Positions 1 to 64,000 of a stretch of DNA of 64,000 nucleotides are shown in pieces (within the stretch, counting starts at the first letter, position 1; each line of letters opens with the position of its first letter). Location of the stretch: positions 202,047 to 266,046 of the forward strand of contig CASFKG010000002.1 of assembly GCA_949295325.1 (NCBI GenBank). The letters run 5' to 3'. The DNA comes from an uncultured bacterium (lineage in GTDB: Bacteria > Bacillota_I > Bacilli_A > RFN20 > CAG-826). The notes below the pieces were generated by a model. It did not search any database. It had not been told where the DNA came from and saw nothing but the letters and a program-made list of their open reading frames with translations. The translations under genes and the position numbers were made by a program.

Positions 1-1
1 C

Positions 2-289
2 TTGTTCGTCACCGACGTCCTCTTAAAGGAATTCTCCTTCGGGGACTTCTCCTCGCTGCCGTTATTGAAGGCCGAATTCCGGGAAGTGCCCCACGAACTG
101 ATGCTGACCGCCGGGACCTATCTGAGGGTCGGGCTCAACGGGGAAGAGGCGAGCCGGATGCTCTTCATACACCGGAACACCTTCAATTACCGGCTCGCCG
201 CCTTCGTCGAGAAGACGGGACTCGACATCCGGGATTACCATAACGCCCTGTTGCTCGAGCTCTATTTCCAGTTTTCCAACCACGGATAA
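2..289 (+). CDS. PucR/CdaR-type transcriptional regulator, C-terminal part (5' end outside window)
   Basis: The readable 95 residues form the C-terminal helix-turn-helix domain of PucR/CdaR-family regulators (HTH_30). The hallmark is a helix followed by LFIHRNTFNYRL (about residues 54-65), then the TGLDIRD segment and a final hydrophobic helix. In this family the N-terminus carries a ligand-sensing or GGDEF-like region, which here lies upstream of the window, so the inducer cannot be read. The first codon in view (TTG) is probably not the true start. The sugar ABC ATPase downstream on the same strand may be a target or part of the same metabolic module, but that is inference. Family call firm, function open. 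Confidence 0.75.
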   Translation: MFVTDVLLKEFSFGDFSSLPLLKAEFREVPHELMLTAGTYLRVGLNGEEASRMLFIHRNTFNYRLAAFVEKTGLDIRDYHNALLLELYFQFSNHG

Positions 290-295
290 TCGATT

Positions 296-310
296 TGTGC
301 ACATTGCACA
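296..310. promoter_or_regulatory. Inverted repeat, operator-like (TGTGCA-CAT-TGCACA)
   Basis: Perfect 6-bp arms around a 3-bp spacer, seven bases after the regulator stop codon. The right arm overlaps TTGCAC (304-309), which could be a -35 box for the ABC ATPase. A transcription-factor operator is plausible; the binding protein is unknown. Confidence 0.35.
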
Positions 311-325
311 AGAAAGCGCTTCCAT
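310..325 (+). promoter_or_regulatory. cre-like catabolite response element upstream of the ABC ATPase
   Basis: The 16 bases AAGAAAGCGCTTCCAT match the Gram-positive cre consensus (WTGNAARCGNWWWCAW) at all but two specified positions, including the central CG. In Firmicutes, CcpA bound at such sites controls carbohydrate transport genes, which fits the MsmK-like ATPase starting at 377. Another LacI-family protein could bind the same core. Confidence 0.45.
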
Positions 326-376
326 TTTGTATTAACATAGCGGCGGTAACGGGCAACTGCCCGGCGAAAGGACAAA

Positions 377-1924
377 ATGAAAGCACCGAAGAAAGAGAAG
401 AAGGAAACCAAGGCCGAGGAGCTTAAGGCGCCGAAGGCCGAAAAGGCCGAAAAGGCCGCGGAACAGAAACCCGCGGAGGCCGTAGAAGCCAAGAAGGCCG
501 AGGAACCAAAGCCCGAGAAGAAGGCCGATTTGCTATCCGGACCCACGAGCGACAAGGTCACCATCGCCAGCAAGAAGGACATCAAGGCCCGCAAGAAGGC
601 GCTGAAGGAAGAAGAACACGAAATCCCCAAGGATCTCGCCTACGTCAGCCTCCGGCACGTCGACAAGGTCTACGATAACGGCGTCCAGGCCGTCTTCGAC
701 TTCAACCTGGACATACAGAAGAAGGAGTTCATCGTCTTCGTCGGGCCCTCCGGCTGCGGCAAGTCGACCACCCTCCGCATGATCGCGGGTCTCGAAGACA
801 TCACCAACGGCGAACTCTATATCGACGGGGAGTACTCCAACGACCGTACGCCCAAGGACCGCGACATCGCCATGGTCTTCCAAAGCTATGCCTTGTACCC
901 GCACATGACGGTCTACAACAACATGGCCTTCGGCCTCAAGATCCGCCACCTTCCCAAGGCCGAAATCGATAGGCGCGTCCACGAAGCCGCCAAGATCCTC
1001 CAGATCGAGGAATACCTCGACCGCAAGCCCAAGGCCCTCTCCGGCGGCCAGAGGCAGCGTGTCGCCTTGGGCCGCGCCATCGTCCGCAATGCCAAAGTCT
1101 TCTTGATGGACGAACCTCTAAGCAACCTCGACGCGAAGCTCCGCGTCCAGATGAGGTCGGAGATCATCAAACTCACCAAGGCCCTGGGTGCCACCACCAT
1201 CTACGTCACCCACGACCAGACCGAAGCCATGACCATGGCAAGCCGCATCGTCGTCATGAAACTCGGCTACATCCAGCAGATCGGCACCCCGATCGAGATC
1301 TACAACCACCCGGCCAACCTCTTCGTCGCGGGCTTCATCGGCTCGCCGGCCATGAACTTCATCAAGGCCGTCTACAAGGACGGGGTGGTGACCTTCGGCG
1401 ACCACAAAATCAAGCTCCCGAAGGAGTTCGCGGACGCCCACGATGCCTTCTACAACGAGAAGGTCAACGAGGAAAGGGCAGCCATCGACGACCTCATGGA
1501 GAAGGCCAGGCTCGCGGCAACCAAGGAAGATGGAAGCGTGCCCAGCGACGCCGAAATCATCGAGGGTCTCGACGAAGCCACCCACAAGAAGTACGACGAG
1601 CTGACCGCGATGCTTTCCACCGACCTCAAGTCGATCGGCGGCAAGGGCGCGCACGAGGTCATCTTCGGCATCCGTCCGGAAGACATACACGAAGGGGACG
1701 AGGAACACGTCAAGAAGTACGGGGGCGAGCCCTATGGTATCAAGGTCGCCGTTGCCGAACTCCTCGGACACGAGTACTACGTCCATAGCGACTTCGCCGG
1801 CATCGACTTGGTCGCCAAGATCCCGCTTACCCACGAAATCAATATCGGTGACGATATCAAGGTGCTCTTCGACGTCAAGAAGGCCCACATCTTCGATCCG
1901 CAGTCCGAAAAGCGCATCTACTAG
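377..1924 (+). CDS. Carbohydrate ABC transporter ATP-binding protein (MsmK/UgpC/MalK family)
   Basis: Cytoplasmic ATPase that powers sugar-import ABC permeases. Visible motifs: Walker A GPSGCGKS (123-130), Q-loop Q169, signature LSGGQ (221-225), Walker B VFLMDE (241-246) and H-loop H279, then a C-terminal TOBE/OB regulatory domain including GIRPEDI (431-437). At 515 residues it is much longer than the usual ~370: an ~85-residue Lys/Ala/Glu/Pro-rich N-terminal tail precedes the ATPase and a ~75-residue charged helical insert (about 350-425) interrupts the TOBE region. An SD-like GAAAGGA lies just before the ATG. The gene stands alone between a regulatory region (296-325) and a terminator, as expected for a shared ATPase serving several sugar permeases. 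Family call is firm; the sugars are unknown. Confidence 0.9.
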
Positions 1925-1946
1925 ACCAATACCAAATTCCTTTCTA

Positions 1947-1981
1947 GGAGGCCGTCCAAACACGGGCGGCCTCCTCTTTTT
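1947..1981 (+). terminator. Rho-independent terminator of the ABC ATPase gene
   Basis: GGAGGCCGTCC and GGGCGGCCTCC pair (one mismatch) around a short AAACAC loop, followed by TCTTTTT. It begins 22 bases after the stop codon and marks the left edge of the AT-rich island. Confidence 0.85.
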
Positions 1982-2174
1982 ATGCGTAGGCTCTAGAGGG
2001 CGGGGCCACAAAAACACGGCGAACGCCATCCGTCTCGGCGAAAAACCAGCGGCTGCAAATTTAGATCAGATTTTCATAAATAATCGAACGGGCACACAAA
2101 AGTTATTCATCAAAAAGTATTATCAAATAAAATAATCGGTGTTGGTAATTTAATATGGAAAGGAGTCTTTTACC

Positions 2175-2355
2175 ATGAAGTGGGAATATAAATTTGTCTT
2201 TTTCGATTCTGTATTAATTAGCAAAAAAGAAAACAATTAACCTCTTTGACGAAAAATTGAATAGTCTTGGTGACGAAGGCTGGGAATTAGTTAATTTTGC
2301 ACCTGTCTTACTAGATGAAAGATTCGCCTTTATATTCAAGAAGTCAAAAGAATAG
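2175..2355 (+). pseudogene. Small DUF4177-like protein gene interrupted by a +1 frameshift in an A6 run
   Basis: A strong SD (AAGGAG within 2158-2164) precedes ATG 2175. Frame 1 reads MKWEYKFVFFDSVLISKK and stops at 2238-2240. The next frame resumes at once with LNSLGDEGWELVNFAP and ends IFKKSKE at TAG 2353-2355. MKWEYK, LNxLGxEGWELV and a terminal IFK are the hallmarks of the short DUF4177 family. Removing one A from the six-A run at 2223-2228 gives an intact 59-residue protein. So this is a recently broken gene, a homopolymer sequencing error, or a product made by slippage. DUF4177 function is not established. It sits 116 bp before the nuclease-helicase gene on the same strand, in equally AT-rich DNA. 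Confidence 0.7.
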
Positions 2356-2368
2356 ACTGATATTGTTT

Positions 2369-2440
2369 TGAACATCCGTTCATTTTTTGTCTTTGAAAGC
2401 TAAGGAAGTTTGAAGTTTCTACTTTCCACAATGAACATCC
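2369..2440 (+). repeat. Direct repeat TGAACATCC (2369-2377 and 2432-2440)
   Basis: Two 9-bp copies, 63 bp apart, in the gap between the DUF4177-like gene and the nuclease-helicase. They could be binding sites for a regulator of the helicase gene or chance in AT-rich DNA. Confidence 0.25.
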
Positions 2441-2471
2441 ATCTTTAAAATTAACCACTGAGGTATTCTGA

Positions 2472-4373
2472 ATGATTGTCTATCAAGAAACCCTCGGCAC
2501 TTTCGTCGATCAATGCCTAAACGGAACAATCGCAGATTCGGTTAAGAAAGAAATGGAACGACACCACATTGGGGGTGGCGCTTCCAGTGAGTTCCATTCC
2601 TGGGCACATTCCCTCCCCATCCTTGCCGAGAAAGTTTTTTCCGATAGGGACATAGATAGAAATCTGGACGTGGCAATCGAATACAGACTCGTTACCAGCC
2701 GCTCAAGAATCGATTTCATAATCTATGGCCTCAGTCCAGAAGGCGATGATTCCATGGTTTCGATTGAATTGAAGCAGTGGAGTTACGTCCATTCCTCAAA
2801 TTTGCCCAACTATGTTTTGGCCAACACCCATGGAGGCATAATAGAAGACCATTGGCATCCATCTGCCCAAGCCTATAGCTATCAAAGCATTCTTAAGGCC
2901 TTCAACGAGTACGTCTACGATAGGAAAGTCGAACTTGAATCCTGTGCTTATTGTCACGAAATGTCCTCGGCGTATGCGTTTCTCATGAAGGACGAGAACA
3001 AATTCCCGGTCCTCCATTATTCGCCGGTTTTTCTCCAGGGTGACGAAGACAAACTAGCCTCTTTCATAAAGAAATACGTAAGAAGTCCAAAGAAACAACT
3101 GCTTTACGAAATAGACGATTCCAAAGTCAGACCGTCCAAGGAATTTTCCAAGATGTTCCTTTCGGCCATTGCTGGAAACGTTATGCTCACATGCGATGAT
3201 TCCCAGTCATACGCCATATCAAAGGTCGTCGCTGAAGTAAAAGCTTCCGTTAAAGACGGAGTCCGGAGAACGATAATCATAAAAGGCGGTCCCGGAACTG
3301 GAAAATCGGTCGTAGCGATCAATATACTCGGACAATTAATCAATCAGGACAAACATGGGGATGCCGTCAACGCCTGCTACGTTACTCCCAACTACACGCC
3401 CAGCGCGGTATTTCGGAACATACTTATCGATGGCAACTACAAAAAGTCCTCGATAAAGAATCTTTTCAAGAAGATGAACTCCTTCGCCAGATCCTCCTCT
3501 GAGGACTACGACTGCATCATCCTCGACGAAGCCCATCGGGGCTTCAAATGGAAGTTTGGCTCTGGCGTGGGGAAGGACGTCGATTTCATCGACCGCCTTT
3601 TCTATGCTTCCACGGTCAACGTGTTCTTCGTCGATGACGACCAAGTCATCACCAAAAACGACTATCTGACCAGTGACGTTATCAAGAAATACGCCGCTTT
3701 ATACGGTTCTACCATCATCGAAGGCGGAAAGCTTGAACTGACCAGCCAATTCCGGTGCTTGGGTGGGGAAAACTACATTGCCTTCGTAAACTCTCTTCTC
3801 GGTTACGATGACAAAGGCACAATGCTTTTGCCCTCCGGCTACGATTTCCGAGTCTTCGACGATCCCAAGGAAATGTACGAGGAAATAAAGAAGAGGCAAA
3901 AGGATTCCCCCGGCGTCAGCCGCATGGTTGCCGGTTATACACAGGAATGGATCAGCCAATACAACGATTACGATAGGGAGGATGACTATGACATCGTCTA
4001 TCCCCAATTCGACTTTAAGATTAAGTGGAACAAGTGGCATAGGGAACTATCCGATTCCACCCCTTTCATCGAAGACAAAACGCAGGATGACCGGGCCGGA
4101 TGCGTCCATACTGTCCAAGGCGTCGATCTATCTTATTGCGGGGTAATCATCGGCAAAGACCTGCGGTACGAAGATGGACGCTTGTTATTCGATAAGACGC
4201 AGAACGCAAAGTCCGACCATTCTTCCGGCATAAGAACGGCAGATGATGCTCTGGCCGAGAGGATGATTCGCAATAGCTACAAGGTATTGCTCACCAGGGG
4301 AATCCAGGGCACCTATGTCTTTTGCGAAGACAAGGCTTTGACTGAATACATCAAATCAAGAATCGCAAATTAA
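2472..4373 (+). CDS. Nuclease-helicase fusion: PD-(D/E)XK-like N-terminus plus DUF2075 P-loop helicase
   Basis: Predicted cytoplasmic nucleic-acid processing enzyme of 633 residues. The N-terminal third carries a PD-(D/E)XK-like signature: D81 in RIDFIIYG, then E99-L-K101 on the next strand (IELK). The rest is an SF1-like DUF2075 ATPase: Walker A GGPGTGKS (272-279), Walker B IILDEAH (349-355), FVDDDQ (386-391), QFRC (426-429), HTVQGVD (546-552) and VLLTRG (605-610), which correspond to helicase motifs I to VI. A weak SD (GAGG) precedes the ATG. Base composition is clearly more AT-rich than the housekeeping genes, suggesting acquisition. DUF2075 proteins are frequent in accessory regions and are suspected defence proteins; that role is inference here. 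It could instead act in repair. Confidence 0.8.
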   Translation: MIVYQETLGTFVDQCLNGTIADSVKKEMERHHIGGGASSEFHSWAHSLPILAEKVFSDRDIDRNLDVAIEYRLVTSRSRIDFIIYGLSPEGDDSMVSIELKQWSYVHSSNLPNYVLANTHGGIIEDHWHPSAQAYSYQSILKAFNEYVYDRKVELESCAYCHEMSSAYAFLMKDENKFPVLHYSPVFLQGDEDKLASFIKKYVRSPKKQLLYEIDDSKVRPSKEFSKMFLSAIAGNVMLTCDDSQSYAISKVVAEVKASVKDGVRRTIIIKGGPGTGKSVVAINILGQLINQDKHGDAVNACYVTPNYTPSAVFRNILIDGNYKKSSIKNLFKKMNSFARSSSEDYDCIILDEAHRGFKWKFGSGVGKDVDFIDRLFYASTVNVFFVDDDQVITKNDYLTSDVIKKYAALYGSTIIEGGKLELTSQFRCLGGENYIAFVNSLLGYDDKGTMLLPSGYDFRVFDDPKEMYEEIKKRQKDSPGVSRMVAGYTQEWISQYNDYDREDDYDIVYPQFDFKIKWNKWHRELSDSTPFIEDKTQDDRAGCVHTVQGVDLSYCGVIIGKDLRYEDGRLLFDKTQNAKSDHSSGIRTADDALAERMIRNSYKVLLTRGIQGTYVFCEDKALTEYIKSRIAN

Positions 4374-4401
4374 TATCGAATTAGCCTAACGTGCGTTAGA
4401 C

Positions 4402-4434
4402 GATAAGGCAGGCCGGAAGCCTGCCTTATCTTTT
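4402..4434 (+). terminator. Strong rho-independent terminator after the nuclease-helicase
   Basis: A perfect 12-bp stem (GATAAGGCAGGC with GCCTGCCTTATC) and 5-base loop CGGAA, followed by TTTT. It lies 28 bases after the helicase stop and closes the island. Confidence 0.9.
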
Positions 4435-4442
4435 GCTATCGG

Positions 4443-4643
4443 TCAATTAATCAGCAACGTGCTAACCGAATCGTATATTCTCGCCTTCGCGGTATCGACC
4501 TTCACGTAGATGGCATCGTCCATAAGCACGGGCTTCGAAGCGTCGATCCTCGCGACTACCTCGGTCTTCCCGATATCGAAATGGATGATGTACTCGCGCC
4601 CCAATAGTTCCGGGGCCTTGCCTTGGCGAAAAGAGGCTTTTCG
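4443..4643 (-). pseudogene. Orphan C-terminal TOBE-domain remnant of a sugar ABC ATPase
   Basis: Read on the minus strand, this frame gives APELLGREYIIHFDIG, then a VVARIDAS segment and IYVKVDTAKARIYDS, ending in TGA at 4445-4443. It aligns with the C-terminal regulatory domain of the intact MsmK-like ATPase at 377-1924 ([16 protein letters not shown], then [15 protein letters not shown]). There is an in-frame TAG immediately upstream (4646-4644), no plausible start and no ATPase core. It therefore looks like the 3' stump of a deleted gene. Its position at the right edge of the AT-rich nuclease-helicase block suggests that the rearrangement which brought in the island removed the rest. Confidence 0.7.
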
Positions 4644-4671
4644 CTATCCGACTAGGTAGAAGGCCGGATAG
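4626..4671. other. Tandem hairpins downstream of the dehydrogenase gene
   Basis: Two perfect inverted repeats lie side by side: GCGAAAAG/CTTTTCGC (4626-4644, 3-base loop) and CTATCCG/CGGATAG (4644-4671, 14-base loop). They follow the minus-strand dehydrogenase stop codon and could end its transcript, although no clean U-tract follows on the minus strand. Confidence 0.35.
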
Positions 4672-4678
4672 TTTTCGC

Positions 4679-5680
4679 CTATTTGTCCCCCGGGACGTAG
4701 ACGGCCTTGTGGCCCTTGGGGGCTATCTTGCCGAGCAAAATATCCCTGATGGTCGATAGGCTGGCGACCGGCTTGAGGAAACTGTCCAAGGCGGGGAGCC
4801 CTTCCTCCACGATGTCCTTGGCCTCTTCGAAGGCCCCGGCATTGAGGAAGGAGGTGACGAGCCTTATTTCCTTTTCCTGCATTTCCCTTAGGGGAAGGGC
4901 GGCGGTGCGGGGGATGCCGTAAAGGAGCACCGTGCCCTTGGGCTTCAATAGGGGCACGGCCGCATCGATGTTTTGGAGATGGCCCGAGGCCTCGACCACG
5001 AGGTCGAAGGGCGCGGCGGCCGGTAGGTCCTTGTCGAGGCTGTCCCCATAGGCGGCCTTGGCCCCGCACTCGAGGGCCTTCAGTCTCCTGTCGGGCGTCG
5101 GCTCGACCAAATGCGCTTCTATGCCGTCCAGTTTGAATAGCGTCAGGAAGCAGTCCCCGGCCAATCCTCCGCCGTAGACCAAGGCCTTCCCGGCCTTCCG
5201 GGCGTCCGCCGTCTTATAGGCGTGTAAGACGCAGGAGAGCGGCTCGATGAGCGAATACTCGGCGGGGGATTTCCGGCCCGAAAGGAGGCTTAGCGATTCG
5301 AGCCTCACGGCGGCGTATTCGGCGAAGAAGCCGTCGAGGGTCGTGCCAAAGGAAGAAAATTCCCGGCAGTGGGCATAGTCGCCTTCGAGGCAGTAGATGC
5401 ATTTCCCGCAGCCGAAATGCGGACTCACGGCGACCAGGTCCCCGACCTGGTAGCCCTTGGGATTGCCGTTGATGGAGACGATGCGCCCGATGCCCTCGTG
5501 GCCGATCGTCGTGCCGGCTTTTACCGGGGCGTCGCCCTGACCGGTCGCCGTGATGAGGGAATCGGTCCCGCAGAGGCCGCAGGCTTCGATTTTAAGCAGC
5601 GCCTCGCCTTCCTTGGGCTCCGGAAGGGGCTTTTGCCTTAGTTCCAGTTTGCCGGGCGATACGTATGCCAAAGCTTCCAC
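4679..5680 (-). CDS. Zinc-dependent medium-chain alcohol/polyol dehydrogenase
   Basis: Cytoplasmic NAD(P)-dependent oxidoreductase of 333 residues, a normal length for zinc MDR enzymes. Catalytic zinc ligands are visible as C37 (GLCGTD), H61-E62 (GHEG) and E146; the structural zinc site is C91, C94, C97 and C105. The Rossmann fold has YGGGLAGD (169-176). Substrate cannot be read; threonine, sorbitol and related sugar-alcohol dehydrogenases share this pattern. The start is GTG at 5680, four bases after the endonuclease stop, so the two genes form one minus-strand operon, although their functions are not obviously linked. The ABC ATPase remnant downstream suggests the locus once included a sugar transporter. 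Confidence 0.88.
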   Translation of the reverse strand: MEALAYVSPGKLELRQKPLPEPKEGEALLKIEACGLCGTDSLITATGQGDAPVKAGTTIGHEGIGRIVSINGNPKGYQVGDLVAVSPHFGCGKCIYCLEGDYAHCREFSSFGTTLDGFFAEYAAVRLESLSLLSGRKSPAEYSLIEPLSCVLHAYKTADARKAGKALVYGGGLAGDCFLTLFKLDGIEAHLVEPTPDRRLKALECGAKAAYGDSLDKDLPAAAPFDLVVEASGHLQNIDAAVPLLKPKGTVLLYGIPRTAALPLREMQEKEIRLVTSFLNAGAFEEAKDIVEEGLPALDSFLKPVASLSTIRDILLGKIAPKGHKAVYVPGDK

Positions 5681-5684
5681 GGCG

Positions 5685-6587
5685 CTACCCCCAGATCCTC
5701 ATGGCGATTTCGGGGGCGTCGATGAAGGGGTTGCGGACGCCCACTTCCTCGTAGATGACCTCGTTGCGGGGCTCTTCGTCGGCCATGAGGGGATACTCTT
5801 TGTTCCATCTGAGCAGATCGCTCAGTTTTCCCATGGACTTGTCGCTGTCGCTGGTATCGGACATGGCCTTGGGGGTGTCGTCGATGTGGAGTCCGTTTTC
5901 CTGCCACCTCACGGCTTCGTAGAAGACGATCCGCGCGCAGTTCCCCCGGTAGGCCTCGACCCCGTGCTTGGCGGGATCGTAGGTATTGTTCCCCGATTCG
6001 GCATAGTAGTAGTTGGCCCGGTCCCCGTTTACCGAGGAGTCGCAGGCCCTGAGCATCTGGGGATCGGCCCCGGGGCCCGAATTGGTATGCCCGAGCCGGC
6101 TGCTCGGCCAGACGTGTTCGCGGTTCCAGCTGCTGGTGGGCTTCCCGGTATAGAAGCCGTAGACGTATCCCGGCTTTCCGGGATAGGCGTCGGATTCGGC
6201 GAGTATTTCCCTGGCCTGGCTGTAGCTTGGGATGTACTTGGCGTGGGAATCCAGGCAGTCGTCTAGCGATACGAGCAGATCTTCTCCGCCCAAGGACCAG
6301 TCGACGTCTTCGTAGTATTCCATCAGTTCCGGGTCTTCGCCTATGGAGGCGGGTACACCCCGGGCGTCCTTGTCCCAGGGATCGGATGTTACGGGCGGAT
6401 CTACTTCGGTGTCGCTCGATGTCACGTCCCCCGGTCCCGGATCGGGTTCCGTGTCCGTCTCGGAAGCGGATGTGGTTTCCTGACGGGTGCTTGACGGGGC
6501 GGAAGAAGAGCCGGCGGGCCCCGCGCAGGAAGAGAGGGCAAGCACACCTATCAGGAGGAGCAGTTTGCCAAAACGGTGATTTTCCAT
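5685..6587 (-). CDS. Secreted lipoprotein endonuclease I (EndA/NucM family)
   Basis: Predicted extracellular, membrane-anchored nuclease. A signal peptide ends in lipobox LSSC (Cys21), followed by a ~60-residue Ser/Thr/Asp/Pro-rich linker and then the endonuclease I fold. The beta-beta-alpha metal motif is WNREHVWPSS (154-163, catalytic His158), followed by SSVNGDRAN (184-192). The C-terminal RNEVIYEE and RNPFIDAPE segments are also typical. Such enzymes degrade external DNA or RNA for nucleotide scavenging. ATG 6587 was chosen over an upstream TTG (6605) because it begins directly at the signal peptide and has a TGC-TATCAT promoter hexamer eight bases upstream, matching the near-leaderless pattern of this genome. 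Length from this start is 300 residues. Confidence 0.88.
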   Translation of the reverse strand: MENHRFGKLLLLIGVLALSSCAGPAGSSSAPSSTRQETTSASETDTEPDPGPGDVTSSDTEVDPPVTSDPWDKDARGVPASIGEDPELMEYYEDVDWSLGGEDLLVSLDDCLDSHAKYIPSYSQAREILAESDAYPGKPGYVYGFYTGKPTSSWNREHVWPSSRLGHTNSGPGADPQMLRACDSSVNGDRANYYYAESGNNTYDPAKHGVEAYRGNCARIVFYEAVRWQENGLHIDDTPKAMSDTSDSDKSMGKLSDLLRWNKEYPLMADEEPRNEVIYEEVGVRNPFIDAPEIAMRIWG

Positions 6588-6595
6588 AGCCGCAA

Positions 6596-6601
6596 ATGAT
6601 A
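6596..6601 (-). promoter_or_regulatory. Extended -10 (TGC-TATCAT) for the endonuclease I gene
   Basis: TATCAT on the minus strand, preceded by TGC, ends eight bases before ATG 6587. No SD lies between, so the mRNA leader would be only about two bases. Confidence 0.45.
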
Positions 6602-6605
6602 GCAA

Positions 6606-6937
6606 ATGCCTTGGCTTTTGCCTATGTATATGCTGCGAAAGCCGGCTGTTGCCGGGTATTTCCCGCCTTTTTCCTAGATGACTTAGGGGGTTGTCTTTTG
6701 CTACCCCATTTTCTGGTTTTTGCTTTCAAAGCACTTCTATGTTTGGACTGGCATGGCACTTATGCCTGCCGGCAATTCCCTTTCCGCATAAAGCGCCTGA
6801 TTAGCGGCATTTTGAAGACGAATTGTAAATTCTCTTCGCGGAAACGGGCGAAAAACCGCACATAACGCGGTGGATTCGCGGTTTTGGCAATCAAGTCACT
6901 ACACCTATGCGGGCGCGTGGCGTATAGTCTCGGCGTC
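6606..6937. other. Gene-free divergent region between endonuclease I and the secreted-protein operon
   Basis: About 330 bp with no convincing gene; the open frame at 6596-6865 lacks coding character and homology. It holds an AAAACCGC/GCGGTTTT hairpin (6852-6885, long loop) and the two outward near-leaderless promoters (6596-6601 minus and 6923-6928 plus). Nothing else was seen. Confidence 0.5.
6923..6928 (+). promoter_or_regulatory. -10 element (TATAGT) for the secreted-protein operon
   Basis: TATAGT ends nine bases before ATG 6938 and 45 bases before the alternative ATG 6974. No TTGACA-like -35 is evident. Confidence 0.4.
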
Positions 6938-7603
6938 ATGGTGAGAAGAAGCGCAAGAAGGAGTCAAAGTGTCATGGTCAAGGCCATCGGCTTTCTTCTT
7001 TTGCTTTCCGCCTGCAGTCTTTCCGGCATCGCCTTCTCGGCCTGGCAGATAGGGGAGGAGGCCAATGCTCCGGCCGGCCAATTGGAAATAGGGGTTGGCG
7101 ACGTTTTCGAAGTTGATCGTTTTGGTAAGGTAAACTCGATTATCACGCTTCCAGTATGCGAAGATGGTTTTATTGATGATGGCTTGCTTGTTTACGACTT
7201 CCGAGTCGAGATATCCATATTGCTTGAAATCAATGAAATGCGTGATTACCTGGGGATATCATCCACTGATCGGTTCAATATCACCTGTTTATTCAAGATG
7301 TCGTTTATAAATCCAGGATCCCTTCTGTTGCCGACGGGTCTGTCTGCTCCCATGCCAGGCATTTTCCAATTTGACAATGATTCGTCTAAATTGGATTCGC
7401 AATCTGGTTCATGCATGCTTACATTCAGTGGTACCTCTGGTGCCATCGAAGCGAATGTCAGGCTTTTGGCTTCTTTTACCGTCGATTCTTCTTATTCCAG
7501 CAAAGACTCTTTCGAACCGGTTTATCAAGCATTCAAATCAAATCCGGCGGAATTTACCTGTTCCTTAGACATTGTTCTTGCAAAGGATGGTGAAGCAGTG
7601 TGA
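6938..7603 (+). CDS. Secreted protein of unknown function, first gene of a two-gene exported pair
   Basis: No family recognised. The N-terminus is a signal peptide: basic region, hydrophobic core (GFLLLL...), then IAFSAWQIGEE at the presumed cleavage area. The remaining ~170 residues are rich in Ser, Ile, Phe and Val with few charges and look like a small all-beta exported domain. Two starts compete. ATG 6938 has a TATAGT nine bases upstream (near-leaderless). ATG 6974 has a well-spaced SD (AAGGAG, 6958-6963) and gives a 209-residue protein. The stop overlaps the GTG start of the next gene (GTGA), implying coupled translation and a joint role. The SA-W-x-I junction recurs in that partner. DNA is AT-rich relative to the genome. 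Confidence 0.6.
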   Translation: MVRRSARRSQSVMVKAIGFLLLLSACSLSGIAFSAWQIGEEANAPAGQLEIGVGDVFEVDRFGKVNSIITLPVCEDGFIDDGLLVYDFRVEISILLEINEMRDYLGISSTDRFNITCLFKMSFINPGSLLLPTGLSAPMPGIFQFDNDSSKLDSQSGSCMLTFSGTSGAIEANVRLLASFTVDSSYSSKDSFEPVYQAFKSNPAEFTCSLDIVLAKDGEAV

Positions 7604-10008
7604 AACCTTCGACTTTGTCTCGTCTTTTATTTGGCTGTTTCATTATCATTGCGATGACTTTTGTTCCCGCCAGTGCATCATGGAAAATAGTTGGAACTTC
7701 CTATGGTGCCGAGGTACCTTCCACCAGTGACAAAGCCGTCGCCTACATTTCTTCCACCCATCAGTATTTCACAACGATTGAAAGCGCAGTTACTGCCGCT
7801 AATAAATTGGCTAACGCTTCTAACCCGCAAACTGTCTATGTGATACCAGATATAAGTAGCATTCAAAACATGAATGGCACTTATGTCCGGCGACCAATAG
7901 AAATTAAACATGATTTCACCGTCGGAGATTATGTTACCCTCGCTTTGCCTTATTCTGGAGAAACCACTTCGGAGAATCCCGGAAATTTCGGAACCGATTT
8001 TTCCGATTCAAACCAAAGTTTAGAAGCAACTAAATTAAAAACAGAGGTCTTGCTTGGGAACATAGAGGAAGGGGAAGAAACGGGTCGCGGTGTAGTAATG
8101 ACTATAGAACCTGAGGGAAAATTGATCGTCGGTGGACAGATCGGTACCCAAACTTTGACCGCCGGTCAAGGCATGACCACCGGTCTATATTCGCAAATCA
8201 CGCTCGCAAGCGCCGACTATGATCTTGCCGCTGGAAAAGGATTGCCAATCAACGAACTCAGTGGAGCAAGCATAGTATCATATGGGGATGTCGTTTGTTA
8301 CGGATACATAAAGCCCGAAGCTGAGGACCAGGCCGATGACGGAGGTTCCTCTTTTCGGATGTTCGGCGGTAATTTGGAAATGCCTCTTGCTGTTTATGAT
8401 TTTCCAGGAGGAAATGCAACTGCCGGTATGTACTACGGAAGCGCTGTAAAGGCCATGTTTGCGACACAGGGTTACATATTTCCGCTAAATGTCTTTGATT
8501 TTCCCAATATAAGCTGCCCTTCGTTTATTCATTACGGTGCCAGCGTAAATGTGAATGTTTCTCTTTGGATAAACACGGCCGGCAAAATGGTTTCGTCCAT
8601 AGTCCCATTAATCAGTTCCGGAGGAAGCGGCATTTTCAACATGAATTCATCGAATTCGTATTTGAAATATGATTACAACCCACATACCTGCATAAATGGA
8701 AGGGGATATACCAAAAGCGATAGGGCAACAGCCTCGACGGCAGCATCGCCAACAAAAATTGATATATATGGTGGTGCCAACCTATCCAATATTTCGGTTA
8801 ACAATATCGATTTGCCAATCGTTGGCGTCCGCACTTTGTCCACCCAAGGCATATTCATGCCATTTTCGTATAAATTCGATATAAATCTTGTTACTGGCAA
8901 TTACCGCTTCCCGGTACTAAGCAAATTCCTTCCGGGCTGCAGTGTTCGCATAGAAAAAGACGCCGCAGTTACGCTTTTCGGAGATACGATTTTTTATCCC
9001 AATGGATTGTCTGCATATATCAATGGAGGCTATGCCTATCCGAAAAATTTACCTGCTGCGAAGTTTGTAAACAACGGACGCCTTTATGTTGGGGCGTCTT
9101 TTGGGGGATATGTCGAGACCGAAGCGGAGGGTGCGGTCATATCCTTCATGGGCAATTACTGGTCTGCCAGTTCTCTAGATGCTTCCGGTAATGTTGATTT
9201 GGATTCAAATATTATGAATAACATATCTACTGGAACAACTTCAAGAAACGCTACGGCCGATATCATTTCCAATGCTTCTTTTTCGGAAAACCACAATTTG
9301 TCAGAAGTAGGAAATTATGTTTTTGTTTCTGAGATGTATGACGATGGAAGATTTGGATTCCGGGGAACCAATGCTTTCGATGTTTCGATTTCCCGCGAGC
9401 CTTGGCTTGATGGAACTACCGATAGGACTACCACGTACGAGATATACCATAACGGCGTTAAGGTAAATGGCATGGACATAACACTCAAAGTGAGCATTGG
9501 GGATACCATTGAATTTAGAAATATCAGCAATGCCGCATATATAGAAAGCGGAACGGATCTAATTGATACTAGAGCGGGTGGCAGCAAAACATTTACCATC
9601 AGCACCGGTGCCAACTTCTATGTCGTTCCCCCTAGTCTTCTTAACGGCGACAATAGATTCGTTATCAATATCGCAAACACTAGAACAAAGCCTGCTTTTT
9701 GGGGCGACAACGATGTAGATATTTCTATTTCAGCTGATTCGCCGGGAGCTTCGACTGTTAATGTTACGGTCGAGGATATGGACGGGAGTGGCGAAAATGC
9801 AGTTGTCCATTCTGAAAGCGTCGATTACGGCTTTGGCATATTAAGGGTTGGCGATTTAATTAGGCTTTATGGCTTGAAAACCGGTCAGGGATGGCGGGGA
9901 AAAGAAACGGTAATTGATGGTGTTACTGTTGACGATGACTATTACACATTCACGTTTACAAAGGAATACTATGGTTCCGCTATTTCGGTTGTTTGCCAAT
10001 TGTCCTAA
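7600..10008 (+). CDS. Large secreted repetitive beta-rich protein (possible adhesin or surface beta-helix)
   Basis: 802-residue exported protein. Signal peptide with hydrophobic core FGCFIIIAMTF and junction ASASWKIVG. The segment at about 45-85 (AYISSTHQYFTTIESAVTAA, then a TVYVIPDI strand) resembles the opening of parallel beta-helix surface proteins. The rest is Gly/Asn/Ser/Thr-rich with many short beta-type runs and few Lys. No LPXTG, C-terminal membrane anchor or catalytic motif was seen, so it is probably released or held by another partner. It starts at GTG 7600 overlapping the upstream stop, so it is translationally coupled to the small secreted protein. AT-rich composition and the absence of a known family suggest a fast-evolving or acquired host- or surface-interaction module. 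Function unknown. Confidence 0.65.
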   Translation: MKPSTLSRLLFGCFIIIAMTFVPASASWKIVGTSYGAEVPSTSDKAVAYISSTHQYFTTIESAVTAANKLANASNPQTVYVIPDISSIQNMNGTYVRRPIEIKHDFTVGDYVTLALPYSGETTSENPGNFGTDFSDSNQSLEATKLKTEVLLGNIEEGEETGRGVVMTIEPEGKLIVGGQIGTQTLTAGQGMTTGLYSQITLASADYDLAAGKGLPINELSGASIVSYGDVVCYGYIKPEAEDQADDGGSSFRMFGGNLEMPLAVYDFPGGNATAGMYYGSAVKAMFATQGYIFPLNVFDFPNISCPSFIHYGASVNVNVSLWINTAGKMVSSIVPLISSGGSGIFNMNSSNSYLKYDYNPHTCINGRGYTKSDRATASTAASPTKIDIYGGANLSNISVNNIDLPIVGVRTLSTQGIFMPFSYKFDINLVTGNYRFPVLSKFLPGCSVRIEKDAAVTLFGDTIFYPNGLSAYINGGYAYPKNLPAAKFVNNGRLYVGASFGGYVETEAEGAVISFMGNYWSASSLDASGNVDLDSNIMNNISTGTTSRNATADIISNASFSENHNLSEVGNYVFVSEMYDDGRFGFRGTNAFDVSISREPWLDGTTDRTTTYEIYHNGVKVNGMDITLKVSIGDTIEFRNISNAAYIESGTDLIDTRAGGSKTFTISTGANFYVVPPSLLNGDNRFVINIANTRTKPAFWGDNDVDISISADSPGASTVNVTVEDMDGSGENAVVHSESVDYGFGILRVGDLIRLYGLKTGQGWRGKETVIDGVTVDDDYYTFTFTKEYYGSAISVVCQLS

Positions 10009-10031
10009 GTGTCGACATATTGTCCTTAGGA
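10003..10031. other. Hairpin between convergent genes, possible weak bidirectional terminator
   Basis: TCCTAAG (10003-10009, includes the stop codon of the secreted protein) pairs with CTTAGGA (10025-10031) across a 15-base loop. A T5 run lies 14 bases further on the plus strand. Weak terminator evidence. Confidence 0.3.
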
Positions 10032-10048
10032 ATCGATGAAATGTATTT

Positions 10049-12994
10049 TTAATTCGTGAAGGAAGTACTGACTAGGCCTAATTTCGCTTTTTCTACTTCC
10101 TCAACATAAGGATTTTGACTCGCTAGGAACTTCAGGCTTTCTTCTTTCTGGCTCCTCAGGGATTGCATATTTTCTTTAAGCGAAGACAGGTACTTGTCCA
10201 TGTTGTCGAGCAAGCCGTCGGCCCTAAGCAGGTATCCTTTCGCCGATTTGGGGATATCCAATGGATATGTGCCCGTTCCAATCAGGTCGAATTCCTTCTC
10301 GCTTAGGGGCGATACGGCTATCTCGAAGCCCCGGTAGTAGGCGAGATGGTCCTTGCGGAGTTCCAAGTTCTTCGTTATTTCGGCAAGTATCTGCGAACGC
10401 TCCTCGCCATTGGGCTTAGGAAGGATCCCGGGCATGTCTTCCGTAACCTCTTTTATCTTCCTTTCGGTATCCTCTATCTTCCCGAGCAGTTCCGGCAATT
10501 CGGCCGAGACTTCCGTCCTCTGCCTCTCGTAGGCATCCTTCGCGTTGCCGGCCCTAAGCAAGGCGGCCTCGGCCTCGGCCTTCTTCTTGACCAAAGGATT
10601 GCCCGCGGCAATCGCCTTGACCTCGGCGTAGTCCAAGACCGCGTCCGCCGCGTCCTTGGCCTTGCGCTGCTCCAGGCTTCCCGAAAGCAGCGAGGCAATT
10701 AGCCTTTGCTTGTTTTCGAGCAGCTGCCACGAATAGGCGTCGAAACTGCCTTCGCTTATATATCTATATATGTATACGCGTTTATTGGCGTTGCCCCTTC
10801 TTATTATCCTTCCTTCCCTCTGGGCCAAATCGCTCGGCCTCCAGGGGACATCGAGATGGTGGAGGGCTATAAGCTTGTTCTGGACGTTGACCCCGATCCC
10901 GAGCTTGAAGGTGGAGCCTATCAGTATCCTGATTTCGCCCTCTTGCATCTTGCGGTATAAATCCGGGTTCTTCGCTATATCGGAGGCGAAGGCTATTTCC
11001 TTGGCGGGGACGCCCCTATCGATCAGATCGTCCCTAAGTTCGTCGTAGACCGAAAAGCCGCTGGGGCGGTGGACCGATATGTCGCAGAATACCAGCTGGG
11101 TAAGCTTTTCGCCGCCTGTCTTTTTGTATATGTCCGCGGCGATATCCGCGCACAAAGCGGCCTTTTTGCTAGGATAATCGCCTTTCTTGACCAGCCTTAG
11201 CGAGAGGGCCGCCTTGCGGCCGTCCCCAGTTATCCGGAGCATGTTGTCGCGCTTATGATCGACCAGTTTCCTTTTGACCCGTTCGGCCCGGTAGGCCAGG
11301 TACTTGACGTAGGTATCGAGGGCCTCGTCCTTCTCTATCTTTATGTCTATGTAGCCGCCTTTTTCCGGCAGCCCTTCCCCTTTCTCCACGGCGTGGAAGG
11401 AGGAGATTTCCGAAAGCAAGCCCGAGAGTTCCGGCAGGTTGACGAAGCCCAGTATCCTCTTGTTTTCCCGGTAGCGGTTGCCGGTCGGGTCTATTTCTAT
11501 TTCCTCGCGGTAGTCCGCGAAGGCCGCCAGCCATTTGGCCGGGCTGCCGAGCCCGAGTTCCAAAAGCCTAGCGCCCTGGAGGTAGACCTGCATGGCGAAG
11601 AGATCCCCTATGGAATTGGAAACCGGGGTCCCGGTGGCGAAAACCACGCCGCCACCGCCGTTCCTATTTTCGATGTAGGCGGATTTTTCCAGCATGCCGC
11701 TTACCTTCCTCGGCGGCCGTTTGCCGCCCATGGAGGCGTTCTTGTAGTTATGGGCCTCGTCCAAAAAGAGGCGGTCTATCCCAAGGTCGGCAAAGCCAAT
11801 TTTCCCGTCCTTGCCGCGCAAGGGCATGAGGTCGAAGGAGGAGTAGGCCATGATGACGGCCTCGGCCTTCGACCGCCTTATTTCCTCCATCGTCTTCTCC
11901 CTCTTCCGGGCTAGGAAATCCCCGGGCTCGACGGCCAGCACTTCGGCCTCCGGATAGCAGCGGGCGTATATTTGCTTCCATTGGCCCAGTATGTTGTTTG
12001 GCACCACGTAGAGGTTCTTACGGCTGCGTCCTAGCCTTATGAGCTCGTGGCCGGCCGCGATCATGACGAAGGTCTTGCCGCTGCCGACGTCGTGGGCCAA
12101 TAGGACGTTCTTGGAATTGAGGATCCGCGATACCGCGTCCTTCTGGTAGCCGTATAGGGTAACGGCCAGGCCCGGCAGTTCAAGATAGCTACCGTCGTAA
12201 TGGCGGGGCAGGTAGGCCCCGAAGGCCTCCTCGTAGCGCGAAAGGGCCCTTTTCCTCGCTTCGGGATGCCTGGCCATGTAGTCCCCGAAGGCCGCTTCGA
12301 TCTTGGCCTGCTTGAGCGAGGCCAGATAGCTGGCCCTAGGATCGAGGCGGCGCTTTCCTTCTACCTTCCGGTAGACCAGGACCTTCTGTCCGTTCAGCGT
12401 TTTCTCGAGTATCGAGAGGGCGCTGATGGCGCTGGTGCCGTAAAGGGTGCGGTTGCGGAAGCGGTCCGCCATTTCCTTTAGGGGTATGCGGTACCTCCCG
12501 GTTTTGGCGTCTCTTACGGTCTTTAGGCCCGGCATGGTCATGAACTCGTCTTTACCGGTGCGGGCGTTATAGGAGACGACCTTCTTACGGTTCACCAGTT
12601 CGTCGATGAAGCCGTCCAATACCGCGGTATCGAGCAAAGGGGATCCGAGCCGGAGCATGATCTCGTTTTCCCCCGGGGCCCTCGGCATCACGGCCTCCAG
12701 GGCCCGGATGTTGGCGTCGAATTGCCCCCCGCCCGGGGGACTTACCGCCCGCGCGGATTTGAGTTTCCTGTCTATCCGGCCGGAGAGGTATTCCTCCGCG
12801 AGGACGTAGCTGTCCTTTGCGGGGGCCGTCCTCAGTTTGTCGGGATCGAGGTAGACGGCGCCCGAAAGCATCGCCACGGTCTCTTCGATCCCCCGCCCGC
12901 AAAGGCGCGAGACGTATTCCATGTCGATCCGGCCGAGGTCGTCTAGGGACCTATGCAGGGCCGTAATCGGTTTAAGCGCTGCCTTGCCCGCCAT
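10049..12994 (-). CDS. Large SNF2-like DEAD/DEAH helicase of the mobile-element (DarB/ICE-associated) type, without methylase domain
   Basis: 981-residue SF2 ATPase. After a ~290-residue N-terminal region come Walker A in AHDVGSGKTF (near residue 300), VVPNNILGQW, LFLDEAHNYKN (near 410), ATGTPVSNS (near 455) and the C-terminal helicase lobe with GIGVNVQN and QREGRIIRRG (near 700-735). The last ~200 residues look coiled-coil. This order and the NLPEL segment match the helicase half of giant methylase-helicase proteins on phages and integrative elements (phage P1 DarB type). No N6-methylase motif (NPPY-like) is present, so this is a stand-alone or trimmed form. ATG 12994 is chosen over TTG 13000 because TACATT lies eight bases upstream. 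Role in DNA protection, defence or repair is inference. Confidence 0.8.
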   Translation of the reverse strand: MAGKAALKPITALHRSLDDLGRIDMEYVSRLCGRGIEETVAMLSGAVYLDPDKLRTAPAKDSYVLAEEYLSGRIDRKLKSARAVSPPGGGQFDANIRALEAVMPRAPGENEIMLRLGSPLLDTAVLDGFIDELVNRKKVVSYNARTGKDEFMTMPGLKTVRDAKTGRYRIPLKEMADRFRNRTLYGTSAISALSILEKTLNGQKVLVYRKVEGKRRLDPRASYLASLKQAKIEAAFGDYMARHPEARKRALSRYEEAFGAYLPRHYDGSYLELPGLAVTLYGYQKDAVSRILNSKNVLLAHDVGSGKTFVMIAAGHELIRLGRSRKNLYVVPNNILGQWKQIYARCYPEAEVLAVEPGDFLARKREKTMEEIRRSKAEAVIMAYSSFDLMPLRGKDGKIGFADLGIDRLFLDEAHNYKNASMGGKRPPRKVSGMLEKSAYIENRNGGGGVVFATGTPVSNSIGDLFAMQVYLQGARLLELGLGSPAKWLAAFADYREEIEIDPTGNRYRENKRILGFVNLPELSGLLSEISSFHAVEKGEGLPEKGGYIDIKIEKDEALDTYVKYLAYRAERVKRKLVDHKRDNMLRITGDGRKAALSLRLVKKGDYPSKKAALCADIAADIYKKTGGEKLTQLVFCDISVHRPSGFSVYDELRDDLIDRGVPAKEIAFASDIAKNPDLYRKMQEGEIRILIGSTFKLGIGVNVQNKLIALHHLDVPWRPSDLAQREGRIIRRGNANKRVYIYRYISEGSFDAYSWQLLENKQRLIASLLSGSLEQRKAKDAADAVLDYAEVKAIAAGNPLVKKKAEAEAALLRAGNAKDAYERQRTEVSAELPELLGKIEDTERKIKEVTEDMPGILPKPNGEERSQILAEITKNLELRKDHLAYYRGFEIAVSPLSEKEFDLIGTGTYPLDIPKSAKGYLLRADGLLDNMDKYLSSLKENMQSLRSQKEESLKFLASQNPYVEEVEKAKLGLVSTSFTN

Positions 12995-13002
12995 AAACAA
13001 CT

Positions 13003-13008
13003 AATGTA
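13003..13008 (-). promoter_or_regulatory. -10 element (TACATT) for the large helicase gene
   Basis: TACATT on the minus strand ends eight bases before ATG 12994. No SD is present. It lies back-to-back with the preT promoter. Confidence 0.4.
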
Positions 13009-13061
13009 AAACAAACGGCCCCGCATTGGTATCGCTTCTAGGGAAATCCCGCCGTTTTTGC

Positions 13062-13067
13062 TATAGT
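13062..13067 (+). promoter_or_regulatory. Leaderless extended -10 promoter (TGC-TATAGT) of preT
   Basis: TATAGT preceded by TGC, with its last base seven positions before the A of ATG 13074. Transcription would begin at the start codon itself. No SD is present. Confidence 0.6.
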
Positions 13068-13073
13068 TTCGGT

Positions 13074-14297
13074 ATGGACTACTTTACGGAAACCAAAGCG
13101 GGCCTCGACGCCCGGGCGGCGCTAAGGGAGGCAAGCCGCTGCCTGCTTTGCCTCGACGCCCCCTGTTCGAAGGCCTGTCCCGCCGGGACGAGCCCCGACA
13201 AGTTCATCAGGAGCCTCCGCTTCCTCAACGCGGAAGGGGCGGCCTGTACGGTCAGGATCAACAACGTGCTGGGGGCGGTATGCGCGCGCATCTGCCCAAC
13301 CGAATCGCTCTGCCAGAAAGGATGCCTCAGAAGCGGGATCGATACTCCGATCGACATAGGCGCCTTGCAGCGCTACCTCACCGACCTGGAGGCCGATAAC
13401 GGCTGGAAGTTCCTCTCTCCGAAGGCCGAAAACGGCAAGAAGGTCGCGGTGGTCGGAAGCGGCCCCGCCGGGCTTTCCGCCTCCGCCAACCTGAGGCTAT
13501 TGGGCTATTCGGTCGATTTGTACGAAAAGGAAGGGAAGCTCGGGGGAGTGCTCCGCTACGGCATCCCCGAATACAGGCTTCCTATTAGCGTACTGGATAG
13601 GGAAATAAAAAGGATTTTGGATCTGGGGGTCAAGGCCCATACCGGCACGGCGGTCGGCAGGGACATCGATCCGGCGGCCCTAAGGGAAGGCTACGACGCG
13701 GTCCTCTACTGCGTGGGCTATTCCAGGGGCAAGGTCCTCGATATGTTCAAAGGCAACGGCCATGTCGTAACCGCGCTCGGACTGCTCAAGGAGATCCGCA
13801 AGGACCCCAAGGCCTTCAAGGCCCCGGACACCGCCCTGGTCATCGGGGGCGGCGACGTCGCGATGGACGCGATAGGCTCCCTCAAGAGACTGGGTGCCAA
13901 GAAGGTCGTCTGCGTGGCCTTCGAGGAACTCTTCGAGACCAAGGCCAGCAAAGGGGAACTGGAGGATGCCCTGAAGATCGGGGACTCCTTCATATCCGGC
14001 TACATGCCCGTCGGGGCAAGCGGGGACACGGTGAAATTTAAGCACCGCTTCCTCGATTCGACGCTCCGCGTCAGGGCCGACCTGATCGTCCTGGCCGTCG
14101 GCCAGGCGATGGACATCGAAGGGCTGCCCCTCGAGCAGGAAGGCCCAAACGCCAAGGGGACGTTCCACATGACGGGCGACCCCAAGATCTACTTCGCCGG
14201 GGACATCAGCCCCGAAAAGGGGAAACTGGCGGTCTACGCGGTCAAATCCGGCAAGGAAGCCGCGCACATAATAGACAAGAGGGTAGGAGGGAAATGA
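13074..14297 (+). CDS. preT: NAD-dependent dihydropyrimidine dehydrogenase subunit PreT
   Basis: Flavin/Fe-S electron-input subunit that passes electrons between NAD(H) and PreA in pyrimidine-base reduction or oxidation; 407 residues. The N-terminal Fe-S domain carries cysteines 23, 26, 31, 35, 70, 74, 80 and 84. FAD-binding GSGPAG follows at 128-133, then a GGG-DVAMD dinucleotide site (258-265) and the C-terminal FAGD segment. ATG 13074 was chosen over upstream GTG 13026 because of the exactly spaced leaderless promoter and because the Fe-S domain starts there. Its stop (14295-14297) overlaps the start of preA at 14294. Glutamate synthase small subunits share this fold, but the PreA partner and absence of GltB favour PreT. 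Confidence 0.85.
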
Positions 14298-15535
14298 ACG
14301 TGAAAGACCTTTCCATTACCGTTTTGGGGGTTAGGTTCCCCAATCCCTTCTGCCTTTCTTCTTCGCCGGTCGGTAACGACTACGACATGTGCGCGAAGGC
14401 CTACAAGGCCGGTTTCGGCGGCATCGTCTTCAAGACCATCGGCCCGAAGGACTACTTCATCGACGAGGTCAGCCCGCGGTTCGACGCCCTTAGTAAAGAA
14501 GGCACGCCCTTCGTCGGCTTCAAGAACATGGAGCAGATCGCCGAGCACCCTTACGAGGAGAACATCGAGACGCTTAGGAGGCTCAAGAAGGATTTCCCGG
14601 ACAAAGTACTCATCGCCTCCATCATGGGCAACGACGAGGAAAGCTGGGAATACATAGCCCGCGACGCGGAAAAGGCGGGCGCGGACATGCTCGAACTGAA
14701 CTTCTCCTGTCCCCAGATGACGAGCCACGCGATGGGCAGCGACGTCGGCACTTCACCCGAGCTTTGCCGCCGCTACTGCGCGGCCGTAAGAAGGGGCAGC
14801 AGGCTGCCGATCATCGCCAAGATGACCCCCAACATCGCCGAGATGAACACCGTGGCGAGGGCCTGCGTCGAAGGCGGGGCAGACGCGATAAGCGCCATCA
14901 ATACCCTGAAGTCCATCACCGCGGTGGACCTCGATAGGTACGTCCCCCTTCCGATAATCGACGGGAAGTCCTCCGTTTCGGGCTATTCCGGCAAGGCCGT
15001 CAAGCCGATCGGTCTCCGCTTCATCAGCGATTTGGCAAGAGACGAAAAACTTAGGGGAGTGCCTTTGTCGGGAATCGGGGGAATAGAGACTTGGCGGGAC
15101 GCCGCCGAGTACATATTGCTCGGGGCTTCCTTCCTCCAGTTGACCACCTCCGCGATGGAGTACGGCTATCGGATCGTCGAGGACCTGATCGACGGGCTTG
15201 GCCGCTACATGGAACACAAGGGATTCGGATCCCTCGGCGAGATGGTGGGACTGGCTTCTAAGAACGTGGTGCCCGCGGAAACTCTGAACAGGGACTACAA
15301 GGTCTATCCCGAGTTCGACAAGGACAAGTGCGTGAAGTGCCTAAGATGCGTCGTTTCCTGCTACGACGGGGCCCACCAGGCCCTTAGCTACGACGAGAAG
15401 GAACGCCTGCCCGTGCTCGACAAGGGCAAGTGCGTCGGCTGCCACCTCTGCAAACTGGTCTGCCCCGTCGGGGCGATAAGCGCCGGCGAGATTTCCTACA
15501 AGGAAGGAAGGAAGAAGGGCAAGCCGCTCATCTAG
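14294..15535 (+). CDS. preA: NAD-dependent dihydropyrimidine dehydrogenase subunit PreA
   Basis: Catalytic subunit with a dihydroorotate-dehydrogenase-like TIM barrel, using FMN to reduce uracil/thymine or oxidise the dihydro forms. LNFSCPQM (135-142) carries the active-site Cys139 region typical of this family. The C-terminal ferredoxin domain binds two 4Fe-4S clusters: C346, C349, C352, C356 and C380, C383, C386, C390. Length 413 matches E. coli-type PreA. The SD AGGAGG lies just before the ATG, which overlaps the preT stop. With preT it makes a complete two-subunit enzyme for pyrimidine salvage or degradation. No downstream hydropyrimidinase genes are in the window, so the pathway end point is unclear. 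Confidence 0.88.
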
Positions 15536-15557
15536 TGGACTATCCGGAAATAACCGC

Positions 15558-15563
15558 TATCAT
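15558..15563 (+). promoter_or_regulatory. -10 element (TATCAT) for the GT2-obg operon
   Basis: TATCAT ends nine bases before ATG 15573 with no SD between, implying a two- to three-base leader. Confidence 0.35.
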
Positions 15564-15572
15564 TGCTAAGCC

Positions 15573-16310
15573 ATGAAGATAACCCTTTTGTTTCCGGTCA
15601 AAAACCAAAGCCGGAAACTGCTCGAAAACCTCAGGGAAACGGTAATACCCTATTTCGACGCGGCCGGCGTGACCTACGACGGCATCATCGCCGCAAGCGG
15701 CTCCACGGAAGAGGAATACCGGCGGCTGGAGGAAGGCCTGAAGGATCTTCCGATGAATTTCAGCCTGCTTCCCTACGACCCGGTGCCGGGGAAGGGCCAC
15801 AACGTGCGTTCGGGCCTATTGGCCGCGACGGGCGACTACGTCCTCTTCATGGATAGCGACATGTCGACCGGTCTAGACTGCTTCGAGGCCATGAAGCCCT
15901 ATATCGGGAAAGCCGACATCGTGGTGGCCAGCCGCTACGCGGAAGGCAGCAAGATAACGACGAGGCAGCCCCTGGCCCGAAGGATCGTAAGCAAGGGCTC
16001 GAGGATAATAATATCCGCGATGTTCCGCTTCGGGCTCACCGATACCCAGTGCGGGTTCAAGCTCATCCGCGCCTCGGCCGGGAAGAAGATGGCCAAGGTG
16101 CAGGTGGTCGACGGCTTCGCCTTCGACTGCGAGTACCTCTATTACGCCAAGCTTAACGGCCTCCAGGTCGCCGAAGTACCCTGCACCTGGGAAAACGACG
16201 AGGACTCGACCCTATCGGCCTTCAAGGCCTCGGTCGCCTTCTTCTTCGACTTGCTTAGGATAAAACTCCACAGGAAAGACTACATTAGGGAGGGAAAAGA
16301 TGCTGATTGA
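15573..16310 (+). CDS. Family 2 glycosyltransferase (dolichyl/undecaprenyl-phosphate sugar transferase type)
   Basis: 245-residue GT-A fold enzyme: N-terminal LLFPVKN strand, GKGHNVRSGL (73-82), and the metal-binding DSD at 94-96 in FMDSDMST. The later CGFKLIRAS and FAFDCEYLY segments are typical of polyprenyl-phosphate glucosyl/mannosyltransferases. It lacks clear transmembrane helices, so it would work at the inner face of the membrane. Its last 11 bases overlap the start of obg. The sugar donor and acceptor cannot be read. Confidence 0.8.
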   Translation: MKITLLFPVKNQSRKLLENLRETVIPYFDAAGVTYDGIIAASGSTEEEYRRLEEGLKDLPMNFSLLPYDPVPGKGHNVRSGLLAATGDYVLFMDSDMSTGLDCFEAMKPYIGKADIVVASRYAEGSKITTRQPLARRIVSKGSRIIISAMFRFGLTDTQCGFKLIRASAGKKMAKVQVVDGFAFDCEYLYYAKLNGLQVAEVPCTWENDEDSTLSAFKASVAFFFDLLRIKLHRKDYIREGKDAD

Positions 16311-17571
16311 CAGAGCGGTGGTGGAATGCCGCGCCGGGAAAGGCGGCGACGGCTCGATTTCCTTCCGCCACGAGAAATACGTCGAATTCGGGGGACCTGA
16401 CGGCGGCAACGGCGGAAACGGCGGGGACGTGGTACTGAAGGCCAATAACGAGACCTCGACCCTTTTCAACTACCGCCACGGCAAGGCCCTCATCGCCGGT
16501 GACGGCGGCAAGGGCGACAAGAAGCTGATGCACGGGCGTAGCGGCGAGGACTACGTGGCCTACGTCCCTCCCGGAACGGCCGTCTACAGCGAATCCGGCG
16601 CCCTTTTGGCCGACCTTAGGAAGGAAGGCGACGAAGCCGTGATCGCCCGGGGCGGCAAGGGCGGCAAGGGGAATGCGATGTTCAAGAGTTCCCGCAACCG
16701 CGTCCCGCGGATCGCCGAAAACGGCGAACCCGGCGAAACCGTCAGGGTCGTCCTCGAACTCAAGATGCTTAGCGACGTCGGCATCGTCGGGCTTCCGAGC
16801 GCCGGCAAGTCGACTTTCATAAACCTCATCAGCCACGCGGGGGCCAAGACCGGCGACTATCCCTTCACCACCCTGGTGCCCAACCTGGGCGTGGTCACCT
16901 ACGAGGACGGGACATCCCTGGTCTTCGCCGACATGCCGGGCCTCATCGAAGGCGCCGCGAGCGGCAAGGGCCTGGGCCTAAGTTTCCTCCGCCACATCGA
17001 AAGGACCCGGGTACTGGTGCATCTGGTGTCGATGGAAGAAGGGCGGGACGCCTACGGCGACTTCCTTGCCGTCCGCAAGGAACTAGCGGCCTACGGGGCC
17101 GATCTCGAAAAGCGGCCCTACATCGTCGTCGCCAGCAAGATGGACGAAGAAGGGGCCAAAAGACGCAAGGAAGAGTTCGAGAAGCGGAGCGGCGAGCACG
17201 CGATCGGATTGTCGAGCTATACCCGGGAGGGGGTGGAGGAAATACTTTCGAGGGCCCGGGAACTCTGCTCGACGACCCCTTTCTTCCCGCTCAAGGGGAG
17301 CAAGGAGGAAGAAGGCGGGCTCAAGGTCTACGATGCCCACCGGAAGGAAGCCCCCTTCCTCATCACCCATCCCAAGAGCGACCTCTTCGTCATCTCCGGC
17401 GAGGAGGTGCTGAGGCGTTATGCCTCCATGAACCTCAGTACCGACGAAGGGGTGGCCCGGCTCATCGGCTACCTGAGCCGGCTCGGGGTGGACGAGGCCC
17501 TGGCCAAAAAAGGCGCCAAGGAAGGCGATACCGTCCAAATTGGCGATTTCCAATTCACCTACAGCGAGTAG
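16300..17571 (+). CDS. obg: GTPase Obg/CgtA (50S assembly)
   Basis: Ribosome-associated GTPase for large-subunit maturation and stress control. Three parts are visible: the Gly-rich Obg fold (about 1-158, including GGPDGGNGGNGG near 31), the G domain with G1 GLPSAGKS (164-171) and G3 DMPG (211-214), and the C-terminal OCT domain (about 345-423) found in Gram-positive Obg. Length 423 is typical. SD GGGAGG precedes ATG 16300, which lies inside the end of the glycosyltransferase gene. Obg upstream of ruvAB reflects Bacilli gene order. Confidence 0.95.
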   Translation: MLIDRAVVECRAGKGGDGSISFRHEKYVEFGGPDGGNGGNGGDVVLKANNETSTLFNYRHGKALIAGDGGKGDKKLMHGRSGEDYVAYVPPGTAVYSESGALLADLRKEGDEAVIARGGKGGKGNAMFKSSRNRVPRIAENGEPGETVRVVLELKMLSDVGIVGLPSAGKSTFINLISHAGAKTGDYPFTTLVPNLGVVTYEDGTSLVFADMPGLIEGAASGKGLGLSFLRHIERTRVLVHLVSMEEGRDAYGDFLAVRKELAAYGADLEKRPYIVVASKMDEEGAKRRKEEFEKRSGEHAIGLSSYTREGVEEILSRARELCSTTPFFPLKGSKEEEGGLKVYDAHRKEAPFLITHPKSDLFVISGEEVLRRYASMNLSTDEGVARLIGYLSRLGVDEALAKKGAKEGDTVQIGDFQFTYSE

Positions 17572-17574
17572 AAT
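17569..17574 (+). promoter_or_regulatory. Leaderless -10 promoter (TAGAAT) of the small ORF-ruvAB unit
   Basis: TAGAAT overlaps the obg stop codon (TAG) and ends exactly six bases before ATG 17581. No SD is present. Confidence 0.5.
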
Positions 17575-17580
17575 CTAGAT

Positions 17581-17679
17581 ATGAAAAAGGGGAGACTGGT
17601 CCAGACGCTCATCCTGCTCGGCAGCCTGCTGGGCGTTTTGGGCATAGCCGTCCTCGCTTTCCTGATCGCCTATGCTTAG
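17581..17679 (+). CDS. Small single-pass membrane protein (32 aa) overlapping ruvA
   Basis: ATG at 17581 encodes a short basic start (MKKGRLVQ) and one hydrophobic helix of about 20 residues (LILLGSLLGVLGIAVLAFLI), ending at TAG 17677-17679. The ruvA ATG (17672) lies inside its last codons, an 8-base overlap. Two features argue that it is real: an exactly spaced leaderless promoter (TAGAAT, N6) and the coupling to ruvA, which has no SD of its own. It could be a leader peptide that sets ruvAB expression or a genuine small membrane protein. No family recognised. Confidence 0.6.
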   Translation: MKKGRLVQTLILLGSLLGVLGIAVLAFLIAYA

Positions 17680-18238
17680 CTACATCAAGGGACGGATCGC
17701 CGAGATAAGCGAAGGCCGCATCGTCATCGAGTGCGGCGGCCTCGGCTTCGAGGCCCTGGTCAGCGATACCCAGGCCTTCGGCCTCGGACAGGAGGGCGTT
17801 TTCTATTGCTACGAGATCGTCTCGGAAGACAGCCACGACCTGGCGGCCTTCCCCGACCGGGAGTACCGCGATGCCTTCTATTCCCTCATAAAGGTCAAGG
17901 GCATCGGCCCCAGGACGGCGCTCGGCGCGCTCGGCGGCACGACGCCCAAGGCGCTTTACGACGCGATAAAGAGCAACAACACCAGCTACTTAAAGAAACT
18001 GCCCGGCATCGGGGCGAAGGCGGCCAGCCAGATAATACTCGACCTCAAGGGCAGCCTGACCTTCGGGGCGGAAAAGGGCAACCCCCACCAGTACGAGGAG
18101 GTCCGCGAGGGGCTCAAGGTCCTCAAGTTCAAGGTCAAGGACATCGACGAGGTACTGGCCTCGATCTCGATGCCGGGGGCCAGCAACGAGGACATACTGA
18201 GGGAAGCCCTCAAGCTGTTGAGGCGGAAAAAGGCATGA
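17672..18238 (+). CDS. ruvA: Holliday junction branch-migration protein RuvA
   Basis: Tetrameric DNA-junction-binding subunit that loads RuvB for branch migration; 188 residues. The N-terminal OB domain opens with MLSYIKGRI, tandem helix-hairpin-helix motifs follow (VKGIGPRTALG and LPGIGAKAASQI, about residues 75-125), and the C-terminal domain III that contacts RuvB lies at about 145-188. The start overlaps the 32-aa membrane ORF and the stop overlaps the ruvB start (ATGA), so translation of all three is coupled. Confidence 0.93.
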   Translation: MLSYIKGRIAEISEGRIVIECGGLGFEALVSDTQAFGLGQEGVFYCYEIVSEDSHDLAAFPDREYRDAFYSLIKVKGIGPRTALGALGGTTPKALYDAIKSNNTSYLKKLPGIGAKAASQIILDLKGSLTFGAEKGNPHQYEEVREGLKVLKFKVKDIDEVLASISMPGASNEDILREALKLLRRKKA

Positions 18239-19242
18239 GGAACGACGTTCTAGACGCGAAGAAGCTTCCGGGCGAAGAGGAAAGCGAGCTGAGCCTCCGC
18301 CCCAAGAAGCTAAGCGAATACATAGGCCAAAGCGAACTCAAGCGCAAACTCGAGGTCTATATCGGCGCGGCCAAGGCCCGCGGGGAAGTGCTGGACCACG
18401 TTTTGCTATACGGTCCGCCGGGACTAGGCAAGACGACCTTGGCCAATGTCATCGCCAACGAGATGGGCGGCCACCTGAAGACCACCAACGGCCCGAGCAT
18501 CGAGAAGACCGGCGACTTGGCCGCGATACTAAGCGACCTCGAGCCCGGGGACATCCTTTTCATCGACGAGATACACCGGCTGCCGAGCGCGGTCATGGAA
18601 GTGCTCTACGGGGCGATGGAGGATTTCCGGCTGTCCATCGTCATCAGCCGCGAGGGCGGGGCCAAGGCCCTGAACCTGCCCCTTCCCCCGTTCACCCTGG
18701 TCGGCGCGACCACGAGGGCCGGTTCGCTTTCGGGGCCCCTCCGGGCCCGTTTCGGCATACCGGAGAAGATCGACTTCTATCCGCCATCCGACATCGAACA
18801 GATACTCCTTCGCACCGCGAAGGTCTACCGGATGCCCATGACCGCGAAGGCCGCCTCCCTGGTCGCCTCGAGAAGCCGCGGCACCCCGCGCATCGCCAAT
18901 AGGCTTTACCGGCGCATCCGGGATTTCGCGAGCTTCGACGGGAAGGACGAGATAGACGAAAAAACCGCGTTAAACGCCCTAAACGCCCTCAAAATCGACG
19001 ATCTTGGCCTAGACGAAGTCGACTTGAAGTACCTCCGGGCTGTGATCGAGCGCTTCCGCGGGGGACCGGTGGGGCTCGAAGCCATCGCCGCCTCGATCGG
19101 GGAGGACATAAGCAACCTCGAGGACGTCTACGAGCCCTATCTCGTCATGGCCGGCCTCGTGAACCGGACCCCGCGCGGCCGCGTGGCGACCGACAAGGCC
19201 TACGCCCACCTCGGGCTAAGCTACCAGGGCCTGCTTTTTTAG
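18235..19242 (+). CDS. ruvB: Holliday junction branch-migration ATPase RuvB
   Basis: Hexameric AAA+ motor that drives branch migration with RuvA; 335 residues. Walker A GPPGLGKT (60-67), Walker B with DEIH (111-114), the sensor-1 region GATTRAGS, then a winged-helix C-terminus. ATG 18235 was chosen because it forms the ATGA overlap with the ruvA stop and gives the normal RuvB N-terminus; the longer open frame upstream is ruvA read out of frame. No ruvC lies in the window. queA, tgt and yajC, which often follow ruvB in Bacilli, are absent. Confidence 0.95.
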   Translation: MRNDVLDAKKLPGEEESELSLRPKKLSEYIGQSELKRKLEVYIGAAKARGEVLDHVLLYGPPGLGKTTLANVIANEMGGHLKTTNGPSIEKTGDLAAILSDLEPGDILFIDEIHRLPSAVMEVLYGAMEDFRLSIVISREGGAKALNLPLPPFTLVGATTRAGSLSGPLRARFGIPEKIDFYPPSDIEQILLRTAKVYRMPMTAKAASLVASRSRGTPRIANRLYRRIRDFASFDGKDEIDEKTALNALNALKIDDLGLDEVDLKYLRAVIERFRGGPVGLEAIAASIGEDISNLEDVYEPYLVMAGLVNRTPRGRVATDKAYAHLGLSYQGLLF

Positions 19243-19248
19243 GCCGAA

Positions 19249-19266
19249 TTTTCTCTTAAGAGAAAA
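19249..19266. other. Perfect 18-bp palindrome upstream of secDF
   Basis: TTTTCTCTTAAGAGAAAA is self-complementary over its full length and lies seven bases after the ruvB stop. It could be an operator for the secDF transcript or the remains of a terminator. Confidence 0.4.
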
Positions 19267-19273
19267 CCTAAAG

Positions 19274-19302
19274 TTGTGCTTACGCCCTTAAAAGCGTAGT
19301 CT
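19274..19302 (+). promoter_or_regulatory. Candidate promoter of secDF (TTGTGC-N17-TAGTCT)
   Basis: A partial -35 (TTGTGC, 19274-19279) and partial -10 (TAGTCT, 19297-19302) are spaced by 17 bases. A leader of about 35 bases with an SD follows, unlike the leaderless genes. Confidence 0.3.
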
Positions 19303-19312
19303 ATTTACCGCA

Positions 19313-19331
19313 AGCGCCGCTTGGCGCTTTG
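19313..19331 (+). other. Hairpin in the secDF leader (AAGCGCC/GGCGCTT)
   Basis: A 7-bp stem with a 4-base loop, directly upstream of the SD (TTGGAGG). There is no long U-tract. It may affect translation or be a weak attenuator. Confidence 0.35.
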
Positions 19332-19345
19332 ATTTGGAGGATTCC

Positions 19346-22102
19346 ATGCGCCGTCTAATCGCCTATATACTGCTGAGTTCGTCGCTGATCGTGGGGGCCG
19401 CGGCCGTCACGACGCCGACGCTAGTTTCCATGGATACCGACATAAGTTACGGCTACGGCCGCGATTTGGTGTTCAAGATTTCCCCGCATAGCGAGGAGAA
19501 CTACAACGGAATCGACCCCGCCGAGGAGGGAGCCTACGTCGACGACGACGGCTACGTTGCCGTCGATGCCGTCGCCGAGGAGATGACCTCGCGCCTCGAT
19601 TCATGGGGCGTGAGCGACTACGCCATCACCAAGGAAGGCTACGATACCGTCAGGGTCAGGCTCCGGACCGAGAACTCCTCCGCCACCGAATACGAATACC
19701 TCCAGTACTACCTTCCCTTTTCCGGCGGCCACATAAGCGTCGACGCCAGCATGGACCAGGAAAGCGACTATTCCTATGACACCGCCTGGGCCGACATGTT
19801 CACCGGCCAGGTGGCGACCATCGAATACATCGGCGACTCGACCGTGCCGGTCGTCGTCATACCGGTCAATAGCCCCGGCGAAGAAGGGGCTTTGGGGCAG
19901 CTCATCGACTACTGCGAATCCAAGTACGTCGCCGCGGATTCCTCCGCTTCGACGGACGAGGTTAACTGCTACGTCGTCCTCTGGTCCCACAAGCAGGAGA
20001 CCGATACCTTCGACGCGGCCACCGGCAGCAACGGCGCCACCGTCGACGCCAATGTGTCGGGACGCTTCCTCGGCGCCGAGAATTCCGCCAACGCCTGGTT
20101 CGAGGAAGACGAGGAAGACGACAACTACACCCGTTTCCAGTACGTGCCTTCGAGCGCCGCCTTCAACGGCAATACCTCCTACGATCCCTCAAAGGCCGAC
20201 GCCGCCTACAAGGCCGCCTTCTTCTACATGTCCCTCTTCAATGCCTCGGATTACGCCGAGATCGGCGCCGGCTATGACGTAAGTTTCGCCTTTTCGACCG
20301 TCGCCACCCCGGAAGTGGAACCCCTAATCGAACGGGGATTCTCGCTTACCCCGGCCATGTCGGCGACGCTTATCGCCACCTTGGTCGGCTTGGCCATTTC
20401 CGTCGTCGTCCTCGCCCTCTTCTACCGGATGGGGGCTTTGGCCGCCGTGGCCAGCATGCTGGTAAGCCTCATTTCCACCATGATGGTGATCGTCTATTTC
20501 CACGCCCAGTTCGGGGTGGGGATGCTCCTCGGCCTGGCCTTGGTGGCCCTGCTTTCGATATTCGGCAGCGTCTACTACCTGGCCAAGCTCAAGGACGAGA
20601 TATACAAAGGGCGCAGCCTCAAGAAAGCCCATTCCGAAGCGGCCAAGAAGGCCTTCTGGCCCGTTCTTGACGGCGGCATCCTCTACGTGGTCGCCGGCCT
20701 CTGCGTCTATTTCTTCGTCCCGGCCGAAACCTCGATGGCCGGGCTAGCCATGGTCATCGGCGGCTTCTTCGCCACCATCGTCTCGCTTCTGCTTACCCGC
20801 GTCCTCATGTGGCTTTTCGCCAACGACGGCGACGCCTCCAGCAAGGCGGCCCGCTACCTCGGAATCGATAGGGCCAAGGTCCCCGACCTCCTGAAGGACG
20901 AAAAGCAGACCTACTTCGGCCTCTTCGCCAATTCCAACTTCATGAAGCCCTGGAAAGGCGTCGCCCTGACGCTCGGGGTCCTGCTTGCCGCCGGCATCGC
21001 GGGACTTTCTCTCTTCAGCGCCATCGACGGGGGAGCCCCTTTCGCCGCCTCGAGCGACACCGGCGGCTCGAGGGCCTACATCGTCTACCGCATCGCCCAA
21101 GGCTCCACCAACGACGTCTTCAACGGCCTCGACGATATCGATAACGGCCAGGACGGCGTCCTGAACAGGATCACCATCGGCGGGGAGATGCTGAGCGACT
21201 ACGCAGTATCGACCGAAATGGCCACCACCAGTGTCACCTTGACCAATAGCGCCTACGTGGAAGACGGCATCTATACCGTCCTCAACTTCGTCGTCGACTT
21301 CGAATCGGCCTATCAGGACCTCGAGGGCGAATACATCTTCGTCGATCCCCTCGATCCCGAAGCCTTCGTCGTCTACGAGACCCTGCAGGAAGCCCTCCAG
21401 GCCTCCATCGAATCGCTGAACGTCGAGGAGAGCAACTTTAAGGTCTGGGTAAAGGACGTCGTCTACGAGGAAATCACCCCGGCCTTCACCGACGTCTGCA
21501 TCGGCCTATGCGTCTCCTTGGTCTTCATGGGCCTCTACATGTCGCTGCGCTACCGGCCCAGCCGCGGCCTGCCGGTCACCCTTTTCACCGGCGGATCCGC
21601 GTTCCTGGCCATGGGGCTCGTGAGCCTCTGCCGGATACCGGCCTCGCCCATCGCGGCCCTCGGCTCGGTCGCCGTACTCGCCCTAACCTATCTCCTTTCG
21701 GTATTCATACTCGGCAAGGAACGCGAGATAGCCGCCGAATATAGGCAGCGCGACAAGACTACCCTGGAGTTCCGGGCGAAGACCCTGCTTTCCGCCAACT
21801 CGCAGGGAGCCGCCGAACTCGTCATATTCGGGATAATCGCCTGCTACGTCGCCGTGAGCTATCTGGCCTTCGGCCCGGCCGCCTTCTCGATGGCCTACGT
21901 AGTCGCCCTTCTCGGGATCATCGCCGGCATCGCCGCCGTCCTGGTCCTTATCTGCCCCGCCTCCCTCTTCCTTGCCAAGCAGTTCACCAAGATCAGGCTC
22001 GATTCCTCCTTCAAGAACCGCCGCAAGCCCAAGAAGGGGAATCCGAGCGCCCGCCGGAGCAGCGAACCCGAGGAAGCCGTTTTCATCGGCATCAACGATT
22101 AG
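19346..22102 (+). CDS. secDF: Protein-export membrane protein SecDF (fused SecD-SecF)
   Basis: Proton-driven RND-type subunit that assists SecYEG secretion; 918 residues in one chain. Layout: N-terminal membrane helix, large extracellular SecD P1 region (about 30-325), five helices (about 335-500), a SecF helix near 540, a smaller extracellular loop (about 560-720), then five more helices and a basic cytoplasmic tail. Conserved SecD motifs are weak (the first strand reads YGYGRDLVFKIS), so the protein is divergent, but topology and the Bacilli-like position between ruvB and recJ support the call. ATG 19346 follows SD TTGGAGG. The stop overlaps the recJ start by one base. Confidence 0.85.
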   Translation: MRRLIAYILLSSSLIVGAAAVTTPTLVSMDTDISYGYGRDLVFKISPHSEENYNGIDPAEEGAYVDDDGYVAVDAVAEEMTSRLDSWGVSDYAITKEGYDTVRVRLRTENSSATEYEYLQYYLPFSGGHISVDASMDQESDYSYDTAWADMFTGQVATIEYIGDSTVPVVVIPVNSPGEEGALGQLIDYCESKYVAADSSASTDEVNCYVVLWSHKQETDTFDAATGSNGATVDANVSGRFLGAENSANAWFEEDEEDDNYTRFQYVPSSAAFNGNTSYDPSKADAAYKAAFFYMSLFNASDYAEIGAGYDVSFAFSTVATPEVEPLIERGFSLTPAMSATLIATLVGLAISVVVLALFYRMGALAAVASMLVSLISTMMVIVYFHAQFGVGMLLGLALVALLSIFGSVYYLAKLKDEIYKGRSLKKAHSEAAKKAFWPVLDGGILYVVAGLCVYFFVPAETSMAGLAMVIGGFFATIVSLLLTRVLMWLFANDGDASSKAARYLGIDRAKVPDLLKDEKQTYFGLFANSNFMKPWKGVALTLGVLLAAGIAGLSLFSAIDGGAPFAASSDTGGSRAYIVYRIAQGSTNDVFNGLDDIDNGQDGVLNRITIGGEMLSDYAVSTEMATTSVTLTNSAYVEDGIYTVLNFVVDFESAYQDLEGEYIFVDPLDPEAFVVYETLQEALQASIESLNVEESNFKVWVKDVVYEEITPAFTDVCIGLCVSLVFMGLYMSLRYRPSRGLPVTLFTGGSAFLAMGLVSLCRIPASPIAALGSVAVLALTYLLSVFILGKEREIAAEYRQRDKTTLEFRAKTLLSANSQGAAELVIFGIIACYVAVSYLAFGPAAFSMAYVVALLGIIAGIAAVLVLICPASLFLAKQFTKIRLDSSFKNRRKPKKGNPSARRSSEPEEAVFIGIND

Positions 22103-23667
22103 TGAACCAGACCCTTCTTGAGAAACTGTTGGCCTTCTATTCCCTCGATCCGGCCGCCTACCAAGAAGAAATAGCCGCGCCTACCGCGCGGCTTTCTCTT
22201 CCGGACTGGCCGATGGGGAAGTTTTCCTCCGCGGCCCGCGAAAGGATACTGAAGGCGGTAATGGACCGCGAAAGGATAATATGCTACGGCGACTACGACG
22301 TGGACGGGATCGCCTCCATCGCGATTGCCCTTAATGCCCTGAGGGCCCTCGGGGCAAACGTCCGCGGATACCTGCCCGGGAGGGAAGAAGACGGTTACGG
22401 CCTGACTGTCGGAAACGTCGAGAAGATCGCGAAGGCCGGCTACTCGCTCATCATCACCCTCGATAACGGGATAACAGCCTTCGATGCCGTAAAAAGGGCG
22501 GGGGAACTCGGCGTCGACGTGGTCATAGTGGACCACCACGAAATGCAGGGCAACTTTCCCCCCGCGGCCGGAATCGTCCACCAGAAGGCCGAAGGCTTTC
22601 TGGACTACGGCATTTCCGCGGGCCTTACCAGCTATCTTTTCTTCACGGCGCTATTAGGGAAAAAAGACGAGTACCTCCTTTCCCTTGCCGGACTCTCGAC
22701 CCTGAGCGACCAGATGCCGCTAATGGGGATAAACAGGAGGGCCGTGAGGCTGGCCCTTTCCTATATCAAGGCCAACCACTACGAGGAGTTCGATAACCTA
22801 TTGCCCGCCGGAACGGACTACCGCGGCATCCAGTTCGGGCTCATACCCGCCCTCAATTCCCTCGGGCGCATCGGCGACGTCCGGGTCATGAACTCGGTGG
22901 CCCTCAACTACTTCGTCCGGGGAGAAGGGGAAAAGGGGAGGCTATCCCGGTTCATAAGGGACTTCAACGAGAAAAGAAAGAGCCTTACCAAGGAAGCCGT
23001 CACCAATATAAAGCCCGACGTCCGCGGCCATAGCCTTACCGCCTTCAACGCGGGTCCCGAAGGGCTAAACGGCCTGCTGTCCTCGAAGTATTGCAGCGAA
23101 ACCGGGCTACCCTGCGCCGTTTTCGGCAAGATTAGAAAGAACGGGGAAGCCCTTTCCGTTTCCTTCCGTTCGCCGGAAGGATACGACATATTGGATATTT
23201 TAAAGTCGTCTGGTATCGCCTTCCTCTCGTTAGGGGGCCACGCCCACGCCGCGGGAGGTTCCATCGCGAAAGGCGACCTCGCCGCCTTCCGGGAGCGCTT
23301 CGAAGAGGAATGTGCCAGGCGCCGGCCCGCCGCCGCCCAGCCCCGGGCCGTCGACATCAACTATTCGGACATTAACATGGATAGCCTCCGGCTCGTCGGG
23401 ACCTTCGCCCCCTTCGGCAACGGCTTCCCGGAGCCGCTATTCCGGATCGCCCCGCTTTCCTCGGATTCCTTCACCTACGCCAAGGAGGGGAGTTACCTGC
23501 GCCTTACCCTCCCGGGCGGGGCAAAGGTCTTCTCGTTTTCCTTCGGGGAGAAGGACTTCCCGGGAAATGCCATGGTCACTTTCTACGGCCACCTGCGCGA
23601 AAACGTCTTCCGGGGGCAAAGCGAGTGCCGCTACGAGCCCGTGAAGGCCGATATCACTACCTATTAA
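22102..23667 (+). CDS. recJ: Single-stranded-DNA 5'-3' exonuclease RecJ (DHH family)
   Basis: Processes single-stranded DNA in recombination and mismatch repair. The DHH phosphoesterase core is visible as CYGDYDVDG (61-69) and VDHH (143-146), with the DHHA1-type segment LGGHAHAAGGS near residue 375 and a C-terminal OB-like domain. At 521 residues it is a compact RecJ. The start is GTG 22102, sharing one base with the secDF stop, so translation is coupled. recJ between secDF and rel matches Bacilli order; apt, normally between recJ and rel, is missing. Confidence 0.88.
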   Translation: MNQTLLEKLLAFYSLDPAAYQEEIAAPTARLSLPDWPMGKFSSAARERILKAVMDRERIICYGDYDVDGIASIAIALNALRALGANVRGYLPGREEDGYGLTVGNVEKIAKAGYSLIITLDNGITAFDAVKRAGELGVDVVIVDHHEMQGNFPPAAGIVHQKAEGFLDYGISAGLTSYLFFTALLGKKDEYLLSLAGLSTLSDQMPLMGINRRAVRLALSYIKANHYEEFDNLLPAGTDYRGIQFGLIPALNSLGRIGDVRVMNSVALNYFVRGEGEKGRLSRFIRDFNEKRKSLTKEAVTNIKPDVRGHSLTAFNAGPEGLNGLLSSKYCSETGLPCAVFGKIRKNGEALSVSFRSPEGYDILDILKSSGIAFLSLGGHAHAAGGSIAKGDLAAFRERFEEECARRRPAAAQPRAVDINYSDINMDSLRLVGTFAPFGNGFPEPLFRIAPLSSDSFTYAKEGSYLRLTLPGGAKVFSFSFGEKDFPGNAMVTFYGHLRENVFRGQSECRYEPVKADITTY

Positions 23668-23674
23668 TAGGTAG
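23657..23674. other. Perfect 18-bp palindrome over the recJ stop and rel promoter region
   Basis: CTACCTATTAATAGGTAG is fully self-complementary. It covers the recJ stop codon and ends six bases before the TATAAT of rel, in the place where a -35 box would be. This is a good position for a repressor or activator of the stringent-response gene. Confidence 0.45.
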
Positions 23675-23680
23675 CCGTCT

Positions 23681-23686
23681 TATAAT
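23681..23686 (+). promoter_or_regulatory. Near-leaderless promoter (TATAAT) of rel
   Basis: A perfect TATAAT ends nine bases before ATG 23696, with no SD (TCCTTTTGC between). Confidence 0.55.
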
Positions 23687-23695
23687 TCCTTTTGC

Positions 23696-25915
23696 ATGGA
23701 AGCAACCGACAACCCCTTACCGATCAACGGCGGCTACCCCGTCCATACCTTTGCCGACGTCAAGTCGGTCTATTTGACCTACATAGGCGACGAGAAGGGC
23801 AAGGCCATGGTGGAAAAGGCCTATCTCTACGCCAAAAAGAAGCACGACGGGCAGTTCCGCAAGTCCGGCGAACCCTATATACAGCATCCCATCGAGGTGG
23901 CCTACATATTGGCCAACCTCCAGGTAGGCCCCGAGACCCTGGCCAGCGGCCTCCTCCACGACGTCGTGGAGGATACCGGTACCCCCATTGACGAGATCAA
24001 GGACAATTTCGGGGAAGACGTCGCCAAGATCGTCAACGCCCTGACCAAAATCCAGAGGCTCAAGCTCAGCCACCGCAAGGAGGTGGACTTCGAGGCCGAG
24101 GACCACCGCAAGATATTCCTCGGCATGGCCCAGGACGTCCGGGTCATCATCGTCAAGCTGGCCGACCGGCTCCACAACCTCAGGACCCTCGGTGCCCTTT
24201 CCCCGGAAAGGCAGAAGGCCATAGCGAAGGAAACCCTCGACGTCTTCACGCCGATCGCCCACCGCCTCGGCATCTACACGATGCAAAGCGAGATGGAGGA
24301 CCTTTCGCTAAAGTACCTCGAACCCGAAAAGTACCAGGAAATACTCGCGCTTCTGAACAAGAAGATGGCCGACCGCCAGAAGTCCCTGGAGTCGCTCAAG
24401 AAAAGGATCGCCAACATACTCTACGAGCACGGCCTTCCCTTCCGGATGGAATCGCGCGTCAAGTCGATATATTCCATCTACCGCAAGATGTACCTCAAGG
24501 GCCATACCTTCGACGACATCCACGACGTCCTCGCGGTCCGGGTCATCACCAAGACGGAACTGAACTGCTACGAGATACTCGGGATCATCCACGCGACCTA
24601 CAAGCCGATCCCCGGCCGCTTCAAGGACTACATCGCGATGCCCAAGCCCAACATGTACCAGTCCCTGCATACCTGCATCGTCTCGGGGGACGGCAACGTC
24701 TACGAGGTCCAGATAAGGACCGAGGAGATGGACCGGATCGCCGAAACCGGCATCGCCGCCCACTGGCGCTACAAGGAAGGGGAACACTATAACGCCAAGG
24801 AAGAGCAGCGGGACATCGAAAGCAAGCTCCACTGGTTCCGCGACTTCGTAAGCGTCTCCCACGAAGGCGCCAAGGGCGACGCCAAGCGCTTCATGGACGC
24901 CCTGAGCAACGACGTCTTCAACGCCAACGTCTACGTCTTCACGCCCCTCGGCAAGGTCATAAACCTCCCGACCGGGGCCACGGCCCTCGACTTCGCCTAC
25001 AAGATCCACACCAAGGTCGGCGACCAGGCCGTCGGCGCGGTCGTAAACGGCGCCATGGCGCCCCTGAACACGGTCCTCAAGACCGGCGACATCTGCGAAA
25101 TAAGGACAAACGCGGTATCCGGCGGCCCCAAGCCTTCGTGGCTGGAAATCGCCAAGACCTCCTCGGCCAAGGCCCATATACGGAGGTTCCTGCAGCGCCG
25201 CCGGGGGAGCGAGGTAAAGGAGGAAAGGATCGCCAAGGGCAAGGCCGCGCTCCTTGAATCCTTCAAGGCCGCCGGCTACGGCGAAGAGGAGGCGATCAAG
25301 CTCGTCGACAACGAAAAGGTCTATTCGAACTTCGGACTGAAGGACCTCGACGAGCTCTACGAGGCCTGCGCCGTCAAGAACCCCGCCCCGTCCTCCGTCA
25401 TGGCCTTCCTCCACGTCAAGCGGAAGCCCGGATCCTACAAGGTCCTCGGCCATAATCCCGACAAGGACGACAAGAACCCGGTGAGGGTCGAGGGTGTCAC
25501 CAACGTGGCCGTCTCGTTGGCCCGCTGCTGCACGCCCGTTCCGGGCGACCACATCGTGGGCTACGTCAGCAAGGGCAAGGGCATCATAGTCCACCGGGCC
25601 AACTGCCCGAACGTCAAGGACGCGGGGAAGAGGCTCGTGCCGGTCAGCTGGAAGGAAGACCTCGGGATCTCGGTCTATCCGGTCGACATCACCATCTACG
25701 CCAACGACCGGCCCAACCTGCTCGGGGACATCATCGGGGCCCTGAGCTCGAAGTCGATCTCGGTCAACGACATCAGCGCGCACATAAGCGAAAGCGACCG
25801 GACCGACTCGATATCGATGACGGTCTACGTCGCCTCGAGCAAGATGCTCGAAGACGCCTTCTCGATGCTATTGGGGCTCAAGGGCGTCTACGACTGCGTT
25901 AGGATCATCCACTGA
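23696..25915 (+). CDS. rel: Bifunctional (p)ppGpp synthetase/hydrolase Rel
   Basis: Long RelA/SpoT homologue of 739 residues that makes and degrades the stringent-response alarmone on ribosomes. The HD hydrolase site is intact (HPIEVAY near 64, H88-D89 in LLHDVVEDT). The synthetase domain lies at about 240-350 (RVKSIYSIYRKM), then TGS (about 405-465), helical and zinc-finger-like regions (CCTPVPGD) and a C-terminal ACT domain (about 665-739). It begins its own transcript from a near-leaderless TATAAT promoter beside a palindrome. Both hydrolase and synthetase motifs are present, so it is probably bifunctional. Confidence 0.93.
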   Translation: MEATDNPLPINGGYPVHTFADVKSVYLTYIGDEKGKAMVEKAYLYAKKKHDGQFRKSGEPYIQHPIEVAYILANLQVGPETLASGLLHDVVEDTGTPIDEIKDNFGEDVAKIVNALTKIQRLKLSHRKEVDFEAEDHRKIFLGMAQDVRVIIVKLADRLHNLRTLGALSPERQKAIAKETLDVFTPIAHRLGIYTMQSEMEDLSLKYLEPEKYQEILALLNKKMADRQKSLESLKKRIANILYEHGLPFRMESRVKSIYSIYRKMYLKGHTFDDIHDVLAVRVITKTELNCYEILGIIHATYKPIPGRFKDYIAMPKPNMYQSLHTCIVSGDGNVYEVQIRTEEMDRIAETGIAAHWRYKEGEHYNAKEEQRDIESKLHWFRDFVSVSHEGAKGDAKRFMDALSNDVFNANVYVFTPLGKVINLPTGATALDFAYKIHTKVGDQAVGAVVNGAMAPLNTVLKTGDICEIRTNAVSGGPKPSWLEIAKTSSAKAHIRRFLQRRRGSEVKEERIAKGKAALLESFKAAGYGEEEAIKLVDNEKVYSNFGLKDLDELYEACAVKNPAPSSVMAFLHVKRKPGSYKVLGHNPDKDDKNPVRVEGVTNVAVSLARCCTPVPGDHIVGYVSKGKGIIVHRANCPNVKDAGKRLVPVSWKEDLGISVYPVDITIYANDRPNLLGDIIGALSSKSISVNDISAHISESDRTDSISMTVYVASSKMLEDAFSMLLGLKGVYDCVRIIH

Positions 25916-25926
25916 AGGAGAATGTT

Positions 25927-27222
25927 ATGGGAATTTCGATAGTCAAGGGAACGCACGACATATACGGCCGCGAAGAAGAGGCCATGTCGGAAATCGAGGC
26001 CGCCTTCGTCGGGGCGGCCGAACTCTACGGCTATAGGAGGATTGTGATACCCACGCTCGAACACACCGAGCTCTTCGACCGGGGCACCGGCGAGGGGAGC
26101 GACGTCGTCCGCAAGGAGATGTACACCTTCGAGGACCGGGGCGGTAGGAGCCTCACCCTCCGGCCGGAGTTCACCGCCGGGGTGGCCCGGAGCGTGCTCA
26201 CCAACAAGCTCTACCTGGACGACCTCCCGCTCAAGTACTACTACTCGGGCTCGGCCTTCCGCTACGAACGGCCGCAGGCCGGGAGGTACCGGGAATTCCA
26301 TACCTTCGGCTTGGAATGCATCGGGGCGGACAGCGCCTATCTCGACGCCGAAACCGTCATGCTCGCGGTCACCGCGCTCAAGTACCTCGGGTTCAAGGGG
26401 CTCAAGGTCAAGGTCAATAGCCTCGGCGGCGCCGAGTGCCGCAAGGCCTACCGGGAAGCCCTCAAGGAGTACTTCGCGCCCCACCTCGAGCAGATGTGCG
26501 GGGACTGCCGGGAACGCTACGGCCTCAATCCGCTGCGTATACTCGACTGCAAGGTCGAATCCGACCACGAGCTCGCCCTCAAGGCCCCGAAACTCCCGGA
26601 ATTCCTGAGCGAAGAGGACGAGAAGAGGTTCTACTTGACCCTTTCCATACTCAACGAATACGGAATCGAGTACGAAAAGGACGATTCGCTGGTCCGCGGG
26701 CTCGACTACTATTCGGGCCTTGTCTACGAAATACACGGCTGCTCGGGCTCGGGGGAAAACCTCGGGGCCCTCATCGGCGGGGGGCACTACGACTCCCTCC
26801 TCAAGGACATCGGGGGACCCGACCTGCCGGGGGTGGGCTTCGGCGCGGGCCTCGAAAGATTGACCGGCGCCTATCTCGAAGCCGGGCTCTTCGTCCCAGA
26901 AAGCGGCCTGGACTGCTACGTCATACCGCTCGGGCAGGAAGCCTACGAGGAAGCCTTCGCCCTGACCACCGAAATCCGCTCCATGGGCTACAAGGCCGAC
27001 CTTCCGCCTAGGGCCGTCAAGATCGGACCCGCCTTCAAGCGGGCCGAAAGGAGCGGGGCGCGGCTGGCCCTGCTTCTCGGCGAAAAGGAAATAGAGGAAG
27101 GGAAGGTCCAGGTCAAGGACCAGAAAACGATGCGGCAGGAAGAAGTCGGCATCGATGCCCTCGGGGACTACCTCGACGGCAAACTATTGGAAGAAGGGGA
27201 AGAGGAACATGAACATAACTAG
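25927..27222 (+). CDS. hisS: Histidyl-tRNA synthetase
   Basis: Class II synthetase that charges tRNA-His; 431 residues. It opens with the typical KGTHDIYG (7-14). Motif 2 is in the AFRYERPQAGRYREF stretch (about 113-127), the histidine-binding LVRGLDYYSG motif lies near 258, and the C-terminal anticodon-binding domain follows. SD AAGGAG precedes ATG 25927, 11 bases after rel. Its last 14 bases overlap aspS. Confidence 0.95.
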   Translation: MGISIVKGTHDIYGREEEAMSEIEAAFVGAAELYGYRRIVIPTLEHTELFDRGTGEGSDVVRKEMYTFEDRGGRSLTLRPEFTAGVARSVLTNKLYLDDLPLKYYYSGSAFRYERPQAGRYREFHTFGLECIGADSAYLDAETVMLAVTALKYLGFKGLKVKVNSLGGAECRKAYREALKEYFAPHLEQMCGDCRERYGLNPLRILDCKVESDHELALKAPKLPEFLSEEDEKRFYLTLSILNEYGIEYEKDDSLVRGLDYYSGLVYEIHGCSGSGENLGALIGGGHYDSLLKDIGGPDLPGVGFGAGLERLTGAYLEAGLFVPESGLDCYVIPLGQEAYEEAFALTTEIRSMGYKADLPPRAVKIGPAFKRAERSGARLALLLGEKEIEEGKVQVKDQKTMRQEEVGIDALGDYLDGKLLEEGEEEHEHN

Positions 27223-28942
27223 GACCGACTACTGCGGGGAACTAAGGGCCAAGGACGTCGGCCGCGAGGTATCTCTTTGCGGCTTCGCCGCGACGGTCAG
27301 GAAACTCGGGGCCATCGCCTTCATCGATCTCCGCGACGTGACCGGCATCGTCCAGCTGATCGAGGAGGACGCCTCCGGATTCCCGGACGTCCGCGCGGAA
27401 TACGTCGTAAACGCAACCGGGACGGTGCGCCTGAAAAAGGAAAAGAACCCCAAGCTAGCGACCGGCGAGGTCGAGGTGGTTCTTAGCCGGCTCGAGGTGC
27501 TGAGCAAGGCCGAAACCACCCCCTTCATCATCGCCGACGAAACCGACGCCCTCGAGGACACGAGGCTGAATTACCGCTACCTCGACCTGAGAAGGCCGCT
27601 TCTGCAGCATAACCTCCGCGTCCGGGCCAAGATACTTTCGGCGACCCGGGAATACCTCGAGAAAAACCGTTTCCTGGAAGTGGAAACCCCCTACATGGGC
27701 CTATCTTCACCCGAAGGGGCCACCGAATACCTGGTGCCGAGCCGCCTCCATAAGGGCGCCTTCTACGCGCTCGACCAGAGCCCCCAGCAGTACAAGCAGC
27801 TGCTCATGATCGCGGGGCTCGAGCGCTACTACCAGATCGCCCGCTGCTTCCGCGACGAGGATTTGCGGGCCGACCGGCAGCCGGAGTTCACCCAGATCGA
27901 CCTCGAGATGAGCTATCTTGGCCAAGAGCAGATCCTTACCCTGATGGAAGGGCTTCTGAGGGATATCTTCCTCAAGGCCGGGGGCATCGAAATCAAGACC
28001 CCGTTACGGAGGATGCCCTATAGGGAAGCCGTCGAGGTATACGGCAGCGACAAGCCCGATACGCGCTTTGGCATGCACATCGCCCCCTACGGCTTTTTGC
28101 TCGGCCACGGCTTCATGAAGGCCGAAGGCGCTAGCGAAGTCCGGGGCTTCCGGGTCGACGGCGGAGCCGCCCACCTGAGCCGCAAGAAACAGGACGAACT
28201 GAATCTCGAGGCCAGGAAGTTCTCCCTAAGCGGCTACGTCTACCTGAAGCGCGAAAACGGCGCGCTTACCGGCTCGTTTTCGAAGTTCCTTTCCACGGAA
28301 GAGGCGGAACGCTTGATCCGCGAAGCCTCCCTCAAGGACGGCGATGCGCTCGTCCTTGCCTACGGCAAGAAGGAAAACGTCTGCTTCGGACTGGGGGCCC
28401 TCAGGACCAAGCTCGCCAACGAACTCGGGCTCATAAAGCCCGATACCTACGATCTCCTCTGGGTGGTCGATTTCCCGATGTTCACCAAGAAGGAAGGGGA
28501 GGAAGGCTATAGCGCCGAGCACCATCCCTTCACCCGTCCGCGGGACGAGGACCTCGGATACCTGGAAAGCGATCCGACGAAGGTCTTGGCCTATGCCTAC
28601 GACATCATCATCAATGGCTACGAGGCGGGCGGGGGAACCCTCAGGATCTACGACCACGACGTACAGGAGAAGATATTCGAGGTACTGGGCCTCAGCCGGG
28701 AAGAGGCCGAAAGGAAGTTCGGCTGGTTCCTCAACGCCTTCCGCTACGGCGTCCCGCCGCACGGGGGTATCGCCTTCGGGCTCGAAAGGCTCACCATGAT
28801 AATCGCCGGGACCAACAACATCCGCGACGTCGTGGCCTTCCCGAAGAACCTGGCGGCGACCGATCCCATGACGAAGGCGCCCCAGAAAGTCGACCAGCGG
28901 CAGCTGGACCTTCTCGGACTTTCGATAAAAGAAGAAGATTGA
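27209..28942 (+). CDS. aspS: Aspartyl-tRNA synthetase
   Basis: Class II synthetase of 577 residues with the bacterial layout: N-terminal OB anticodon-binding domain (about 1-110), catalytic core with FLEVETPYMG and YRYLDLRRP segments, the bacterial GAD insertion (about 290-420) and motif 3 GIAFGLERL near 525. The SD-like GGGGAAGAGG and ATG 27209 lie inside hisS, so the pair is translationally coupled. The open frame continues upstream, but only this start gives the normal N-terminus. Confidence 0.95.
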   Translation: MNITRTDYCGELRAKDVGREVSLCGFAATVRKLGAIAFIDLRDVTGIVQLIEEDASGFPDVRAEYVVNATGTVRLKKEKNPKLATGEVEVVLSRLEVLSKAETTPFIIADETDALEDTRLNYRYLDLRRPLLQHNLRVRAKILSATREYLEKNRFLEVETPYMGLSSPEGATEYLVPSRLHKGAFYALDQSPQQYKQLLMIAGLERYYQIARCFRDEDLRADRQPEFTQIDLEMSYLGQEQILTLMEGLLRDIFLKAGGIEIKTPLRRMPYREAVEVYGSDKPDTRFGMHIAPYGFLLGHGFMKAEGASEVRGFRVDGGAAHLSRKKQDELNLEARKFSLSGYVYLKRENGALTGSFSKFLSTEEAERLIREASLKDGDALVLAYGKKENVCFGLGALRTKLANELGLIKPDTYDLLWVVDFPMFTKKEGEEGYSAEHHPFTRPRDEDLGYLESDPTKVLAYAYDIIINGYEAGGGTLRIYDHDVQEKIFEVLGLSREEAERKFGWFLNAFRYGVPPHGGIAFGLERLTMIIAGTNNIRDVVAFPKNLAATDPMTKAPQKVDQRQLDLLGLSIKEED

Positions 28943-28965
28943 ATTACATAGTAATTCATAATTAC
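28941..28965 (+). other. Two mutually exclusive hairpins between aspS and tkt
   Basis: GAATTAC-ATA-GTAATTC (28941-28957) and GTAATT-CAT-AATTAC (28951-28965) share the middle arm, so only one can form at a time. They overlap the aspS stop and precede tkt by about 40 bases. They may act as an operator or a switch; no U-tract follows. Confidence 0.4.
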
Positions 28966-29004
28966 CGGAAAAATACCTGAAAACTACTAGAAAGGAAAAA
29001 GACG

Positions 29005-30987
29005 ATGAAATTAGGCAAAAAGGAAAGCGGAGACGCAAGGGCGGTCAGCGCCCTGAGGGTGCTTGCCCTCGACACCATCCAAAACGCCGGCTCCGGGCAC
29101 CCCGGCATGGCCCTCGACGCCGCGCCGGCCCTCTATACCCTCTTTGCCCACCACATGCTGATCGATCCCAAGAACCCCGACTGGGACTGCCGGGACCGCT
29201 TCGTCCTTTCCAGCGGCCACGCTTCGGCCCTTCTCTACTCCCTGCTTTTCATGGCGGGCTACGACCTCTCCCTCGACGACCTCAGGCGCTTCCGGCAGCT
29301 GGGCAGCCGGACCCCGGGACACCCCGAATACGGGCATACCCCCGGCGTGGACGCTACCGCCGGCCCTTTGGGCCAGGGCATCGCCCAGGCCGTCGGCATG
29401 GCCATGGCGGAGAAGCACCTGTCGGCCCAGTACCCTTCCGGCGAGGAGTACATAACCCACAAGACCTATGTCCTCTGCGGGGACGGCTGCCTCGAGGAAG
29501 GCATCAGCCAGGAAGCCATTTCCCTGGCCGGAAACCTCGGATTGAACAACCTCGTCCTCATCTACGACCGCAACGGATCGACGCTCGATGCCCCGACCTC
29601 CGTTTCGATGGGCGACGACGCCGAACTCCGTTTCCTTAGCGCCGGCTGGAACGTCATCAACGTCAGGGACGGAAACGACCTCCGCGCCCTGAATAGGGCA
29701 ATCTCGAAGGCCAAAAAGGCCAAGGCCTCGCCGACCGCCATCATCATGGACACGGTCATCGGCTACGGCACGCCACTGGCCGGCTCCCACAAGGTCCACG
29801 GTTCCCTCCTCGGGGCGGAAGACTACGAGAAGACCCGCGCCTTCTTCGGGGCGGACTACGGGCCCTTCGGCATTCCCGGGGAATGCGTCAGGCACATGCG
29901 CTCGCTCATCGCCGCGAGGCTTTCCGAGGCCAAGCCGGGGAAGGAGGCCGCGAGGGAATCCTTCCTCGCAAACGACCCCAAGGCCAAGGACTACCTTTGC
30001 GGCCTCAACCGGGACCTCGGGCCTTACCTTCCCGTCCCGCCCGCCGAGGAGAAGGCGGAGGCTTCCCGCAACGTCTCGGGCCGGATAGTCGCAGAGCTCG
30101 GGCAGAAGGTCCCCTTCTTCTTCGGGGGCTCGGCCGACGTGGCCGGTTCCGTGAAGACCGCCATACCCGGGGATCCGGGATTCTCGAGGGACCACCCGGA
30201 GGGCAAGGACGTCAGCTATGGCATCCGGGAATTCGCGATGGCCGCCGTCAATAACGGCATTTTGCTCCACAAGGGCCTTGCCTGCTACGGCGGCTGCTTC
30301 CTGGTCTTCAGCGACTACCTGAAGCCCGCCATCCGCATGGCGGCCCTCGAAGGGCTGCCCAACGTCTTCCTCTTCAGCCACGATTCCCTCGCGGTCGGGG
30401 AAGACGGCCCGACCCACGAACCCGTCGAACAGCTCTCGATGCTCCGGAGCATCCCGGGGCTCGTCACCATCCGTCCCGCCGACGAAAGGGAAACCTACTA
30501 CGCCTGGCGCTATGCCCTCCAAAGCCCTGACCATCCGGTCGCCCTTGTGCTTTCCCGCCAGAAGCTCGCGGCCATCCAAAACACCGGCGAGGAAGGCTTC
30601 CTCAAGGGCTGCTACCGGGTCTACGCCCCGAAGGCCAAGATCGCCCCGGCGGGCGAGATACTCGCTTCCGGCTCCGAGGTCGGCCTTGCCATCGAAGCGG
30701 CCGAGAGGCTCGAAACCGAAGGCATATACGTCGACGTACTTTCCTTCCCGTCCTTCGAGCTTTTCGAACGGGCGCCGGAGGAATACCGGTCCACGGTATT
30801 CGCCGTGGAAAGGGAACGCCGCGTTTCCCTGGAGATGGCGGCGACCTTCGGCTGGGGCAAGTACGCAGCCACGAACATCGGGGTCGACTCCTACGGTGCC
30901 TCCGGCAAGGAAAAGGACGTATTGAAGGCCTACGGCTTTACCCCCGAAGAGGTGGCCCGCCGGGTCAAAGAGGCCCTAAAGGCTTAA
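29005..30987 (+). CDS. tkt: Transketolase
   Basis: Thiamine-diphosphate enzyme of the non-oxidative pentose phosphate pathway, moving two-carbon units between sugar phosphates; 660 residues, the usual length. Motifs: SGHPGMALDAAP (about 29-40), the ThDP-binding GDGCLEEGISQEA (about 158-170), and the EDGPTHEPVEQ segment of the pyrimidine domain near 469. SD GAAAGGA precedes ATG 29005. With deoB and dxs nearby, it feeds pentose and triose-phosphate pools, although these genes are not in one operon. Confidence 0.95.
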   Translation: MKLGKKESGDARAVSALRVLALDTIQNAGSGHPGMALDAAPALYTLFAHHMLIDPKNPDWDCRDRFVLSSGHASALLYSLLFMAGYDLSLDDLRRFRQLGSRTPGHPEYGHTPGVDATAGPLGQGIAQAVGMAMAEKHLSAQYPSGEEYITHKTYVLCGDGCLEEGISQEAISLAGNLGLNNLVLIYDRNGSTLDAPTSVSMGDDAELRFLSAGWNVINVRDGNDLRALNRAISKAKKAKASPTAIIMDTVIGYGTPLAGSHKVHGSLLGAEDYEKTRAFFGADYGPFGIPGECVRHMRSLIAARLSEAKPGKEAARESFLANDPKAKDYLCGLNRDLGPYLPVPPAEEKAEASRNVSGRIVAELGQKVPFFFGGSADVAGSVKTAIPGDPGFSRDHPEGKDVSYGIREFAMAAVNNGILLHKGLACYGGCFLVFSDYLKPAIRMAALEGLPNVFLFSHDSLAVGEDGPTHEPVEQLSMLRSIPGLVTIRPADERETYYAWRYALQSPDHPVALVLSRQKLAAIQNTGEEGFLKGCYRVYAPKAKIAPAGEILASGSEVGLAIEAAERLETEGIYVDVLSFPSFELFERAPEEYRSTVFAVERERRVSLEMAATFGWGKYAATNIGVDSYGASGKEKDVLKAYGFTPEEVARRVKEALKA

Positions 30988-31006
30988 AAAGGGGACCGCT
31001 TTGCGG

Positions 31007-31012
31007 TAACAT
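31007..31012 (+). promoter_or_regulatory. Leaderless -10 promoter (TAACAT) of the asp23-nusB operon
   Basis: TAACAT ends exactly six bases before ATG 31019 and no SD is present. It follows a small ACCGC/GCGGT hairpin (30995-31007). Confidence 0.45.
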
Positions 31013-31018
31013 CTAGCC

Positions 31019-31360
31019 ATGGCAAGCAACTACCTCGTACTGAACAATTTCTCGAAATCCGGCCAGGTGCGGCTTTCGCGGGCCCTTTTCGAGTCGATAG
31101 CGGAAGAAGCCATCAACGAAGTGAAGATGGCCTCGCCGGCCGCAAGGAAGAACAAGGGGCTTTTCAAGGCCCAGGGACCGGCGAAAGTCGCCTTCCGCAA
31201 GGACGGCAAGGTCGACATCTCGCTCGACGTTTCGCTTTCGAAGACCGCCCCGGTCAAGGACGTCTGCATGCGCATCCAGGAAAGCGTCGCCAGCGCGGTC
31301 CAGATGATGTGCGAAACGGTGCCCTTTTCCATCAAGGTCAGGGTCACGTCGCTTACATGA
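31019..31360 (+). CDS. Asp23/Gls24 family protein (YqhY-like)
   Basis: 113-residue small protein with the DUF322/Asp23 fold: an N-terminal LSRALFESIAEEAINEV helix, a basic central stretch and the conserved end in which a VCMRIQESVASAVQ helix leads to the IKVRV strand. YqhY of Bacillus belongs to this family and lies in the same place, upstream of nusB; it is linked to acetyl-CoA carboxylase or envelope homeostasis. The leaderless start and the ATGA overlap with the following membrane protein suggest the two act together, as Asp23 does with its membrane anchor AmaP. Family call firm, precise role uncertain. Confidence 0.85.
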   Translation: MASNYLVLNNFSKSGQVRLSRALFESIAEEAINEVKMASPAARKNKGLFKAQGPAKVAFRKDGKVDISLDVSLSKTAPVKDVCMRIQESVASAVQMMCETVPFSIKVRVTSLT

Positions 31361-31851
31361 ACCCCGCCCTCCGGGAAAGGCAGGACAAGGCCCTTTCCCT
31401 TTACCAGAGGATCTGCTTCCTCTATGTCGCCCTTTCGGCGGTCAGCCTGCTCGCGAGCCTACTCAGCCTCGTCTCCGACGGGGCCCTTGGTTTCTGCTAT
31501 TCCTTCCTCGCCTACCTGCGCAACGCGATGTTCGCGACGGTCTACGGTTACGGGATCGCCTGGAACTACGCGGCCTACGTGGTTTCGGTGGGTCTCGTGA
31601 CTGCCCTGACGGTCTATTCCGGCCTCATGGCGGCCAAGGCCAAGGTCAGGTGGGGGGTATTCGCCGCGGCGATTTATGTTGCCGACTCCCTCTATTGCTT
31701 TATAATCGCCGGCGGGCAGAGCTATCCCGTCCTAAGCGCCCCCGAAGCCTATACGGCCGTGGGGATCCACGTGCTGGGGCTTTTGGCGGTAACCGGGGCC
31801 GTGGTTTCTTACGTCCGCCTCTATCGCCTCTTCAAGGAGGGCAAGAAATGA
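31357..31851 (+). CDS. Unknown multi-pass membrane protein between asp23 and nusB
   Basis: 164 residues with four or five predicted membrane helices (about 19-39, 50-68, 70-90, 101-121 and 133-153) and a basic C-terminus. No family recognised. ATG 31357 overlaps the asp23 stop (ATGA), and its own stop overlaps the nusB start, so it is locked between the two. By analogy with Asp23-AmaP it could anchor the Asp23-like protein to the membrane; this is inference from context. Confidence 0.65.
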   Translation: MNPALRERQDKALSLYQRICFLYVALSAVSLLASLLSLVSDGALGFCYSFLAYLRNAMFATVYGYGIAWNYAAYVVSVGLVTALTVYSGLMAAKAKVRWGVFAAAIYVADSLYCFIIAGGQSYPVLSAPEAYTAVGIHVLGLLAVTGAVVSYVRLYRLFKEGKK

Positions 31852-32276
31852 TTTCCAAGCGTATGTTCAAGGATACCCGCCACGGGGAGGAAAAGGCCGC
31901 GATGGCGGCCATTTACGCCGCGCTTACCTTCATGGACATGGGGGAAGAGGTGGACGTGGTCTCCATCGTGGGTTCGGTCTGCGGCGAGGAGTACGCCGAC
32001 TGTCCCTATTTCGTCAAATCCATGGTGGTCAACTCCCTCAAGTACTACGACGAGGCCGTGGGGGCCATCTCGGAGCATCTGGTCAAATGGACCTTCGGCC
32101 GGCTGAACCGGGTGGCGCAGGCTATACTGCTTCTTAGCTACACCCAGTATTTCCATTTCGACGAGGCCGTGGCCAAGGCGGTCGTCATCGACAACGCCGT
32201 TCAGATGGCCAAGGAATACCTGGAAAAGAACGACTACCGCTTCATAAACGCGGTACTGGACAAGGTACTGAGATAG
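31848..32276 (+). CDS. nusB: Transcription antitermination protein NusB
   Basis: All-helical RNA-binding factor that, with NusE, prevents premature termination in rRNA operons; 142 residues. The C-terminal pattern KWTFGRLNRVAQAILLLSYTQY, followed by VIDNAVQMAKEY and FINAVLDKV, is diagnostic. SD AAGGAGG (31834-31840) precedes ATG 31848, which overlaps the upstream stop (ATGA). Confidence 0.9.
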   Translation: MISKRMFKDTRHGEEKAAMAAIYAALTFMDMGEEVDVVSIVGSVCGEEYADCPYFVKSMVVNSLKYYDEAVGAISEHLVKWTFGRLNRVAQAILLLSYTQYFHFDEAVAKAVVIDNAVQMAKEYLEKNDYRFINAVLDKVLR

Positions 32277-33478
32277 TGGAAGAAGAAGGCGTCCTTACCG
32301 TAAGCGAAGTAACCGGCTTGCTCAAGCGCTGCCTCGACGCGGTGCCTTTTTTCTCTTCGCTCTCGGTCAAGGGGGAAATAAGCAACCTCAAGAGGTACTC
32401 CTTCGGCTGCTATTTCGACCTGAAGGACGAAAACTGCCCCTTGCCCTGCGTTTTCTTTTCCAGCGAAGCCGGCTACTATTCCTTCGACGGGAGTAACGGC
32501 GACCAGTACGTCATGAAGGGACGGCTGAGCGTCTACCCCAAACGCGGAAGGTACCAGTTCTTCGTCCGCGAGGCATACGGGGAAGGCGCGGGCCTTCTCG
32601 CCCTCCGGCGCGAGGAGCTCAAGAAGAAACTCGCCGCCGAAGGGCTCTTCGACGAGGCCAAAAAGCGGCCGCTTCCGCGCTATCCGCGGAAAATCGCGGT
32701 GGTGACCGCCCACCCCTCCGCCGCGGAAGCCGACATCGTCACCAATTCGTTTAACCGCTTCCCGCTGGCCGACCTCTACGTCTTTCCGGCCACCGTGCAG
32801 GGCGCAAGCGCCCCCGGAAGCATCATAAAGGCGATAAGGAAAGCCAACGGCGGCGACTACGACATACTGGTCATCGCCCGCGGGGGCGGTTCGAGCGAGG
32901 ACCTGTCGGCCTTCGACGACGAAGGGGTCGTAAGGGCCGTGGCCGAAAGCCGGATTCCCACGGTGACCGCGGTCGGGCACGAGATAGATTTCACGCTGGT
33001 CGATTTCGCAAGCGACAAAAGGGTTTCCACGCCCACCGCCGCCGCGGCCGCCATACTGCCCGACATCGAGGAGATCAAGGCCTTTGTCATGGACTCGCGG
33101 GAAAGCGCCCTCAATGCGGCGAAGGAGAAGATAGGGGAGGCCAAAAGGAACCTCGATTTCCTCATGAAGCGCCCCTATTTCCTTAATCCCGAAAGCATCT
33201 ACGGCCTGACCATGGAAAGGCTAAGGGCCCTGAAGGAGAGGGCGGAGGCGGCCGCGAAGGCCCGCCTCGAAAGGGAAAAGCAGGAAATGCTGAGGCTAAC
33301 CTCCAAGGCGGATGGCCTGAATCCGCTCAAGGTACTGGGACGCGGGTACGCGTTGGCCTACGCAAACGGCAAACTGGTCAGGCATTCCGCCGACGTCGCC
33401 CCGGGCGAGAAGATGGAGACAATGGTCGGGGATGGTATAATCGTTTCCGAAGTGAAGGAGGCCCGCAGAAATGGCTGA
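32276..33478 (+). CDS. xseA: Exodeoxyribonuclease VII large subunit
   Basis: Catalytic subunit of the bidirectional single-strand DNase ExoVII; 400 residues. The N-terminal OB fold includes LTVSEVTGLLK and VKGEISNLKRYS, then the catalytic domain has AVVTAHPSAAEADIV, ARGGGSSEDL and VGHEIDFTLVDFASDKR, followed by a long helical region. It starts at GTG 32276, sharing one base with the nusB stop. The stop overlaps xseB. folD, often between nusB and xseA, is absent. Confidence 0.93.
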   Translation: MEEEGVLTVSEVTGLLKRCLDAVPFFSSLSVKGEISNLKRYSFGCYFDLKDENCPLPCVFFSSEAGYYSFDGSNGDQYVMKGRLSVYPKRGRYQFFVREAYGEGAGLLALRREELKKKLAAEGLFDEAKKRPLPRYPRKIAVVTAHPSAAEADIVTNSFNRFPLADLYVFPATVQGASAPGSIIKAIRKANGGDYDILVIARGGGSSEDLSAFDDEGVVRAVAESRIPTVTAVGHEIDFTLVDFASDKRVSTPTAAAAAILPDIEEIKAFVMDSRESALNAAKEKIGEAKRNLDFLMKRPYFLNPESIYGLTMERLRALKERAEAAAKARLEREKQEMLRLTSKADGLNPLKVLGRGYALAYANGKLVRHSADVAPGEKMETMVGDGIIVSEVKEARRNG

Positions 33479-33692
33479 GGAAAAGGAAAAGATCAAGTTC
33501 GAAGACGGGATGAAGCGCCTTTCCGAAATCGTTACTAAAATCGAATCGAACAAAGAAAGCCTCGAGGATACGATAAAACTGGCCGGCGAGGCCCAGAAAC
33601 TGGGGCAGCAGTTGGAAGACATCATCAAGGACGCCGAAAGCAAACTCAACAAGTCGACGGTTGTCGATGATAACGATAAAGTAGAAAACTAG
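33471..33692 (+). CDS. xseB: Exodeoxyribonuclease VII small subunit
   Basis: 73-residue helical partner of XseA with the family pattern: FEDGMKRLSEIVTKIES, then SLEDTIKLAGEAQKL. ATG 33471 lies eight bases inside xseA, so synthesis is coupled. The last ~15 residues are a charged tail. In Bacilli ispA normally follows; here dxs follows directly. Confidence 0.9.
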   Translation: MAEEKEKIKFEDGMKRLSEIVTKIESNKESLEDTIKLAGEAQKLGQQLEDIIKDAESKLNKSTVVDDNDKVEN

Positions 33693-33713
33693 TAGTTTAT
33701 TAGTTGTTTCACG

Positions 33714-35576
33714 ATGAATGAAAAGCTCGTCCGTGTCGACGTTACAAAGATTCAGGACCCCGATTTCGTAAAGAACTTGGGACCGAAGTCTTTGACGATA
33801 CTCAGCCATGACATAAGGCAAGAGATAATCAAGTCCACCGCTAGGTCGGGCGGACACCTTTCCAGCAATCTAGGGGACGTCGAACTGACGCTTTCCCTTT
33901 TCCGCGTCTTTGACTTTAAAAGGAAAGACAAACTGATATTCGACGTGGGACACCAGTCCTACACCCAGAAGCTTTTGACCGGCCGGAGCCTCGAAGACAT
34001 CGGGGGCCAAGGCAAGGGGTCGAGGTTCCAGTCGAGGAGCGAATCGCCCTACGACGTCTACGAGGCCGGGCATAGCTCGACCAGCCTTTCCGCGGCCCTC
34101 GCCTTCGCCATCAGGGAAACCGAAAAAGGGGACGATAGGGGCAACGTCGTCGCGGTAATCGGCGACGCTTCAATCGCCTCCGGCCTGGCCTTCGAGGGGC
34201 TCAACAACATCGCCGCCAATTCCGCGAAGGTGATCGTCGTCCTTAACGACAACGACATGTCGATTTCCTCGCCCGCCGGGGCCCTGGGGCGGTTCTTCCG
34301 GAAAATAAGCTCCCAGAAGTTCTACAACAAGGCCAAGAAGGCCTACCAGCGGACGATGAACCGGACCAAATTGGGGCGTTACCTCTACAAAATCACCTAC
34401 AAACTCAAGGATTCGTTCAAAAGGCACGTGGTGCCGACGACCCTCTTCGACAACCTCGGCCTTACCTACATCGGACCGGTGAACGGCCACTCGGTCAAGG
34501 CGCTCGACAAGGCCTTTGAAAGGGCCAAGAACACGACGAAATCGGCCATCGTCCACGTCTATACCAAGAAGGGGAAAGGCTATGCCCCGGCCGAAAACGA
34601 CAAGAAGGGTCTCTACCACGGGGTGCCGCCGTTCGACATCGCCACCGGCGGGCTCAGCGAGCCGGGGAAACCCCAGTGGCCGGGCGAAATATCGTCGTTG
34701 CTGCTAGAAAAAATGAGGCAGGACGCCTCCATCAGGCTCGTCTGCCCCGCGATGATAGTAGGAAGTTCCCTTTCTAACATTTACGAGGAGTTCCCCAAAC
34801 GCTGCTTCGATACCGGCATCGCCGAGGAACACGCGGCGACCTTCGCCGGCGCGCTCGGGGCGGTCGGCTACAGGCCGGTCCTCTGCGTCTATTCGACCTT
34901 CCTGCAGAGGGCCTACGACGAGATCCTGCACGACTGCGCCCGCCTGAAGTCGCCCCTTACCTTGCTGATCGACCGGGCCGGGCCGGTCGGCAAAGACGGC
35001 GAAACCCACCAGGGGCTCTACGACGTCGCATTCCTTGCTTCGATTCCGAACGTCGTCGTGACCCAGCCCTGTTCGGTCCAGGAAGCCGGCGTCTTGCTCA
35101 CGCAAGCCCTCGCTTCCGCGGACAAGGTCTTCGCGATCCGCTATCCCAAGGAAGATGCCTATTTCGAGGATACCCGGCCCGAATTGGCGCCGGGCCGGTT
35201 CCGCCGCCTGAAGCAAGGCGGGCGAAACGCCGTCATCGGTGTCGGCCCGCGAGGGCGGATCCTATATGAAAGTTTGAAGACAAACGAAGACGTGGCCTTC
35301 GCCGAGGCGGTCTACCTGAACGAGATTTCCGACGAAGACGTCGAATGGCTCCTCGGCTTTTGCAAAGTCGCCGTCTACGATTCATATTCCACCGCCTCGG
35401 GCTTCGGGAAGAACCTCTCGCTCAAGCTCCTAGAAAGGGGCTACAAGGGATCCTTCCGCCTCTATTGCTTCCCGGACGAATTCGTCGGCCACGCCGAAAT
35501 CGCGGAGCAGCTTGGGGAACGCGGCCTCGACCCCGAAAGCGTCCTCGCCTCGGTTTCTTCTTTTTTTCAAGTCTAG
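33714..35576 (+). CDS. dxs: 1-deoxy-D-xylulose-5-phosphate synthase
   Basis: Thiamine-diphosphate enzyme for the first step of the MEP isoprenoid pathway, condensing pyruvate with glyceraldehyde 3-phosphate; 620 residues. Motifs: SGGHLSSNLGDVELT (about 46-60), the ThDP site GDASIASGLAFEGLNN followed by NDNDMSIS, YIGPVNGH, and the pyrimidine-domain DTGIAEEHAATFA. No SD is visible before ATG 33714, 21 bases after xseB. IspG and IspH elsewhere in the window belong to the same pathway. The GDA in place of the common GDG is a small variation. Confidence 0.93.
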   Translation: MNEKLVRVDVTKIQDPDFVKNLGPKSLTILSHDIRQEIIKSTARSGGHLSSNLGDVELTLSLFRVFDFKRKDKLIFDVGHQSYTQKLLTGRSLEDIGGQGKGSRFQSRSESPYDVYEAGHSSTSLSAALAFAIRETEKGDDRGNVVAVIGDASIASGLAFEGLNNIAANSAKVIVVLNDNDMSISSPAGALGRFFRKISSQKFYNKAKKAYQRTMNRTKLGRYLYKITYKLKDSFKRHVVPTTLFDNLGLTYIGPVNGHSVKALDKAFERAKNTTKSAIVHVYTKKGKGYAPAENDKKGLYHGVPPFDIATGGLSEPGKPQWPGEISSLLLEKMRQDASIRLVCPAMIVGSSLSNIYEEFPKRCFDTGIAEEHAATFAGALGAVGYRPVLCVYSTFLQRAYDEILHDCARLKSPLTLLIDRAGPVGKDGETHQGLYDVAFLASIPNVVVTQPCSVQEAGVLLTQALASADKVFAIRYPKEDAYFEDTRPELAPGRFRRLKQGGRNAVIGVGPRGRILYESLKTNEDVAFAEAVYLNEISDEDVEWLLGFCKVAVYDSYSTASGFGKNLSLKLLERGYKGSFRLYCFPDEFVGHAEIAEQLGERGLDPESVLASVSSFFQV

Positions 35577-35596
35577 TTAACATAATCCTTTCGCGC

Positions 35597-35602
35597 TATA
35601 AC
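35597..35602 (+). promoter_or_regulatory. Leaderless -10 promoter (TATAAC) of dinB
   Basis: TATAAC ends exactly six bases before GTG 35609, which decides the dinB start. No SD is present. Confidence 0.5.
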
Positions 35603-35608
35603 TTGGCC

Positions 35609-36811
35609 GTGGCCAAGGTGATAATGCACATAGACCTGAACGCCTTCTTCGCGGAAGCCGAGTTCCTGCGGCATCCGGAACTCCGCGGCAAGCCCCTCGC
35701 GGTCGGGGGCACGGGAAGAAGGGGCGTCGTCTCGACTGCGAGCTACGAAGCCCGCAGGTACGGGGTCGGTTCCGGCATGCCCGGATACCAGGCCCGAGCC
35801 AAATGCCCGGGACTCGTCTTCCTCCCGGTCGACTTTTCCTATTACGAGATGCTTTCGGTTTCCTTTTTCAACTACCTGAAGAGGTATTCGCCGCTGGTGG
35901 AACCCGCTTCCATCGACGAAGGCTACGTCGACATGACCAAGCCGGCGGTCTCGAGTGGCGACCCGATCGGCCTCTTCCGGGAAATACAGAAGGGCCTCCT
36001 TCTCGAAATCGGGCTCAAATGCTCCATCGGCGTTTCCTCCAACCGGTTTCTGGCCAAGATGGCCAGCGACATGAAAAAGCCCATGGGGCTCACGGTGCTT
36101 AGAAGGCGCGACATCCCCTCTTTGCTCTGGCCGCTTCCGGTTTCCTCCTTCTACGGCATAGGGAAACGCTCGTTCCCGGAACTCGAAAGGCGGGGCTACA
36201 AGACCATCGGGGAACTCGCCCAGGGCCTGAAAAGGCGCGACCCTTTCCTCGTTTCCCATTTCGGGAAGACCTTCGATACGTATCTCTCCCACGCCTTCGG
36301 CTTGGGCTCCGATGTCGTTTCCGTCGTTCCTCCGGAGGCCAAAAGCATCGGCCGTTCCTTAACTTTGGAGGAAGACAGCGACTCCTATGAGGTAATCGAG
36401 GACGTCATAAGGCGGCTCTCGCTCGATATCGGCAGCACCATGAAGTCCGAACGGAAGGAAGGAATGACCGTCACCGTTTCCGTGAAGGACGTTTCGTTCA
36501 AAACGAAGAGCAAGTCGGCCACCCTCGAGGGGCCCATCGGAGACGGAAGGGAGATATATTCGGAGGCGATGTCCCTCTATACCCGCTACTTTTCGGGGAT
36601 GCCCGTGAGGCTCATCGGCGTTTCCGTTTCGGGCCTGCGCGAGGCCAACGCGACCGACGTGCAGATGAATTTCTTCAACTACGGCGAATACGAAAAGAAG
36701 GACCGGACCAAGCTGATGGTTCAGGAATGGAACAGACGTTTGGAAGGAAACGTCTTGAAACTCGCAAGCGAGGTGAAAGGACCCGGGAATGCGGATAAGC
36801 GAGGCGATTGA
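35609..36811 (+). CDS. dinB: DNA polymerase IV (Y-family, DinB)
   Basis: Error-prone translesion polymerase; 400 residues. The palm begins with MHIDLNAFFAEAEF (metal Asp near residue 8), then the Y-family catalytic SIDEGYVDMT near 103, FLAKMASDMKKP and a C-terminal little-finger domain. GTG 35609 was chosen because TATAAC ends six bases upstream and the protein then starts just before the first catalytic strand; the open frame upstream of it overlaps dxs and is not coding. The last 23 bases overlap xerD. No LexA-like box was seen. Confidence 0.9.
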   Translation: MAKVIMHIDLNAFFAEAEFLRHPELRGKPLAVGGTGRRGVVSTASYEARRYGVGSGMPGYQARAKCPGLVFLPVDFSYYEMLSVSFFNYLKRYSPLVEPASIDEGYVDMTKPAVSSGDPIGLFREIQKGLLLEIGLKCSIGVSSNRFLAKMASDMKKPMGLTVLRRRDIPSLLWPLPVSSFYGIGKRSFPELERRGYKTIGELAQGLKRRDPFLVSHFGKTFDTYLSHAFGLGSDVVSVVPPEAKSIGRSLTLEEDSDSYEVIEDVIRRLSLDIGSTMKSERKEGMTVTVSVKDVSFKTKSKSATLEGPIGDGREIYSEAMSLYTRYFSGMPVRLIGVSVSGLREANATDVQMNFFNYGEYEKKDRTKLMVQEWNRRLEGNVLKLASEVKGPGNADKRGD

Positions 36812-37670
36812 GGATTTTTCGACCTACATGCGGGTCGAGCGCGGCGCTTCCGGCGCGACGCTCGAGGCCTATTGCGGCGATTTGGCCGCCTTTTCCGCGG
36901 AGCTTTCCCCGCGGATACTTACCGAGGAAATCGAAGCTTCGGACCTAGAGAAGTTCTTAATCAAACAAAGCAGTGCCGGCTACGCCACGGCGACCCTTCT
37001 GCGCCGCTATAGCGCCGTCCGCCATTTCCTCTGCTACCTCAAGGAGGAAGGGCTATACGAAGGCGATATCGAGAAGATCCGCACCCCGAAGAAGGAAAAA
37101 AGGCTCCCCGACGTCCTGAGCTACGAGGAAGTCGAAAGGCTCCTCGACGCCCCGGACACGACCAAGCCGGGGGGACTCCGCGACAAGGCGATGCTGGAAA
37201 CCATGTACGCCTCCGGCATGCGCGTCAGCGAACTCCTTTCGCTCGAGCTTAGAAGGCTCGACCTCGACAAGGGGGTGGCGACCATAATCGGGAAGGGGAA
37301 CAAGCAGCGCCACGTGCCGGTATCCGATTTCGCCCTGGACTACGTAAGGCGGTACATCGACCTCGTAAGGAGCAAGAACAAGGGCGCCGCGGGCAAGTAC
37401 CTCTTCCTCAACCGCTCGGGCCGGCCCCTGAGCCGGGTCTATTTCTGGAAGTGCGTGAAGCGATATGCCGAGCAAGCCGGCATCGTCTCGCCGATTTCGC
37501 CCCACGGCCTCAGGCACTGCTTCGCCACCCACCTTCTCGAAAACGGGGCGGACCTCCGGGCGGTCCAGGAAATGCTAGGGCATAGCAAGATAGCGACCAC
37601 CCAGATATACACGGAAGTAAGCGCCCGCCGGCTTTCCAGTGCGTATAAGTTGTTTGGCGGGCGGAAGTAG
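36789..37670 (+). CDS. xerD: Tyrosine recombinase XerD/XerC
   Basis: 293-residue integrase-family recombinase for chromosome dimer resolution at dif. The N-terminal SAM-like core-binding domain is followed by the catalytic domain with R145 (ASGMRVSELL), K169/K172 (GKGNKQR), H239-x-x-R242 (SPHGLRH), H265 (MLGHSKI) and the nucleophile Y274 (TTQIYTEV). SD GAAAGGA precedes ATG 36789 within the end of dinB. Length and housekeeping context favour a Xer recombinase over a mobile integrase; XerC and XerD cannot be separated with confidence. Confidence 0.88.
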   Translation: MRISEAIEDFSTYMRVERGASGATLEAYCGDLAAFSAELSPRILTEEIEASDLEKFLIKQSSAGYATATLLRRYSAVRHFLCYLKEEGLYEGDIEKIRTPKKEKRLPDVLSYEEVERLLDAPDTTKPGGLRDKAMLETMYASGMRVSELLSLELRRLDLDKGVATIIGKGNKQRHVPVSDFALDYVRRYIDLVRSKNKGAAGKYLFLNRSGRPLSRVYFWKCVKRYAEQAGIVSPISPHGLRHCFATHLLENGADLRAVQEMLGHSKIATTQIYTEVSARRLSSAYKLFGGRK

Positions 37671-37692
37671 TATATTGTGGGGTCGTAAGAAA

Positions 37693-38880
37693 ATGGCACG
37701 TTTCAAGAGGATATTCCTTATAGTGGCCGACTCGGCCGGCATAGGCGGCGACCCCCGGGCCGCCGAATTCGGGGACGCGGGGGCCAACACCTTCGCCCAT
37801 GCCGCCCACTCCGTCGGCGGGCTCGACGTCCCGAACATGCAGTCGCTCGGCCTGGGAAGCCTCGACGTGATAGAGGGTGTGGAGCCCCTCGTCCCCTCTA
37901 AGGGCTATGGCGTCGCCCTGCTCGAGAAATCCAACGGCAAGGACACGATGACCGGCCACTGGGAAATGATGGGCGTCTTCACGAAGAAGCCCTTCAAGAC
38001 CTTCACCGATACCGGCTTTCCCGCCGAACTCATAAGGGAACTCGAGGAGAAGACCGGACACAAGGTAATCGGCAACAAGGCGGCCAGCGGTACGGAGATC
38101 ATCAAGGAACTCGGCGTCCGCCAGATGAAGGAAAATTCCCTCATCGTCTACACTTCCGCCGATTCGGTCCTCCAAATCGCCGCCCACGAGGACGTGACGG
38201 GGCTAGAGGAACTCTACCGCTGCTGCGAGATAGCCCGCGAACTCTGCCTGCGGCCCGAATACAAGGTCGGGCGCGTCATCGCCAGGCCCTACGTCGGGGA
38301 CGCCCCGGAAAACTTCAAGCGGACGAGCAACCGCCACGACTATGCCCTCTCGCCGAGCGAGGACACCGACCTCGATACCCTATCGAAGGCGGGCTACGCC
38401 ACCATCGGCATCGGCAAGATCGGCGATATCTTCAACATGAAGGGAATAAGCGAATCCATCCATACCGTGAGCAACGAAGACGGGATGGACAAAACCATAG
38501 ACCTCATCAAAACCCGCGACTTCACGGGGCTTTGCTTCGTGAACCTCGTCGAATTCGACAGCGAATACGGCCATAGGCGGAACCCCGTTGGGTACGCCAA
38601 TTGCCTCGAGGCCTTCGATAGGAGGCTCGGGGAAGCCATGAGGCAACTCGGGGCAGACGACCTTGTCATGGTGACCGCCGACCACGGGAACGATCCGACC
38701 TACAAGGGTACCGACCATACGCGAGAAAGGGTGCCCTTGCTCGTATATTCGCCGGGATTTAGGTCCGGCGGCATCCTGCCGACGCGCCTGAGCTACGGCG
38801 ATATCGGCGCGACGATATTGGACAATTTCGGCCTTGCCAGGGCTAGCGACCTCCTCGGAAAGCCGATCGCCATAGATTGA
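37693..38880 (+). CDS. deoB: Phosphopentomutase
   Basis: Alkaline-phosphatase-superfamily enzyme that interconverts ribose/deoxyribose 1- and 5-phosphates in nucleoside salvage; 395 residues, normal length. Metal and catalytic motifs: IVADSAGIGG near the start, GDAGANTFAHA, KDTMTGHWEM with the phosphorylated Thr region, EFDSEYGHRR, and ADHGNDPT then TDHTRE. ATG 37693 gives the family N-terminus (MARFKRIFLI); the open frame upstream is spurious. A TATATT hexamer (37671-37676) lies 16 bases upstream. It links nucleoside salvage to the pentose pathway (tkt) and may complement preTA. Confidence 0.93.
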   Translation: MARFKRIFLIVADSAGIGGDPRAAEFGDAGANTFAHAAHSVGGLDVPNMQSLGLGSLDVIEGVEPLVPSKGYGVALLEKSNGKDTMTGHWEMMGVFTKKPFKTFTDTGFPAELIRELEEKTGHKVIGNKAASGTEIIKELGVRQMKENSLIVYTSADSVLQIAAHEDVTGLEELYRCCEIARELCLRPEYKVGRVIARPYVGDAPENFKRTSNRHDYALSPSEDTDLDTLSKAGYATIGIGKIGDIFNMKGISESIHTVSNEDGMDKTIDLIKTRDFTGLCFVNLVEFDSEYGHRRNPVGYANCLEAFDRRLGEAMRQLGADDLVMVTADHGNDPTYKGTDHTRERVPLLVYSPGFRSGGILPTRLSYGDIGATILDNFGLARASDLLGKPIAID

Positions 38881-38895
38881 TCAGGAGGAAAAAAG

Positions 38896-39906
38896 ATGAA
38901 ACGCAAAGTTCTTTTGGCCCTGCCGGCGGCCTTGTTGCTGGCTTCCTGCGGTGGAACCGGGACCGCCAGCAGCAGCGAAAGCGCCGTGACCACCCCGGCT
39001 TGGAGCTATCCTAGCCTCATGAGCCCGACCGGCGCCCCCGCCTTGGCTTTCTATTCCTACGGCGACGCCCAGTTCTGGGAAACCGGAACGGCGGCGGAAA
39101 TCCGCCCGAACTTCATGACCGACACCTACGGTGCCTTGGTCATCGACTCCATCACCGGGCTCAACGTCATAAACGGAAGCGAAGACGCCCACTTCAAGCT
39201 TGCCCGCTTCCTTACCGGCGGCAACTTCCATATCGTGAGCACGACGCACGGCGCGGACGATGTCCCGACGGCCGATAGCCGGATCCTTTCCTTCAACGCC
39301 GGCTCGCTTCCCGACCAGGTGTTCACCAAACTGGCCGAAGACGTCTGGAACTGGGACGAATTGACCTACGGCACCGGCGGCAACGTCACCTACGTCAACT
39401 CGACCGCCGAAGTCGCGCAGCAGCTTATCGCCAACCCGACCGCCTACGACTATTACTTCATCGCCGAGCCTTCGTTGACCCAGGCCAGGAACTCGCTCTC
39501 CGAAAGCGGCATCACGGTGACCGAGGTTTACGACCTCCGCGCCGAATGGGAAGACTTCACCGGGGCCAAGGCCATCCCGCAGGCGGCTTTGTTCGTCAGC
39601 GAAACATATGCCGCCACCGACGACTACGCCTATTTCCTGGACGAAATCGACAACAACATCGATAACGCCGTCAACCATCCGGATGTGGTGGTCGAGGCCA
39701 TGAACGAATATAGCGAGGTCCCGGCCGACCAGGCCGCCCGCTTCGGCTTCAACGCTTCGCAGGTCGCCTCTCTCCAGGCGGAAGGCGCCAACCGCTTCGG
39801 CATGGTGTTGGAAGGCGAAATCGAAGACAGCCGGGCCTTCGTCAACGACTTCTACGAGGATCTGACCGGCACCGCCGGTACCTACGGGGAAGATTTGTTC
39901 CTATAA
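38896..39906 (+). CDS. ABC transporter substrate-binding lipoprotein (SsuA/TauA/NMT1-like)
   Basis: 336-residue lipoprotein with signal peptide and lipobox LASC (Cys18), a short Ser/Thr linker and a two-lobe periplasmic-binding fold. The layout resembles sulfonate/taurine/NMT1-type binding proteins, including the FIAEPSLTQARN segment. AGGAGG precedes ATG 38896, 15 bases after deoB. The gene directly downstream is the matching SsuC/TauC-type permease. The substrate cannot be read; thiamine precursors, sulfonates and nucleobase-like compounds use this class. No ATPase gene is adjacent. Confidence 0.8.
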   Translation: MKRKVLLALPAALLLASCGGTGTASSSESAVTTPAWSYPSLMSPTGAPALAFYSYGDAQFWETGTAAEIRPNFMTDTYGALVIDSITGLNVINGSEDAHFKLARFLTGGNFHIVSTTHGADDVPTADSRILSFNAGSLPDQVFTKLAEDVWNWDELTYGTGGNVTYVNSTAEVAQQLIANPTAYDYYFIAEPSLTQARNSLSESGITVTEVYDLRAEWEDFTGAKAIPQAALFVSETYAATDDYAYFLDEIDNNIDNAVNHPDVVVEAMNEYSEVPADQAARFGFNASQVASLQAEGANRFGMVLEGEIEDSRAFVNDFYEDLTGTAGTYGEDLFL

Positions 39907-39907
39907 T
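39902..39907 (+). promoter_or_regulatory. Leaderless consensus -10 (TATAAT) of the permease gene, overlapping the binding-protein stop
   Basis: CTATAAT contains the binding-protein stop codon TAA. The hexamer is a perfect TATAAT and ends exactly six bases before ATG 39914. The permease could thus be expressed separately from the binding protein. A weak, close SD-like AAGG also lies before the ATG. Confidence 0.5.
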
Positions 39908-39913
39908 CGAAGG

Positions 39914-40747
39914 ATGAAGAAGAAAAGGACCCTAGCCCAAAATGCCGTCCTCGGCATCGCCGGGGTCCTTTTCATTATCGCCGTTTGGTATTTGGCCGCT
40001 TATCTCATGAGGCTAAGAGGGAACAGGATCCTTCCTTATCCCGACAAGGTGGCGGCCGCCCTCGGGGAAATATTGTTCGGGGAAGAGGCGGATGGGACAT
40101 ACGTTGCCGTCGGCTATAGCCTCCTGCGGGTCGTGATAGGCTTCGCGGGATCCTTCGTGCTCGGGGCGATCCTGGGTACCTTGGCCGGCCTATATCCGAA
40201 ATTCCGGGCCTTCATGGCCCCCGGGGTAAGCATAACGAGGGCCCTTCCGACCGCGGCCGTCGTTTCCGTCCTGGTCGGCATATTCTACGGAGTGAAGGGC
40301 TTACCGGACTACATACCGTGCGTCCTCGGCCTCTTGGTGGCCTTCCCGATAATCTACGAGGCTTTTTTAACCGGGATAGCGGAAATGGACAAGGACGTGA
40401 GGGAATCGCTCGACCTCGATGCCGGCAGCCGTTCCCTGAAGGGCATCGTCTTCGTTTCCTGGCCGATGAGCGCTTCCTACGTCAAGCTATCGAGCGTCCA
40501 GTCCTTGGGGCTCTGCCTGAAGGTCACCATCATGAGCGAGATCATGGTAAGCGGCGGAATGACTTCCGGCCTTGGCGTCCTCATCGGGGAATACCAGCTT
40601 AACCTCGAGATGGCCAAGGTCATCGCGGTAAGCCTTTTGACCATCGCTATAATATTGGTCGTCGACCTATCGACAATGGGATTCAAACGCCGCGAAAAAG
40701 CCAAGATCAAGGCAGCCAAGGAAAGTGTCAACGGAAAATCAGAATAA
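39914..40747 (+). CDS. ABC transporter permease (SsuC/TauC/BPD family)
   Basis: 277-residue inner-membrane component with about six helices. The cytoplasmic EAA loop region reads MDKDVRESLDLDAGSRS, where it would dock with the ATPase. It pairs with the binding lipoprotein upstream (7-base gap). No ATP-binding gene follows; a terminator does (40785-40820). The ATPase must therefore be encoded elsewhere. The MsmK-like ATPase at 377-1924 is of the sugar class and is an unlikely partner. Confidence 0.82.
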   Translation: MKKKRTLAQNAVLGIAGVLFIIAVWYLAAYLMRLRGNRILPYPDKVAAALGEILFGEEADGTYVAVGYSLLRVVIGFAGSFVLGAILGTLAGLYPKFRAFMAPGVSITRALPTAAVVSVLVGIFYGVKGLPDYIPCVLGLLVAFPIIYEAFLTGIAEMDKDVRESLDLDAGSRSLKGIVFVSWPMSASYVKLSSVQSLGLCLKVTIMSEIMVSGGMTSGLGVLIGEYQLNLEMAKVIAVSLLTIAIILVVDLSTMGFKRREKAKIKAAKESVNGKSE

Positions 40748-40784
40748 ATATACGTACGGAACCGAAGAAATAGGCAGACAATAC

Positions 40785-40820
40785 ACCCGGGAAAATATAC
40801 TAAAACCCGGGTTTTTATTT
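40785..40820 (+). terminator. Terminator of the deoB-ABC transporter unit
   Basis: ACCCGGG and CCCGGGT pair across an A-rich 14-base loop, followed by TTTTTATTT. Confidence 0.8.
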
Positions 40821-40956
40821 AAACGTCTTTTAAAACATTGGTAGATATTTGGTAATTAACAACATCAACGTTCGTTTTCCACAAAATAGACACTCCGAAG
40901 TATTACATCATGAGAAAAAAGGCTTAATCAAAGGCTATTATTCATATCCTAGTTAA

Positions 40957-40972
40957 CATAATGGACATTATG
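40957..40972. other. Inverted repeat CATAAT-GGAC-ATTATG in AT-rich spacer
   Basis: A perfect 6-bp inverted repeat in the AT-rich stretch 40821-40989, which holds no recognisable gene. It may be an operator or a remnant. Confidence 0.25.
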
Positions 40973-40989
40973 CGAAGTAATAATGCAAA

Positions 40990-41026
40990 AGAAAAGTTCC
41001 GGTACTTTTTCCCGGAACTTCGTTTT
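40990..41026. terminator. Bidirectional terminator ending the minus-strand topoisomerase/ribosome-assembly operon
   Basis: AAGTTCCGG (40994-41002) pairs with CCGGAACTT (41012-41020). CGTTTTT follows on plus, and a T-rich run (TTTTCTTTTG) follows on minus, just after rsfS. Confidence 0.85.
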
Positions 41027-41382
41027 TATCGGTTTTCTAAATTCCCCGAGTCGTTTCCGCGTCTGAGGATATCGAGTATCCCGTACTTCTCCCGTTCCTC
41101 CTCCAAGAACAGGTGGACGACGACATCCTTCGCGTCAACGATAATCCATCCGCTACTAGGAAGGCCCTCTATCCTAGCGTCTTCTTCGAAATCTTTTTCC
41201 ACTGCCTCTTCCACCGCTTCCGCGTAGGCTCCTAGGGCCCTCTCGTTCGGCGCGGTGGCCAGCACGTAGTAGTCGGCGTATGGCGTCTTGTCCGAAACCT
41301 CGATTGCCTCGACGTCCCGGGCGAGGTGTTCGCCTAGAAGCTTGGCGATTCTCTCGGCCTTCTTCTTGCTTTCGATTTCCAT
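41026..41382 (-). CDS. rsfS: Ribosomal silencing factor RsfS
   Basis: 118-residue Iojap/RsfS protein that binds L14 and blocks subunit joining when nutrients are short. The pattern TPYADYYVLATAPNERAL followed by GWIIVDAKDVVVHLF is diagnostic. SD AAGGAG precedes ATG 41382, and the gene overlaps nearly end to end with the nadD fusion upstream (stop at 41384). It is the last gene of the operon before the terminator. Order nadD-yqeK-rsfS matches Bacilli. Confidence 0.92.
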   Translation of the reverse strand: MEIESKKKAERIAKLLGEHLARDVEAIEVSDKTPYADYYVLATAPNERALGAYAEAVEEAVEKDFEEDARIEGLPSSGWIIVDAKDVVVHLFLEEEREKYGILDILRRGNDSGNLENR

Positions 41383-41383
41383 T

Positions 41384-42475
41384 TCATTCTCCTTTTAGGT
41401 ATTCCCTGATGGTCGACCTTGTTAATTTGTCTTCGCAACTATAGCCCCGCGAATGCAGGAATTTAATATTTTCGCGTAAAACGGTCTCGAATCCGCGCTT
41501 GATGTCCCTTCGGCATAGATCTATCATCCACTTCGAGTCGTATCCCCTTCCCGGCTCGATCTTGTCCGCCGCGTAAACGGCCTTGGCGACGTCGTCCATC
41601 CGGGCGGAACCCGTGCAGTGGCCCGCGATGGCCCTTATCGCCTCCTTGGGCATCAGCGGGAATGTCTTCCTCGATAGCGCCGCCCCGGCGAATTGGTGGT
41701 AAACCCAGTCGGGATATTCCTTCGAAAGGCCCGGGTCGTATTCCGCGGCCAGTTTCTTCTGTTCCCCGATCGGCAGTTCCTTGGCGATGTCGTGGGCCAT
41801 GCCGGCGATATAGGCCAAATCGGCTTCAGTGCCCCTCAAGAAGGTCCTTGCCAGTTCCGCGACCCGTACGGAATGCTCGTAGCGGCTTCCGCTCAGATAC
41901 GAGGAAACGGTCTTGGCGTAGTACATCCGGCGGGTTTGGATGTATTCCCGGGCTTCGGCGTAGGGATGCGCCGCGCCGAGCCCCCGGATGGCGGTCGAGG
42001 AATAGCCGGCGGTCTTGACGCCCCGCAAGGGCTCGATGCCGAATTCGTTTAGTATCGAAGCATCAACGCTCAGGCCGGGCCTTTCCACGTAATGGAGACG
42101 GCAGGTCGCCGCGATTTCCCGGGCTTCTTTCCATCGCGGAAAGGTATTTACGGAATCCCCTCCTAAGAGGAAATGCAGTTCGGCGCCCGGGTATTTGCCC
42201 CTATAGCGCCGCAATACCTCCACCGTGAAATCCGGCAGGGCCGGGTCCTTTATGAGGCTGTCGTCTATTTCATAGGGGAAATCCGCCCGGAGGGAAAGTA
42301 CCCGCCTCAGTATTTCGAGGCGGTCTTCCGGGTCGCTATCGGGATGCTTCCACCTGGCTTTGCGGCTTATCTGGAAAACGGGCACGAGCCCGAGGAGGGC
42401 GTGGGCGCCCCTTGCGGCCTCGAGATGGTCCGGATGGACAGGATCGAAACTGCCGCCGTAAAGCAGGATCTTCAT
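41384..42475 (-). CDS. nadD: NadD-YqeK fusion: nicotinate-nucleotide adenylyltransferase plus HD-domain hydrolase
   Basis: 363 residues made of two proteins that are separate in Bacillus. The N-terminal half (about 1-185) is NadD, which adenylates nicotinate mononucleotide in NAD synthesis: GSFDPVHPDH (8-17) and SSTAIR (159-164). The C-terminal half (about 190-363) is a YqeK-type HD phosphohydrolase, with H201 in RYEHSVRV and H228-D229 in GMAHDIAK; YqeK homologues hydrolyse diadenosine tetraphosphate. The fusion is known from Mollicutes and relatives. Start ATG 42475 overlaps the yhbY stop (ATGA). Confidence 0.92.
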   Translation of the reverse strand: MKILLYGGSFDPVHPDHLEAARGAHALLGLVPVFQISRKARWKHPDSDPEDRLEILRRVLSLRADFPYEIDDSLIKDPALPDFTVEVLRRYRGKYPGAELHFLLGGDSVNTFPRWKEAREIAATCRLHYVERPGLSVDASILNEFGIEPLRGVKTAGYSSTAIRGLGAAHPYAEAREYIQTRRMYYAKTVSSYLSGSRYEHSVRVAELARTFLRGTEADLAYIAGMAHDIAKELPIGEQKKLAAEYDPGLSKEYPDWVYHQFAGAALSRKTFPLMPKEAIRAIAGHCTGSARMDDVAKAVYAADKIEPGRGYDSKWMIDLCRRDIKRGFETVLRENIKFLHSRGYSCEDKLTRSTIREYLKGE

Positions 42476-42774
42476 CTATGTTTGGAAAATATGCCGCGCT
42501 TCAAGGGGTTGGCCCGGTAGAAAAGCGCGGTATGGCCGCGTATTTCGACGATTTCGGAGTTCGTTTTCTCCGCCAAAAGGCAGGCCGCCTCCTTCATTTC
42601 CGCGGCATCGCCGACCTGGGCCTTGACCTTGGCCAGCTCGTGGGCCCTTAGGGCGTTGTCGAGTACCTTGACGTGGCTATCGCCGATTCCTTCCTTGCCT
42701 ATCGCGAGGCAGACGGGAAAGGAGGGCTTTTGGCCCATTGACTTGAGCAGTTTCGTTTCTTCTTTTCCCAGCAT
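42472..42774 (-). CDS. yhbY: YhbY-family RNA-binding protein (CRM domain)
   Basis: 100-residue ribosome-assembly RNA-binding protein (Bacillus YqeI type). One CRM domain: LGKEGIGDSHV-like loop near 25-35, a KVKAQ strand and the terminal GHTALFYR strand near 80-87. It associates with the 50S precursor in other bacteria. It starts nine bases after yqeH and overlaps nadD by four bases. Confidence 0.88.
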   Translation of the reverse strand: MLGKEETKLLKSMGQKPSFPVCLAIGKEGIGDSHVKVLDNALRAHELAKVKAQVGDAAEMKEAACLLAEKTNSEIVEIRGHTALFYRANPLKRGIFSKHR

Positions 42775-42783
42775 GTTCCCTGT

Positions 42784-43932
42784 CTATTTTATCTTGGCCC
42801 TCGAAGTATAGACGTCGACCCCGTGGGGGACGTAGACGTTGAACTTCTGTCCGTCGCCGAGGAAAGATATCCAACCCAGTCCGGCAATGCCGATATCGCG
42901 CCGGCCTTCCTCTTCCACGTCTACCTCGTAGACGTCGAAATCCTTCGGCGAATTGAAGAGCTTGCTCGAAGGCAGCAGGGACTTTTTGACGAGGACGTCG
43001 GCGAACTCCGCGTCCGGGTGGCGGAGGGCCCCGACCTTCTTGGTCCTGACCTTGTCCCCGAAATAGAGGCGTACTTCCTGCCGGCCCTTCTTCGCCGTCT
43101 TCAGAAGATCGATCCTCGCGACCCCGCCGATGAACAGGGAATCCCCGGCGGAGAGCTGTTCCTTCCTCGCGGCCACGGGAATGGTCGGATAGAACTCGAA
43201 TCCGGCCCCGGTTTCGAGTTTGGCCGGCAGGGTGTTGTTGAGCGGGGTCCCCGGGGTATCGTAGATGGAAGAGCTCCCGTCTAGCGGTATCTCGAGCAGC
43301 CTCAGATCGGTCCCCGGATAGTTCTTGGTCACGATGTTGCGGTTGCTCCTGTTGACGTAATGCCGGAGGAAGGTCTGGAGGAATATGGTCTTCCCGGCCT
43401 TCTGGGCCCCGATGACGTAGACGTCGTGGGCCCGGCGCTTTTGGTCGATCAGGGCTTGGTAATCCTGGTCTTCCATCGATTCGCTCAGCGAAGCGAGCAC
43501 CACGTCTTCGGCCTTGACCTTGAGGCGGGCCGCCCTGAAGCGGTGGGCGACGTATTCCCTGAGGTCGTCGTCCTTTGCGGAAGAAGGTAGGAGGTCGCGC
43601 TTGTTCGCGATGACGAGAAGGGGCGAGTTCTTTATCGTCTCGTTTACTTCCCGGACGAACGAGCATTCGAAGGAAAACAGATCGACGACGTAGACGATCA
43701 GGGCATCGCTCGCGGCCGCGTCGCTCAGCATGGTGAGGAAGCCCTGCCCCGCGGTGAGCGGATGGGGCTGCTGGTTGAAGCGCTCCTCGTTGTAGCATTT
43801 GTCGCAGAAGAGGATGGTATCGAGGTTGCTGGAGAGCAGGCGCGGGGCAATGTAGCCTTCCTTGGAGGGGTCTTCGCCCTGCAGGATGGCGCCGCAGCCG
43901 TAGCAGCGGCGGACGATATTAAGAGTGCTCAT
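42784..43932 (-). CDS. yqeH: Ribosome-biogenesis GTPase YqeH
   Basis: Circularly permuted GTPase needed for 30S assembly; 382 residues. The N-terminal treble-clef zinc finger is visible as CYGCGAILQ then FCDKCYNE. The permuted G-motif order follows: NKRDLLP (G4), GAQKAGKT (G1) and DTPG (G3), with a C-terminal RNA-binding region. ATG 43932 follows a GGAGG SD and overlaps the yqeG stop (ATGA); the in-frame TTG at 43944 is not needed. Confidence 0.93.
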   Translation of the reverse strand: MSTLNIVRRCYGCGAILQGEDPSKEGYIAPRLLSSNLDTILFCDKCYNEERFNQQPHPLTAGQGFLTMLSDAAASDALIVYVVDLFSFECSFVREVNETIKNSPLLVIANKRDLLPSSAKDDDLREYVAHRFRAARLKVKAEDVVLASLSESMEDQDYQALIDQKRRAHDVYVIGAQKAGKTIFLQTFLRHYVNRSNRNIVTKNYPGTDLRLLEIPLDGSSSIYDTPGTPLNNTLPAKLETGAGFEFYPTIPVAARKEQLSAGDSLFIGGVARIDLLKTAKKGRQEVRLYFGDKVRTKKVGALRHPDAEFADVLVKKSLLPSSKLFNSPKDFDVYEVDVEEEGRRDIGIAGLGWISFLGDGQKFNVYVPHGVDVYTSRAKIK

Positions 43933-44456
43933 AGATTCCTCCAATCCGGGGCAAGGCCCTTCGATAAGACTATTTTCCTATAGTGTTCGTCCATAATTCC
44001 ATTTATTTTTGTGAGCAGCGGCCTATGGGCGGAAAGGTGGTCCACCAAGATGGTGAAGAGGCCGGCGCCGTTTCCGCTTTTGACGTCGGTCGCGCACTGG
44101 TCGCCGACAAAGGCGCATTCTTCCGGCTTCAGGCCCTTCTTTTTCAAGAACCTTTTGAGGAAGAAGGACGAGGGCTTGAAAAGGGCGTGGCAGCTCTCCA
44201 CCCCAAGGGCCTCGGCGAAGGCGGTGACCCTTTTGCCGGTGTTGTTGCTGGCGATATAGAAGGCGATCCCTTCCTCGCCGAGGCTTCTGACGTAATCCTT
44301 CAGCCCTTGGCTCGGGAAAGGCTCCCCGTAGGTCGCGAGGGTATTGTCGAGGTCGCTCAGTACCGCCCTGATGCCGCGGGCCTTGTAAAAGGAAGCGGGT
44401 ATGTCCGCCACCTTGCCGGCCAGGGCATCGGGTACGTACTTCTTTTTCTTCTTCAT
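43929..44456 (-). CDS. yqeG: YqeG family HAD phosphatase
   Basis: 175-residue HAD-superfamily IIIA phosphatase. D35-L-D37 in SDLDNTLATYG is the nucleophile motif; KPSSFFLKRF holds the motif III Lys, and FVGDQCATD motif IV. Members are linked to phosphatidylglycerophosphate dephosphorylation in some lineages. Fixed position upstream of yqeH fits Bacilli. ATG 44456 overlaps the parC stop. Confidence 0.88.
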   Translation of the reverse strand: MKKKKKYVPDALAGKVADIPASFYKARGIRAVLSDLDNTLATYGEPFPSQGLKDYVRSLGEEGIAFYIASNNTGKRVTAFAEALGVESCHALFKPSSFFLKRFLKKKGLKPEECAFVGDQCATDVKSGNGAGLFTILVDHLSAHRPLLTKINGIMDEHYRKIVLSKGLAPDWRNL

Positions 44457-47068
44457 TCGTCGAATAGGGAAATCTGCTCGAAGGTCGGCTCGTCCTCGTC
44501 TTCCGGCGATCCCCCTTCCTCCACGATCACGGAGGGTTTCTCCTTGACCGGAAGGGGCACGGAAGGCATGTCCTCGGGTATCGAGCCGCCGGGCAAGGGG
44601 TAATAGCTGGCGACCGGGTATTTCCTGACGAACCCTTCGGGCCGCCTCGCCATCTTCTCGGAAGGGGTCAGATAGAAGTCGTTGACGGCGATTTCGAGCG
44701 GTTTTCCGCCGGTCAATAAGGCCTTGATGGTAAGCGGGGGCTCGAGGCCGTCAAGCAGGTAGGCCCTCAGCAGTTTGTGGGGCTCGGATTTGAAGCAATG
44801 GTAGAGATAGAAACCGCGGGAGAGGCGGTCCTGGGCCGGATAGCGCGAGAGGTCGACGACCCTCGTGTACCCTAGATCTGTCGCCAATAGGGCCTTGCTC
44901 TTGCCCTGGTCGAGGGGCTTGAAGGAAAGCAGGACCGAAAGCGGCTTGCCGTTATAGAGCCCGGCCTTCACGCCGCCCGACTTCGGGTTCGTTACCGGGA
45001 TCTGGTTTTCGCTATAGACCTCGGCAAAGCCGGTTTCGTCGGCGACCAGGAGGTAGCTGCCGCCGTTGGTAAGGGCGACGGAAACCAGGCTATCGCCGAC
45101 CGATAGGCGCATGGCGCTCACGGCCCGGTTTTTCCTGATCACGGGGAAGGCCGAAAGCGGGACGCGCTTCACCACGTTACGGCGGCTAAGCAGCACGAAG
45201 TAGAGGTCGCTGCGGAATTCCTTCGCGGAGAAGGCGGCGACCATCTTTTCGCCCGGAGCCAGGGAAACGAAGGAATTGAGGTGGGCCCCCTCTTCCAGCC
45301 ACTTGGCCTCCTTCATGTCGTTTACCGGGAGGTAGACGTAGTTGCCGAGGTCGGTGAAGGCGATGAAATAGTCGGTCGTCTTCGCCACCCCGGAGTAGAC
45401 GAGCGCGTCCCCGTCCTTGAGCCCGGGCAGAACGCCCTTGTCGCCCCCCGAGGCCTTGTAGGACTTCATGGAGCTGCGCTTGAGGTAGCCGTCCTTGCTC
45501 AGGGCGATGTAGCAGTCTTCTTCCACGATGAGGTCGCGGGCGTCGACCGCGGAGATGCTCCCCTCCTCGTCTTGTATTTCCGTCCTTCTGGCGGTGCCGT
45601 ACTTCTTGGCGATGGCCTTCATGTCCTCGGCCAGGAAGTCGTCCATCTTGGATTTGTCCTCGAGCAGTTCGTTCAGCCCCTTGATGGCCTCGTCGAGGCC
45701 GGCTTTCTCGGCCATCAGGGTCTCGACGTCGGTGTGGGTCAGTTTGTATAGCGGCATCATGACGATGGCCTCGGCCTGCACTTCGGAGAAGGCAAGCTCC
45801 TCGGCCAGGTTCGCCTTGGCGTCGGCCTTATCGGCGCTCCGCCTTATGATCGCGATGACCCGGTCGAGTTCGGAAACGGCCGAAATAAGGCCTTCCACGA
45901 CGTGGAGCCGCGATTTGTTCTTTTCCAAATCATAACGGCACCTTCTTTCTTCGATCTCGCGCCTATACGCCAGATAGGTATCGCAATAGGAAAGGAGGTC
46001 GAGGGTCTTCGGGCGGCCGTCGACGATGGCGACCATGTTCGCCGAATAAGACCCGGCTATGCCGCCTTTCCCGGCCGACTTCCCGTAAAGGTAATTGAGG
46101 ATCGTTTCGGCCTTGGCGTCCGGTTTTAGGTCGATGGCGATCCTTAATCCGGTCTTGTCGGTTTCGTCGCGGACTTCCTCGATGCCCGGGACCGTCTTTT
46201 CGGCCCTGAGCTTGTCGATGGCATAGACCATCTCGCTTTTGACGGTTCCGTAGGGAATCTCGGTGATGGCTATCTGCTTGTTGCCGTTTGGAAGCGTCTC
46301 GATGCTCGCCTTGCTAAGCAGGCTCAGGTGGGCGTGGCCCGTCCGGTAGAGTTCTTCGATCGATTTCCTTCCGATTATCTTCCCGCCGGTGGGGAAATCG
46401 GGTCCGCTCACGAATTTCAAAAGCGAATCGATTTCGCAGTCCGGATGGCGGAGCCGGTAGACCATCGCATTGGTTATTTCCCGCAAATTGTGGGGCGGGA
46501 TGTGGGTGGCCATGCCGACGGCGATCCCCTCGGCGCCGTTGACGAAAAGGTTCGGGAAATGGGCCGGCAGGACGGTCGGTTCCTTGTTCAGGTCGTCGAA
46601 GGTCAGGGTCATGTCGACCGTGTCCTTGTCCATGTCGCGGACGAGCTCCTCGCTCAGGGCGGATAGGCGGGCCTCGGTGTAGCGGAAGGCGGCGGGGCCG
46701 TCCCCGTCCATCGAACCGTTGTTGCCCTGGAAGTCGACCAGCGGTTCCCTGACCGCCCAAGGCTGGCTCATCCTCACGAGGGCCTCGTATATCGAGGAAT
46801 CGCCGTGGGGATGGTACTGCCCCATGACGCCGCCGACGATATGGGCGCATTTCCTCGTGGGCTTGTCGAAGGTATTCCCCGTTTTTTCCATGTAGAAAAC
46901 GATGCGGCGCTGGACGGGCTTGAGTCCGTCCCTGGCGTCCGGTATGGCCCTATCCTGTATGACGTCCTTGGCATAGACGGCATAGCGCTGGCCCATGATT
47001 TCGTCGAGGACCGCCCCTTGGATGTTCTCGACCACGTTTTCCATTTCTTTTTTCTTCTTGCGGCTCAT
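44453..47068 (-). CDS. parC: DNA topoisomerase IV subunit A
   Basis: DNA-cleaving subunit that decatenates daughter chromosomes; 871 residues. Visible: [11 protein letters not shown] near 42, quinolone-pocket motif [11 protein letters not shown] (Ser and acidic Glu retained), and the catalytic Tyr in AFRYTEARL, followed by the breakage-reunion core, a coiled-coil tower and a degenerate C-terminal beta-pinwheel ending in an acidic tail. Its start overlaps the parE stop (ATGA). The adjacent ParE and the DGLKPVQRR signature favour ParC over GyrA. Confidence 0.92.
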
Positions 47069-49020
47069 CTATCGACCTCGTCCATGAAGGCATCGCGTTC
47101 GTTGAAAACGACGTTTTCCTCTATCCATTCGCGCCGGACCAGGGAATCGCTTCCCATAAGCACGCTTATCTTCTTGTCGACCACGACCGGGTCTTCGATT
47201 TTGACCTGCAGCAGCACCCTGGTCTTCTTTTCCATGGTCGTCTCGGCCAAATCGTGCGCGTTCATTTCCCCCAAGCCCTTGTAGCGCTTTATGCCGTAGC
47301 CCGGGCCAATTTTCCGGCGGGCTTCCTCGAGATCCGCGTCGTTCCAGGCATAGACGAAGACGGAGGGATTGCTCTTCTTGTAGACCCGGTATAGCGGCGG
47401 CTGGGCGATATAGACCATGCCTCGGGTTATCAGGGGTTTCATGTATTTATAGAAGAAGGTCAGAAGGAGCGTCTGTATGTGGGCACCGTCGGTATCCGCG
47501 TCGGTCATGATGATGATCTTGCCGTAGCGGGCGTTGTTCGGATCGAAGCTGGCTCCTACTCCGGCACCGATCGTCTGGATGAGCGTGGCGAACTCGGCGT
47601 TGGCGAACATCTTCTCGGTGGTGACGTTTTCGGTGTTCAGCGGCTTGCCGCGCAGGGGCAAAATGGCCTGGTGGAGCCGGTCCCGGCCGGTTTTGGCCGT
47701 CCCGCCGGCGGAATCGCCTTCCACGATGAAGAGCTCGTTGTTGTCGTAGTCCTTGCTCTGGGCCGGCGCCAGTTTGTCGGAAATGATCATTTCCGGGCCT
47801 TTTTTCTTGTTCCCGCGGCTGGCTTCCTTGGCGCGCCTAGCGGCCGCCCGCGCTTCCCTAGCCGAAAGGCACTTCTTTATCAGGTCGACCGCGAATTCCT
47901 TGTGCTCGCGGAGGTAGTAAAGGAGGTTCTGACTGACGTAGGCGTTGGTAAGCGGCAGGGCATCGGGGGTTCCGAGCTTCCCCTTGGTCTGCCCTTCGAA
48001 CTGCAGTTTGTCTTCGTCGGTGATCTTGACCGAAAGCACGGCGGTCAGCCCTTCGCGGATGTCCTCGCCCTCGAGTTTCTGGTTTTCCTTGATGAGACCG
48101 GCTTCCTGCGCGAAGTCGTTTATGGCCTTGTTGAGCCCGATCTTGAAGCCCGTTTCGTGGGTGCCCCCGTCATGGGTCCGGACCGAGTTGGCGTAGCTAA
48201 GGATGTTCTCGCCGTAGTCGCTGGCCGACCAGGCCATCGCGATTTCTATTCCCATGTCGCCCGATTTGCCGTCGAAATAGATGATGTCGCCGATGAGTCT
48301 CTTGGTACTAGTGAGGGTGCCGACGTATTCCCGGAGCCCGTTTTCGTAATAGAACTCGTGGCTCAGGGCCGGCTTCACGCGTTCGTCCTTCAGGAAAAGG
48401 CGGACGCCCTTGAGCAGGAAGGCTTCTTCCTGGAGGTGGTTGTAGACGGTTTCCCACTTGAAGTCGACGGACTGGAAGATGCGCTTGTCCGGCTTGAAAC
48501 GCACGGTCGTACCGTGCTTGTTGGTCGTCCCGATCGTTTCTAGCGGCGTCTCGAGCTTTCCCCCGTCATGGAAACGGATATGCCTTATCAGACCTTCCCT
48601 GCAGATCGTTATGTCGACCCACTCCGAAAGAGCGTTGGTGACCGTCGCGCCCATGCCGTGGAGTCCGGCGGCGGAAGCATAGACCTTGTTGTTGAACTTG
48701 CCGCCGGCGTGGAGGCGCGTATAGGCGAGCTGAACCGCCGGCATGCCGGCTTTTTCGTTCATGTCGCAGGGGATGCCGCGGCCTTCGTCCCTCACTTCCA
48801 CCGAGCCGTCTTTTTCAAGCGTAACGTAAATCTTGTCGCCGTAGCCGTTTACCGCCTCGTCGACGCCGTTGTCGACGATTTCCCAAATCAGATGGTGCAG
48901 TCCGGTGGAATTGGTCGACCCGATGTAGACGCCAGGGCGCTTGCGGATGCCTTCTAGTTCGCTAAGGACCTCTATGTCCTTGCCCGTGTATTCCGCTTCC
49001 GCCTTTTCGAAATCGACCAT
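47065..49020 (-). CDS. parE: DNA topoisomerase IV subunit B
   Basis: ATPase subunit of topoisomerase IV; 651 residues. GHKL ATP site: IVDNGVDEAVNG near 47, DEGRGIP near 77 and GLHGMGATV near 118. The TOPRIM domain carries FIVEGDSAGG and MTDADTDGAHI, and the C-terminus has RYKGLGEMN. It is the first gene of a seven-gene minus-strand operon that continues through rsfS with overlaps or tiny gaps. The leader is short (about 17 bases) and has no SD. Confidence 0.93.
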   Translation of the reverse strand: MVDFEKAEAEYTGKDIEVLSELEGIRKRPGVYIGSTNSTGLHHLIWEIVDNGVDEAVNGYGDKIYVTLEKDGSVEVRDEGRGIPCDMNEKAGMPAVQLAYTRLHAGGKFNNKVYASAAGLHGMGATVTNALSEWVDITICREGLIRHIRFHDGGKLETPLETIGTTNKHGTTVRFKPDKRIFQSVDFKWETVYNHLQEEAFLLKGVRLFLKDERVKPALSHEFYYENGLREYVGTLTSTKRLIGDIIYFDGKSGDMGIEIAMAWSASDYGENILSYANSVRTHDGGTHETGFKIGLNKAINDFAQEAGLIKENQKLEGEDIREGLTAVLSVKITDEDKLQFEGQTKGKLGTPDALPLTNAYVSQNLLYYLREHKEFAVDLIKKCLSAREARAAARRAKEASRGNKKKGPEMIISDKLAPAQSKDYDNNELFIVEGDSAGGTAKTGRDRLHQAILPLRGKPLNTENVTTEKMFANAEFATLIQTIGAGVGASFDPNNARYGKIIIMTDADTDGAHIQTLLLTFFYKYMKPLITRGMVYIAQPPLYRVYKKSNPSVFVYAWNDADLEEARRKIGPGYGIKRYKGLGEMNAHDLAETTMEKKTRVLLQVKIEDPVVVDKKISVLMGSDSLVRREWIEENVVFNERDAFMDEVDR

Positions 49021-49043
49021 AATTTTTAATAAACCGTGGGCAT

Positions 49044-49052
49044 ATTATAGCA
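49044..49052 (-). promoter_or_regulatory. Extended -10 promoter (TGC-TATAAT) of the parE-rsfS operon
   Basis: TGCTATAAT on the minus strand, 23 bases before ATG 49020. It is the only good promoter before the operon. No TTGACA-like -35 is obvious. Confidence 0.6.
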
Positions 49053-49187
49053 ACAGCCGCCGCCTATGCGCACGTGGATATTGCGCGCACGGCCCGGGGG
49101 AATGGCGTTCTGGACGCAGAGGTTTCGTACCCGAGTGTAATTCGGAAACTAACAAATCCTTTTCTTCCTCGCTGGCCCTGCGGCGGT

Positions 49188-49193
49188 TATATT
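49188..49193 (+). promoter_or_regulatory. Near-leaderless promoter (TATATT) of plsY
   Basis: TATATT ends eight bases before ATG 49202, with no SD (AAGCCGAC between). Confidence 0.4.
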
Positions 49194-49201
49194 AAGCCGA
49201 C

Positions 49202-49930
49202 ATGAACGACGTACTTGTAAACGCAATACTCGGCCTTAGCGCCGCGATCTTCGGATACCTTTTCGGGAGCATACCCTCGGGCGTGATCATCGGGAAGGTC
49301 TTCTTCCACAAGGATCCAAGGGACTACGGAAGCGGGAATTCCGGCGGGACGAATTCCGGCCGTGTATTGGGGAAAAAGGCCGGCGCGGCCGTCATTCTCT
49401 GCGATATGCTCAAGGTCCTCGTGCCTTTCTACGCCTTCTGGTCGATATTGGCCTTCTCGGGGATAAACGAATCATATCGGATCTTCGACGACGGCTTGCT
49501 CTACCTTTGGATGTTCCCGGTATTTGCCACGGTCGGGCACTGCTTTCCGTTCTACATGGGTTTCCGCGGGGGCAAGGCCGTCGCCAACTACTTCGGGATG
49601 CTGGGCGGTACTTCCTATGCGTCTCTTGCGGTTGCCCTCGTGAGTTTCCTGGGAGTTCTCAAAGGAAGGAAAATGGTTTCGCTTTCTAGTCTCGTCGCCG
49701 GCGGGATATGCTTACTTTACGTTTGGATTATGGCCATACTGGATTTTTGCCTACCGCAATTCGAGTCTTCTATTCTTTTCTTCAATTTCGGCATTGGTGG
49801 ACTTTTGTATTATTCCTTCGAAATGGCTTCGGCTTTTACCCTTATGTATTTACTGCTGGTGGTCCGCCATCTATCCAATATAAGAAGAATGAAGGAAAGA
49901 CACGAAAATACCATTAAGTGGTTAAAGTAG
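49202..49930 (+). CDS. plsY: Glycerol-3-phosphate acyltransferase PlsY
   Basis: Membrane enzyme that transfers acyl groups from acyl-phosphate to glycerol-3-phosphate in phospholipid synthesis; 242 residues with several helices. Conserved loops: GSIPSGVIIGK near 22-32, RDYGSGNSGGTNSGRVLG near 40-57, and FRGGKAVA near 121-128. It is a little longer than the usual ~200 because of a longer C-terminal membrane region. The last ~250 bases of the gene are visibly AT-rich compared with its start, and the gap behind it is also AT-rich. It begins its own near-leaderless transcript, divergent from parE. Confidence 0.88.
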   Translation: MNDVLVNAILGLSAAIFGYLFGSIPSGVIIGKVFFHKDPRDYGSGNSGGTNSGRVLGKKAGAAVILCDMLKVLVPFYAFWSILAFSGINESYRIFDDGLLYLWMFPVFATVGHCFPFYMGFRGGKAVANYFGMLGGTSYASLAVALVSFLGVLKGRKMVSLSSLVAGGICLLYVWIMAILDFCLPQFESSILFFNFGIGGLLYYSFEMASAFTLMYLLLVVRHLSNIRRMKERHENTIKWLK

Positions 49931-50251
49931 TTTTCTAGTAGATATTATTTCAAAAATATCTCCAAGATTGGAAATTTCTATATATTTGAAAATGCCTTAT
50001 TTTATCTTGCTGTTTCCTATGTTTTTCGTTGACAAGTTGATTTGAAATTCCAAGATATCCAAAAAATCGGCGGTAGTTTTTGTTTATGCTTAAAATCACG
50101 CATATATCTATTTGTATTTAATGTTTTCGGTTTTTGAAATACGGTCATCGGTTCCACTGCCCTAGATGATTCCATCCGTTCATTTTCGGCGCTGCTCTTT
50201 TTGATTGACACGGTCCAATAATTGAAGGAAATCTTTGGAATAATTAAATAT
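49931..50251. other. AT-rich gene-free stretch between plsY and the yneF terminator
   Basis: About 320 bp much richer in A+T than the neighbours, with no recognisable gene. A 64-residue frame on the minus strand (50017-50211) has no SD, promoter or homology. The stretch may be eroded coding DNA or an insertion scar. Confidence 0.5.
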
Positions 50252-50280
50252 AAAAAAAAGAGCCCCCTTTCGGAGCTCCT
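50252..50280 (-). terminator. Terminator of the efp-yneF unit
   Basis: On the minus strand a GAGCTCC-GAAA-GGGGCTC hairpin (one G-U pair) is followed by eight T. It lies 13 bases after the yneF stop. Confidence 0.85.
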
Positions 50281-50293
50281 ATTACCGAGACCT

Positions 50294-50539
50294 TTATTTA
50301 TTCGAATTTTTCATCGAGTTCATGACCGATCTGATTTGGGCTTCGCTGGGCTTGCGTCCCATCTGCATGAACATCGCCCTTATGGCTTTTTCGCTGATCG
50401 GCGGGTTCTTCTCAAGCTGCTTCTTGATTACGTAGCGGGCGGTGAAGAAACCGGCGATGAACCCGGCGATTAGCGCGATGATCGGCCAAACTATGACCTG
50501 CCAGAGTTCGATCTCGATCAGTAGCACGGGTACGGCCAT
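50294..50539 (-). CDS. yneF: YneF family (UPF0154) small membrane protein
   Basis: 81 residues: one N-terminal membrane helix (about 13-35, VIVWPIIALIAGFIAGFFTA), a basic linker and the conserved tail NPPISEKAIRAMFMQMGRKPS followed by QIRSVM. This matches the UPF0154/YneF family of Bacilli and Mollicutes, of unknown function. It starts just after efp (GGGAGG of the efp end can act as SD) and ends before a terminator. Confidence 0.88.
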   Translation of the reverse strand: MAVPVLLIEIELWQVIVWPIIALIAGFIAGFFTARYVIKKQLEKNPPISEKAIRAMFMQMGRKPSEAQIRSVMNSMKNSNK

Positions 50540-50542
50540 CTA

Positions 50543-51103
50543 TTAGGCCCTCCCGTCGTACTTTCCGGTGGTGGTGTCGATCAGGACCTTGTCGCCTTGG
50601 TTGACGAATAGCGGTACGCGGATCTTGAGCCCGGTTTCCAAGGTGGCGTCCTTCATCGCGGTGTTGGTCTTGGTATCGCCTTTGACGCCCGGCTCGCACT
50701 CGGTGACTTCCATGGCGACCTTGGCCGGCAGGATGATGCCGAGGATCTCGTCTTCGAAGGAAGCGACGACGACGTCGAGGTTCGGTACGAGGTAAGGAAG
50801 CTCGTTTCTCAATGATTCCTTGGAAATCTCGATCTGGTCGTAGGTCTTCGGATCCATGAAGGTCAGGGTTCCGGCACCGCCGTCGTAGAGGTACTGCATG
50901 TTCCTCTTGTCCAGGCGGCATTCGGTTACGTCGTAGCCGGAGTTGCGGGCCAGTTCGGTGATGGCGCCCGTGCGGACGTTCTTGACCTTGAGTTTGGCCA
51001 CCATCTTACGCATGGCGGTCTTGTTGAGTAGGATGTCGAGCACCTGGTAAAGCGTGTCTTCGTCGATGAAGTAATTGCCAGGACGCAGTTCTGTAACGTT
51101 CAT
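50543..51103 (-). CDS. efp: Translation elongation factor P with atypical loop tip
   Basis: 186-residue three-domain factor that rescues ribosomes stalled at proline runs. Domain I aligns without gaps to Bacillus EF-P, but the beta3-loop reads KTAMRK (28-33) in place of KPGKGA; the tip residue, normally a Lys or Arg that is often modified, is Met31. Domains II and III look normal and end with the TGLKIRVPLFVNQGDKV and DTTTGKY segments. SD GGGAGAAG precedes ATG 51103, with a TATAAT promoter about 45 bases upstream. The tip change implies no lysylation, rhamnosylation or aminopentanol modification at that position. Confidence 0.92.
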   Translation of the reverse strand: MNVTELRPGNYFIDEDTLYQVLDILLNKTAMRKMVAKLKVKNVRTGAITELARNSGYDVTECRLDKRNMQYLYDGGAGTLTFMDPKTYDQIEISKESLRNELPYLVPNLDVVVASFEDEILGIILPAKVAMEVTECEPGVKGDTKTNTAMKDATLETGLKIRVPLFVNQGDKVLIDTTTGKYDGRA

Positions 51104-51147
51104 TTTTCTTCTCCCAAATAAAAGCGCGTTTCCACGCGGCCAAGCCG

Positions 51148-51153
51148 ATTATA
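51148..51153 (-). promoter_or_regulatory. Promoter -10 (TATAAT) for efp-yneF
   Basis: A perfect TATAAT on the minus strand in the 98-bp gap after the MBL gene. A leader of about 40 bases with a GCGT/ACGC hairpin and an SD follows. The region also has a TAGCCC-TAT-GGGCTA hairpin at the MBL stop that may terminate the upstream transcript. Confidence 0.5.
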
Positions 51154-51201
51154 GTCCTATTATCGCTTGGCAAAAACCCCTAATTAGCCCATAGGGCTAG
51201 C

Positions 51202-51828
51202 CTAGTAGTACCGGAAGTTCCCGACTTCGTATTCGAGCCGCGTTTTCGTCCCGTGTCCGGGATAGACTACGCAATCCCCGTAGAAAGCCTCGAGTTTCCG
51301 AAGGCTTTGGACGCGGAGGCGCGGGCAACTCCCCGGCAAATCGCTTCTGCCGATGCCGCCCCGGAAAAGCGTGTCCCCGGTGAATATCATCCGGTTGGAG
51401 GGAAGATAGAAGCAGAGGGAACCGCGGGTATGGAAGGGGGTGGCGACGACCGAGATGTCAAGTCCAGCCAGGTTCAGCCGTTCGTCCCCTTCCAGGGCCA
51501 CGAGGTTTATCGGCCTAGGATAAACGGTCGGATGCCCGTCGAGGAAGGAAGCGTTGAGGCCAGGATCCTCGAAGCAGTCCTCGTCGAGCCTGCTTATGTA
51601 GCACGGCGTGAAATCGGAATTGCAAAGATCGGCCGCCCCGGCTATGTGGTCGTAGTGGCCGTGGGTCAGCAAAACCGCCGCCAGGCGCATCGAATGCTTC
51701 TTTAGGCAGGCCCTCAGGGCCGCGTTGTCGGGATTTCCGGGGTCGACGATCACCGCTTCCCCGTTTTCCTCCCCGAAGACGTAGGTGTTGCTGTACTGCC
51801 GTTTCTGGTAGACGTAGATGCTAGGCAA
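51202..51828 (-). CDS. MBL-fold hydrolase (glyoxalase II-like)
   Basis: 208-residue metallo-beta-lactamase-fold enzyme. The di-metal motif LTHGHYDHIAG (HxHxDH) is near residue 54, further ligands lie in the TPFHTRGSLCFY and FTGDTLFRGG segments, and a final YPGHG is near 193. This is the YqgX/glyoxalase II subgroup that hydrolyses thioesters or related small molecules. The start is TTG 51828, overlapping the lipoprotein stop by eight bases and preceded by GGAG; the first residues (PSIYVYQ) fit the family. Confidence 0.85.
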   Translation of the reverse strand: MPSIYVYQKRQYSNTYVFGEENGEAVIVDPGNPDNAALRACLKKHSMRLAAVLLTHGHYDHIAGAADLCNSDFTPCYISRLDEDCFEDPGLNASFLDGHPTVYPRPINLVALEGDERLNLAGLDISVVATPFHTRGSLCFYLPSNRMIFTGDTLFRGGIGRSDLPGSCPRLRVQSLRKLEAFYGDCVVYPGHGTKTRLEYEVGNFRYY

Positions 51829-52495
51829 CGACGAACTCCAGGTTGTAGAGAAAATAACGGTAGCTTTCGTCGCCGGAAGCGGGATCAGAGGCGCTTTCGA
51901 GCGTTATCTCGGTGGCCGGTTCCGCGAAGACGAATTCCTTTTCCTCGAGGGTCGATTCGACCGCTCCTTCGACGTGGGTCAAGGCCTGGGAAACGCCGTT
52001 TACGACCACGCTGGCATTGTCGTGGCTCGCACCCGGAGTGCCGGTTCCGTCCGTATAGAACTTGAAGTAGTCGGAAGCGGTGACCCTGAGCGCCTTGACC
52101 GGTTTGAGCAGTTCCATCACGATTTTGCCGGTTTTCTTGCCGCTGCCCATCGTCAGGCGGACGTCGGACTCCTCGGTGGCGTATTGGGCATAGACGTTTT
52201 CCACGGTGGGTTCCGTACCGATCAAATCCGAGACGCCCTCGAAATACCCGAAAAGGGTGGCGGGATTCTGCCCGTAGTTGTATCCGGCGTTTTCGGCGAT
52301 GTTCCGGAAGTCGACGTTGATGGTGACTTCGATGTCGCCGTCTCCTTCTCCTTCTCCCTCGTCCGGTTCCTCCTCGACGGAACTGGTGGTTTCTTCTGCC
52401 CCTTCTTCCGCTGACGTGGTGCTTTCCCCTTGGGTTCCGCCGCAGGCGGATAGCATGAGGGCCGCAAGGCCCAGTATGAGCGCTTTCTTGTTCAT
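51821..52495 (-). CDS. Surface lipoprotein of unknown function
   Basis: 224 residues: signal peptide with lipobox LSAC (Cys18), an acidic Glu/Gly/Ser/Thr-rich linker (about 20-55), then a beta-rich exported domain of about 165 residues with no recognised family. The linker style resembles that of the endonuclease I lipoprotein. SD AAGGAG precedes ATG 52495. It overlaps the MBL gene downstream and follows the rpmG terminator. It is probably anchored to the outer face of the membrane. Confidence 0.7.
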   Translation of the reverse strand: MNKKALILGLAALMLSACGGTQGESTTSAEEGAEETTSSVEEEPDEGEGEGDGDIEVTINVDFRNIAENAGYNYGQNPATLFGYFEGVSDLIGTEPTVENVYAQYATEESDVRLTMGSGKKTGKIVMELLKPVKALRVTASDYFKFYTDGTGTPGASHDNASVVVNGVSQALTHVEGAVESTLEEKEFVFAEPATEITLESASDPASGDESYRYFLYNLEFVVA

Positions 52496-52510
52496 CGTTT
52501 CTCCTTTTAC

Positions 52511-52537
52511 AAAGAAAAATCCCCAAAGAGGGGACCT
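52511..52537 (-). terminator. Terminator between rpmG and the lipoprotein gene
   Basis: TCCCC-TCTTT-GGGGA hairpin on the minus strand, followed by TTTTTCTTT. The lipoprotein SD lies directly after it, so it may also act as an attenuator. Confidence 0.7.
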
Positions 52538-52540
52538 TCC

Positions 52541-52699
52541 TTACTTCTTTTCCTTGTGCAGAGTCTTCTTCTTGCAGACCGGGCAGTACTTGTTGGTTTC
52601 CATGCGGTCCGGATGCAGCTTCTTGTTGCGGGAAGTAATGTAGTTTTCCTCTCCGCAGACGGTGCATTTCAGGGTTACTTGTTCGCGCTTGCTAGCCAT
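52541..52699 (-). CDS. rpmG: 50S ribosomal protein L33
   Basis: 52-residue ribosomal protein opening with MASKREQVTLKCTVCGEENY, followed by SRNKKLHPDRMETNKYCPVC and a basic tail. Both CxxC pairs are present (Cys12, 15, 39 and 42), so this is the zinc-binding type. ATG at 52699; an AAAAGG about 11 bases upstream may serve as SD. A perfect CTTTAGC/GCTAAAG hairpin lies in the leader. Confidence 0.95.
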   Translation of the reverse strand: MASKREQVTLKCTVCGEENYITSRNKKLHPDRMETNKYCPVCKKKTLHKEKK

Positions 52700-52717
52700 T
52701 TTGAATCACTACCTTTT

Positions 52718-52733
52718 CTTTAGCGGGCTAAAG
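52718..52733 (-). other. Hairpin in the rpmG leader (CTTTAGC-CC-GCTAAAG)
   Basis: A perfect 7-bp inverted repeat, 19 bases before the rpmG start. It may be a regulatory or processing element for the L33 transcript; no U-tract follows. Confidence 0.35.
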
Positions 52734-52807
52734 GATACCACCAACGGAGAGATTATTCCACGCAAAATTTGCGGTTTCCGCCGGATGCCGCTACTTCCCC
52801 GTTGCCT

Positions 52808-52813
52808 TATACT
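52808..52813 (+). promoter_or_regulatory. Leaderless promoter (TATACT) of ispG
   Basis: TATACT ends exactly six bases before ATG 52820. No SD is present. Confidence 0.55.
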
Positions 52814-52819
52814 TAAGCC

Positions 52820-53860
52820 ATGAAACGGGAAGAAACTAAACCCCTCAGGCTGGGGAACATCCAAATAGGCGGCCAGGCCAAGGTGCTGCTTCAGAGCATG
52901 TGCAACATCAAAACGAGCCGGACCGACGAGGTGGCCGCCCAGATAAACCGGTGTGCGAAGCTCGGGGCCGACCTCATGCGCGTCAGCGTCCTCGACAAAG
53001 AGGACGCGGAAAGCATCGGCCGGCTGCGCCGGCTGATTTCCGTACCCCTCGTCTGCGACATCCATTTCGACTACCGGCTGGCCCTCGAATGCCTCGAGCA
53101 GGGCGCGGAGGCCATCCGCATCAATCCCGGTAACATCGGCGGCGAGGACAGGGTCAAGGCGGTGGCCGAGGCGGCCAAGGCCCGGGGCGCGGTCATCCGG
53201 GTCGGCGTGAATTCCGGTTCCCTCGACAAAAGCGTTTCCTCGGTTCCCTCGGCCGAAGCGCTGCTCGAAAGCGCCGCCAAGCACGTCGGGCTTTTGGAGA
53301 AGTACGGGTTCCGGGACATCGTCATATCGCTGAAGGCCTCGGACGTCAGGGCCACCGTCGGTGCCTACCGGGCCGCGGGCAGCCGCTTCGCCTACCCCCT
53401 CCACCTCGGGGTTACCGAAGCCGGCCCCAAGGACGTGGGCCTCATCAGGTCGGCCGCGGCGCTTTCGCCCTTGTTGCTCGAGGGCCTAGGCGACACGATA
53501 AGGATTTCCCTTAGCGATGCCCCGGAAGAGGAAATAAAGGCCGGGGCCAGATTGCTCCACGACCTCGGATTGAAGGAAGACTACCCCACGCTCATAAGCT
53601 GCCCGACCTGCGGAAGGACGGAGGTGGACCTGCTGCCGTTGGCCCATCGGATCCAGGCTTATCTCGAAGAACATCCAAAAAAAGTCAAGGTGGCCGTCAT
53701 GGGCTGCATCGTGAACGGCCCCGGCGAGGCCTCGGGTGCCGATTTCGGGGTCGCGGGCGGAAATGAGATATACGTCCTTTTCCGGAAAGGAAAGGTCTAC
53801 AAGACCGTCAAGGAAGAGGCAGCCTACGGCGAACTCGTCTCCCTCATCGAGGCCTTTTAG
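52820..53860 (+). CDS. ispG: 4-hydroxy-3-methylbut-2-enyl-diphosphate synthase (GcpE)
   Basis: Fe-S enzyme of the MEP isoprenoid pathway that reductively opens the cyclodiphosphate; 346 residues. The N-terminal TIM barrel includes LQSMCNIKTS, DLMRVSV, VCDIHFDYRLAL, IRINPGNIG; the Fe-S ligands lie in SCPTCGR and GCIVNGPGE. It continues the pathway opened by dxs; ispH is 2.2 kb away. The start is leaderless. The stop shares bases with the stop of nfo on the other strand. Confidence 0.95.
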   Translation: MKREETKPLRLGNIQIGGQAKVLLQSMCNIKTSRTDEVAAQINRCAKLGADLMRVSVLDKEDAESIGRLRRLISVPLVCDIHFDYRLALECLEQGAEAIRINPGNIGGEDRVKAVAEAAKARGAVIRVGVNSGSLDKSVSSVPSAEALLESAAKHVGLLEKYGFRDIVISLKASDVRATVGAYRAAGSRFAYPLHLGVTEAGPKDVGLIRSAAALSPLLLEGLGDTIRISLSDAPEEEIKAGARLLHDLGLKEDYPTLISCPTCGRTEVDLLPLAHRIQAYLEEHPKKVKVAVMGCIVNGPGEASGADFGVAGGNEIYVLFRKGKVYKTVKEEAAYGELVSLIEAF

Positions 53861-54711
53861 GAAAGCGAGTTCAGCAGCGCGATTTCGTCTTTGTAGGGCG
53901 CCTTGCCGTCCACATAGGGGGTTTCCAGGATCTTGGGAACCCCCTTTAGTCTTCCTTCCCGGGCGATCTTCGCGAGATTGGCGAGCCCCAGCGTGCCCTT
54001 GCCGAGGTTTTCGTGGCGGTCCTTGCGGCTGCCCCGCGGGTTCTTGGAGTCGTTCAGGTGGACGACCTTCAGGCGGTCCAGGCCGATGGTTTCGTCGAAG
54101 AGGTCGAGGAAGCCCGATATGTCGGACATGTCGTAGCCCGCGTCGTTGAGATGGCACGTATCGATGGTCACGCCGAGCCGCGGGCTACCCCCGCAGGCCG
54201 TTATGATCTCCCCTATTTCCTCGAGCGTCCGGCCGAGTTCTGTGCCTTTGCCGGCCATGGTCTCGAGGACGATCGCAACGCTTTCCGGGACGGCCGAAAG
54301 CACTTTCCCCAATCTGGCGGCCAAAAGGTCGATGGCTTCCCACCTCTCGAGTCCCATCGCGTTTCCGGGATGGAGCACCAGGAAAGGGCTTCCTAACGCC
54401 GCGGTCCTTTTCCCCTCCTCGATCAGGAAGCGCACGCCGAAGGCGGCCTTTTCGGGATCGCCGGAGGCGAGGTTGATGACGTAAGGGGCGTGCACGACTA
54501 TCGCGGAAGGGTCCCTTCCGCTTGCCTTCCAAAGGCGGAGCCCTTCGGAGATTTTTAGCCGGTCGAGGGGTATGCGCCTGGTATTCTGGGGTGCCCCGGT
54601 ATAGACCATGAAGGCGGTTTCTCCCCAGGATAGCGCTTCCTTCACGGAGCCGAGGAAATAATCGGGTCCGGCAAGCGGGACGTGGGACCCCAAAAGAGGT
54701 ATGTCCTTCAT
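53857..54711 (-). CDS. nfo: Endonuclease IV (AP endonuclease)
   Basis: Zinc-dependent AP endonuclease for base-excision repair; 284 residues, standard length. Metal-ligand motifs: LHPGNAMG (about 113-120), LETMAGKGTELG, TIDTCHLNDAGYD and VHLNDSKNPRGSRKDRHENLG. ATG 54711 overlaps the stop of the DEAD-box helicase gene (ATGA), so the two are coupled, as cshB-nfo is in Bacilli. Confidence 0.95.
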   Translation of the reverse strand: MKDIPLLGSHVPLAGPDYFLGSVKEALSWGETAFMVYTGAPQNTRRIPLDRLKISEGLRLWKASGRDPSAIVVHAPYVINLASGDPEKAAFGVRFLIEEGKRTAALGSPFLVLHPGNAMGLERWEAIDLLAARLGKVLSAVPESVAIVLETMAGKGTELGRTLEEIGEIITACGGSPRLGVTIDTCHLNDAGYDMSDISGFLDLFDETIGLDRLKVVHLNDSKNPRGSRKDRHENLGKGTLGLANLAKIAREGRLKGVPKILETPYVDGKAPYKDEIALLNSLS

Positions 54712-56051
54712 TTTTTTCTGGAAAGGTTTTTCCTGATGGCCTTGGAAATGGCCTTGCGGCGGTACTTCCGCTTCACCTTCTCGACGGCCAGCTTGGCCTT
54801 CTTGCGGTAACCGGGTTTGACACTCTTTCCGCTATGCCTGGCCTTGGCGATGGCAATTTCCCGTTTCTCGTCGTCCTCGTAGGCCTGCCTTTTTTGGCCT
54901 TTATGGATGCCTAGTCCCTTGGGATCATGGACGAGCTGTCCGCCCTTGATGGTCAGCATGTCGAAAGGCACCCCGGCCTCGTAGAGGGCCTTCGCCCTTT
55001 GCTCTTCGCCCATGTCGTAGAGGACGTAGGAGTCGCCATTCTTGCCGAACCTTCCGGTCCTGCCGGCCCGGTGGTAATAGAAATCGAGGTCGGAAGGGAC
55101 GTCGGTCGAGACGACCAGGTCCACGTCCGGCAGATCGATGCCGCGGCTGAGCAAATCGCTGGCGACCACGACCTGGTAGCGGTTTTCCCTTATCATCCGC
55201 ATGGTCTTGCGGCGTTCCCGCTCGCTCAGGTCGCCGGTATAGGAAACGACGCCGAACCCCGATTCCCTTATACGCAGGGCCACTTGGGCCGCCTCCTCCT
55301 TTTTGTTTACGAAGACGATGGCGAAATAGGGGCGCTTGATGCGCAGCAGTTCCGCCGCCGCGGCGGCCCTTTCCCGGTGTCTCACGTCGACCAGGTGGTG
55401 GCTGACCTCGCTGGCGGTCTTGATTTCCCCGCCCTCGTAGCGCAGGTCGGCCTTCACGTATTTGGCCAGCGCGGACTTCAGGTGTTCCTTGAGGGTCGCG
55501 CTGAAGACGAGTACCTGGGGATTAGAGAAAAGGGCGAGGATGGCCGAAGCTTCCTCGAAGAACCCCATGTCCAGCAGCATGTCGGCCTCGTCGAGCACCG
55601 CGGTCTTTACCTCCTTGGGGTTGAGCAGGCCGCTCGAAAACAAATCGAGGAGCCTCCCCGGCGTACCGATGGCGATATGGGGCTGGCTATTCGGACCCAG
55701 TCCTTCCTCGTCGGCCTCGCGGTTGTTGTTCCCGCTGAACAAGCGGACCCGGAGGCTACTATCGGCTTTGGCGAAAGGCATTGCGAAATCGTAGACCTGG
55801 CGGGCTAGTTCCCTGGTCGGGGCGACGATCACGGCCTGAAGCCGCGGGAGTTTCGTGTCGATCCGGCAGAGTATCGGGATCAGGTAGGCATGGGTCTTCC
55901 CGGAGCCGGTCGGGCTCTGAGCCAAGACGGATTCGCCCCTCAGGGCGGAGGGAATCACGGACTGCTGGACGGGAGAAGGATTTGAATAGCCGTTCTCGGA
56001 AAGGACGGAAAGGACGCTTTCCTTTATGTTGAGGCCCTTGAAGCTTTGCAT
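54708..56051 (-). CDS. cshB: DEAD-box RNA helicase (CshB-like)
   Basis: 447-residue DEAD-box ATPase that remodels RNA. Motifs in order: the Q motif region PSPVQQ, Walker A SPTGSGKT, PTRELARQ, VLDEADML (DEAD), SATL and HRAGRTGRFG, then a ~70-residue very basic tail (KRKYRRKAISKAIRK) that probably binds RNA. ATG 56051 was chosen because TATAAT ends six bases upstream; the longer frame to 56066 would overlap that promoter. Position next to nfo and ispH matches Bacillus yqfR/cshB. Confidence 0.9.
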   Translation of the reverse strand: MQSFKGLNIKESVLSVLSENGYSNPSPVQQSVIPSALRGESVLAQSPTGSGKTHAYLIPILCRIDTKLPRLQAVIVAPTRELARQVYDFAMPFAKADSSLRVRLFSGNNNREADEEGLGPNSQPHIAIGTPGRLLDLFSSGLLNPKEVKTAVLDEADMLLDMGFFEEASAILALFSNPQVLVFSATLKEHLKSALAKYVKADLRYEGGEIKTASEVSHHLVDVRHRERAAAAAELLRIKRPYFAIVFVNKKEEAAQVALRIRESGFGVVSYTGDLSERERRKTMRMIRENRYQVVVASDLLSRGIDLPDVDLVVSTDVPSDLDFYYHRAGRTGRFGKNGDSYVLYDMGEEQRAKALYEAGVPFDMLTIKGGQLVHDPKGLGIHKGQKRQAYEDDEKREIAIAKARHSGKSVKPGYRKKAKLAVEKVKRKYRRKAISKAIRKNLSRKK

Positions 56052-56057
56052 AGCGGC

Positions 56058-56063
56058 ATTATA
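56058..56063 (-). promoter_or_regulatory. Leaderless promoter (TATAAT) of the cshB-nfo operon
   Basis: A perfect TATAAT on the minus strand ends exactly six bases before ATG 56051. It lies back-to-back with the ispH promoter. Confidence 0.6.
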
Positions 56064-56074
56064 CACGCGGGGGC

Positions 56075-56080
56075 TAAAAT
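56075..56080 (+). promoter_or_regulatory. Leaderless promoter (TAAAAT) of ispH
   Basis: TAAAAT ends exactly six bases before ATG 56087. No SD is present. The whole divergent gap between the two start codons is 35 bases. Confidence 0.55.
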
Positions 56081-56086
56081 GCTTCC

Positions 56087-56941
56087 ATGGAGACGATCAT
56101 CCTTAGACCCATCGGATTCTGCGCGGGGGTGAGGTCCGCCCTTTCGCGGGCCGCCCGGGCCGCGGGCGAACACGAAAGGACCTACATGCTTTTCGCCCCC
56201 GTCCATAACGAGGCGGTCACCAAAGGCCTTACCGACGCGGGCCTTAAGCTACTCGAAGGCGGAAACCCCCTCGACCTCATCGCGGAGGCCAAGGGCGGCT
56301 ATCTCCTCTTCGGCGCCCACGGACACCCCGCCTGCTACGAGGAAAAGGCCCGGCAGGAGGGGATAGAGTACGCCGACCTCACCTGTCCCTACGTCAAGTC
56401 GATACTCGATAGCCTAAAGGAGGAAACCAGGGAGCACGACGTCATATACTTGGGCGAGCAAGGCCATCAGGAATGCGTTGCTGCCCTATCTATATCTAAG
56501 CGAATCTTCCTTTTTAAGGAAGGAACTACCAATAAACTACCAATTACCGACCTGACGCCGATTTTCCGCTGCCAGACGACCATGTCTTTGGAGGAAATCG
56601 CCGCCGCCTTTGAAGAAATCGCCGGGGCCTTCCCCGGGGCGATAAACCGGGCCCGTCCCTGCCCGGCCACGGCGGCCCGGCAGGCCCTTGCGGGCCGCAT
56701 ACCTCCCGGGGCGGGATCCGCGGTCGTCCTCGGTTCGAAGACGAGCCGCAATACGCTTAGCCTTTACGAGGCCATAAGGAAAAAGAACCCCGGGCTATTC
56801 GTCGTCAGGGCCCTGGATGCCGGGGAACTAAGGCTAAGCGGGGACTTGCTTAGGGGAAAGGCCCCGTGCTACCTCCTTTCCGGCGCCAGCAGCGCCGATT
56901 CCAGCATCGAGGAGGCCTACGAATACCTTTCTTCCCTCTAG
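56087..56941 (+). CDS. ispH: 4-hydroxy-3-methylbut-2-enyl diphosphate reductase
   Basis: Last enzyme of the MEP pathway, making IPP and DMAPP at a 4Fe-4S cluster; 284 residues. The three cluster cysteines lie in GFCAGVRSAL, LTCPYVKS and RPCPATAARQ; HGHPACY and RCQTTMSLEE are the other conserved sites. The C-terminal SGASSADSSIEE replaces the more common GASTP form. Translation is leaderless. The stop (TAG) and the nif3 stop on the other strand share the tetranucleotide CTAG. Confidence 0.93.
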   Translation: METIILRPIGFCAGVRSALSRAARAAGEHERTYMLFAPVHNEAVTKGLTDAGLKLLEGGNPLDLIAEAKGGYLLFGAHGHPACYEEKARQEGIEYADLTCPYVKSILDSLKEETREHDVIYLGEQGHQECVAALSISKRIFLFKEGTTNKLPITDLTPIFRCQTTMSLEEIAAAFEEIAGAFPGAINRARPCPATAARQALAGRIPPGAGSAVVLGSKTSRNTLSLYEAIRKKNPGLFVVRALDAGELRLSGDLLRGKAPCYLLSGASSADSSIEEAYEYLSSL

Positions 56942-57702
56942 ATGATCCGCGGCGGAATCTCGTGTTCGGCCCCGGATACCCGAAGGGTAGGATCTATGCT
57001 TAGCAGCGTTTCCTTCATCCTTAGGACGAAGGCCTTTTCTATTTCGTGGGGCAAATCCAGGTAGTCGTAGCCGGCTATCGCCATTTCCCTAAAGGCGTGG
57101 TGGGGGCAGTCGCCCGAGACGAAGACGTCGTAGCCCTCCTCCTTGGCGATGCGCCAGGCAAAAGACCCGGCGCCCCCGATGACGGCCACCTTCCTCACGA
57201 CTTTCTTGCCCCCGTCGAGGAGCCGCCCGTAGGGAACCCCGAGCCTTTCCTTCGCGTAGGCGGCGAATTCCCGGATGCCCATCGGGGCGGGAAGCAGCCC
57301 GCCGCGGGCGCACGGCTCGCCTGAAAGGGGCTTCACTGCGGACAATCCGAGGCGGCGGCAGAGTTCGTCGTTCATCCCGGGGGTCCCGGCGTCGAAGTTC
57401 GTGTGGAAGGAATAGATGCATAGCCCGGCCTCCGCCGCGGCTTCCGCCAGGGCCTTCTTCTCGGGGTCGCGTTCAAGGATCTCCCGGGGCCGCCCGAAGA
57501 AAAACGGATGGTGGGTGATGACCAAATCCGGGCGGAACGCGGCCGCCTTTTCGAAGACGAAGCGGTCGAAATCGAGCACGAGGAAGACGCTTTTGGTTTC
57601 CGGTGGCAGTTTTCCTAGCTGCAGTCCCACGTGGTCGTAGCTTTCCGCTAACCTCTTGGGATAGTACTTCCCCAGCGCCTTAAGCAGTCTTTTGGTTTCC
57701 AT
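56938..57702 (-). CDS. Nif3-like dinuclear metal center protein (YqfO family)
   Basis: 254 residues, the short Nif3 form without the inserted PII-like domain of Bacillus YqfO. Metal-site motifs: DHVGLQLG (about 23-30), ITHHPFFFG (about 61-69), FHTNFDAGTPGMND, and SGDCPHHAF near 195. Proposed as a GTP cyclohydrolase-like or metal-binding protein; function not settled. GAGG acts as SD, and the start lies inside trmK (23-base overlap). Convergent with ispH. Confidence 0.88.
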   Translation of the reverse strand: METKRLLKALGKYYPKRLAESYDHVGLQLGKLPPETKSVFLVLDFDRFVFEKAAAFRPDLVITHHPFFFGRPREILERDPEKKALAEAAAEAGLCIYSFHTNFDAGTPGMNDELCRRLGLSAVKPLSGEPCARGGLLPAPMGIREFAAYAKERLGVPYGRLLDGGKKVVRKVAVIGGAGSFAWRIAKEEGYDVFVSGDCPHHAFREMAIAGYDYLDLPHEIEKAFVLRMKETLLSIDPTLRVSGAEHEIPPRII

Positions 57703-58341
57703 CGAATTCCTCCATGGCCAATAAGGCCAGCCGGTAACGCCTTCGCGTTTCTTCCGACATCCTTTGGCCTATGGCCGAATAGCCGGCGATTTCGCGGGCG
57801 AGCATTTCCCGGAAGGCGTCGCCCCCTTCCTTCCTGAGGGGTCCGTAGGCCAGATCCAGTTCGGACAAAGGACCCTGCTTCCCCCTTGTTAGTTCGTAGG
57901 CCCGGTAGAAATGGCCTCCTTCCTCGACGGCCGCGAAGGCCACGTGGCGGAAACCGGATCCGCTTAGGAAGCCAAACAGTTCCGCGTGTTCGCTTTGGGG
58001 CTGCAGGACCAAGGTCGAGACGTTTGGGTGTTCCGCGAGCCCGGCCGAAAGTATTTCCGCGATGAGACGGCCTCCCATGCCGGCCAGGACCAGGGTGTCG
58101 ACGAAATCCGGCAAGCCGCTTAGGCCGTCGGCCAGGCGGACCAAGGCCCTGTCCCCGAGCCCCGCCGCCCTGACGGCGGCCAAGCTATTGAGATAGGGTC
58201 CTTCCTTGTTGTCGCTCAAAACGGCGCGGCGGGTGGGATCCGCCCCGAGGGCGTATAGCGAGATGAGGCCGTGGTCGCTGCCTATTTCGGCGAAGGCCGC
58301 CCCGGCGGGGATCAGGCCGGCGACCATGGCGACGCGTCCAT

Positions 58342-58345
<4 letters not shown>
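57680..58345 (-). CDS. trmK: tRNA (adenine-22-N1)-methyltransferase TrmK
   Basis: 221-residue SAM-dependent methyltransferase (COG2384) that modifies A22 of certain tRNAs. The SAM pocket opens with [15 protein letters not shown] (about 19-33), then the [13 protein letters not shown] segment, and the [13 protein letters not shown] motif near 88. GTG 58345 overlaps the rpoD stop (GTGA). Order rpoD-trmK-nif3 is the Bacilli arrangement. Confidence 0.9.
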
Positions 58346-59709
<1,364 letters not shown>

Positions 59710-59745
59710 ATTTGCTCCTTTGCGTTTGCCTACGGATGTGGCTTT

Positions 59746-61539
59746 TCAGTTCTTGTTCGCGGCCTTTTCGATCTGTTCCCGCCTCTTCTTAGCGTAGTCT
59801 TCGAGGATCTTGGCCTTTTCGCTCAGCGATTTGCCCGCCATGTCCTCCTCGAGCCTGTTGCGGCTGCTGCGCTTCGATTTCTCGGAGTTGATGGCCTCGA
59901 GGCAGGCGTCGAGGACCTTCGGCTCGAAGTCCGGATGGTAGTCGTCCGAGGCTATCTGCATGACGGTCCGCTTCAGGGCCTCCGCCTTTTCGTCCTCGCT
60001 CAGCTCGAGGGCCAGGAGGCTGGGTTCGACCTTGCCCCCGTGCCTGTCGGCGAAGTCGACCACGTACTCGGCGATGGATTCGTAAACGCCGGTCACGAAG
60101 CTGTCGACCTTCTCCTTGAAGAAAGAGACGGCGTCCTCGTAGCTAAGCATGTAGTAGAGGATTTCCCTTTCGGCGTTGGCCAGCCTGTTCCGCGGCGTTT
60201 CTTCCCCGGCGGCGGAACGGATTCCACCCGGCAGGGCGCCGATTTCGGCCGTCTCGATGGCCTTGCGCCTCCGCTTCGTGAGCAGGGCGTTTATGGCCCC
60301 GGGGTCGTAGCCCGTGGCCTTGGCGAGGCGGCTTATGCCCTGTTCCCTCTCGATGCCGGCCGGAAGCGAGGCGACGTAGGGGAGGAAGCGGTCGATCAGT
60401 TCCTTCTTGTCGGCCGTCTTCCCGCCCGAGCGTCCGTAGTAGGCGAGCTGGAACGAGAAGGGATCGGAGAGGTTGCCCAGCAGTTTTTGAAGTTCCTCCC
60501 TGCCCGACTGCCTCAGTATGTCGTCGGGATCGCGGTCGTCGCTGCTTACGACGAGGCGGAAGCGCAGGCCGGACTTGTTTAGGGCCGGTATGGCCCTGAC
60601 CATGGCGTCCTGTCCCGGGTCGTCGCCGTCGAGGCAGAGCCTTATTTCGGCGCCGAAGCCCTTTAGGACGGACAGGTGGTAGGGGGTCATGGCGGTGCCC
60701 ATCAGGGCGACGGCCGGTTCCCCTATTGCCTCGAGGGCGATGACGTCCATGAATCCTTCCAGGACGTAGACGTATCCGCGGCCGCGGGCCTCGCCTTTGG
60801 CGTTATGGGCATTGTAGAGGACGGTGTTCTTTTCGAAAATGAGGGTTTCCGGGCTGTTGATGTACTTCGGCGATCCGTCGTCCTTGAGCCGCCTCGCGGA
60901 AATGCCGACGTAGCGCCCGTCCGGGTCGGCGATCGGGAAGATGACCCGGCCGGCGTTAGCGTCCCTCATGTTGTCGCCGACCACGGCGATCCCGATGCCT
61001 TCGATGGTCTTGGGGGTATGGCCCTTGGCCCGCAGGAAGGCGACGGTCGCCGCGCCGTCGAGCGGCGCGTACCCTATCGCAAAGCGGTCGCGGCTGGTTT
61101 TGTCTAAGCCCCTTCCCTCCAGATAATCGAGGGCCTGCTTTCCTTCGGCCGTGGCGAGGCTATAGCGGTAATAGGCGACGAGGTCGGCCATGCAGGCGTA
61201 AAGCGGTTCCTTGCGGGGGTCGCGCGGCTTGCCGGCCGCTTCCAGCCTCGCGTCCTTGATCCCCATGATGTCGGCGACCTTGCGGACGGCTTCGCGGAAG
61301 GGGACGTTCTCCTTCTTCATCACGAAGTCGAAGGCGTTCCCGCCTTCGCCGTCGACGAAGCATTTGAAAATCTGCTTCTCGGGGGAAATGTGGAGGCTCG
61401 GGTTCGTGTCGTTGTGAAAAGGGCATTTGGCCAGGTAATCGCGCCCCCGCTTTATGACGGGGATATAGGCGCTGATGACCTTGACTATATCGGTCCTCTT
61501 CAGGATCGATTCGTATAGTTCTCGGTTGCTGAATGCCAT
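59746..61539 (-). CDS. dnaG: DNA primase with altered zinc ribbon
   Basis: Primase that makes RNA primers for replication; 597 residues. The CHC2 zinc domain shows C39 (AKCPFHND), H42 and C60, but the fourth ligand position is Asp63 (KCFVDGEGG) instead of Cys. The TOPRIM core follows with VYVLEGFMDVIAL and LCLDGDDPGQDA (acidic metal sites), and the C-terminal domain binds DnaB helicase. It starts at ATG 61539, immediately after a perfect palindrome. It lies between glyS and rpoD as in many Firmicutes. Confidence 0.93.
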   Translation of the reverse strand: MAFSNRELYESILKRTDIVKVISAYIPVIKRGRDYLAKCPFHNDTNPSLHISPEKQIFKCFVDGEGGNAFDFVMKKENVPFREAVRKVADIMGIKDARLEAAGKPRDPRKEPLYACMADLVAYYRYSLATAEGKQALDYLEGRGLDKTSRDRFAIGYAPLDGAATVAFLRAKGHTPKTIEGIGIAVVGDNMRDANAGRVIFPIADPDGRYVGISARRLKDDGSPKYINSPETLIFEKNTVLYNAHNAKGEARGRGYVYVLEGFMDVIALEAIGEPAVALMGTAMTPYHLSVLKGFGAEIRLCLDGDDPGQDAMVRAIPALNKSGLRFRLVVSSDDRDPDDILRQSGREELQKLLGNLSDPFSFQLAYYGRSGGKTADKKELIDRFLPYVASLPAGIEREQGISRLAKATGYDPGAINALLTKRRRKAIETAEIGALPGGIRSAAGEETPRNRLANAEREILYYMLSYEDAVSFFKEKVDSFVTGVYESIAEYVVDFADRHGGKVEPSLLALELSEDEKAEALKRTVMQIASDDYHPDFEPKVLDACLEAINSEKSKRSSRNRLEEDMAGKSLSEKAKILEDYAKKRREQIEKAANKN

Positions 61540-61540
61540 T

Positions 61541-61556
61541 TAATACTTAAGTATTA
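61541..61556. other. Perfect 16-bp palindrome immediately upstream of dnaG
   Basis: TAATACTTAAGTATTA is self-complementary and ends two bases before the dnaG start codon. It is in an AT-rich 52-bp gap after glyS, with no good SD. Possible operator or leader hairpin controlling primase and sigma factor. Confidence 0.45.
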
Positions 61557-61591
61557 TCTCTACTAATATTCAACTAGATTCCTACTATGAA

Positions 61592-62971
61592 TCAATAGAA
61601 GCACTTTACGGTGAAATAATTGACCAGGTCGACGATCGGCAGCCTTATCTGGGCCATCGTGTCGCGGTCGCGGACGGTGACGGTCTGGTCTTCGAGGGTC
61701 TGGAAATCGATGGTGACGCAGTAGGGGGTGCCGATTTCGTCTTGCCTCCGGTAGCGCTTGCCGATCGAGGCCGTTTCGTCGTAGGTGCAGCTGAAGTGCC
61801 CGTCGAGGATGCGCAGCACTTCCCCTGCCTTCTCCCCGAGTTTCCTGTTAAGCGGCAAAACGGCGACCTTGTAGGGGGCAAGGGAAGGCAGCAGGTGCAT
61901 TACCTTGCGGTCTTCTTCCCCTTCTTTCTGCTCGATGTCGTAGGCGTCGACCAGGGTCATGAGCATCAGGCGGTCGAGACCCATGGAAGGCTCGATGCAA
62001 TATGGCAGGTAGCGGGAATTGGTCTCGGGGTCGAAATAGGTCAGGTCTTCCCCGGAATGTTCCTGGTGGCGCTTGAGGTCGTAGTCGGTCCGGTCGGCGA
62101 CGCCGAGAATCTCTCCCCAGCCTAGGCCCGGGAAATCGTATTCGACGTCGGTGGTGGCTTTGCTATAGAAAGCCAGTTCGGCGGGCTCGTGGTCCCGGTA
62201 GCGGAGGTTTTCCGGCTTCACGCCGAGGCTCCTGACGAATTTGAGGGCATAGTCCTTCCAGTAGGCAAACCAGTCCAAATCGGTGCCGGGCTTGCAGAAA
62301 AACTCAAGTTCCAGCTGTTCGAACTCGCGGGTGCGGAAGGTGAAGTTCCCGGGGGTGATCTCGTTCCGGAAGCTCTTGCCGGAATTGCAGATGCCGAAAG
62401 GGAGCTTCTTGCGGGAGGTGCGCATGACGTTCTTGAAGTTCACGAAGACGCCTTGGGCGGTCTCGGGCCGCAGGTAGACGGTCGATTCGCTGCCTTCGGT
62501 GACGCCGATATGGGTCTTGAACATCATGTTGAACTTGCGGATGGAGGTAAACTGGGATTTTCCGCATTCGGGGCAAACGATCTGGTGCTCCCTTATGAAC
62601 GCGTCCATCTGCTCGTAGGTCATGCCGTCGGTATCGGCCTCGGGATGCTCGGACTTTATGAGTTCGTCCGCCCGGAAGCGGGCCTTGCAGTACTTGCAGT
62701 CCACCATCGGGTCGTTGAAGGTGGTCACGTGGCCGGTGGCCTCCCACACCTTCGGGTTCATGAGGATCGCGGAATCCAAGCCGACGTTCGTCGGGGATTC
62801 CTGGACGAACCTCTTCCACCAAGCCGCCTTTATGTTGCGCTTGAGTTCGGCCCCGAGCGGCCCGTAGTCCCAGGTGTTGCTAAGGCCCCCGTAGATCTGG
62901 GAACCGGGATAGACGTAACCGGTCAGCTGCAGGTGCATGACGATTTCGTCGAATGAAAACCTATTGGCCAT
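61592..62971 (-). CDS. glyS: Glycyl-tRNA synthetase, single-chain dimeric type
   Basis: 459-residue class II synthetase of the alpha2 (archaeal/eukaryotic-like) form, not the alpha-beta tetramer. Visible: the [14 protein letters not shown] start, [15 protein letters not shown], the zinc-binding-like CKYCKARF then VCPECGK, motif 2 ([20 protein letters not shown]) and motif 3 near MGLDRL, with a C-terminal anticodon domain. SD CGGAGGC precedes ATG 62971. It heads the glyS-dnaG-rpoD-trmK-nif3 block from a consensus promoter. Confidence 0.95.
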
Positions 62972-63025
62972 ATTGCCTCCGTATCGCGGTGTATTTATCT
63001 AGTAATCATCGCACAAACGCCCGTT

Positions 63026-63053
63026 ATTTTAAAAACGTGCGCCATTCTGTCAA
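63026..63053 (-). promoter_or_regulatory. Consensus sigma-70 promoter of glyS (TTGACA-N16-TAAAAT)
   Basis: On the minus strand TTGACA (63053-63048) and TAAAAT (63031-63026) are 16 bases apart. A ~50-base leader with an SD follows. This classic promoter contrasts with the leaderless ones. Confidence 0.75.
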
Positions 63054-63079
63054 CCCTTTTTGATAGAACTTGTCAAGTC

Positions 63080-63805
63080 CTAGCCGTTGAGCAGTAGGCC
63101 GAGGGACCTTACCGTGACACCGGCCCTGTCCTTCAGGTAGTCCCTAAGTTCCTTCATGTGTTCTAGGGCATCCGCGGCCGGAAGCGGTTCGCCCGCGGCC
63201 TTCCTCGGATCGCGGTTATGGATGAATTCTATTTCCCTGAGGTACTTGAGGCCGGAGGGGACGATGTTCATCCTCTCCGCGTCCTCCTTGCAGAAATAAC
63301 CTCCTTCCAGATAGGAAAAGGCGGTTATCCCTTCCTTGGCTCCGCATACCATGCAGGCATGGGTTTCCGGGGCGACGCCCAGCAGTTTCGCGGTCCTGGC
63401 CAGAAACATGCAGGTAAGGGTGAGGGGGTCTCCCCCGTCCCGGAGGCAGGACAATACCGCCTCGAGCAGCTTATAGGCGCGTTCGGGATCGACACTCGGG
63501 GAAACCTTCGAAAGCGTTTCGGAGACCACGCTGACCAAAGCCAGAAAATTCAGGTCCTCCCTATAGGGGGCCGTCTTTATCGACTCGGCTTCCTTGAGGG
63601 AATACTTCCCGCCCTTACCGACGTTCAACTCGTAGCGGCTAAGGCCAAGTGGCAACATGGCGGCCTTGGACTTTCCGTTTCCGTAGGTCCCCCGCGCCAA
63701 AAAGGATATGAATCCCTCCCTCGAAAGCATTAGGGCCATCGCGTCCTTCTCCCTGAACGGGGAAAGCCTCAGGAGATAGCCCTCAGTCTTCCTGGTCGCG
63801 CCCAT
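63080..63805 (-). CDS. recO: DNA repair protein RecO
   Basis: Recombination mediator that loads RecA with RecR; 241 residues. The N-terminal OB fold includes TEGYLLRLSPFREKDA, then a helical domain, and a zinc-binding-like HACMVCGAKEG near 145 with a later YFCKED. ATG 63805 lies inside the end of era (23-base overlap), as in the era-recO pair of Bacilli. Confidence 0.9.
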   Translation of the reverse strand: MGATRKTEGYLLRLSPFREKDAMALMLSREGFISFLARGTYGNGKSKAAMLPLGLSRYELNVGKGGKYSLKEAESIKTAPYREDLNFLALVSVVSETLSKVSPSVDPERAYKLLEAVLSCLRDGGDPLTLTCMFLARTAKLLGVAPETHACMVCGAKEGITAFSYLEGGYFCKEDAERMNIVPSGLKYLREIEFIHNRDPRKAAGEPLPAADALEHMKELRDYLKDRAGVTVRSLGLLLNG

Positions 63806-64000
63806 AGCCGAGCATCGAAAGCATCTTCGGGGAACTGCGCCAGCCCTCCGATACCTTGCAGTTGAGGTAGAGGCTCACGTGACCGCGGTATTCGCTTTCG
63901 AGTTCGCGCCGGGCGGCCATGGAGATGCGCTTTATCATCTCGCCTTTCCGGCCGACGACGATGGGAAGATGGCTTTCGCGGTCGAGATAGATGGTACCTT
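63783..64000 (-). CDS. era: GTPase Era, C-terminal KH domain (5' part outside window)
   Basis: The last 72 complete codons of era, running off the right edge. The frame reads HLPIVVGRKGEMIKRISMAA, then RRELESEYRGHVSLYLNCKV and a WRSSPKMLSMLGYGR end. This is the Era KH domain with its GxxG RNA-binding loop (VVGRKGEM). Era is a GTPase that binds the 3' end of 16S rRNA during 30S assembly; its G domain lies outside the window. The stop TGA (63785-63783) lies inside recO. Confidence 0.92.
   Translation of the reverse strand, partial: GTIYLDRESHLPIVVGRKGEMIKRISMAARRELESEYRGHVSLYLNCKVSEGWRSSPKMLSMLGYGRDQED

What the first reader, a model, noticed from the sequence alone, without database searches (positions are those of the whole stretch)
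2158..4434. AT-rich candidate defence module: DUF4177-like small protein plus PD-(D/E)XK/DUF2075 nuclease-helicase
Two genes in one orientation, both markedly AT-rich, are bounded by terminators at 1947-1981 and 4402-4434 and sit beside a decayed ABC ATPase. The large protein joins a nuclease signature (D81, E99-L-K101) to a complete set of SF1-like helicase motifs. The small partner belongs to a family of unknown function. A compact, island-borne nuclease-helicase with a tiny partner is the profile of an anti-phage system.
Basis: partly seen in the sequence, partly recalled or inferred. Interest (0 to 1): 0.6.

Follow-up and report, generated by a model that had tools for sequence, protein, structure and literature searches.

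The report
Nuclease-helicase gene, partner gene lost

Summary
The large gene (2472-4373) is real, intact and under purifying selection. It encodes a PD-(D/E)XK nuclease fused to an SF1 helicase of the Schlafen-group-3 type (PF09848, formerly DUF2075). The proposed small partner is not a partner. The DUF4177-like gene (2175-2355) is frame-broken in an A6 run, was not found at 80 related loci, and lies next to this helicase in only one other genome searched. The real recurrent partner is a MazG-type pyrophosphohydrolase resembling human dCTP pyrophosphatase 1. It is directly adjacent at 53 of 80 loci in bacteria and archaea; a phage and an archaeal plasmid also carry the pair. Genes beside the family's relatives match far more defence models than control genes do. 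At this locus MazG is absent from the whole assembly, the gene is a lone insertion among housekeeping genes, and a close relative has the site without it. Best reading: a Nhi-like anti-phage nuclease-helicase of a distinct, usually two-gene family, here reduced to one gene. No defence activity has been tested.

The parts
377..1924 (+). Intact MsmX/UgpC-type ABC transporter ATPase, left flank of the insertion
   Evidence: 515-aa ORF, ABC_tran 4.3e-33; 83% identical orthologue at the same place in G029
1946..1981 (+). Terminator-like hairpin that closes the ABC gene
   Evidence: 12-bp stem plus T-run
2175..2240 (+). 5' part of a frame-broken DUF4177/Sp36-like small gene (21 codons, then TAA)
   Evidence: MKWEYKFVFFDSVLISKKENN*; RBS AAGGAG at about 2159-2164
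2223..2228 (+). A6 run at which the reading frame is lost (one A more than the open frame needs)
   Evidence: codon comparison with intact relatives L075-L081
2229..2355 (+). 3' part of the DUF4177-like gene in the +1 frame (..TINLFDEKLNSLGDEGWELVNF..KKSKE*)
2472..4373 (+). Intact nuclease-helicase gene, 633 aa, SLFN-g3/DUF2075 family
   Evidence: PF09848 E 5.3e-78; dS saturated and dN 0.41-0.58 against nearest relatives; AF2 pLDDT 87.8, pTM 0.87
2472..3086 (+). N-terminal PD-(D/E)XK nuclease domain (residues 1-205); R79-x-D81 (D81 at 2712-2714), E99-L-K101 (2766-2774), H129-P..Q133-A..Y137
   Evidence: residues invariant or at least 90% conserved in 65 sequences; AF2 pLDDT 91.5; Can2 Z 8.4 and a list dominated by PD-(D/E)XK nucleases
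3171..4370 (+). SF1 helicase domain (residues 234-633); Walker A GGPGTGKS 272-279 (3285-3308), DEAH 352-355 (3525-3536)
   Evidence: PF09848; UvrD Z 21.4, SLFN11 Z 18.8; RecD, SLFN11 and Dna2 by Foldseek
4402..4434 (+). Terminator-like hairpin behind the nuclease-helicase gene
   Evidence: 12-bp perfect stem, T-run
4443..4604 (-). C-terminal remnant (~54 aa) of a second ABC ATPase of the MsmX type
   Evidence: 38% identity over 48 residues to the end of the 377-1924 protein

Best explanation
The locus carries one intact gene for a single-chain enzyme: an N-terminal PD-(D/E)XK nuclease fused to a UvrD/Schlafen-like SF1 helicase. It belongs to a widespread, horizontally moving family that usually forms a two-gene unit with a MazG-type pyrophosphohydrolase of the dCTP-pyrophosphatase-1 kind, and that unit most likely serves anti-phage defence. 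Inferred mechanism: the helicase engages phage replication intermediates (exposed single-stranded DNA, forks or SSB-coated DNA), moves along them with ATP, and the nuclease cuts them; MazG, where present, removes dCTP or other dNTPs so that replication of the invader is starved at the same time. In this genome MazG has been lost or was never kept, so the enzyme would act alone in the manner of Nhi. The DUF4177-like gene is a decayed bystander. Shown here: gene integrity, fold, conserved catalytic residues, recurrent MazG partner, defence-rich neighbourhoods of the family, accessory insertion. Inferred: anti-phage function, DNA as target, trigger, role of MazG.
For: Architecture: PF09848 5.3e-78; invariant R79xD81, E99-L-K101 and QAxxY, Walker motifs conserved; AF2 of the whole and of the nuclease domain; PDB matches RecD/SLFN11/Dna2/UvrD and Can2/Cdn1/Card1/restriction enzymes/Shedu/HamA; 31 of 65 N-terminal domains weakly match NERD, others HSDR_N_2. 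Partner: MazG within 300 nt of the gene at 53 of 80 named loci, often overlapping by 4 nt; same in many relatives; genome co-occurrence OR 9.3, p 7e-8; closest solved structures dCTP pyrophosphatase 1, 3e-22, and a bacterial pyrophosphatase, 1.7e-26; invariant ExxE..ExxD metal motif. Defence context: recurrent neighbours are a NUDIX (PADLOC PDC-S07 4e-49), a PLD-DEAD-DUF3427 type IV restriction enzyme (2e-118), a C5 methylase, AbiH, AbiEi, MrcB_N; PADLOC models matched at 1e-25 among 95 neighbours 71, among 95 control genes 9. Mobility: empty site in G029, scattered occurrence in 50 of 145 relatives, tree mixing phyla and archaea, phage and plasmid copies with MazG. The window sits in a clade (support 100) whose other members L032, L033, L034, L035 and L098 have adjacent MazG.
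Against: No functional data for any member. The window locus has no MazG in the assembly (95% complete) and lies among housekeeping genes, so this copy could be a non-functional leftover or serve another role. PADLOC has no model that covers the family end to end. The PADLOC comparison counts models, not genes, and one gene can match many models. RecD- and Dna2-like folds are equally at home in DNA repair. Nuclease-domain matches are modest (best Z 8.4; Foldseek E 4e-3).
Confidence: 0.6

Rival explanations
1. A DNA repair or genome-maintenance enzyme: a RecD/Dna2-like nuclease-helicase, with MazG as a house-cleaning enzyme that removes damaged dNTPs.
For: Fold matches to RecD, Dna2, UvrD; MazG and NUDIX neighbours also fit sanitation of the nucleotide pool.
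Against: Patchy accessory distribution (50 of 145 relatives), empty site in a congener, cross-phylum transfer, and restriction, AbiEi, AbiH and Cas9-type neighbours.
Confidence: 0.15
2. A decaying leftover: the system lost MazG here and the nuclease-helicase no longer does anything.
For: No MazG in the assembly; neighbouring small gene frame-broken; remnant of an ABC gene beside it; no defence island at this site.
Against: The 633-aa frame and every catalytic residue are intact, with saturated synonymous and limited non-synonymous divergence; MazG-less members are scattered over the tree (23 changes among 93 scored rows), which suggests the helicase can work alone or with a partner elsewhere in the genome.
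Confidence: 0.15
3. An RNA-targeting system in the manner of vertebrate Schlafens, stopping translation during infection.
For: The helicase domain is of the Schlafen group, SLFN11 Z 18.8.
Against: The Schlafen RNase core is the AlbA-type N-terminal domain, and no SLFN_AlbA_2 match was found in this protein; the N-terminus here is PD-(D/E)XK with mostly DNA nucleases as structural neighbours; a dCTP-pyrophosphatase-like partner points to DNA.
Confidence: 0.07
4. The first reader's module: the DUF4177-like protein is a true partner, made by frameshifting or slippage at the A run.
For: A second, unlinked homologue (G139, L082) has a +1 break at the same point, in an A-rich run of eight; a DUF4177-like gene also lies about 340 nt upstream of the helicase, just before MazG, in G090; two adjacencies among 13 genomes with both genes exceed the 0.04 expected by random placement.
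Against: None at 80 named loci; most intact DUF4177 homologues lie elsewhere and read through without a shift; genome co-occurrence p 0.07; accessory genes cluster in islands anyway, so random placement is a poor null.
Confidence: 0.03

Closest known systems
Nhi (nuclease-helicase immunity, Staphylococcus epidermidis; Cell Host Microbe 2022, doi 10.1016/j.chom.2022.03.001, known to me only through PMC10732053)
   Same: Single chain with an N-terminal nuclease and an SF1 helicase. A PADLOC-Nhi protein found here (L238, 470 bits) also has a D..IELK nuclease signature and the same helicase motifs. Reported to be triggered by phage SSB (PMC10732053).
   Different: Nhi is about 470-500 aa against 633. 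The window protein reaches only 38 bits on the Nhi model, over residues 246-399, and the family profile gives the Nhi exemplar 9.7 bits. This family usually has a MazG partner; none is encoded in the 3.7 kb held around the Nhi exemplar.
AbiO
   Same: Shares the helicase domain (40.7 bits over residues 246-505)
   Different: Partial match only; most of the N-terminal half, including the nuclease domain, is not covered
Vertebrate Schlafens (SLFN5, 11, 13, 14)
   Same: Helicase domain: Z 18.8 over 282 residues with SLFN11; same Pfam family group
   Different: The N-terminal RNase core is replaced by a PD-(D/E)XK nuclease; about 15% identity
Can2/Card1/Cdn1 CRISPR ancillary nucleases
   Same: Nuclease domain fold (Z 7-8.4)
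   Different: No CARF sensor domain was found; a helicase is attached instead
dCTP pyrophosphatase 1 (DCTPP1, RS21-C6) and MazG-like enzymes
   Same: The partner protein matches DCTPP1 at 3e-22 and keeps the ExxE..ExxD metal motif
   Different: Encoded in an operon with a nuclease-helicase; absent from the window genome. MazG is listed as a predicted but unvalidated defence domain in PMC13092281.

Membership tests
SLFN-g3 helicase (PF09848, ex-DUF2075) | Match over the Pfam gathering score across the whole domain | tested here: met
   263 bits against a cut-off of 24; profile positions 2-354 of 354
PD-(D/E)XK nuclease superfamily | Conserved D..(D/E)xK residues on the core fold | tested here: met
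   D81, E99, K101 invariant in 65 sequences; AF2 pLDDT 91.5; structural neighbours mostly PD-(D/E)XK nucleases
PD-(D/E)XK nuclease superfamily | Nuclease activity | not testable with these tools
   Needs purified protein
Nhi | Nuclease plus SF1 helicase in one chain | tested here: met
Nhi | Full-length match to the PADLOC Nhi model (as L238 has: 470 bits) | tested here: not met
   38.4 bits, residues 246-399 only
Nhi | Anti-phage activity as a single gene | not testable with these tools
   No phage assay available
AbiO | Full-length match to the PADLOC AbiO model | tested here: not met
   40.7 bits, profile 176-397 of 468
MazG plus nuclease-helicase pair (the family described here) | Nuclease-helicase protein within the family tree | tested here: met
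   Clade with support 100
MazG plus nuclease-helicase pair (the family described here) | Adjacent MazG-like gene | tested here: not met
   No MazG in the window genome; adjacent at 53 of 80 named loci
DUF4177/Sp36 small-protein partner module | Intact small ORF that recurs beside the helicase | tested here: not met
   Frame-broken; none at 80 named loci
Defence island | Other defence genes nearby | tested here: not met
   At the window: no clear defence gene among 44 others. At family level: met

The most novel reading that the evidence does not exclude
An uncharacterised two-gene defence system, spread over bacteria and archaea, that joins a dCTP-pyrophosphatase-like MazG with a Schlafen-helicase/PD-(D/E)XK nuclease: one subunit starves replication of dNTPs while the other attacks replicating foreign DNA, sometimes within a four-gene cluster that adds a NUDIX hydrolase and a PLD-helicase restriction enzyme.
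Probability: 0.4. Interest if true: 0.65.

Novelty: new variant of a known kind. Interest (0 to 1): 0.42.

Why it matters
If true, a large family of proteins annotated only as 'DUF2075' and 'nucleotide pyrophosphohydrolase' is a defence system that couples removal of nucleotides with attack on DNA. It would link the helicase half of vertebrate Schlafens to bacterial immunity through a different nuclease. The finding turns an unexplained gene pair into a direct test: does each half protect alone, and does MazG set the sensitivity of the nuclease-helicase? The window locus would be a natural single-gene case.

Tried and rejected
1) DUF4177-like gene as partner: rejected. 2) First genome-contig scan with the single protein found no relative because its patterns were too specific; the alignment-based scan succeeded. 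3) Viral contigs: no relative found; annotated phage records gave four, one of them with MazG. 4) Literature: none of the papers held combine DUF2075 with MazG or with phage defence; the Nhi paper itself was not found in the library, so Nhi facts come from PMC10732053. The Schlafen nucleases of PMC12839542 are RNases linked to a histidine-kinase domain, a different architecture. 5) PDB profile search with the nuclease domain alone: no sequence match. 7) Relics of MazG in the window: none seen by eye in the 98-nt gap before or the 69 nt behind the helicase gene, and no genome match. 8) A conserved DNA element around the insert: no long repeats and only weak matches of the upstream gap outside the DUF4177-like part.

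Full report
WHAT IS IN THE SEQUENCE. The large ORF at 2472-4373 is intact (633 aa). Pfam gives PF09848, Schlafen group 3 helicase, formerly DUF2075, at 5.3e-78 over the whole profile. D81, E99-L-K101 and most of the SF1 motif residues are invariant in alignments of 37 and 65 relatives, together with R79 and Y137; E70 and Q133-A are at least 90% conserved. Against its three nearest relatives synonymous change is saturated or nearly so while dN is 0.41-0.58, so the protein has been under purifying selection. The terminator-like hairpins at 1946-1981 and 4402-4434 are there and the region is AT-rich against its surroundings.

THE SMALL GENE IS BROKEN. An RBS and ATG at 2175 begin a DUF4177-like frame that stops after 21 codons. 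The rest of the domain follows in the +1 frame and ends at 2355; one A too many in the A6 run 2223-2228 would account for it. The joined reading matches PF13783 at 2.6e-6 and is 54-66% identical to intact genes in several congeners, which need no frameshift. A homologue in G139 (L082) has a break at the same point, which could mean a slippage site, a mutation hot spot or a homopolymer assembly error; the data do not decide. Whatever the cause, DUF4177-like genes are not linked to this helicase: none at 80 named loci, adjacent only here and in G090, and genome co-occurrence gives p 0.07.

THE REAL PARTNER. Unsupervised clustering of neighbours showed one dominant family, found at 23 of the relatives' loci: a ~106-aa protein directly beside the helicase gene, commonly overlapping it by 4 nt. 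It is MazG-like (PF12643 7e-16). Its closest solved structures are a bacterial pyrophosphatase (1.7e-26) and dCTP pyrophosphatase 1 (3e-22), and it keeps the ExxE..ExxD metal motif. A profile search found it within 300 nt at 53 of 80 loci from Bacillota, Bacteroidota, Spirochaetota, Pseudomonadota, Verrucomicrobiota and a Saccharibacterium. Independent annotation agrees: the archaeal plasmid NC_014298 lists 'nucleotide pyrophosphohydrolase' followed by 'DUF2075', and Microcystis phage Mwe-JY31 has the same pair. Among 145 relatives, helicase and MazG co-occur with OR 9.3, p 7e-8 (genomes are related, so the p-value is nominal).

WHERE THE WINDOW STANDS. The window protein sits in a divergent clade with support 100. 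Five other lineages of that clade (L032, L033, L034, L035, L098) have MazG beside the gene, upstream or downstream; G107 (L031) does not, but has one elsewhere. The window genome has none. Over the tree adjacency changes at least 23 times among 93 scored rows, so loss and gain of the neighbour are common. In congener G029 the same ABC ATPase, alcohol dehydrogenase and endonuclease genes stand in the same order with about 550 bp of unrelated DNA between the first two, where the window has about 2.75 kb. The module is therefore an accessory insertion, or was lost in G029. The rest of the window is housekeeping, and a PADLOC scan of 44 other window genes gave only four model matches, probably generic (a helicase, DnaG primase and the ABC ATPase among them).

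STRUCTURE. AlphaFold2 gave a confident model (pLDDT 87.8, pTM 0.87). The helicase half matches UvrD (Z 21.4), SLFN11 (Z 18.8, 282 residues, 3.8 A) and RecD/Dna2. The N-terminal 212 residues folded alone (pLDDT 91.5) match Can2 (Z 8.4, 140 residues, 4.0 A), Cdn1, Card1, many restriction enzymes, Shedu and HamA. Z near 8 is modest, but the list is dominated by PD-(D/E)XK enzymes, and by sequence 31 of 65 domains weakly match NERD, a nuclease family. Together with the invariant residues this makes a nuclease domain very likely; activity is untested.

DEFENCE CONTEXT. The next most common neighbours are a NUDIX hydrolase (11 loci; PADLOC PDC-S07), a PLD-DEAD-DUF3427 protein of the type IV restriction kind (10 loci), C5 methylases, HNH and AbiH proteins. 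Among 95 neighbour genes in relatives 71 PADLOC models were matched at 1e-25, including Cas9, BrxL, HsdR, AbiEi and AbiLi, against 9 models among 95 control genes from the same set of genomes. This counts models and not genes, so it is indicative rather than a clean ratio.

KNOWN RELATIVES AND NOVELTY. The window protein is not Nhi by model score (38 bits against 470 for the one Nhi found in 147 genomes of the order), but the two share an architecture, and a D..IELK signature is visible in the Nhi exemplar. It therefore works like Nhi, as far as anatomy tells, without being one. No paper found in the library describes the MazG pair; MazG is named as a predicted, unvalidated defence domain in PMC13092281. 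Only part of the literature is held, so 'not described' is not shown. I rate it a new variant of a known kind.

MECHANISM. Shown: gene integrity, fold, conserved catalytic residues, partner, context, mobility. Inferred: the helicase loads on replication intermediates of an invader, the nuclease cuts them, and MazG lowers dCTP or other dNTPs. Phage SSB triggers Nhi and several other systems (PMC10732053), so an SSB- or ssDNA-linked trigger is a reasonable guess here. The window copy would act alone, or may be on its way out.

Noticed in passing
L116:939-6409, also L100, L104, L114, L118, L141, L163: A recurrent larger cluster: PLD-DEAD-DUF3427 restriction-like helicase plus NUDIX (PADLOC PDC-S07) near MazG and the nuclease-helicase, at about 10 of 80 loci. 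Possibly a four-gene system.
   Followed up: partly
L082:1458-1632 (G139:C68): An unlinked DUF4177-like gene with a +1 frame break at the same position as in the window, in an A-rich run of eight. Slippage, hot spot or assembly error undecided.
   Followed up: partly
L089:455-523 (G000:C2, own genome): A second, truncated DUF4177-like start near a contig end in the window's own genome.
   Followed up: no
L048:8255-8440 and 11816-12001 (G090): Two DUF4177-like genes flank an intact MazG plus nuclease-helicase pair; this is the only other adjacency seen.
   Followed up: partly
L064:7780-9850 (G027): A much more distant Schlafen-type helicase (582 aa) is also directly followed by a MazG gene, so the partnership reaches beyond this subfamily.
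   Followed up: no
L146, L149, L152: Pseudomonadota members are about 815-830 aa, some 190 aa longer than the rest; the nature of the extra part was not examined.
   Followed up: no
L237:384-8487 (Hymenobacter plasmid NZ_CP114769): Two DUF2075 genes in tandem behind a DNA methyltransferase, a DUF4747 protein and a BPTD_3080 restriction endonuclease.
   Followed up: no
window 377-1924: The ABC ATPase has an unusual charged Lys/Glu/Ala-rich N-terminal extension of about 90 residues before the ATPase domain.
   Followed up: no
window 6884-10008: A second low-GC stretch (about 44%) with a large probably secreted protein; G029 has a weakly similar counterpart at the same place (L228).
   Followed up: no

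Follow-up and report, generated by a model that had tools for sequence, protein, structure and literature searches.

Two overlapping genes whose exported products share residues just after their signal peptides raise the question of whether this junction is a dedicated processing signal and whether the pair forms one surface structure. The pair lies in a 64,000-nucleotide stretch of DNA (the window) from a genome of 1.10 Mb in three contigs. An earlier note on this stretch had described the products as exported proteins of about 220 and 802 residues whose genes overlap by GTGA, and this description holds. The small exported protein gene occupies 6938-7603 on the plus strand and encodes 221 residues from an ATG at 6938, or fewer from a second candidate start, the ATG at 6974, which has the better Shine-Dalgarno sequence (AAGAAGGAG, read by eye). 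The large exported protein gene follows on the same strand at 7600-10008 and encodes 802 residues, and the GTGA at 7600-7603 (plus strand) combines the stop codon of the small gene with the start codon of the large one, an arrangement that would couple their translation. We think it probable, at about 0.68, that the pair is one translational unit encoding a SipW-dependent surface module, a fibre or adhesin in which the large protein is the binding part.

Both reading frames are intact. The genes are AT-rich, as had been claimed, with a GC content of 45.8% in the small and 44.0% in the large gene against 57.9% for the window. A GC content as low as that of the large gene occurs in 2 of 206 sliding windows of the same size, a set that includes windows over the gene itself. 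Neither protein reached the cut-off of any Pfam or NCBIfam family, in agreement with the proposal that they belong to no recognised family. A scan for sigma-70 promoters and terminators gave a result under the shuffle mean.

The two junctions share residues at the positions that had been described for them. The small protein reads A-F-S↓A-W-Q-I (7031-7051, plus strand; arrow, presumed cut) and the large protein A-S-A↓S-W-K-I (7669-7689, plus strand), and aligning FSAWQIG with SASWKIV places small residues at P3 and P1 and a tryptophan at P2' in both (codons 7043-7045 and 7681-7683). When 10 small proteins are aligned, just three columns are invariant (L21, F33 and W36), and two of them fall in the junction; by this measure no other part of the small protein is as well conserved. 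To describe the site, we tabulated 48 junctions of pair members and sipW-adjacent proteins, each located in a protein already found by homology or position. The P2' residue is aromatic in all of them (W in 28, Y in 12, F in 8), P1 is S, A or G in 48/48, and P3 has A 26 times and G 21 times; 40/48 carry V, I, F or L at P4', and 32/48 carry F or Y at P2. The table includes some near-identical orthologues and out-of-frame small genes; it leaves out loci fetched later and the L093 small gene, which has TGA at the P2' codon. Its L023 large row is mis-indexed and fits by eye as A-F-S↓M-W. The interpretation we favor for the shared motif is a SipW-type cleavage site of the form [AG]-x-[ASG]↓x-[WYF]-x-[ILVF], in which P2' is aromatic, as it is in Bacillus TasA.

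Signal peptidases resembling SipW are labelled ER-type, and they would be expected to differ from bacterial signal peptidase I in what they accept around the cut. According to a study of Escherichia coli LepB, aromatics at P2' hinder this enzyme, and none of 143 verified LepB substrates has one (PMC10269814). In the same study TasA, whose site TWA↓AF places W at P2 and F at P2', proves resistant to LepB and depends on the ER-type peptidase SipW for its processing; there the tested cause of resistance was the P2 tryptophan more than the P2' residue, whose role is said to need more work (PMC10269814).

The earlier note had proposed a search for a SipW-type peptidase and for further proteins with the motif, and both are present. 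TIGR02228 finds one such peptidase in the genome, at G000:C2:16237-17238, with 58 bits against a cut-off of 51.85. Directly upstream of its gene lie two exported proteins with the junctions AAA↓TWIL and AMA↓AWII. The proposed processing signal is thus well supported by a SipW-type peptidase with the same junction beside it, by the conservation of the junction within the small protein and by its persistence in relatives. A profile built from 31 signal peptides, including those of the window pair and the two sipW-adjacent proteins, gave four matches genome-wide at E <= 10, namely those same four proteins; this means only that no fifth candidate was found. A strict DNA pattern for S-A-W-x-I gave 24 matches in the genome against 9 for a control pattern, and a script recognized a signal-peptide context in just one of the 24, the window's small protein.

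Some results speak against assigning this system to SipW. TIGR04088, the curated model of SipW-substrate signals, failed to match the genome even at E <= 10, and the Bacillus SipW model NF046067 gave the peptidase 52.5 bits, far under its cut-off of 190. We therefore class the enzyme, by its sequence, as SipW-type and not as the Bacillus equivalog. TIGR02228 also matches 13 of 14 control genomes, such as E. coli, below its cut-off at E <= 1. Of the 37 genomes of the genus, 35 have a match at E <= 1e-4, and in 16 it exceeds the cut-off; the weak matches may be ordinary signal peptidase I, because controls such as E. coli match at E <= 1. Matches over the cut-off do follow the large gene, occurring in 12 of the 13 genus genomes that have it and in 4 of the 24 that do not (Fisher p 1e-5, which ignores the relatedness of the species and serves as a guide only). 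The genome G031 runs counter to this trend, with a large gene and a weak peptidase match of 30.9 bits. In favor of the link, genome G010 (locus L097) encodes a large homologue, two substrate-like proteins and the SipW-type gene consecutively. In Clostridium perfringens, SipW is reported to be needed for secretion and polymerisation of BsaA (PMC7395162).

The pairing itself is conserved. A profile of the large family matches 14 of 37 genomes of the genus, one of them (G026) by a Hint-tail fragment with stops only, and 64 of 279 genomes in 20 of 56 genera of the order, where some matches span the Hint end only. We examined pairing, homopolymer tracts and SipW linkage in the one genus. Homology identified 24 large genes in the loci fetched there, with two fragments and a weak match (G022:C10:17433) excluded. 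A small gene sits just upstream of 23 of these 24, and the remaining one, in G010, lies in the sipW cluster. The paired genes overlap in 20/23 cases (by 4 nt in 13, by 1, 8, 16 or 98 nt in the rest) and are separated by 2 nt in the other three; the 98-nt overlap belongs to L095, a disturbed case, in the frame that holds its junction. Three further loci (L119, L120 and L121) have a pair-like arrangement and the junction, but the large-family profile does not recognize their large proteins, and they were left out of the counts of homologous pairs. The large proteins of the pairs span 800-1150 residues. By contrast with this constant arrangement, the small protein is weakly conserved, a single-sequence query finding it in 6 of 37 genus genomes, which counts against the surface-module reading. 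Named relatives of the large protein, at 13 loci, come from metagenome assemblies labelled uncultured Bacilli, Firmicutes or bacterium, with one Bacillales and two clostridial.

Structure prediction, which had also been proposed as a check, returned surface adhesins, pilins and beta-helices for the two proteins, some of the beta-helices being enzymes. The model of the large protein (mean pLDDT 63.6, pTM 0.64) consists mostly of strands and predicts a beta-helix followed by a pilin-like domain. The predicted beta-helix covers residues about 46-580 (7735-9339, plus strand), and its VIA-align matches reach Z 9.9 for TibA, 9.2 for Ag43 and AlgE6, 8.5-9.0 for phage tailspikes and 7.5 for PfbA. A predicted pilin-like beta-sandwich at residues about 592-680 (9373-9639, plus strand) matches Gram-positive pilin and adhesin domains at Z 6.1-6.7 and rmsd 2.2-3.0 Å, values to be read with the caution that a VIA-align Z under 8 may reflect a common arrangement. 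The model of the small protein is poor (pLDDT 57.4), which weakens the surface-module reading; its matches are mainly adhesin and pilin beta-sandwiches with Z up to 6.0, and with low confidence we predict a beta-sandwich. The TasA fibre 8aur aligns to this model (pLDDT 57) at Z 4.6 over 132 residues, as one among many similar rows. We do not claim the jelly-roll fold of TasA, as many unrelated rows have the same Z. TasA and camelysin were absent from the Pfam matches at E <= 1, a sequence comparison of the small family with solved structures was without result, TasA being missing from its PDB matches at E <= 1, and Foldseek returned nothing at E <= 0.001 for either model.

Could the junction be a coincidence between two ordinary signal peptidase I substrates? 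The motif is short, and the lack of a TIGR04088 match would agree with chance. Nevertheless, the junction holds two of the small family's three invariant columns, the P2' aromatic is present in 48/48 tabulated junctions and absent from the 143 LepB substrates cited above, and the same junction adjoins sipW. A rough, small control points the same way: a P2' aromatic at some [AG]-x-[ASG] site was found in 38 of 39 family members against 16 of 28 other signal-peptide-like ORFs. On inspection, 17 of those 28 (14 of them flagged) turned out to belong to additional pairs or to be of SipW type; of the 11 that were left, 2 had the aromatic, an apparently cytosolic protein and a lipoprotein. We reject chance as the explanation of the junction on this evidence and regard it as very improbable. 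A stronger competitor accepts the SipW signal but treats it as an export route only, the pair being an enzyme secreted to act on polysaccharides, a beta-helix protein of lyase or epimerase type, together with its small accessory. The beta-helix stretch does match AlgE6, at the Z of 9.2 given above, PL6 lyases (Z 7.1-7.5) and AlgG (6.8-7.3), along with the tailspikes. On the other hand, the adhesin beta-helices of TibA and Ag43 score equally well, a pilin-like stretch follows the beta-helix, neither window protein matches an enzyme family in Pfam or NCBIfam, and the relatives add Hint domains and poly-G tracts. We consider the enzyme explanation unlikely. The earlier note had been prepared to abandon its proposal if no other exported protein carried the motif and the structures were unrelated enzymes. 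That outcome did not arise: other motif proteins exist, and what the models resemble are surface proteins and beta-helices, some of the latter being enzymes.

Most relatives of the large protein carry a C-terminal extension. A Hint domain is found at the C-terminus in 19 of the 24 genus genes; four large genes do not have one (the window copy, L018, L019 and L126), and L127 is cut by a contig end. Compared with solved structures, a profile of the relatives' C-termini matched 6tmm and 6y75, deposited as ADP-ribosyltransferase, at about 1e-9, the Hedgehog structure 6tyy at 1.2e-4 and a bacterial intein-like domain at 0.0026. As single sequences, six of eight members matched Pfam Hint at E <= 0.1, with the scores shown below cut-offs. 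An N-terminal cysteine and a conserved histidine, at the position we take to be block B of the Hint domain, are kept in 22/22 distinct domains, three of which lie outside the genus set; two fragments lacking the Cys/His part were excluded. A conserved tail of about 80 residues follows the Hint core. Taken together, the relatives' C-termini look like self-cutting Hint domains. The window's own genome has no Hint match at E <= 0.001, and the window copy is ruled out as a Hint protein, having no such domain. The window protein, like the short forms of G024 and G031, stops at about the point where long forms have their Hint cysteine, so a short form may be the equivalent of a processed long form.

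A second feature of the relatives lies in the small gene. In 387.5 kb, comprising the window and 25 loci, we surveyed homopolymer runs of at least 8 G/C or at least 9 A/T. Nine of the 12 runs lie where a small gene encodes its signal peptide, which gives 9 of the 21 small genes surveyed a tract of 8-11 G there; from the end of the tract to the P2' codon the distance is 48-54 nt. Two of these genes (L026 and L100) have the basic start region in frame. In the other seven (L022, L093, L095, L098, L099, L101 and L102) the start codon with the basic n-region is out of frame; the L095 small gene has an alternative in-frame start as well. The tracts at L119, L120 and L121, which were reached through a pattern search, fall outside the count of nine. 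These tracts, each seen in one assembly per species, suggest slipped-strand phase variation in the relatives, and tract slippage could switch both proteins together because the two genes overlap. The poly-G pattern search of the window's own genome gave no match, the window contains no run of 8 G/C, and no G run of at least 4 occurs in the 135 nt before the junction. Without a tract, the window copy is ruled out as a phase-variable gene.

The window copy might then be a decaying, non-working remnant of a Hint-bearing, switchable surface protein. It does lack both features seen in many relatives, the Hint domain and the poly-G tract, its genome has no Hint match, and the GC content of the genes differs strongly from that of the window. 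Decay sits poorly, however, with two intact frames and two retained junctions, and the short forms in G024 and G031, with 41% and 36% local identity to the window's large protein, are likewise intact and end near the same place. Short forms make up 4 of the 24 large genes of the genus, the window copy among them. We judge a remnant quite unlikely.

How might a SipW-dependent surface module work? Both precursors would be exported through Sec and cut by the genome's ER-type peptidase, which would accept aromatics around the cut that signal peptidase I handles poorly. Cleavage would leave mature N-termini that begin with a small residue followed by [WYF]-x-[ILVF]. By analogy with TasA and TapA, and using the general idea of a donor strand, this shared start could serve both as peptidase site and as a donor-like strand, through which the small beta-sandwich protein would bind either another copy of itself or the large beta-helix protein. 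The product would be a fibre or adhesin built without sortase, in which small subunits carry the large protein. Structural work describes TasA subunits that join through the N-terminal strand of the mature protein (residues 28-38), where F29 and I32 make hydrophobic contacts, and a TapA N-terminus that resembles the TasA donor strand entering the next subunit (PMC9674648). A single surface structure is plausible because the two proteins are constantly paired and TasA and TapA provide a precedent.

If this is correct, SipW-dependent matrix and fibre systems would reach from Bacillus and Clostridium to uncultured gut Bacilli with small genomes, with a partner protein quite different from those of known SipW systems, and an otherwise odd motif would be explained. 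The Hint and poly-G layers, present in relatives only, raise the interest of the module further. More tentatively, and with more doubt than belief on our side, the loci may represent a new class of Gram-positive surface system: a coupled, SipW-exported small subunit and beta-helix adhesin joined by a shared strand, with a poly-G on/off switch in the small subunit's signal peptide, a long form cut and attached or released by Hint instead of sortase, and the window copy as a locked-on, Hint-free short form. The proposed module would also suggest a sortase-free route to switchable surface structures, and the Hint domain in this setting would make Hedgehog-type self-processing directly testable as a bacterial mechanism of surface attachment.

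Parts of this arrangement have counterparts elsewhere. In the open-licence literature we found no paper combining SipW with a Hint domain, SipW went unmentioned among the matches listed for poly-G phase variation, and judged by title and the start of the abstract no such system appeared among the matches listed. The beta-helix adhesins PfbA and Ag43/TibA resemble the large protein at the level of fold only (Z 7.5-9.9), as a predicted beta-helix exported protein for which we found no sequence relation. Phase-variable surface genes with poly-G tracts occur, for example, in Neisseria and Campylobacter. The relatives are similar in having 8-11 G inside the coding region for an exported protein, in frame in some cases and out of frame in others, but their tract lies within the signal peptide encoded by the leading gene of a coupled pair, the bacteria are uncultured gut Bacilli, and the window copy has none. 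Hedgehog and bacterial intein-like (Hint) precursors share with the relatives' C-termini a Hint-fold profile, the N-terminal cysteine and the block-B histidine, whereas neither the N-terminal part nor the tail of some 80 residues behind the Hint core was matched to Hedgehog, and the window copy has no Hint domain. Another likeness is to the tapA-sipW-tasA matrix fibre system of B. subtilis and its counterparts, TasA/CalY of B. cereus and BsaA of C. perfringens. Both have aromatics around the cleavage site, an ER-type peptidase, a proposed beta-sandwich subunit and partners with similar mature N-termini, and a sortase motif was not noticed by eye. Unlike the TasA system, with which we detected no sequence similarity, the pair combines two overlapping genes far from sipW in this genome with a predicted beta-helix partner of 800-1150 residues, and its relatives add a Hint domain and poly-G tracts.

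Among the large homologues of the genus, 19 of 24 carry a Hint domain and a conserved tail of about 80 residues, which together form the C-termini of the large genes at loci L020-L026 and L092-L102. The short-form pair of genome G024, whose large protein lacks this domain, is preceded at a distance of about 300 nt by a Hint-tail fragment (139-aa open frame, about 7249-7554 of L018), perhaps the leftover of a long form.

The small genes of several relatives contain a poly-G tract of 8-11 nt within the signal peptide (L022, L026, L093, L095 and L098-L102). Such tracts are likewise present in the small genes of L119, L120 and L121, which are pair-like by arrangement and junction only. Both in-frame and out-of-frame cases occur across the tracts, and these probably confer phase variation on the relatives' small genes. 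In addition to its poly-G tract, the L093 small gene has an in-frame stop, since the codon for P2', the aromatic position of the SipW-type junction, is TGA (near 6890). Another SipW-type small protein, at 3154-3903 of L025 (junction TGFAAWELS), has no large partner that we could see beside it.

In G033, the first of the substrates beside sipW is preceded, at a distance of about 50 nt, by a 9-nt G tract (L117, 4726-4734) inside a possible promoter or leader. In G017, a 10-nt G tract lies about 600 nt upstream of two exported proteins near a SipW-type gene (L118, 4091-7654). Their junction, VAYFNSH, is more TasA-like, and both junction types are therefore present in the genus.
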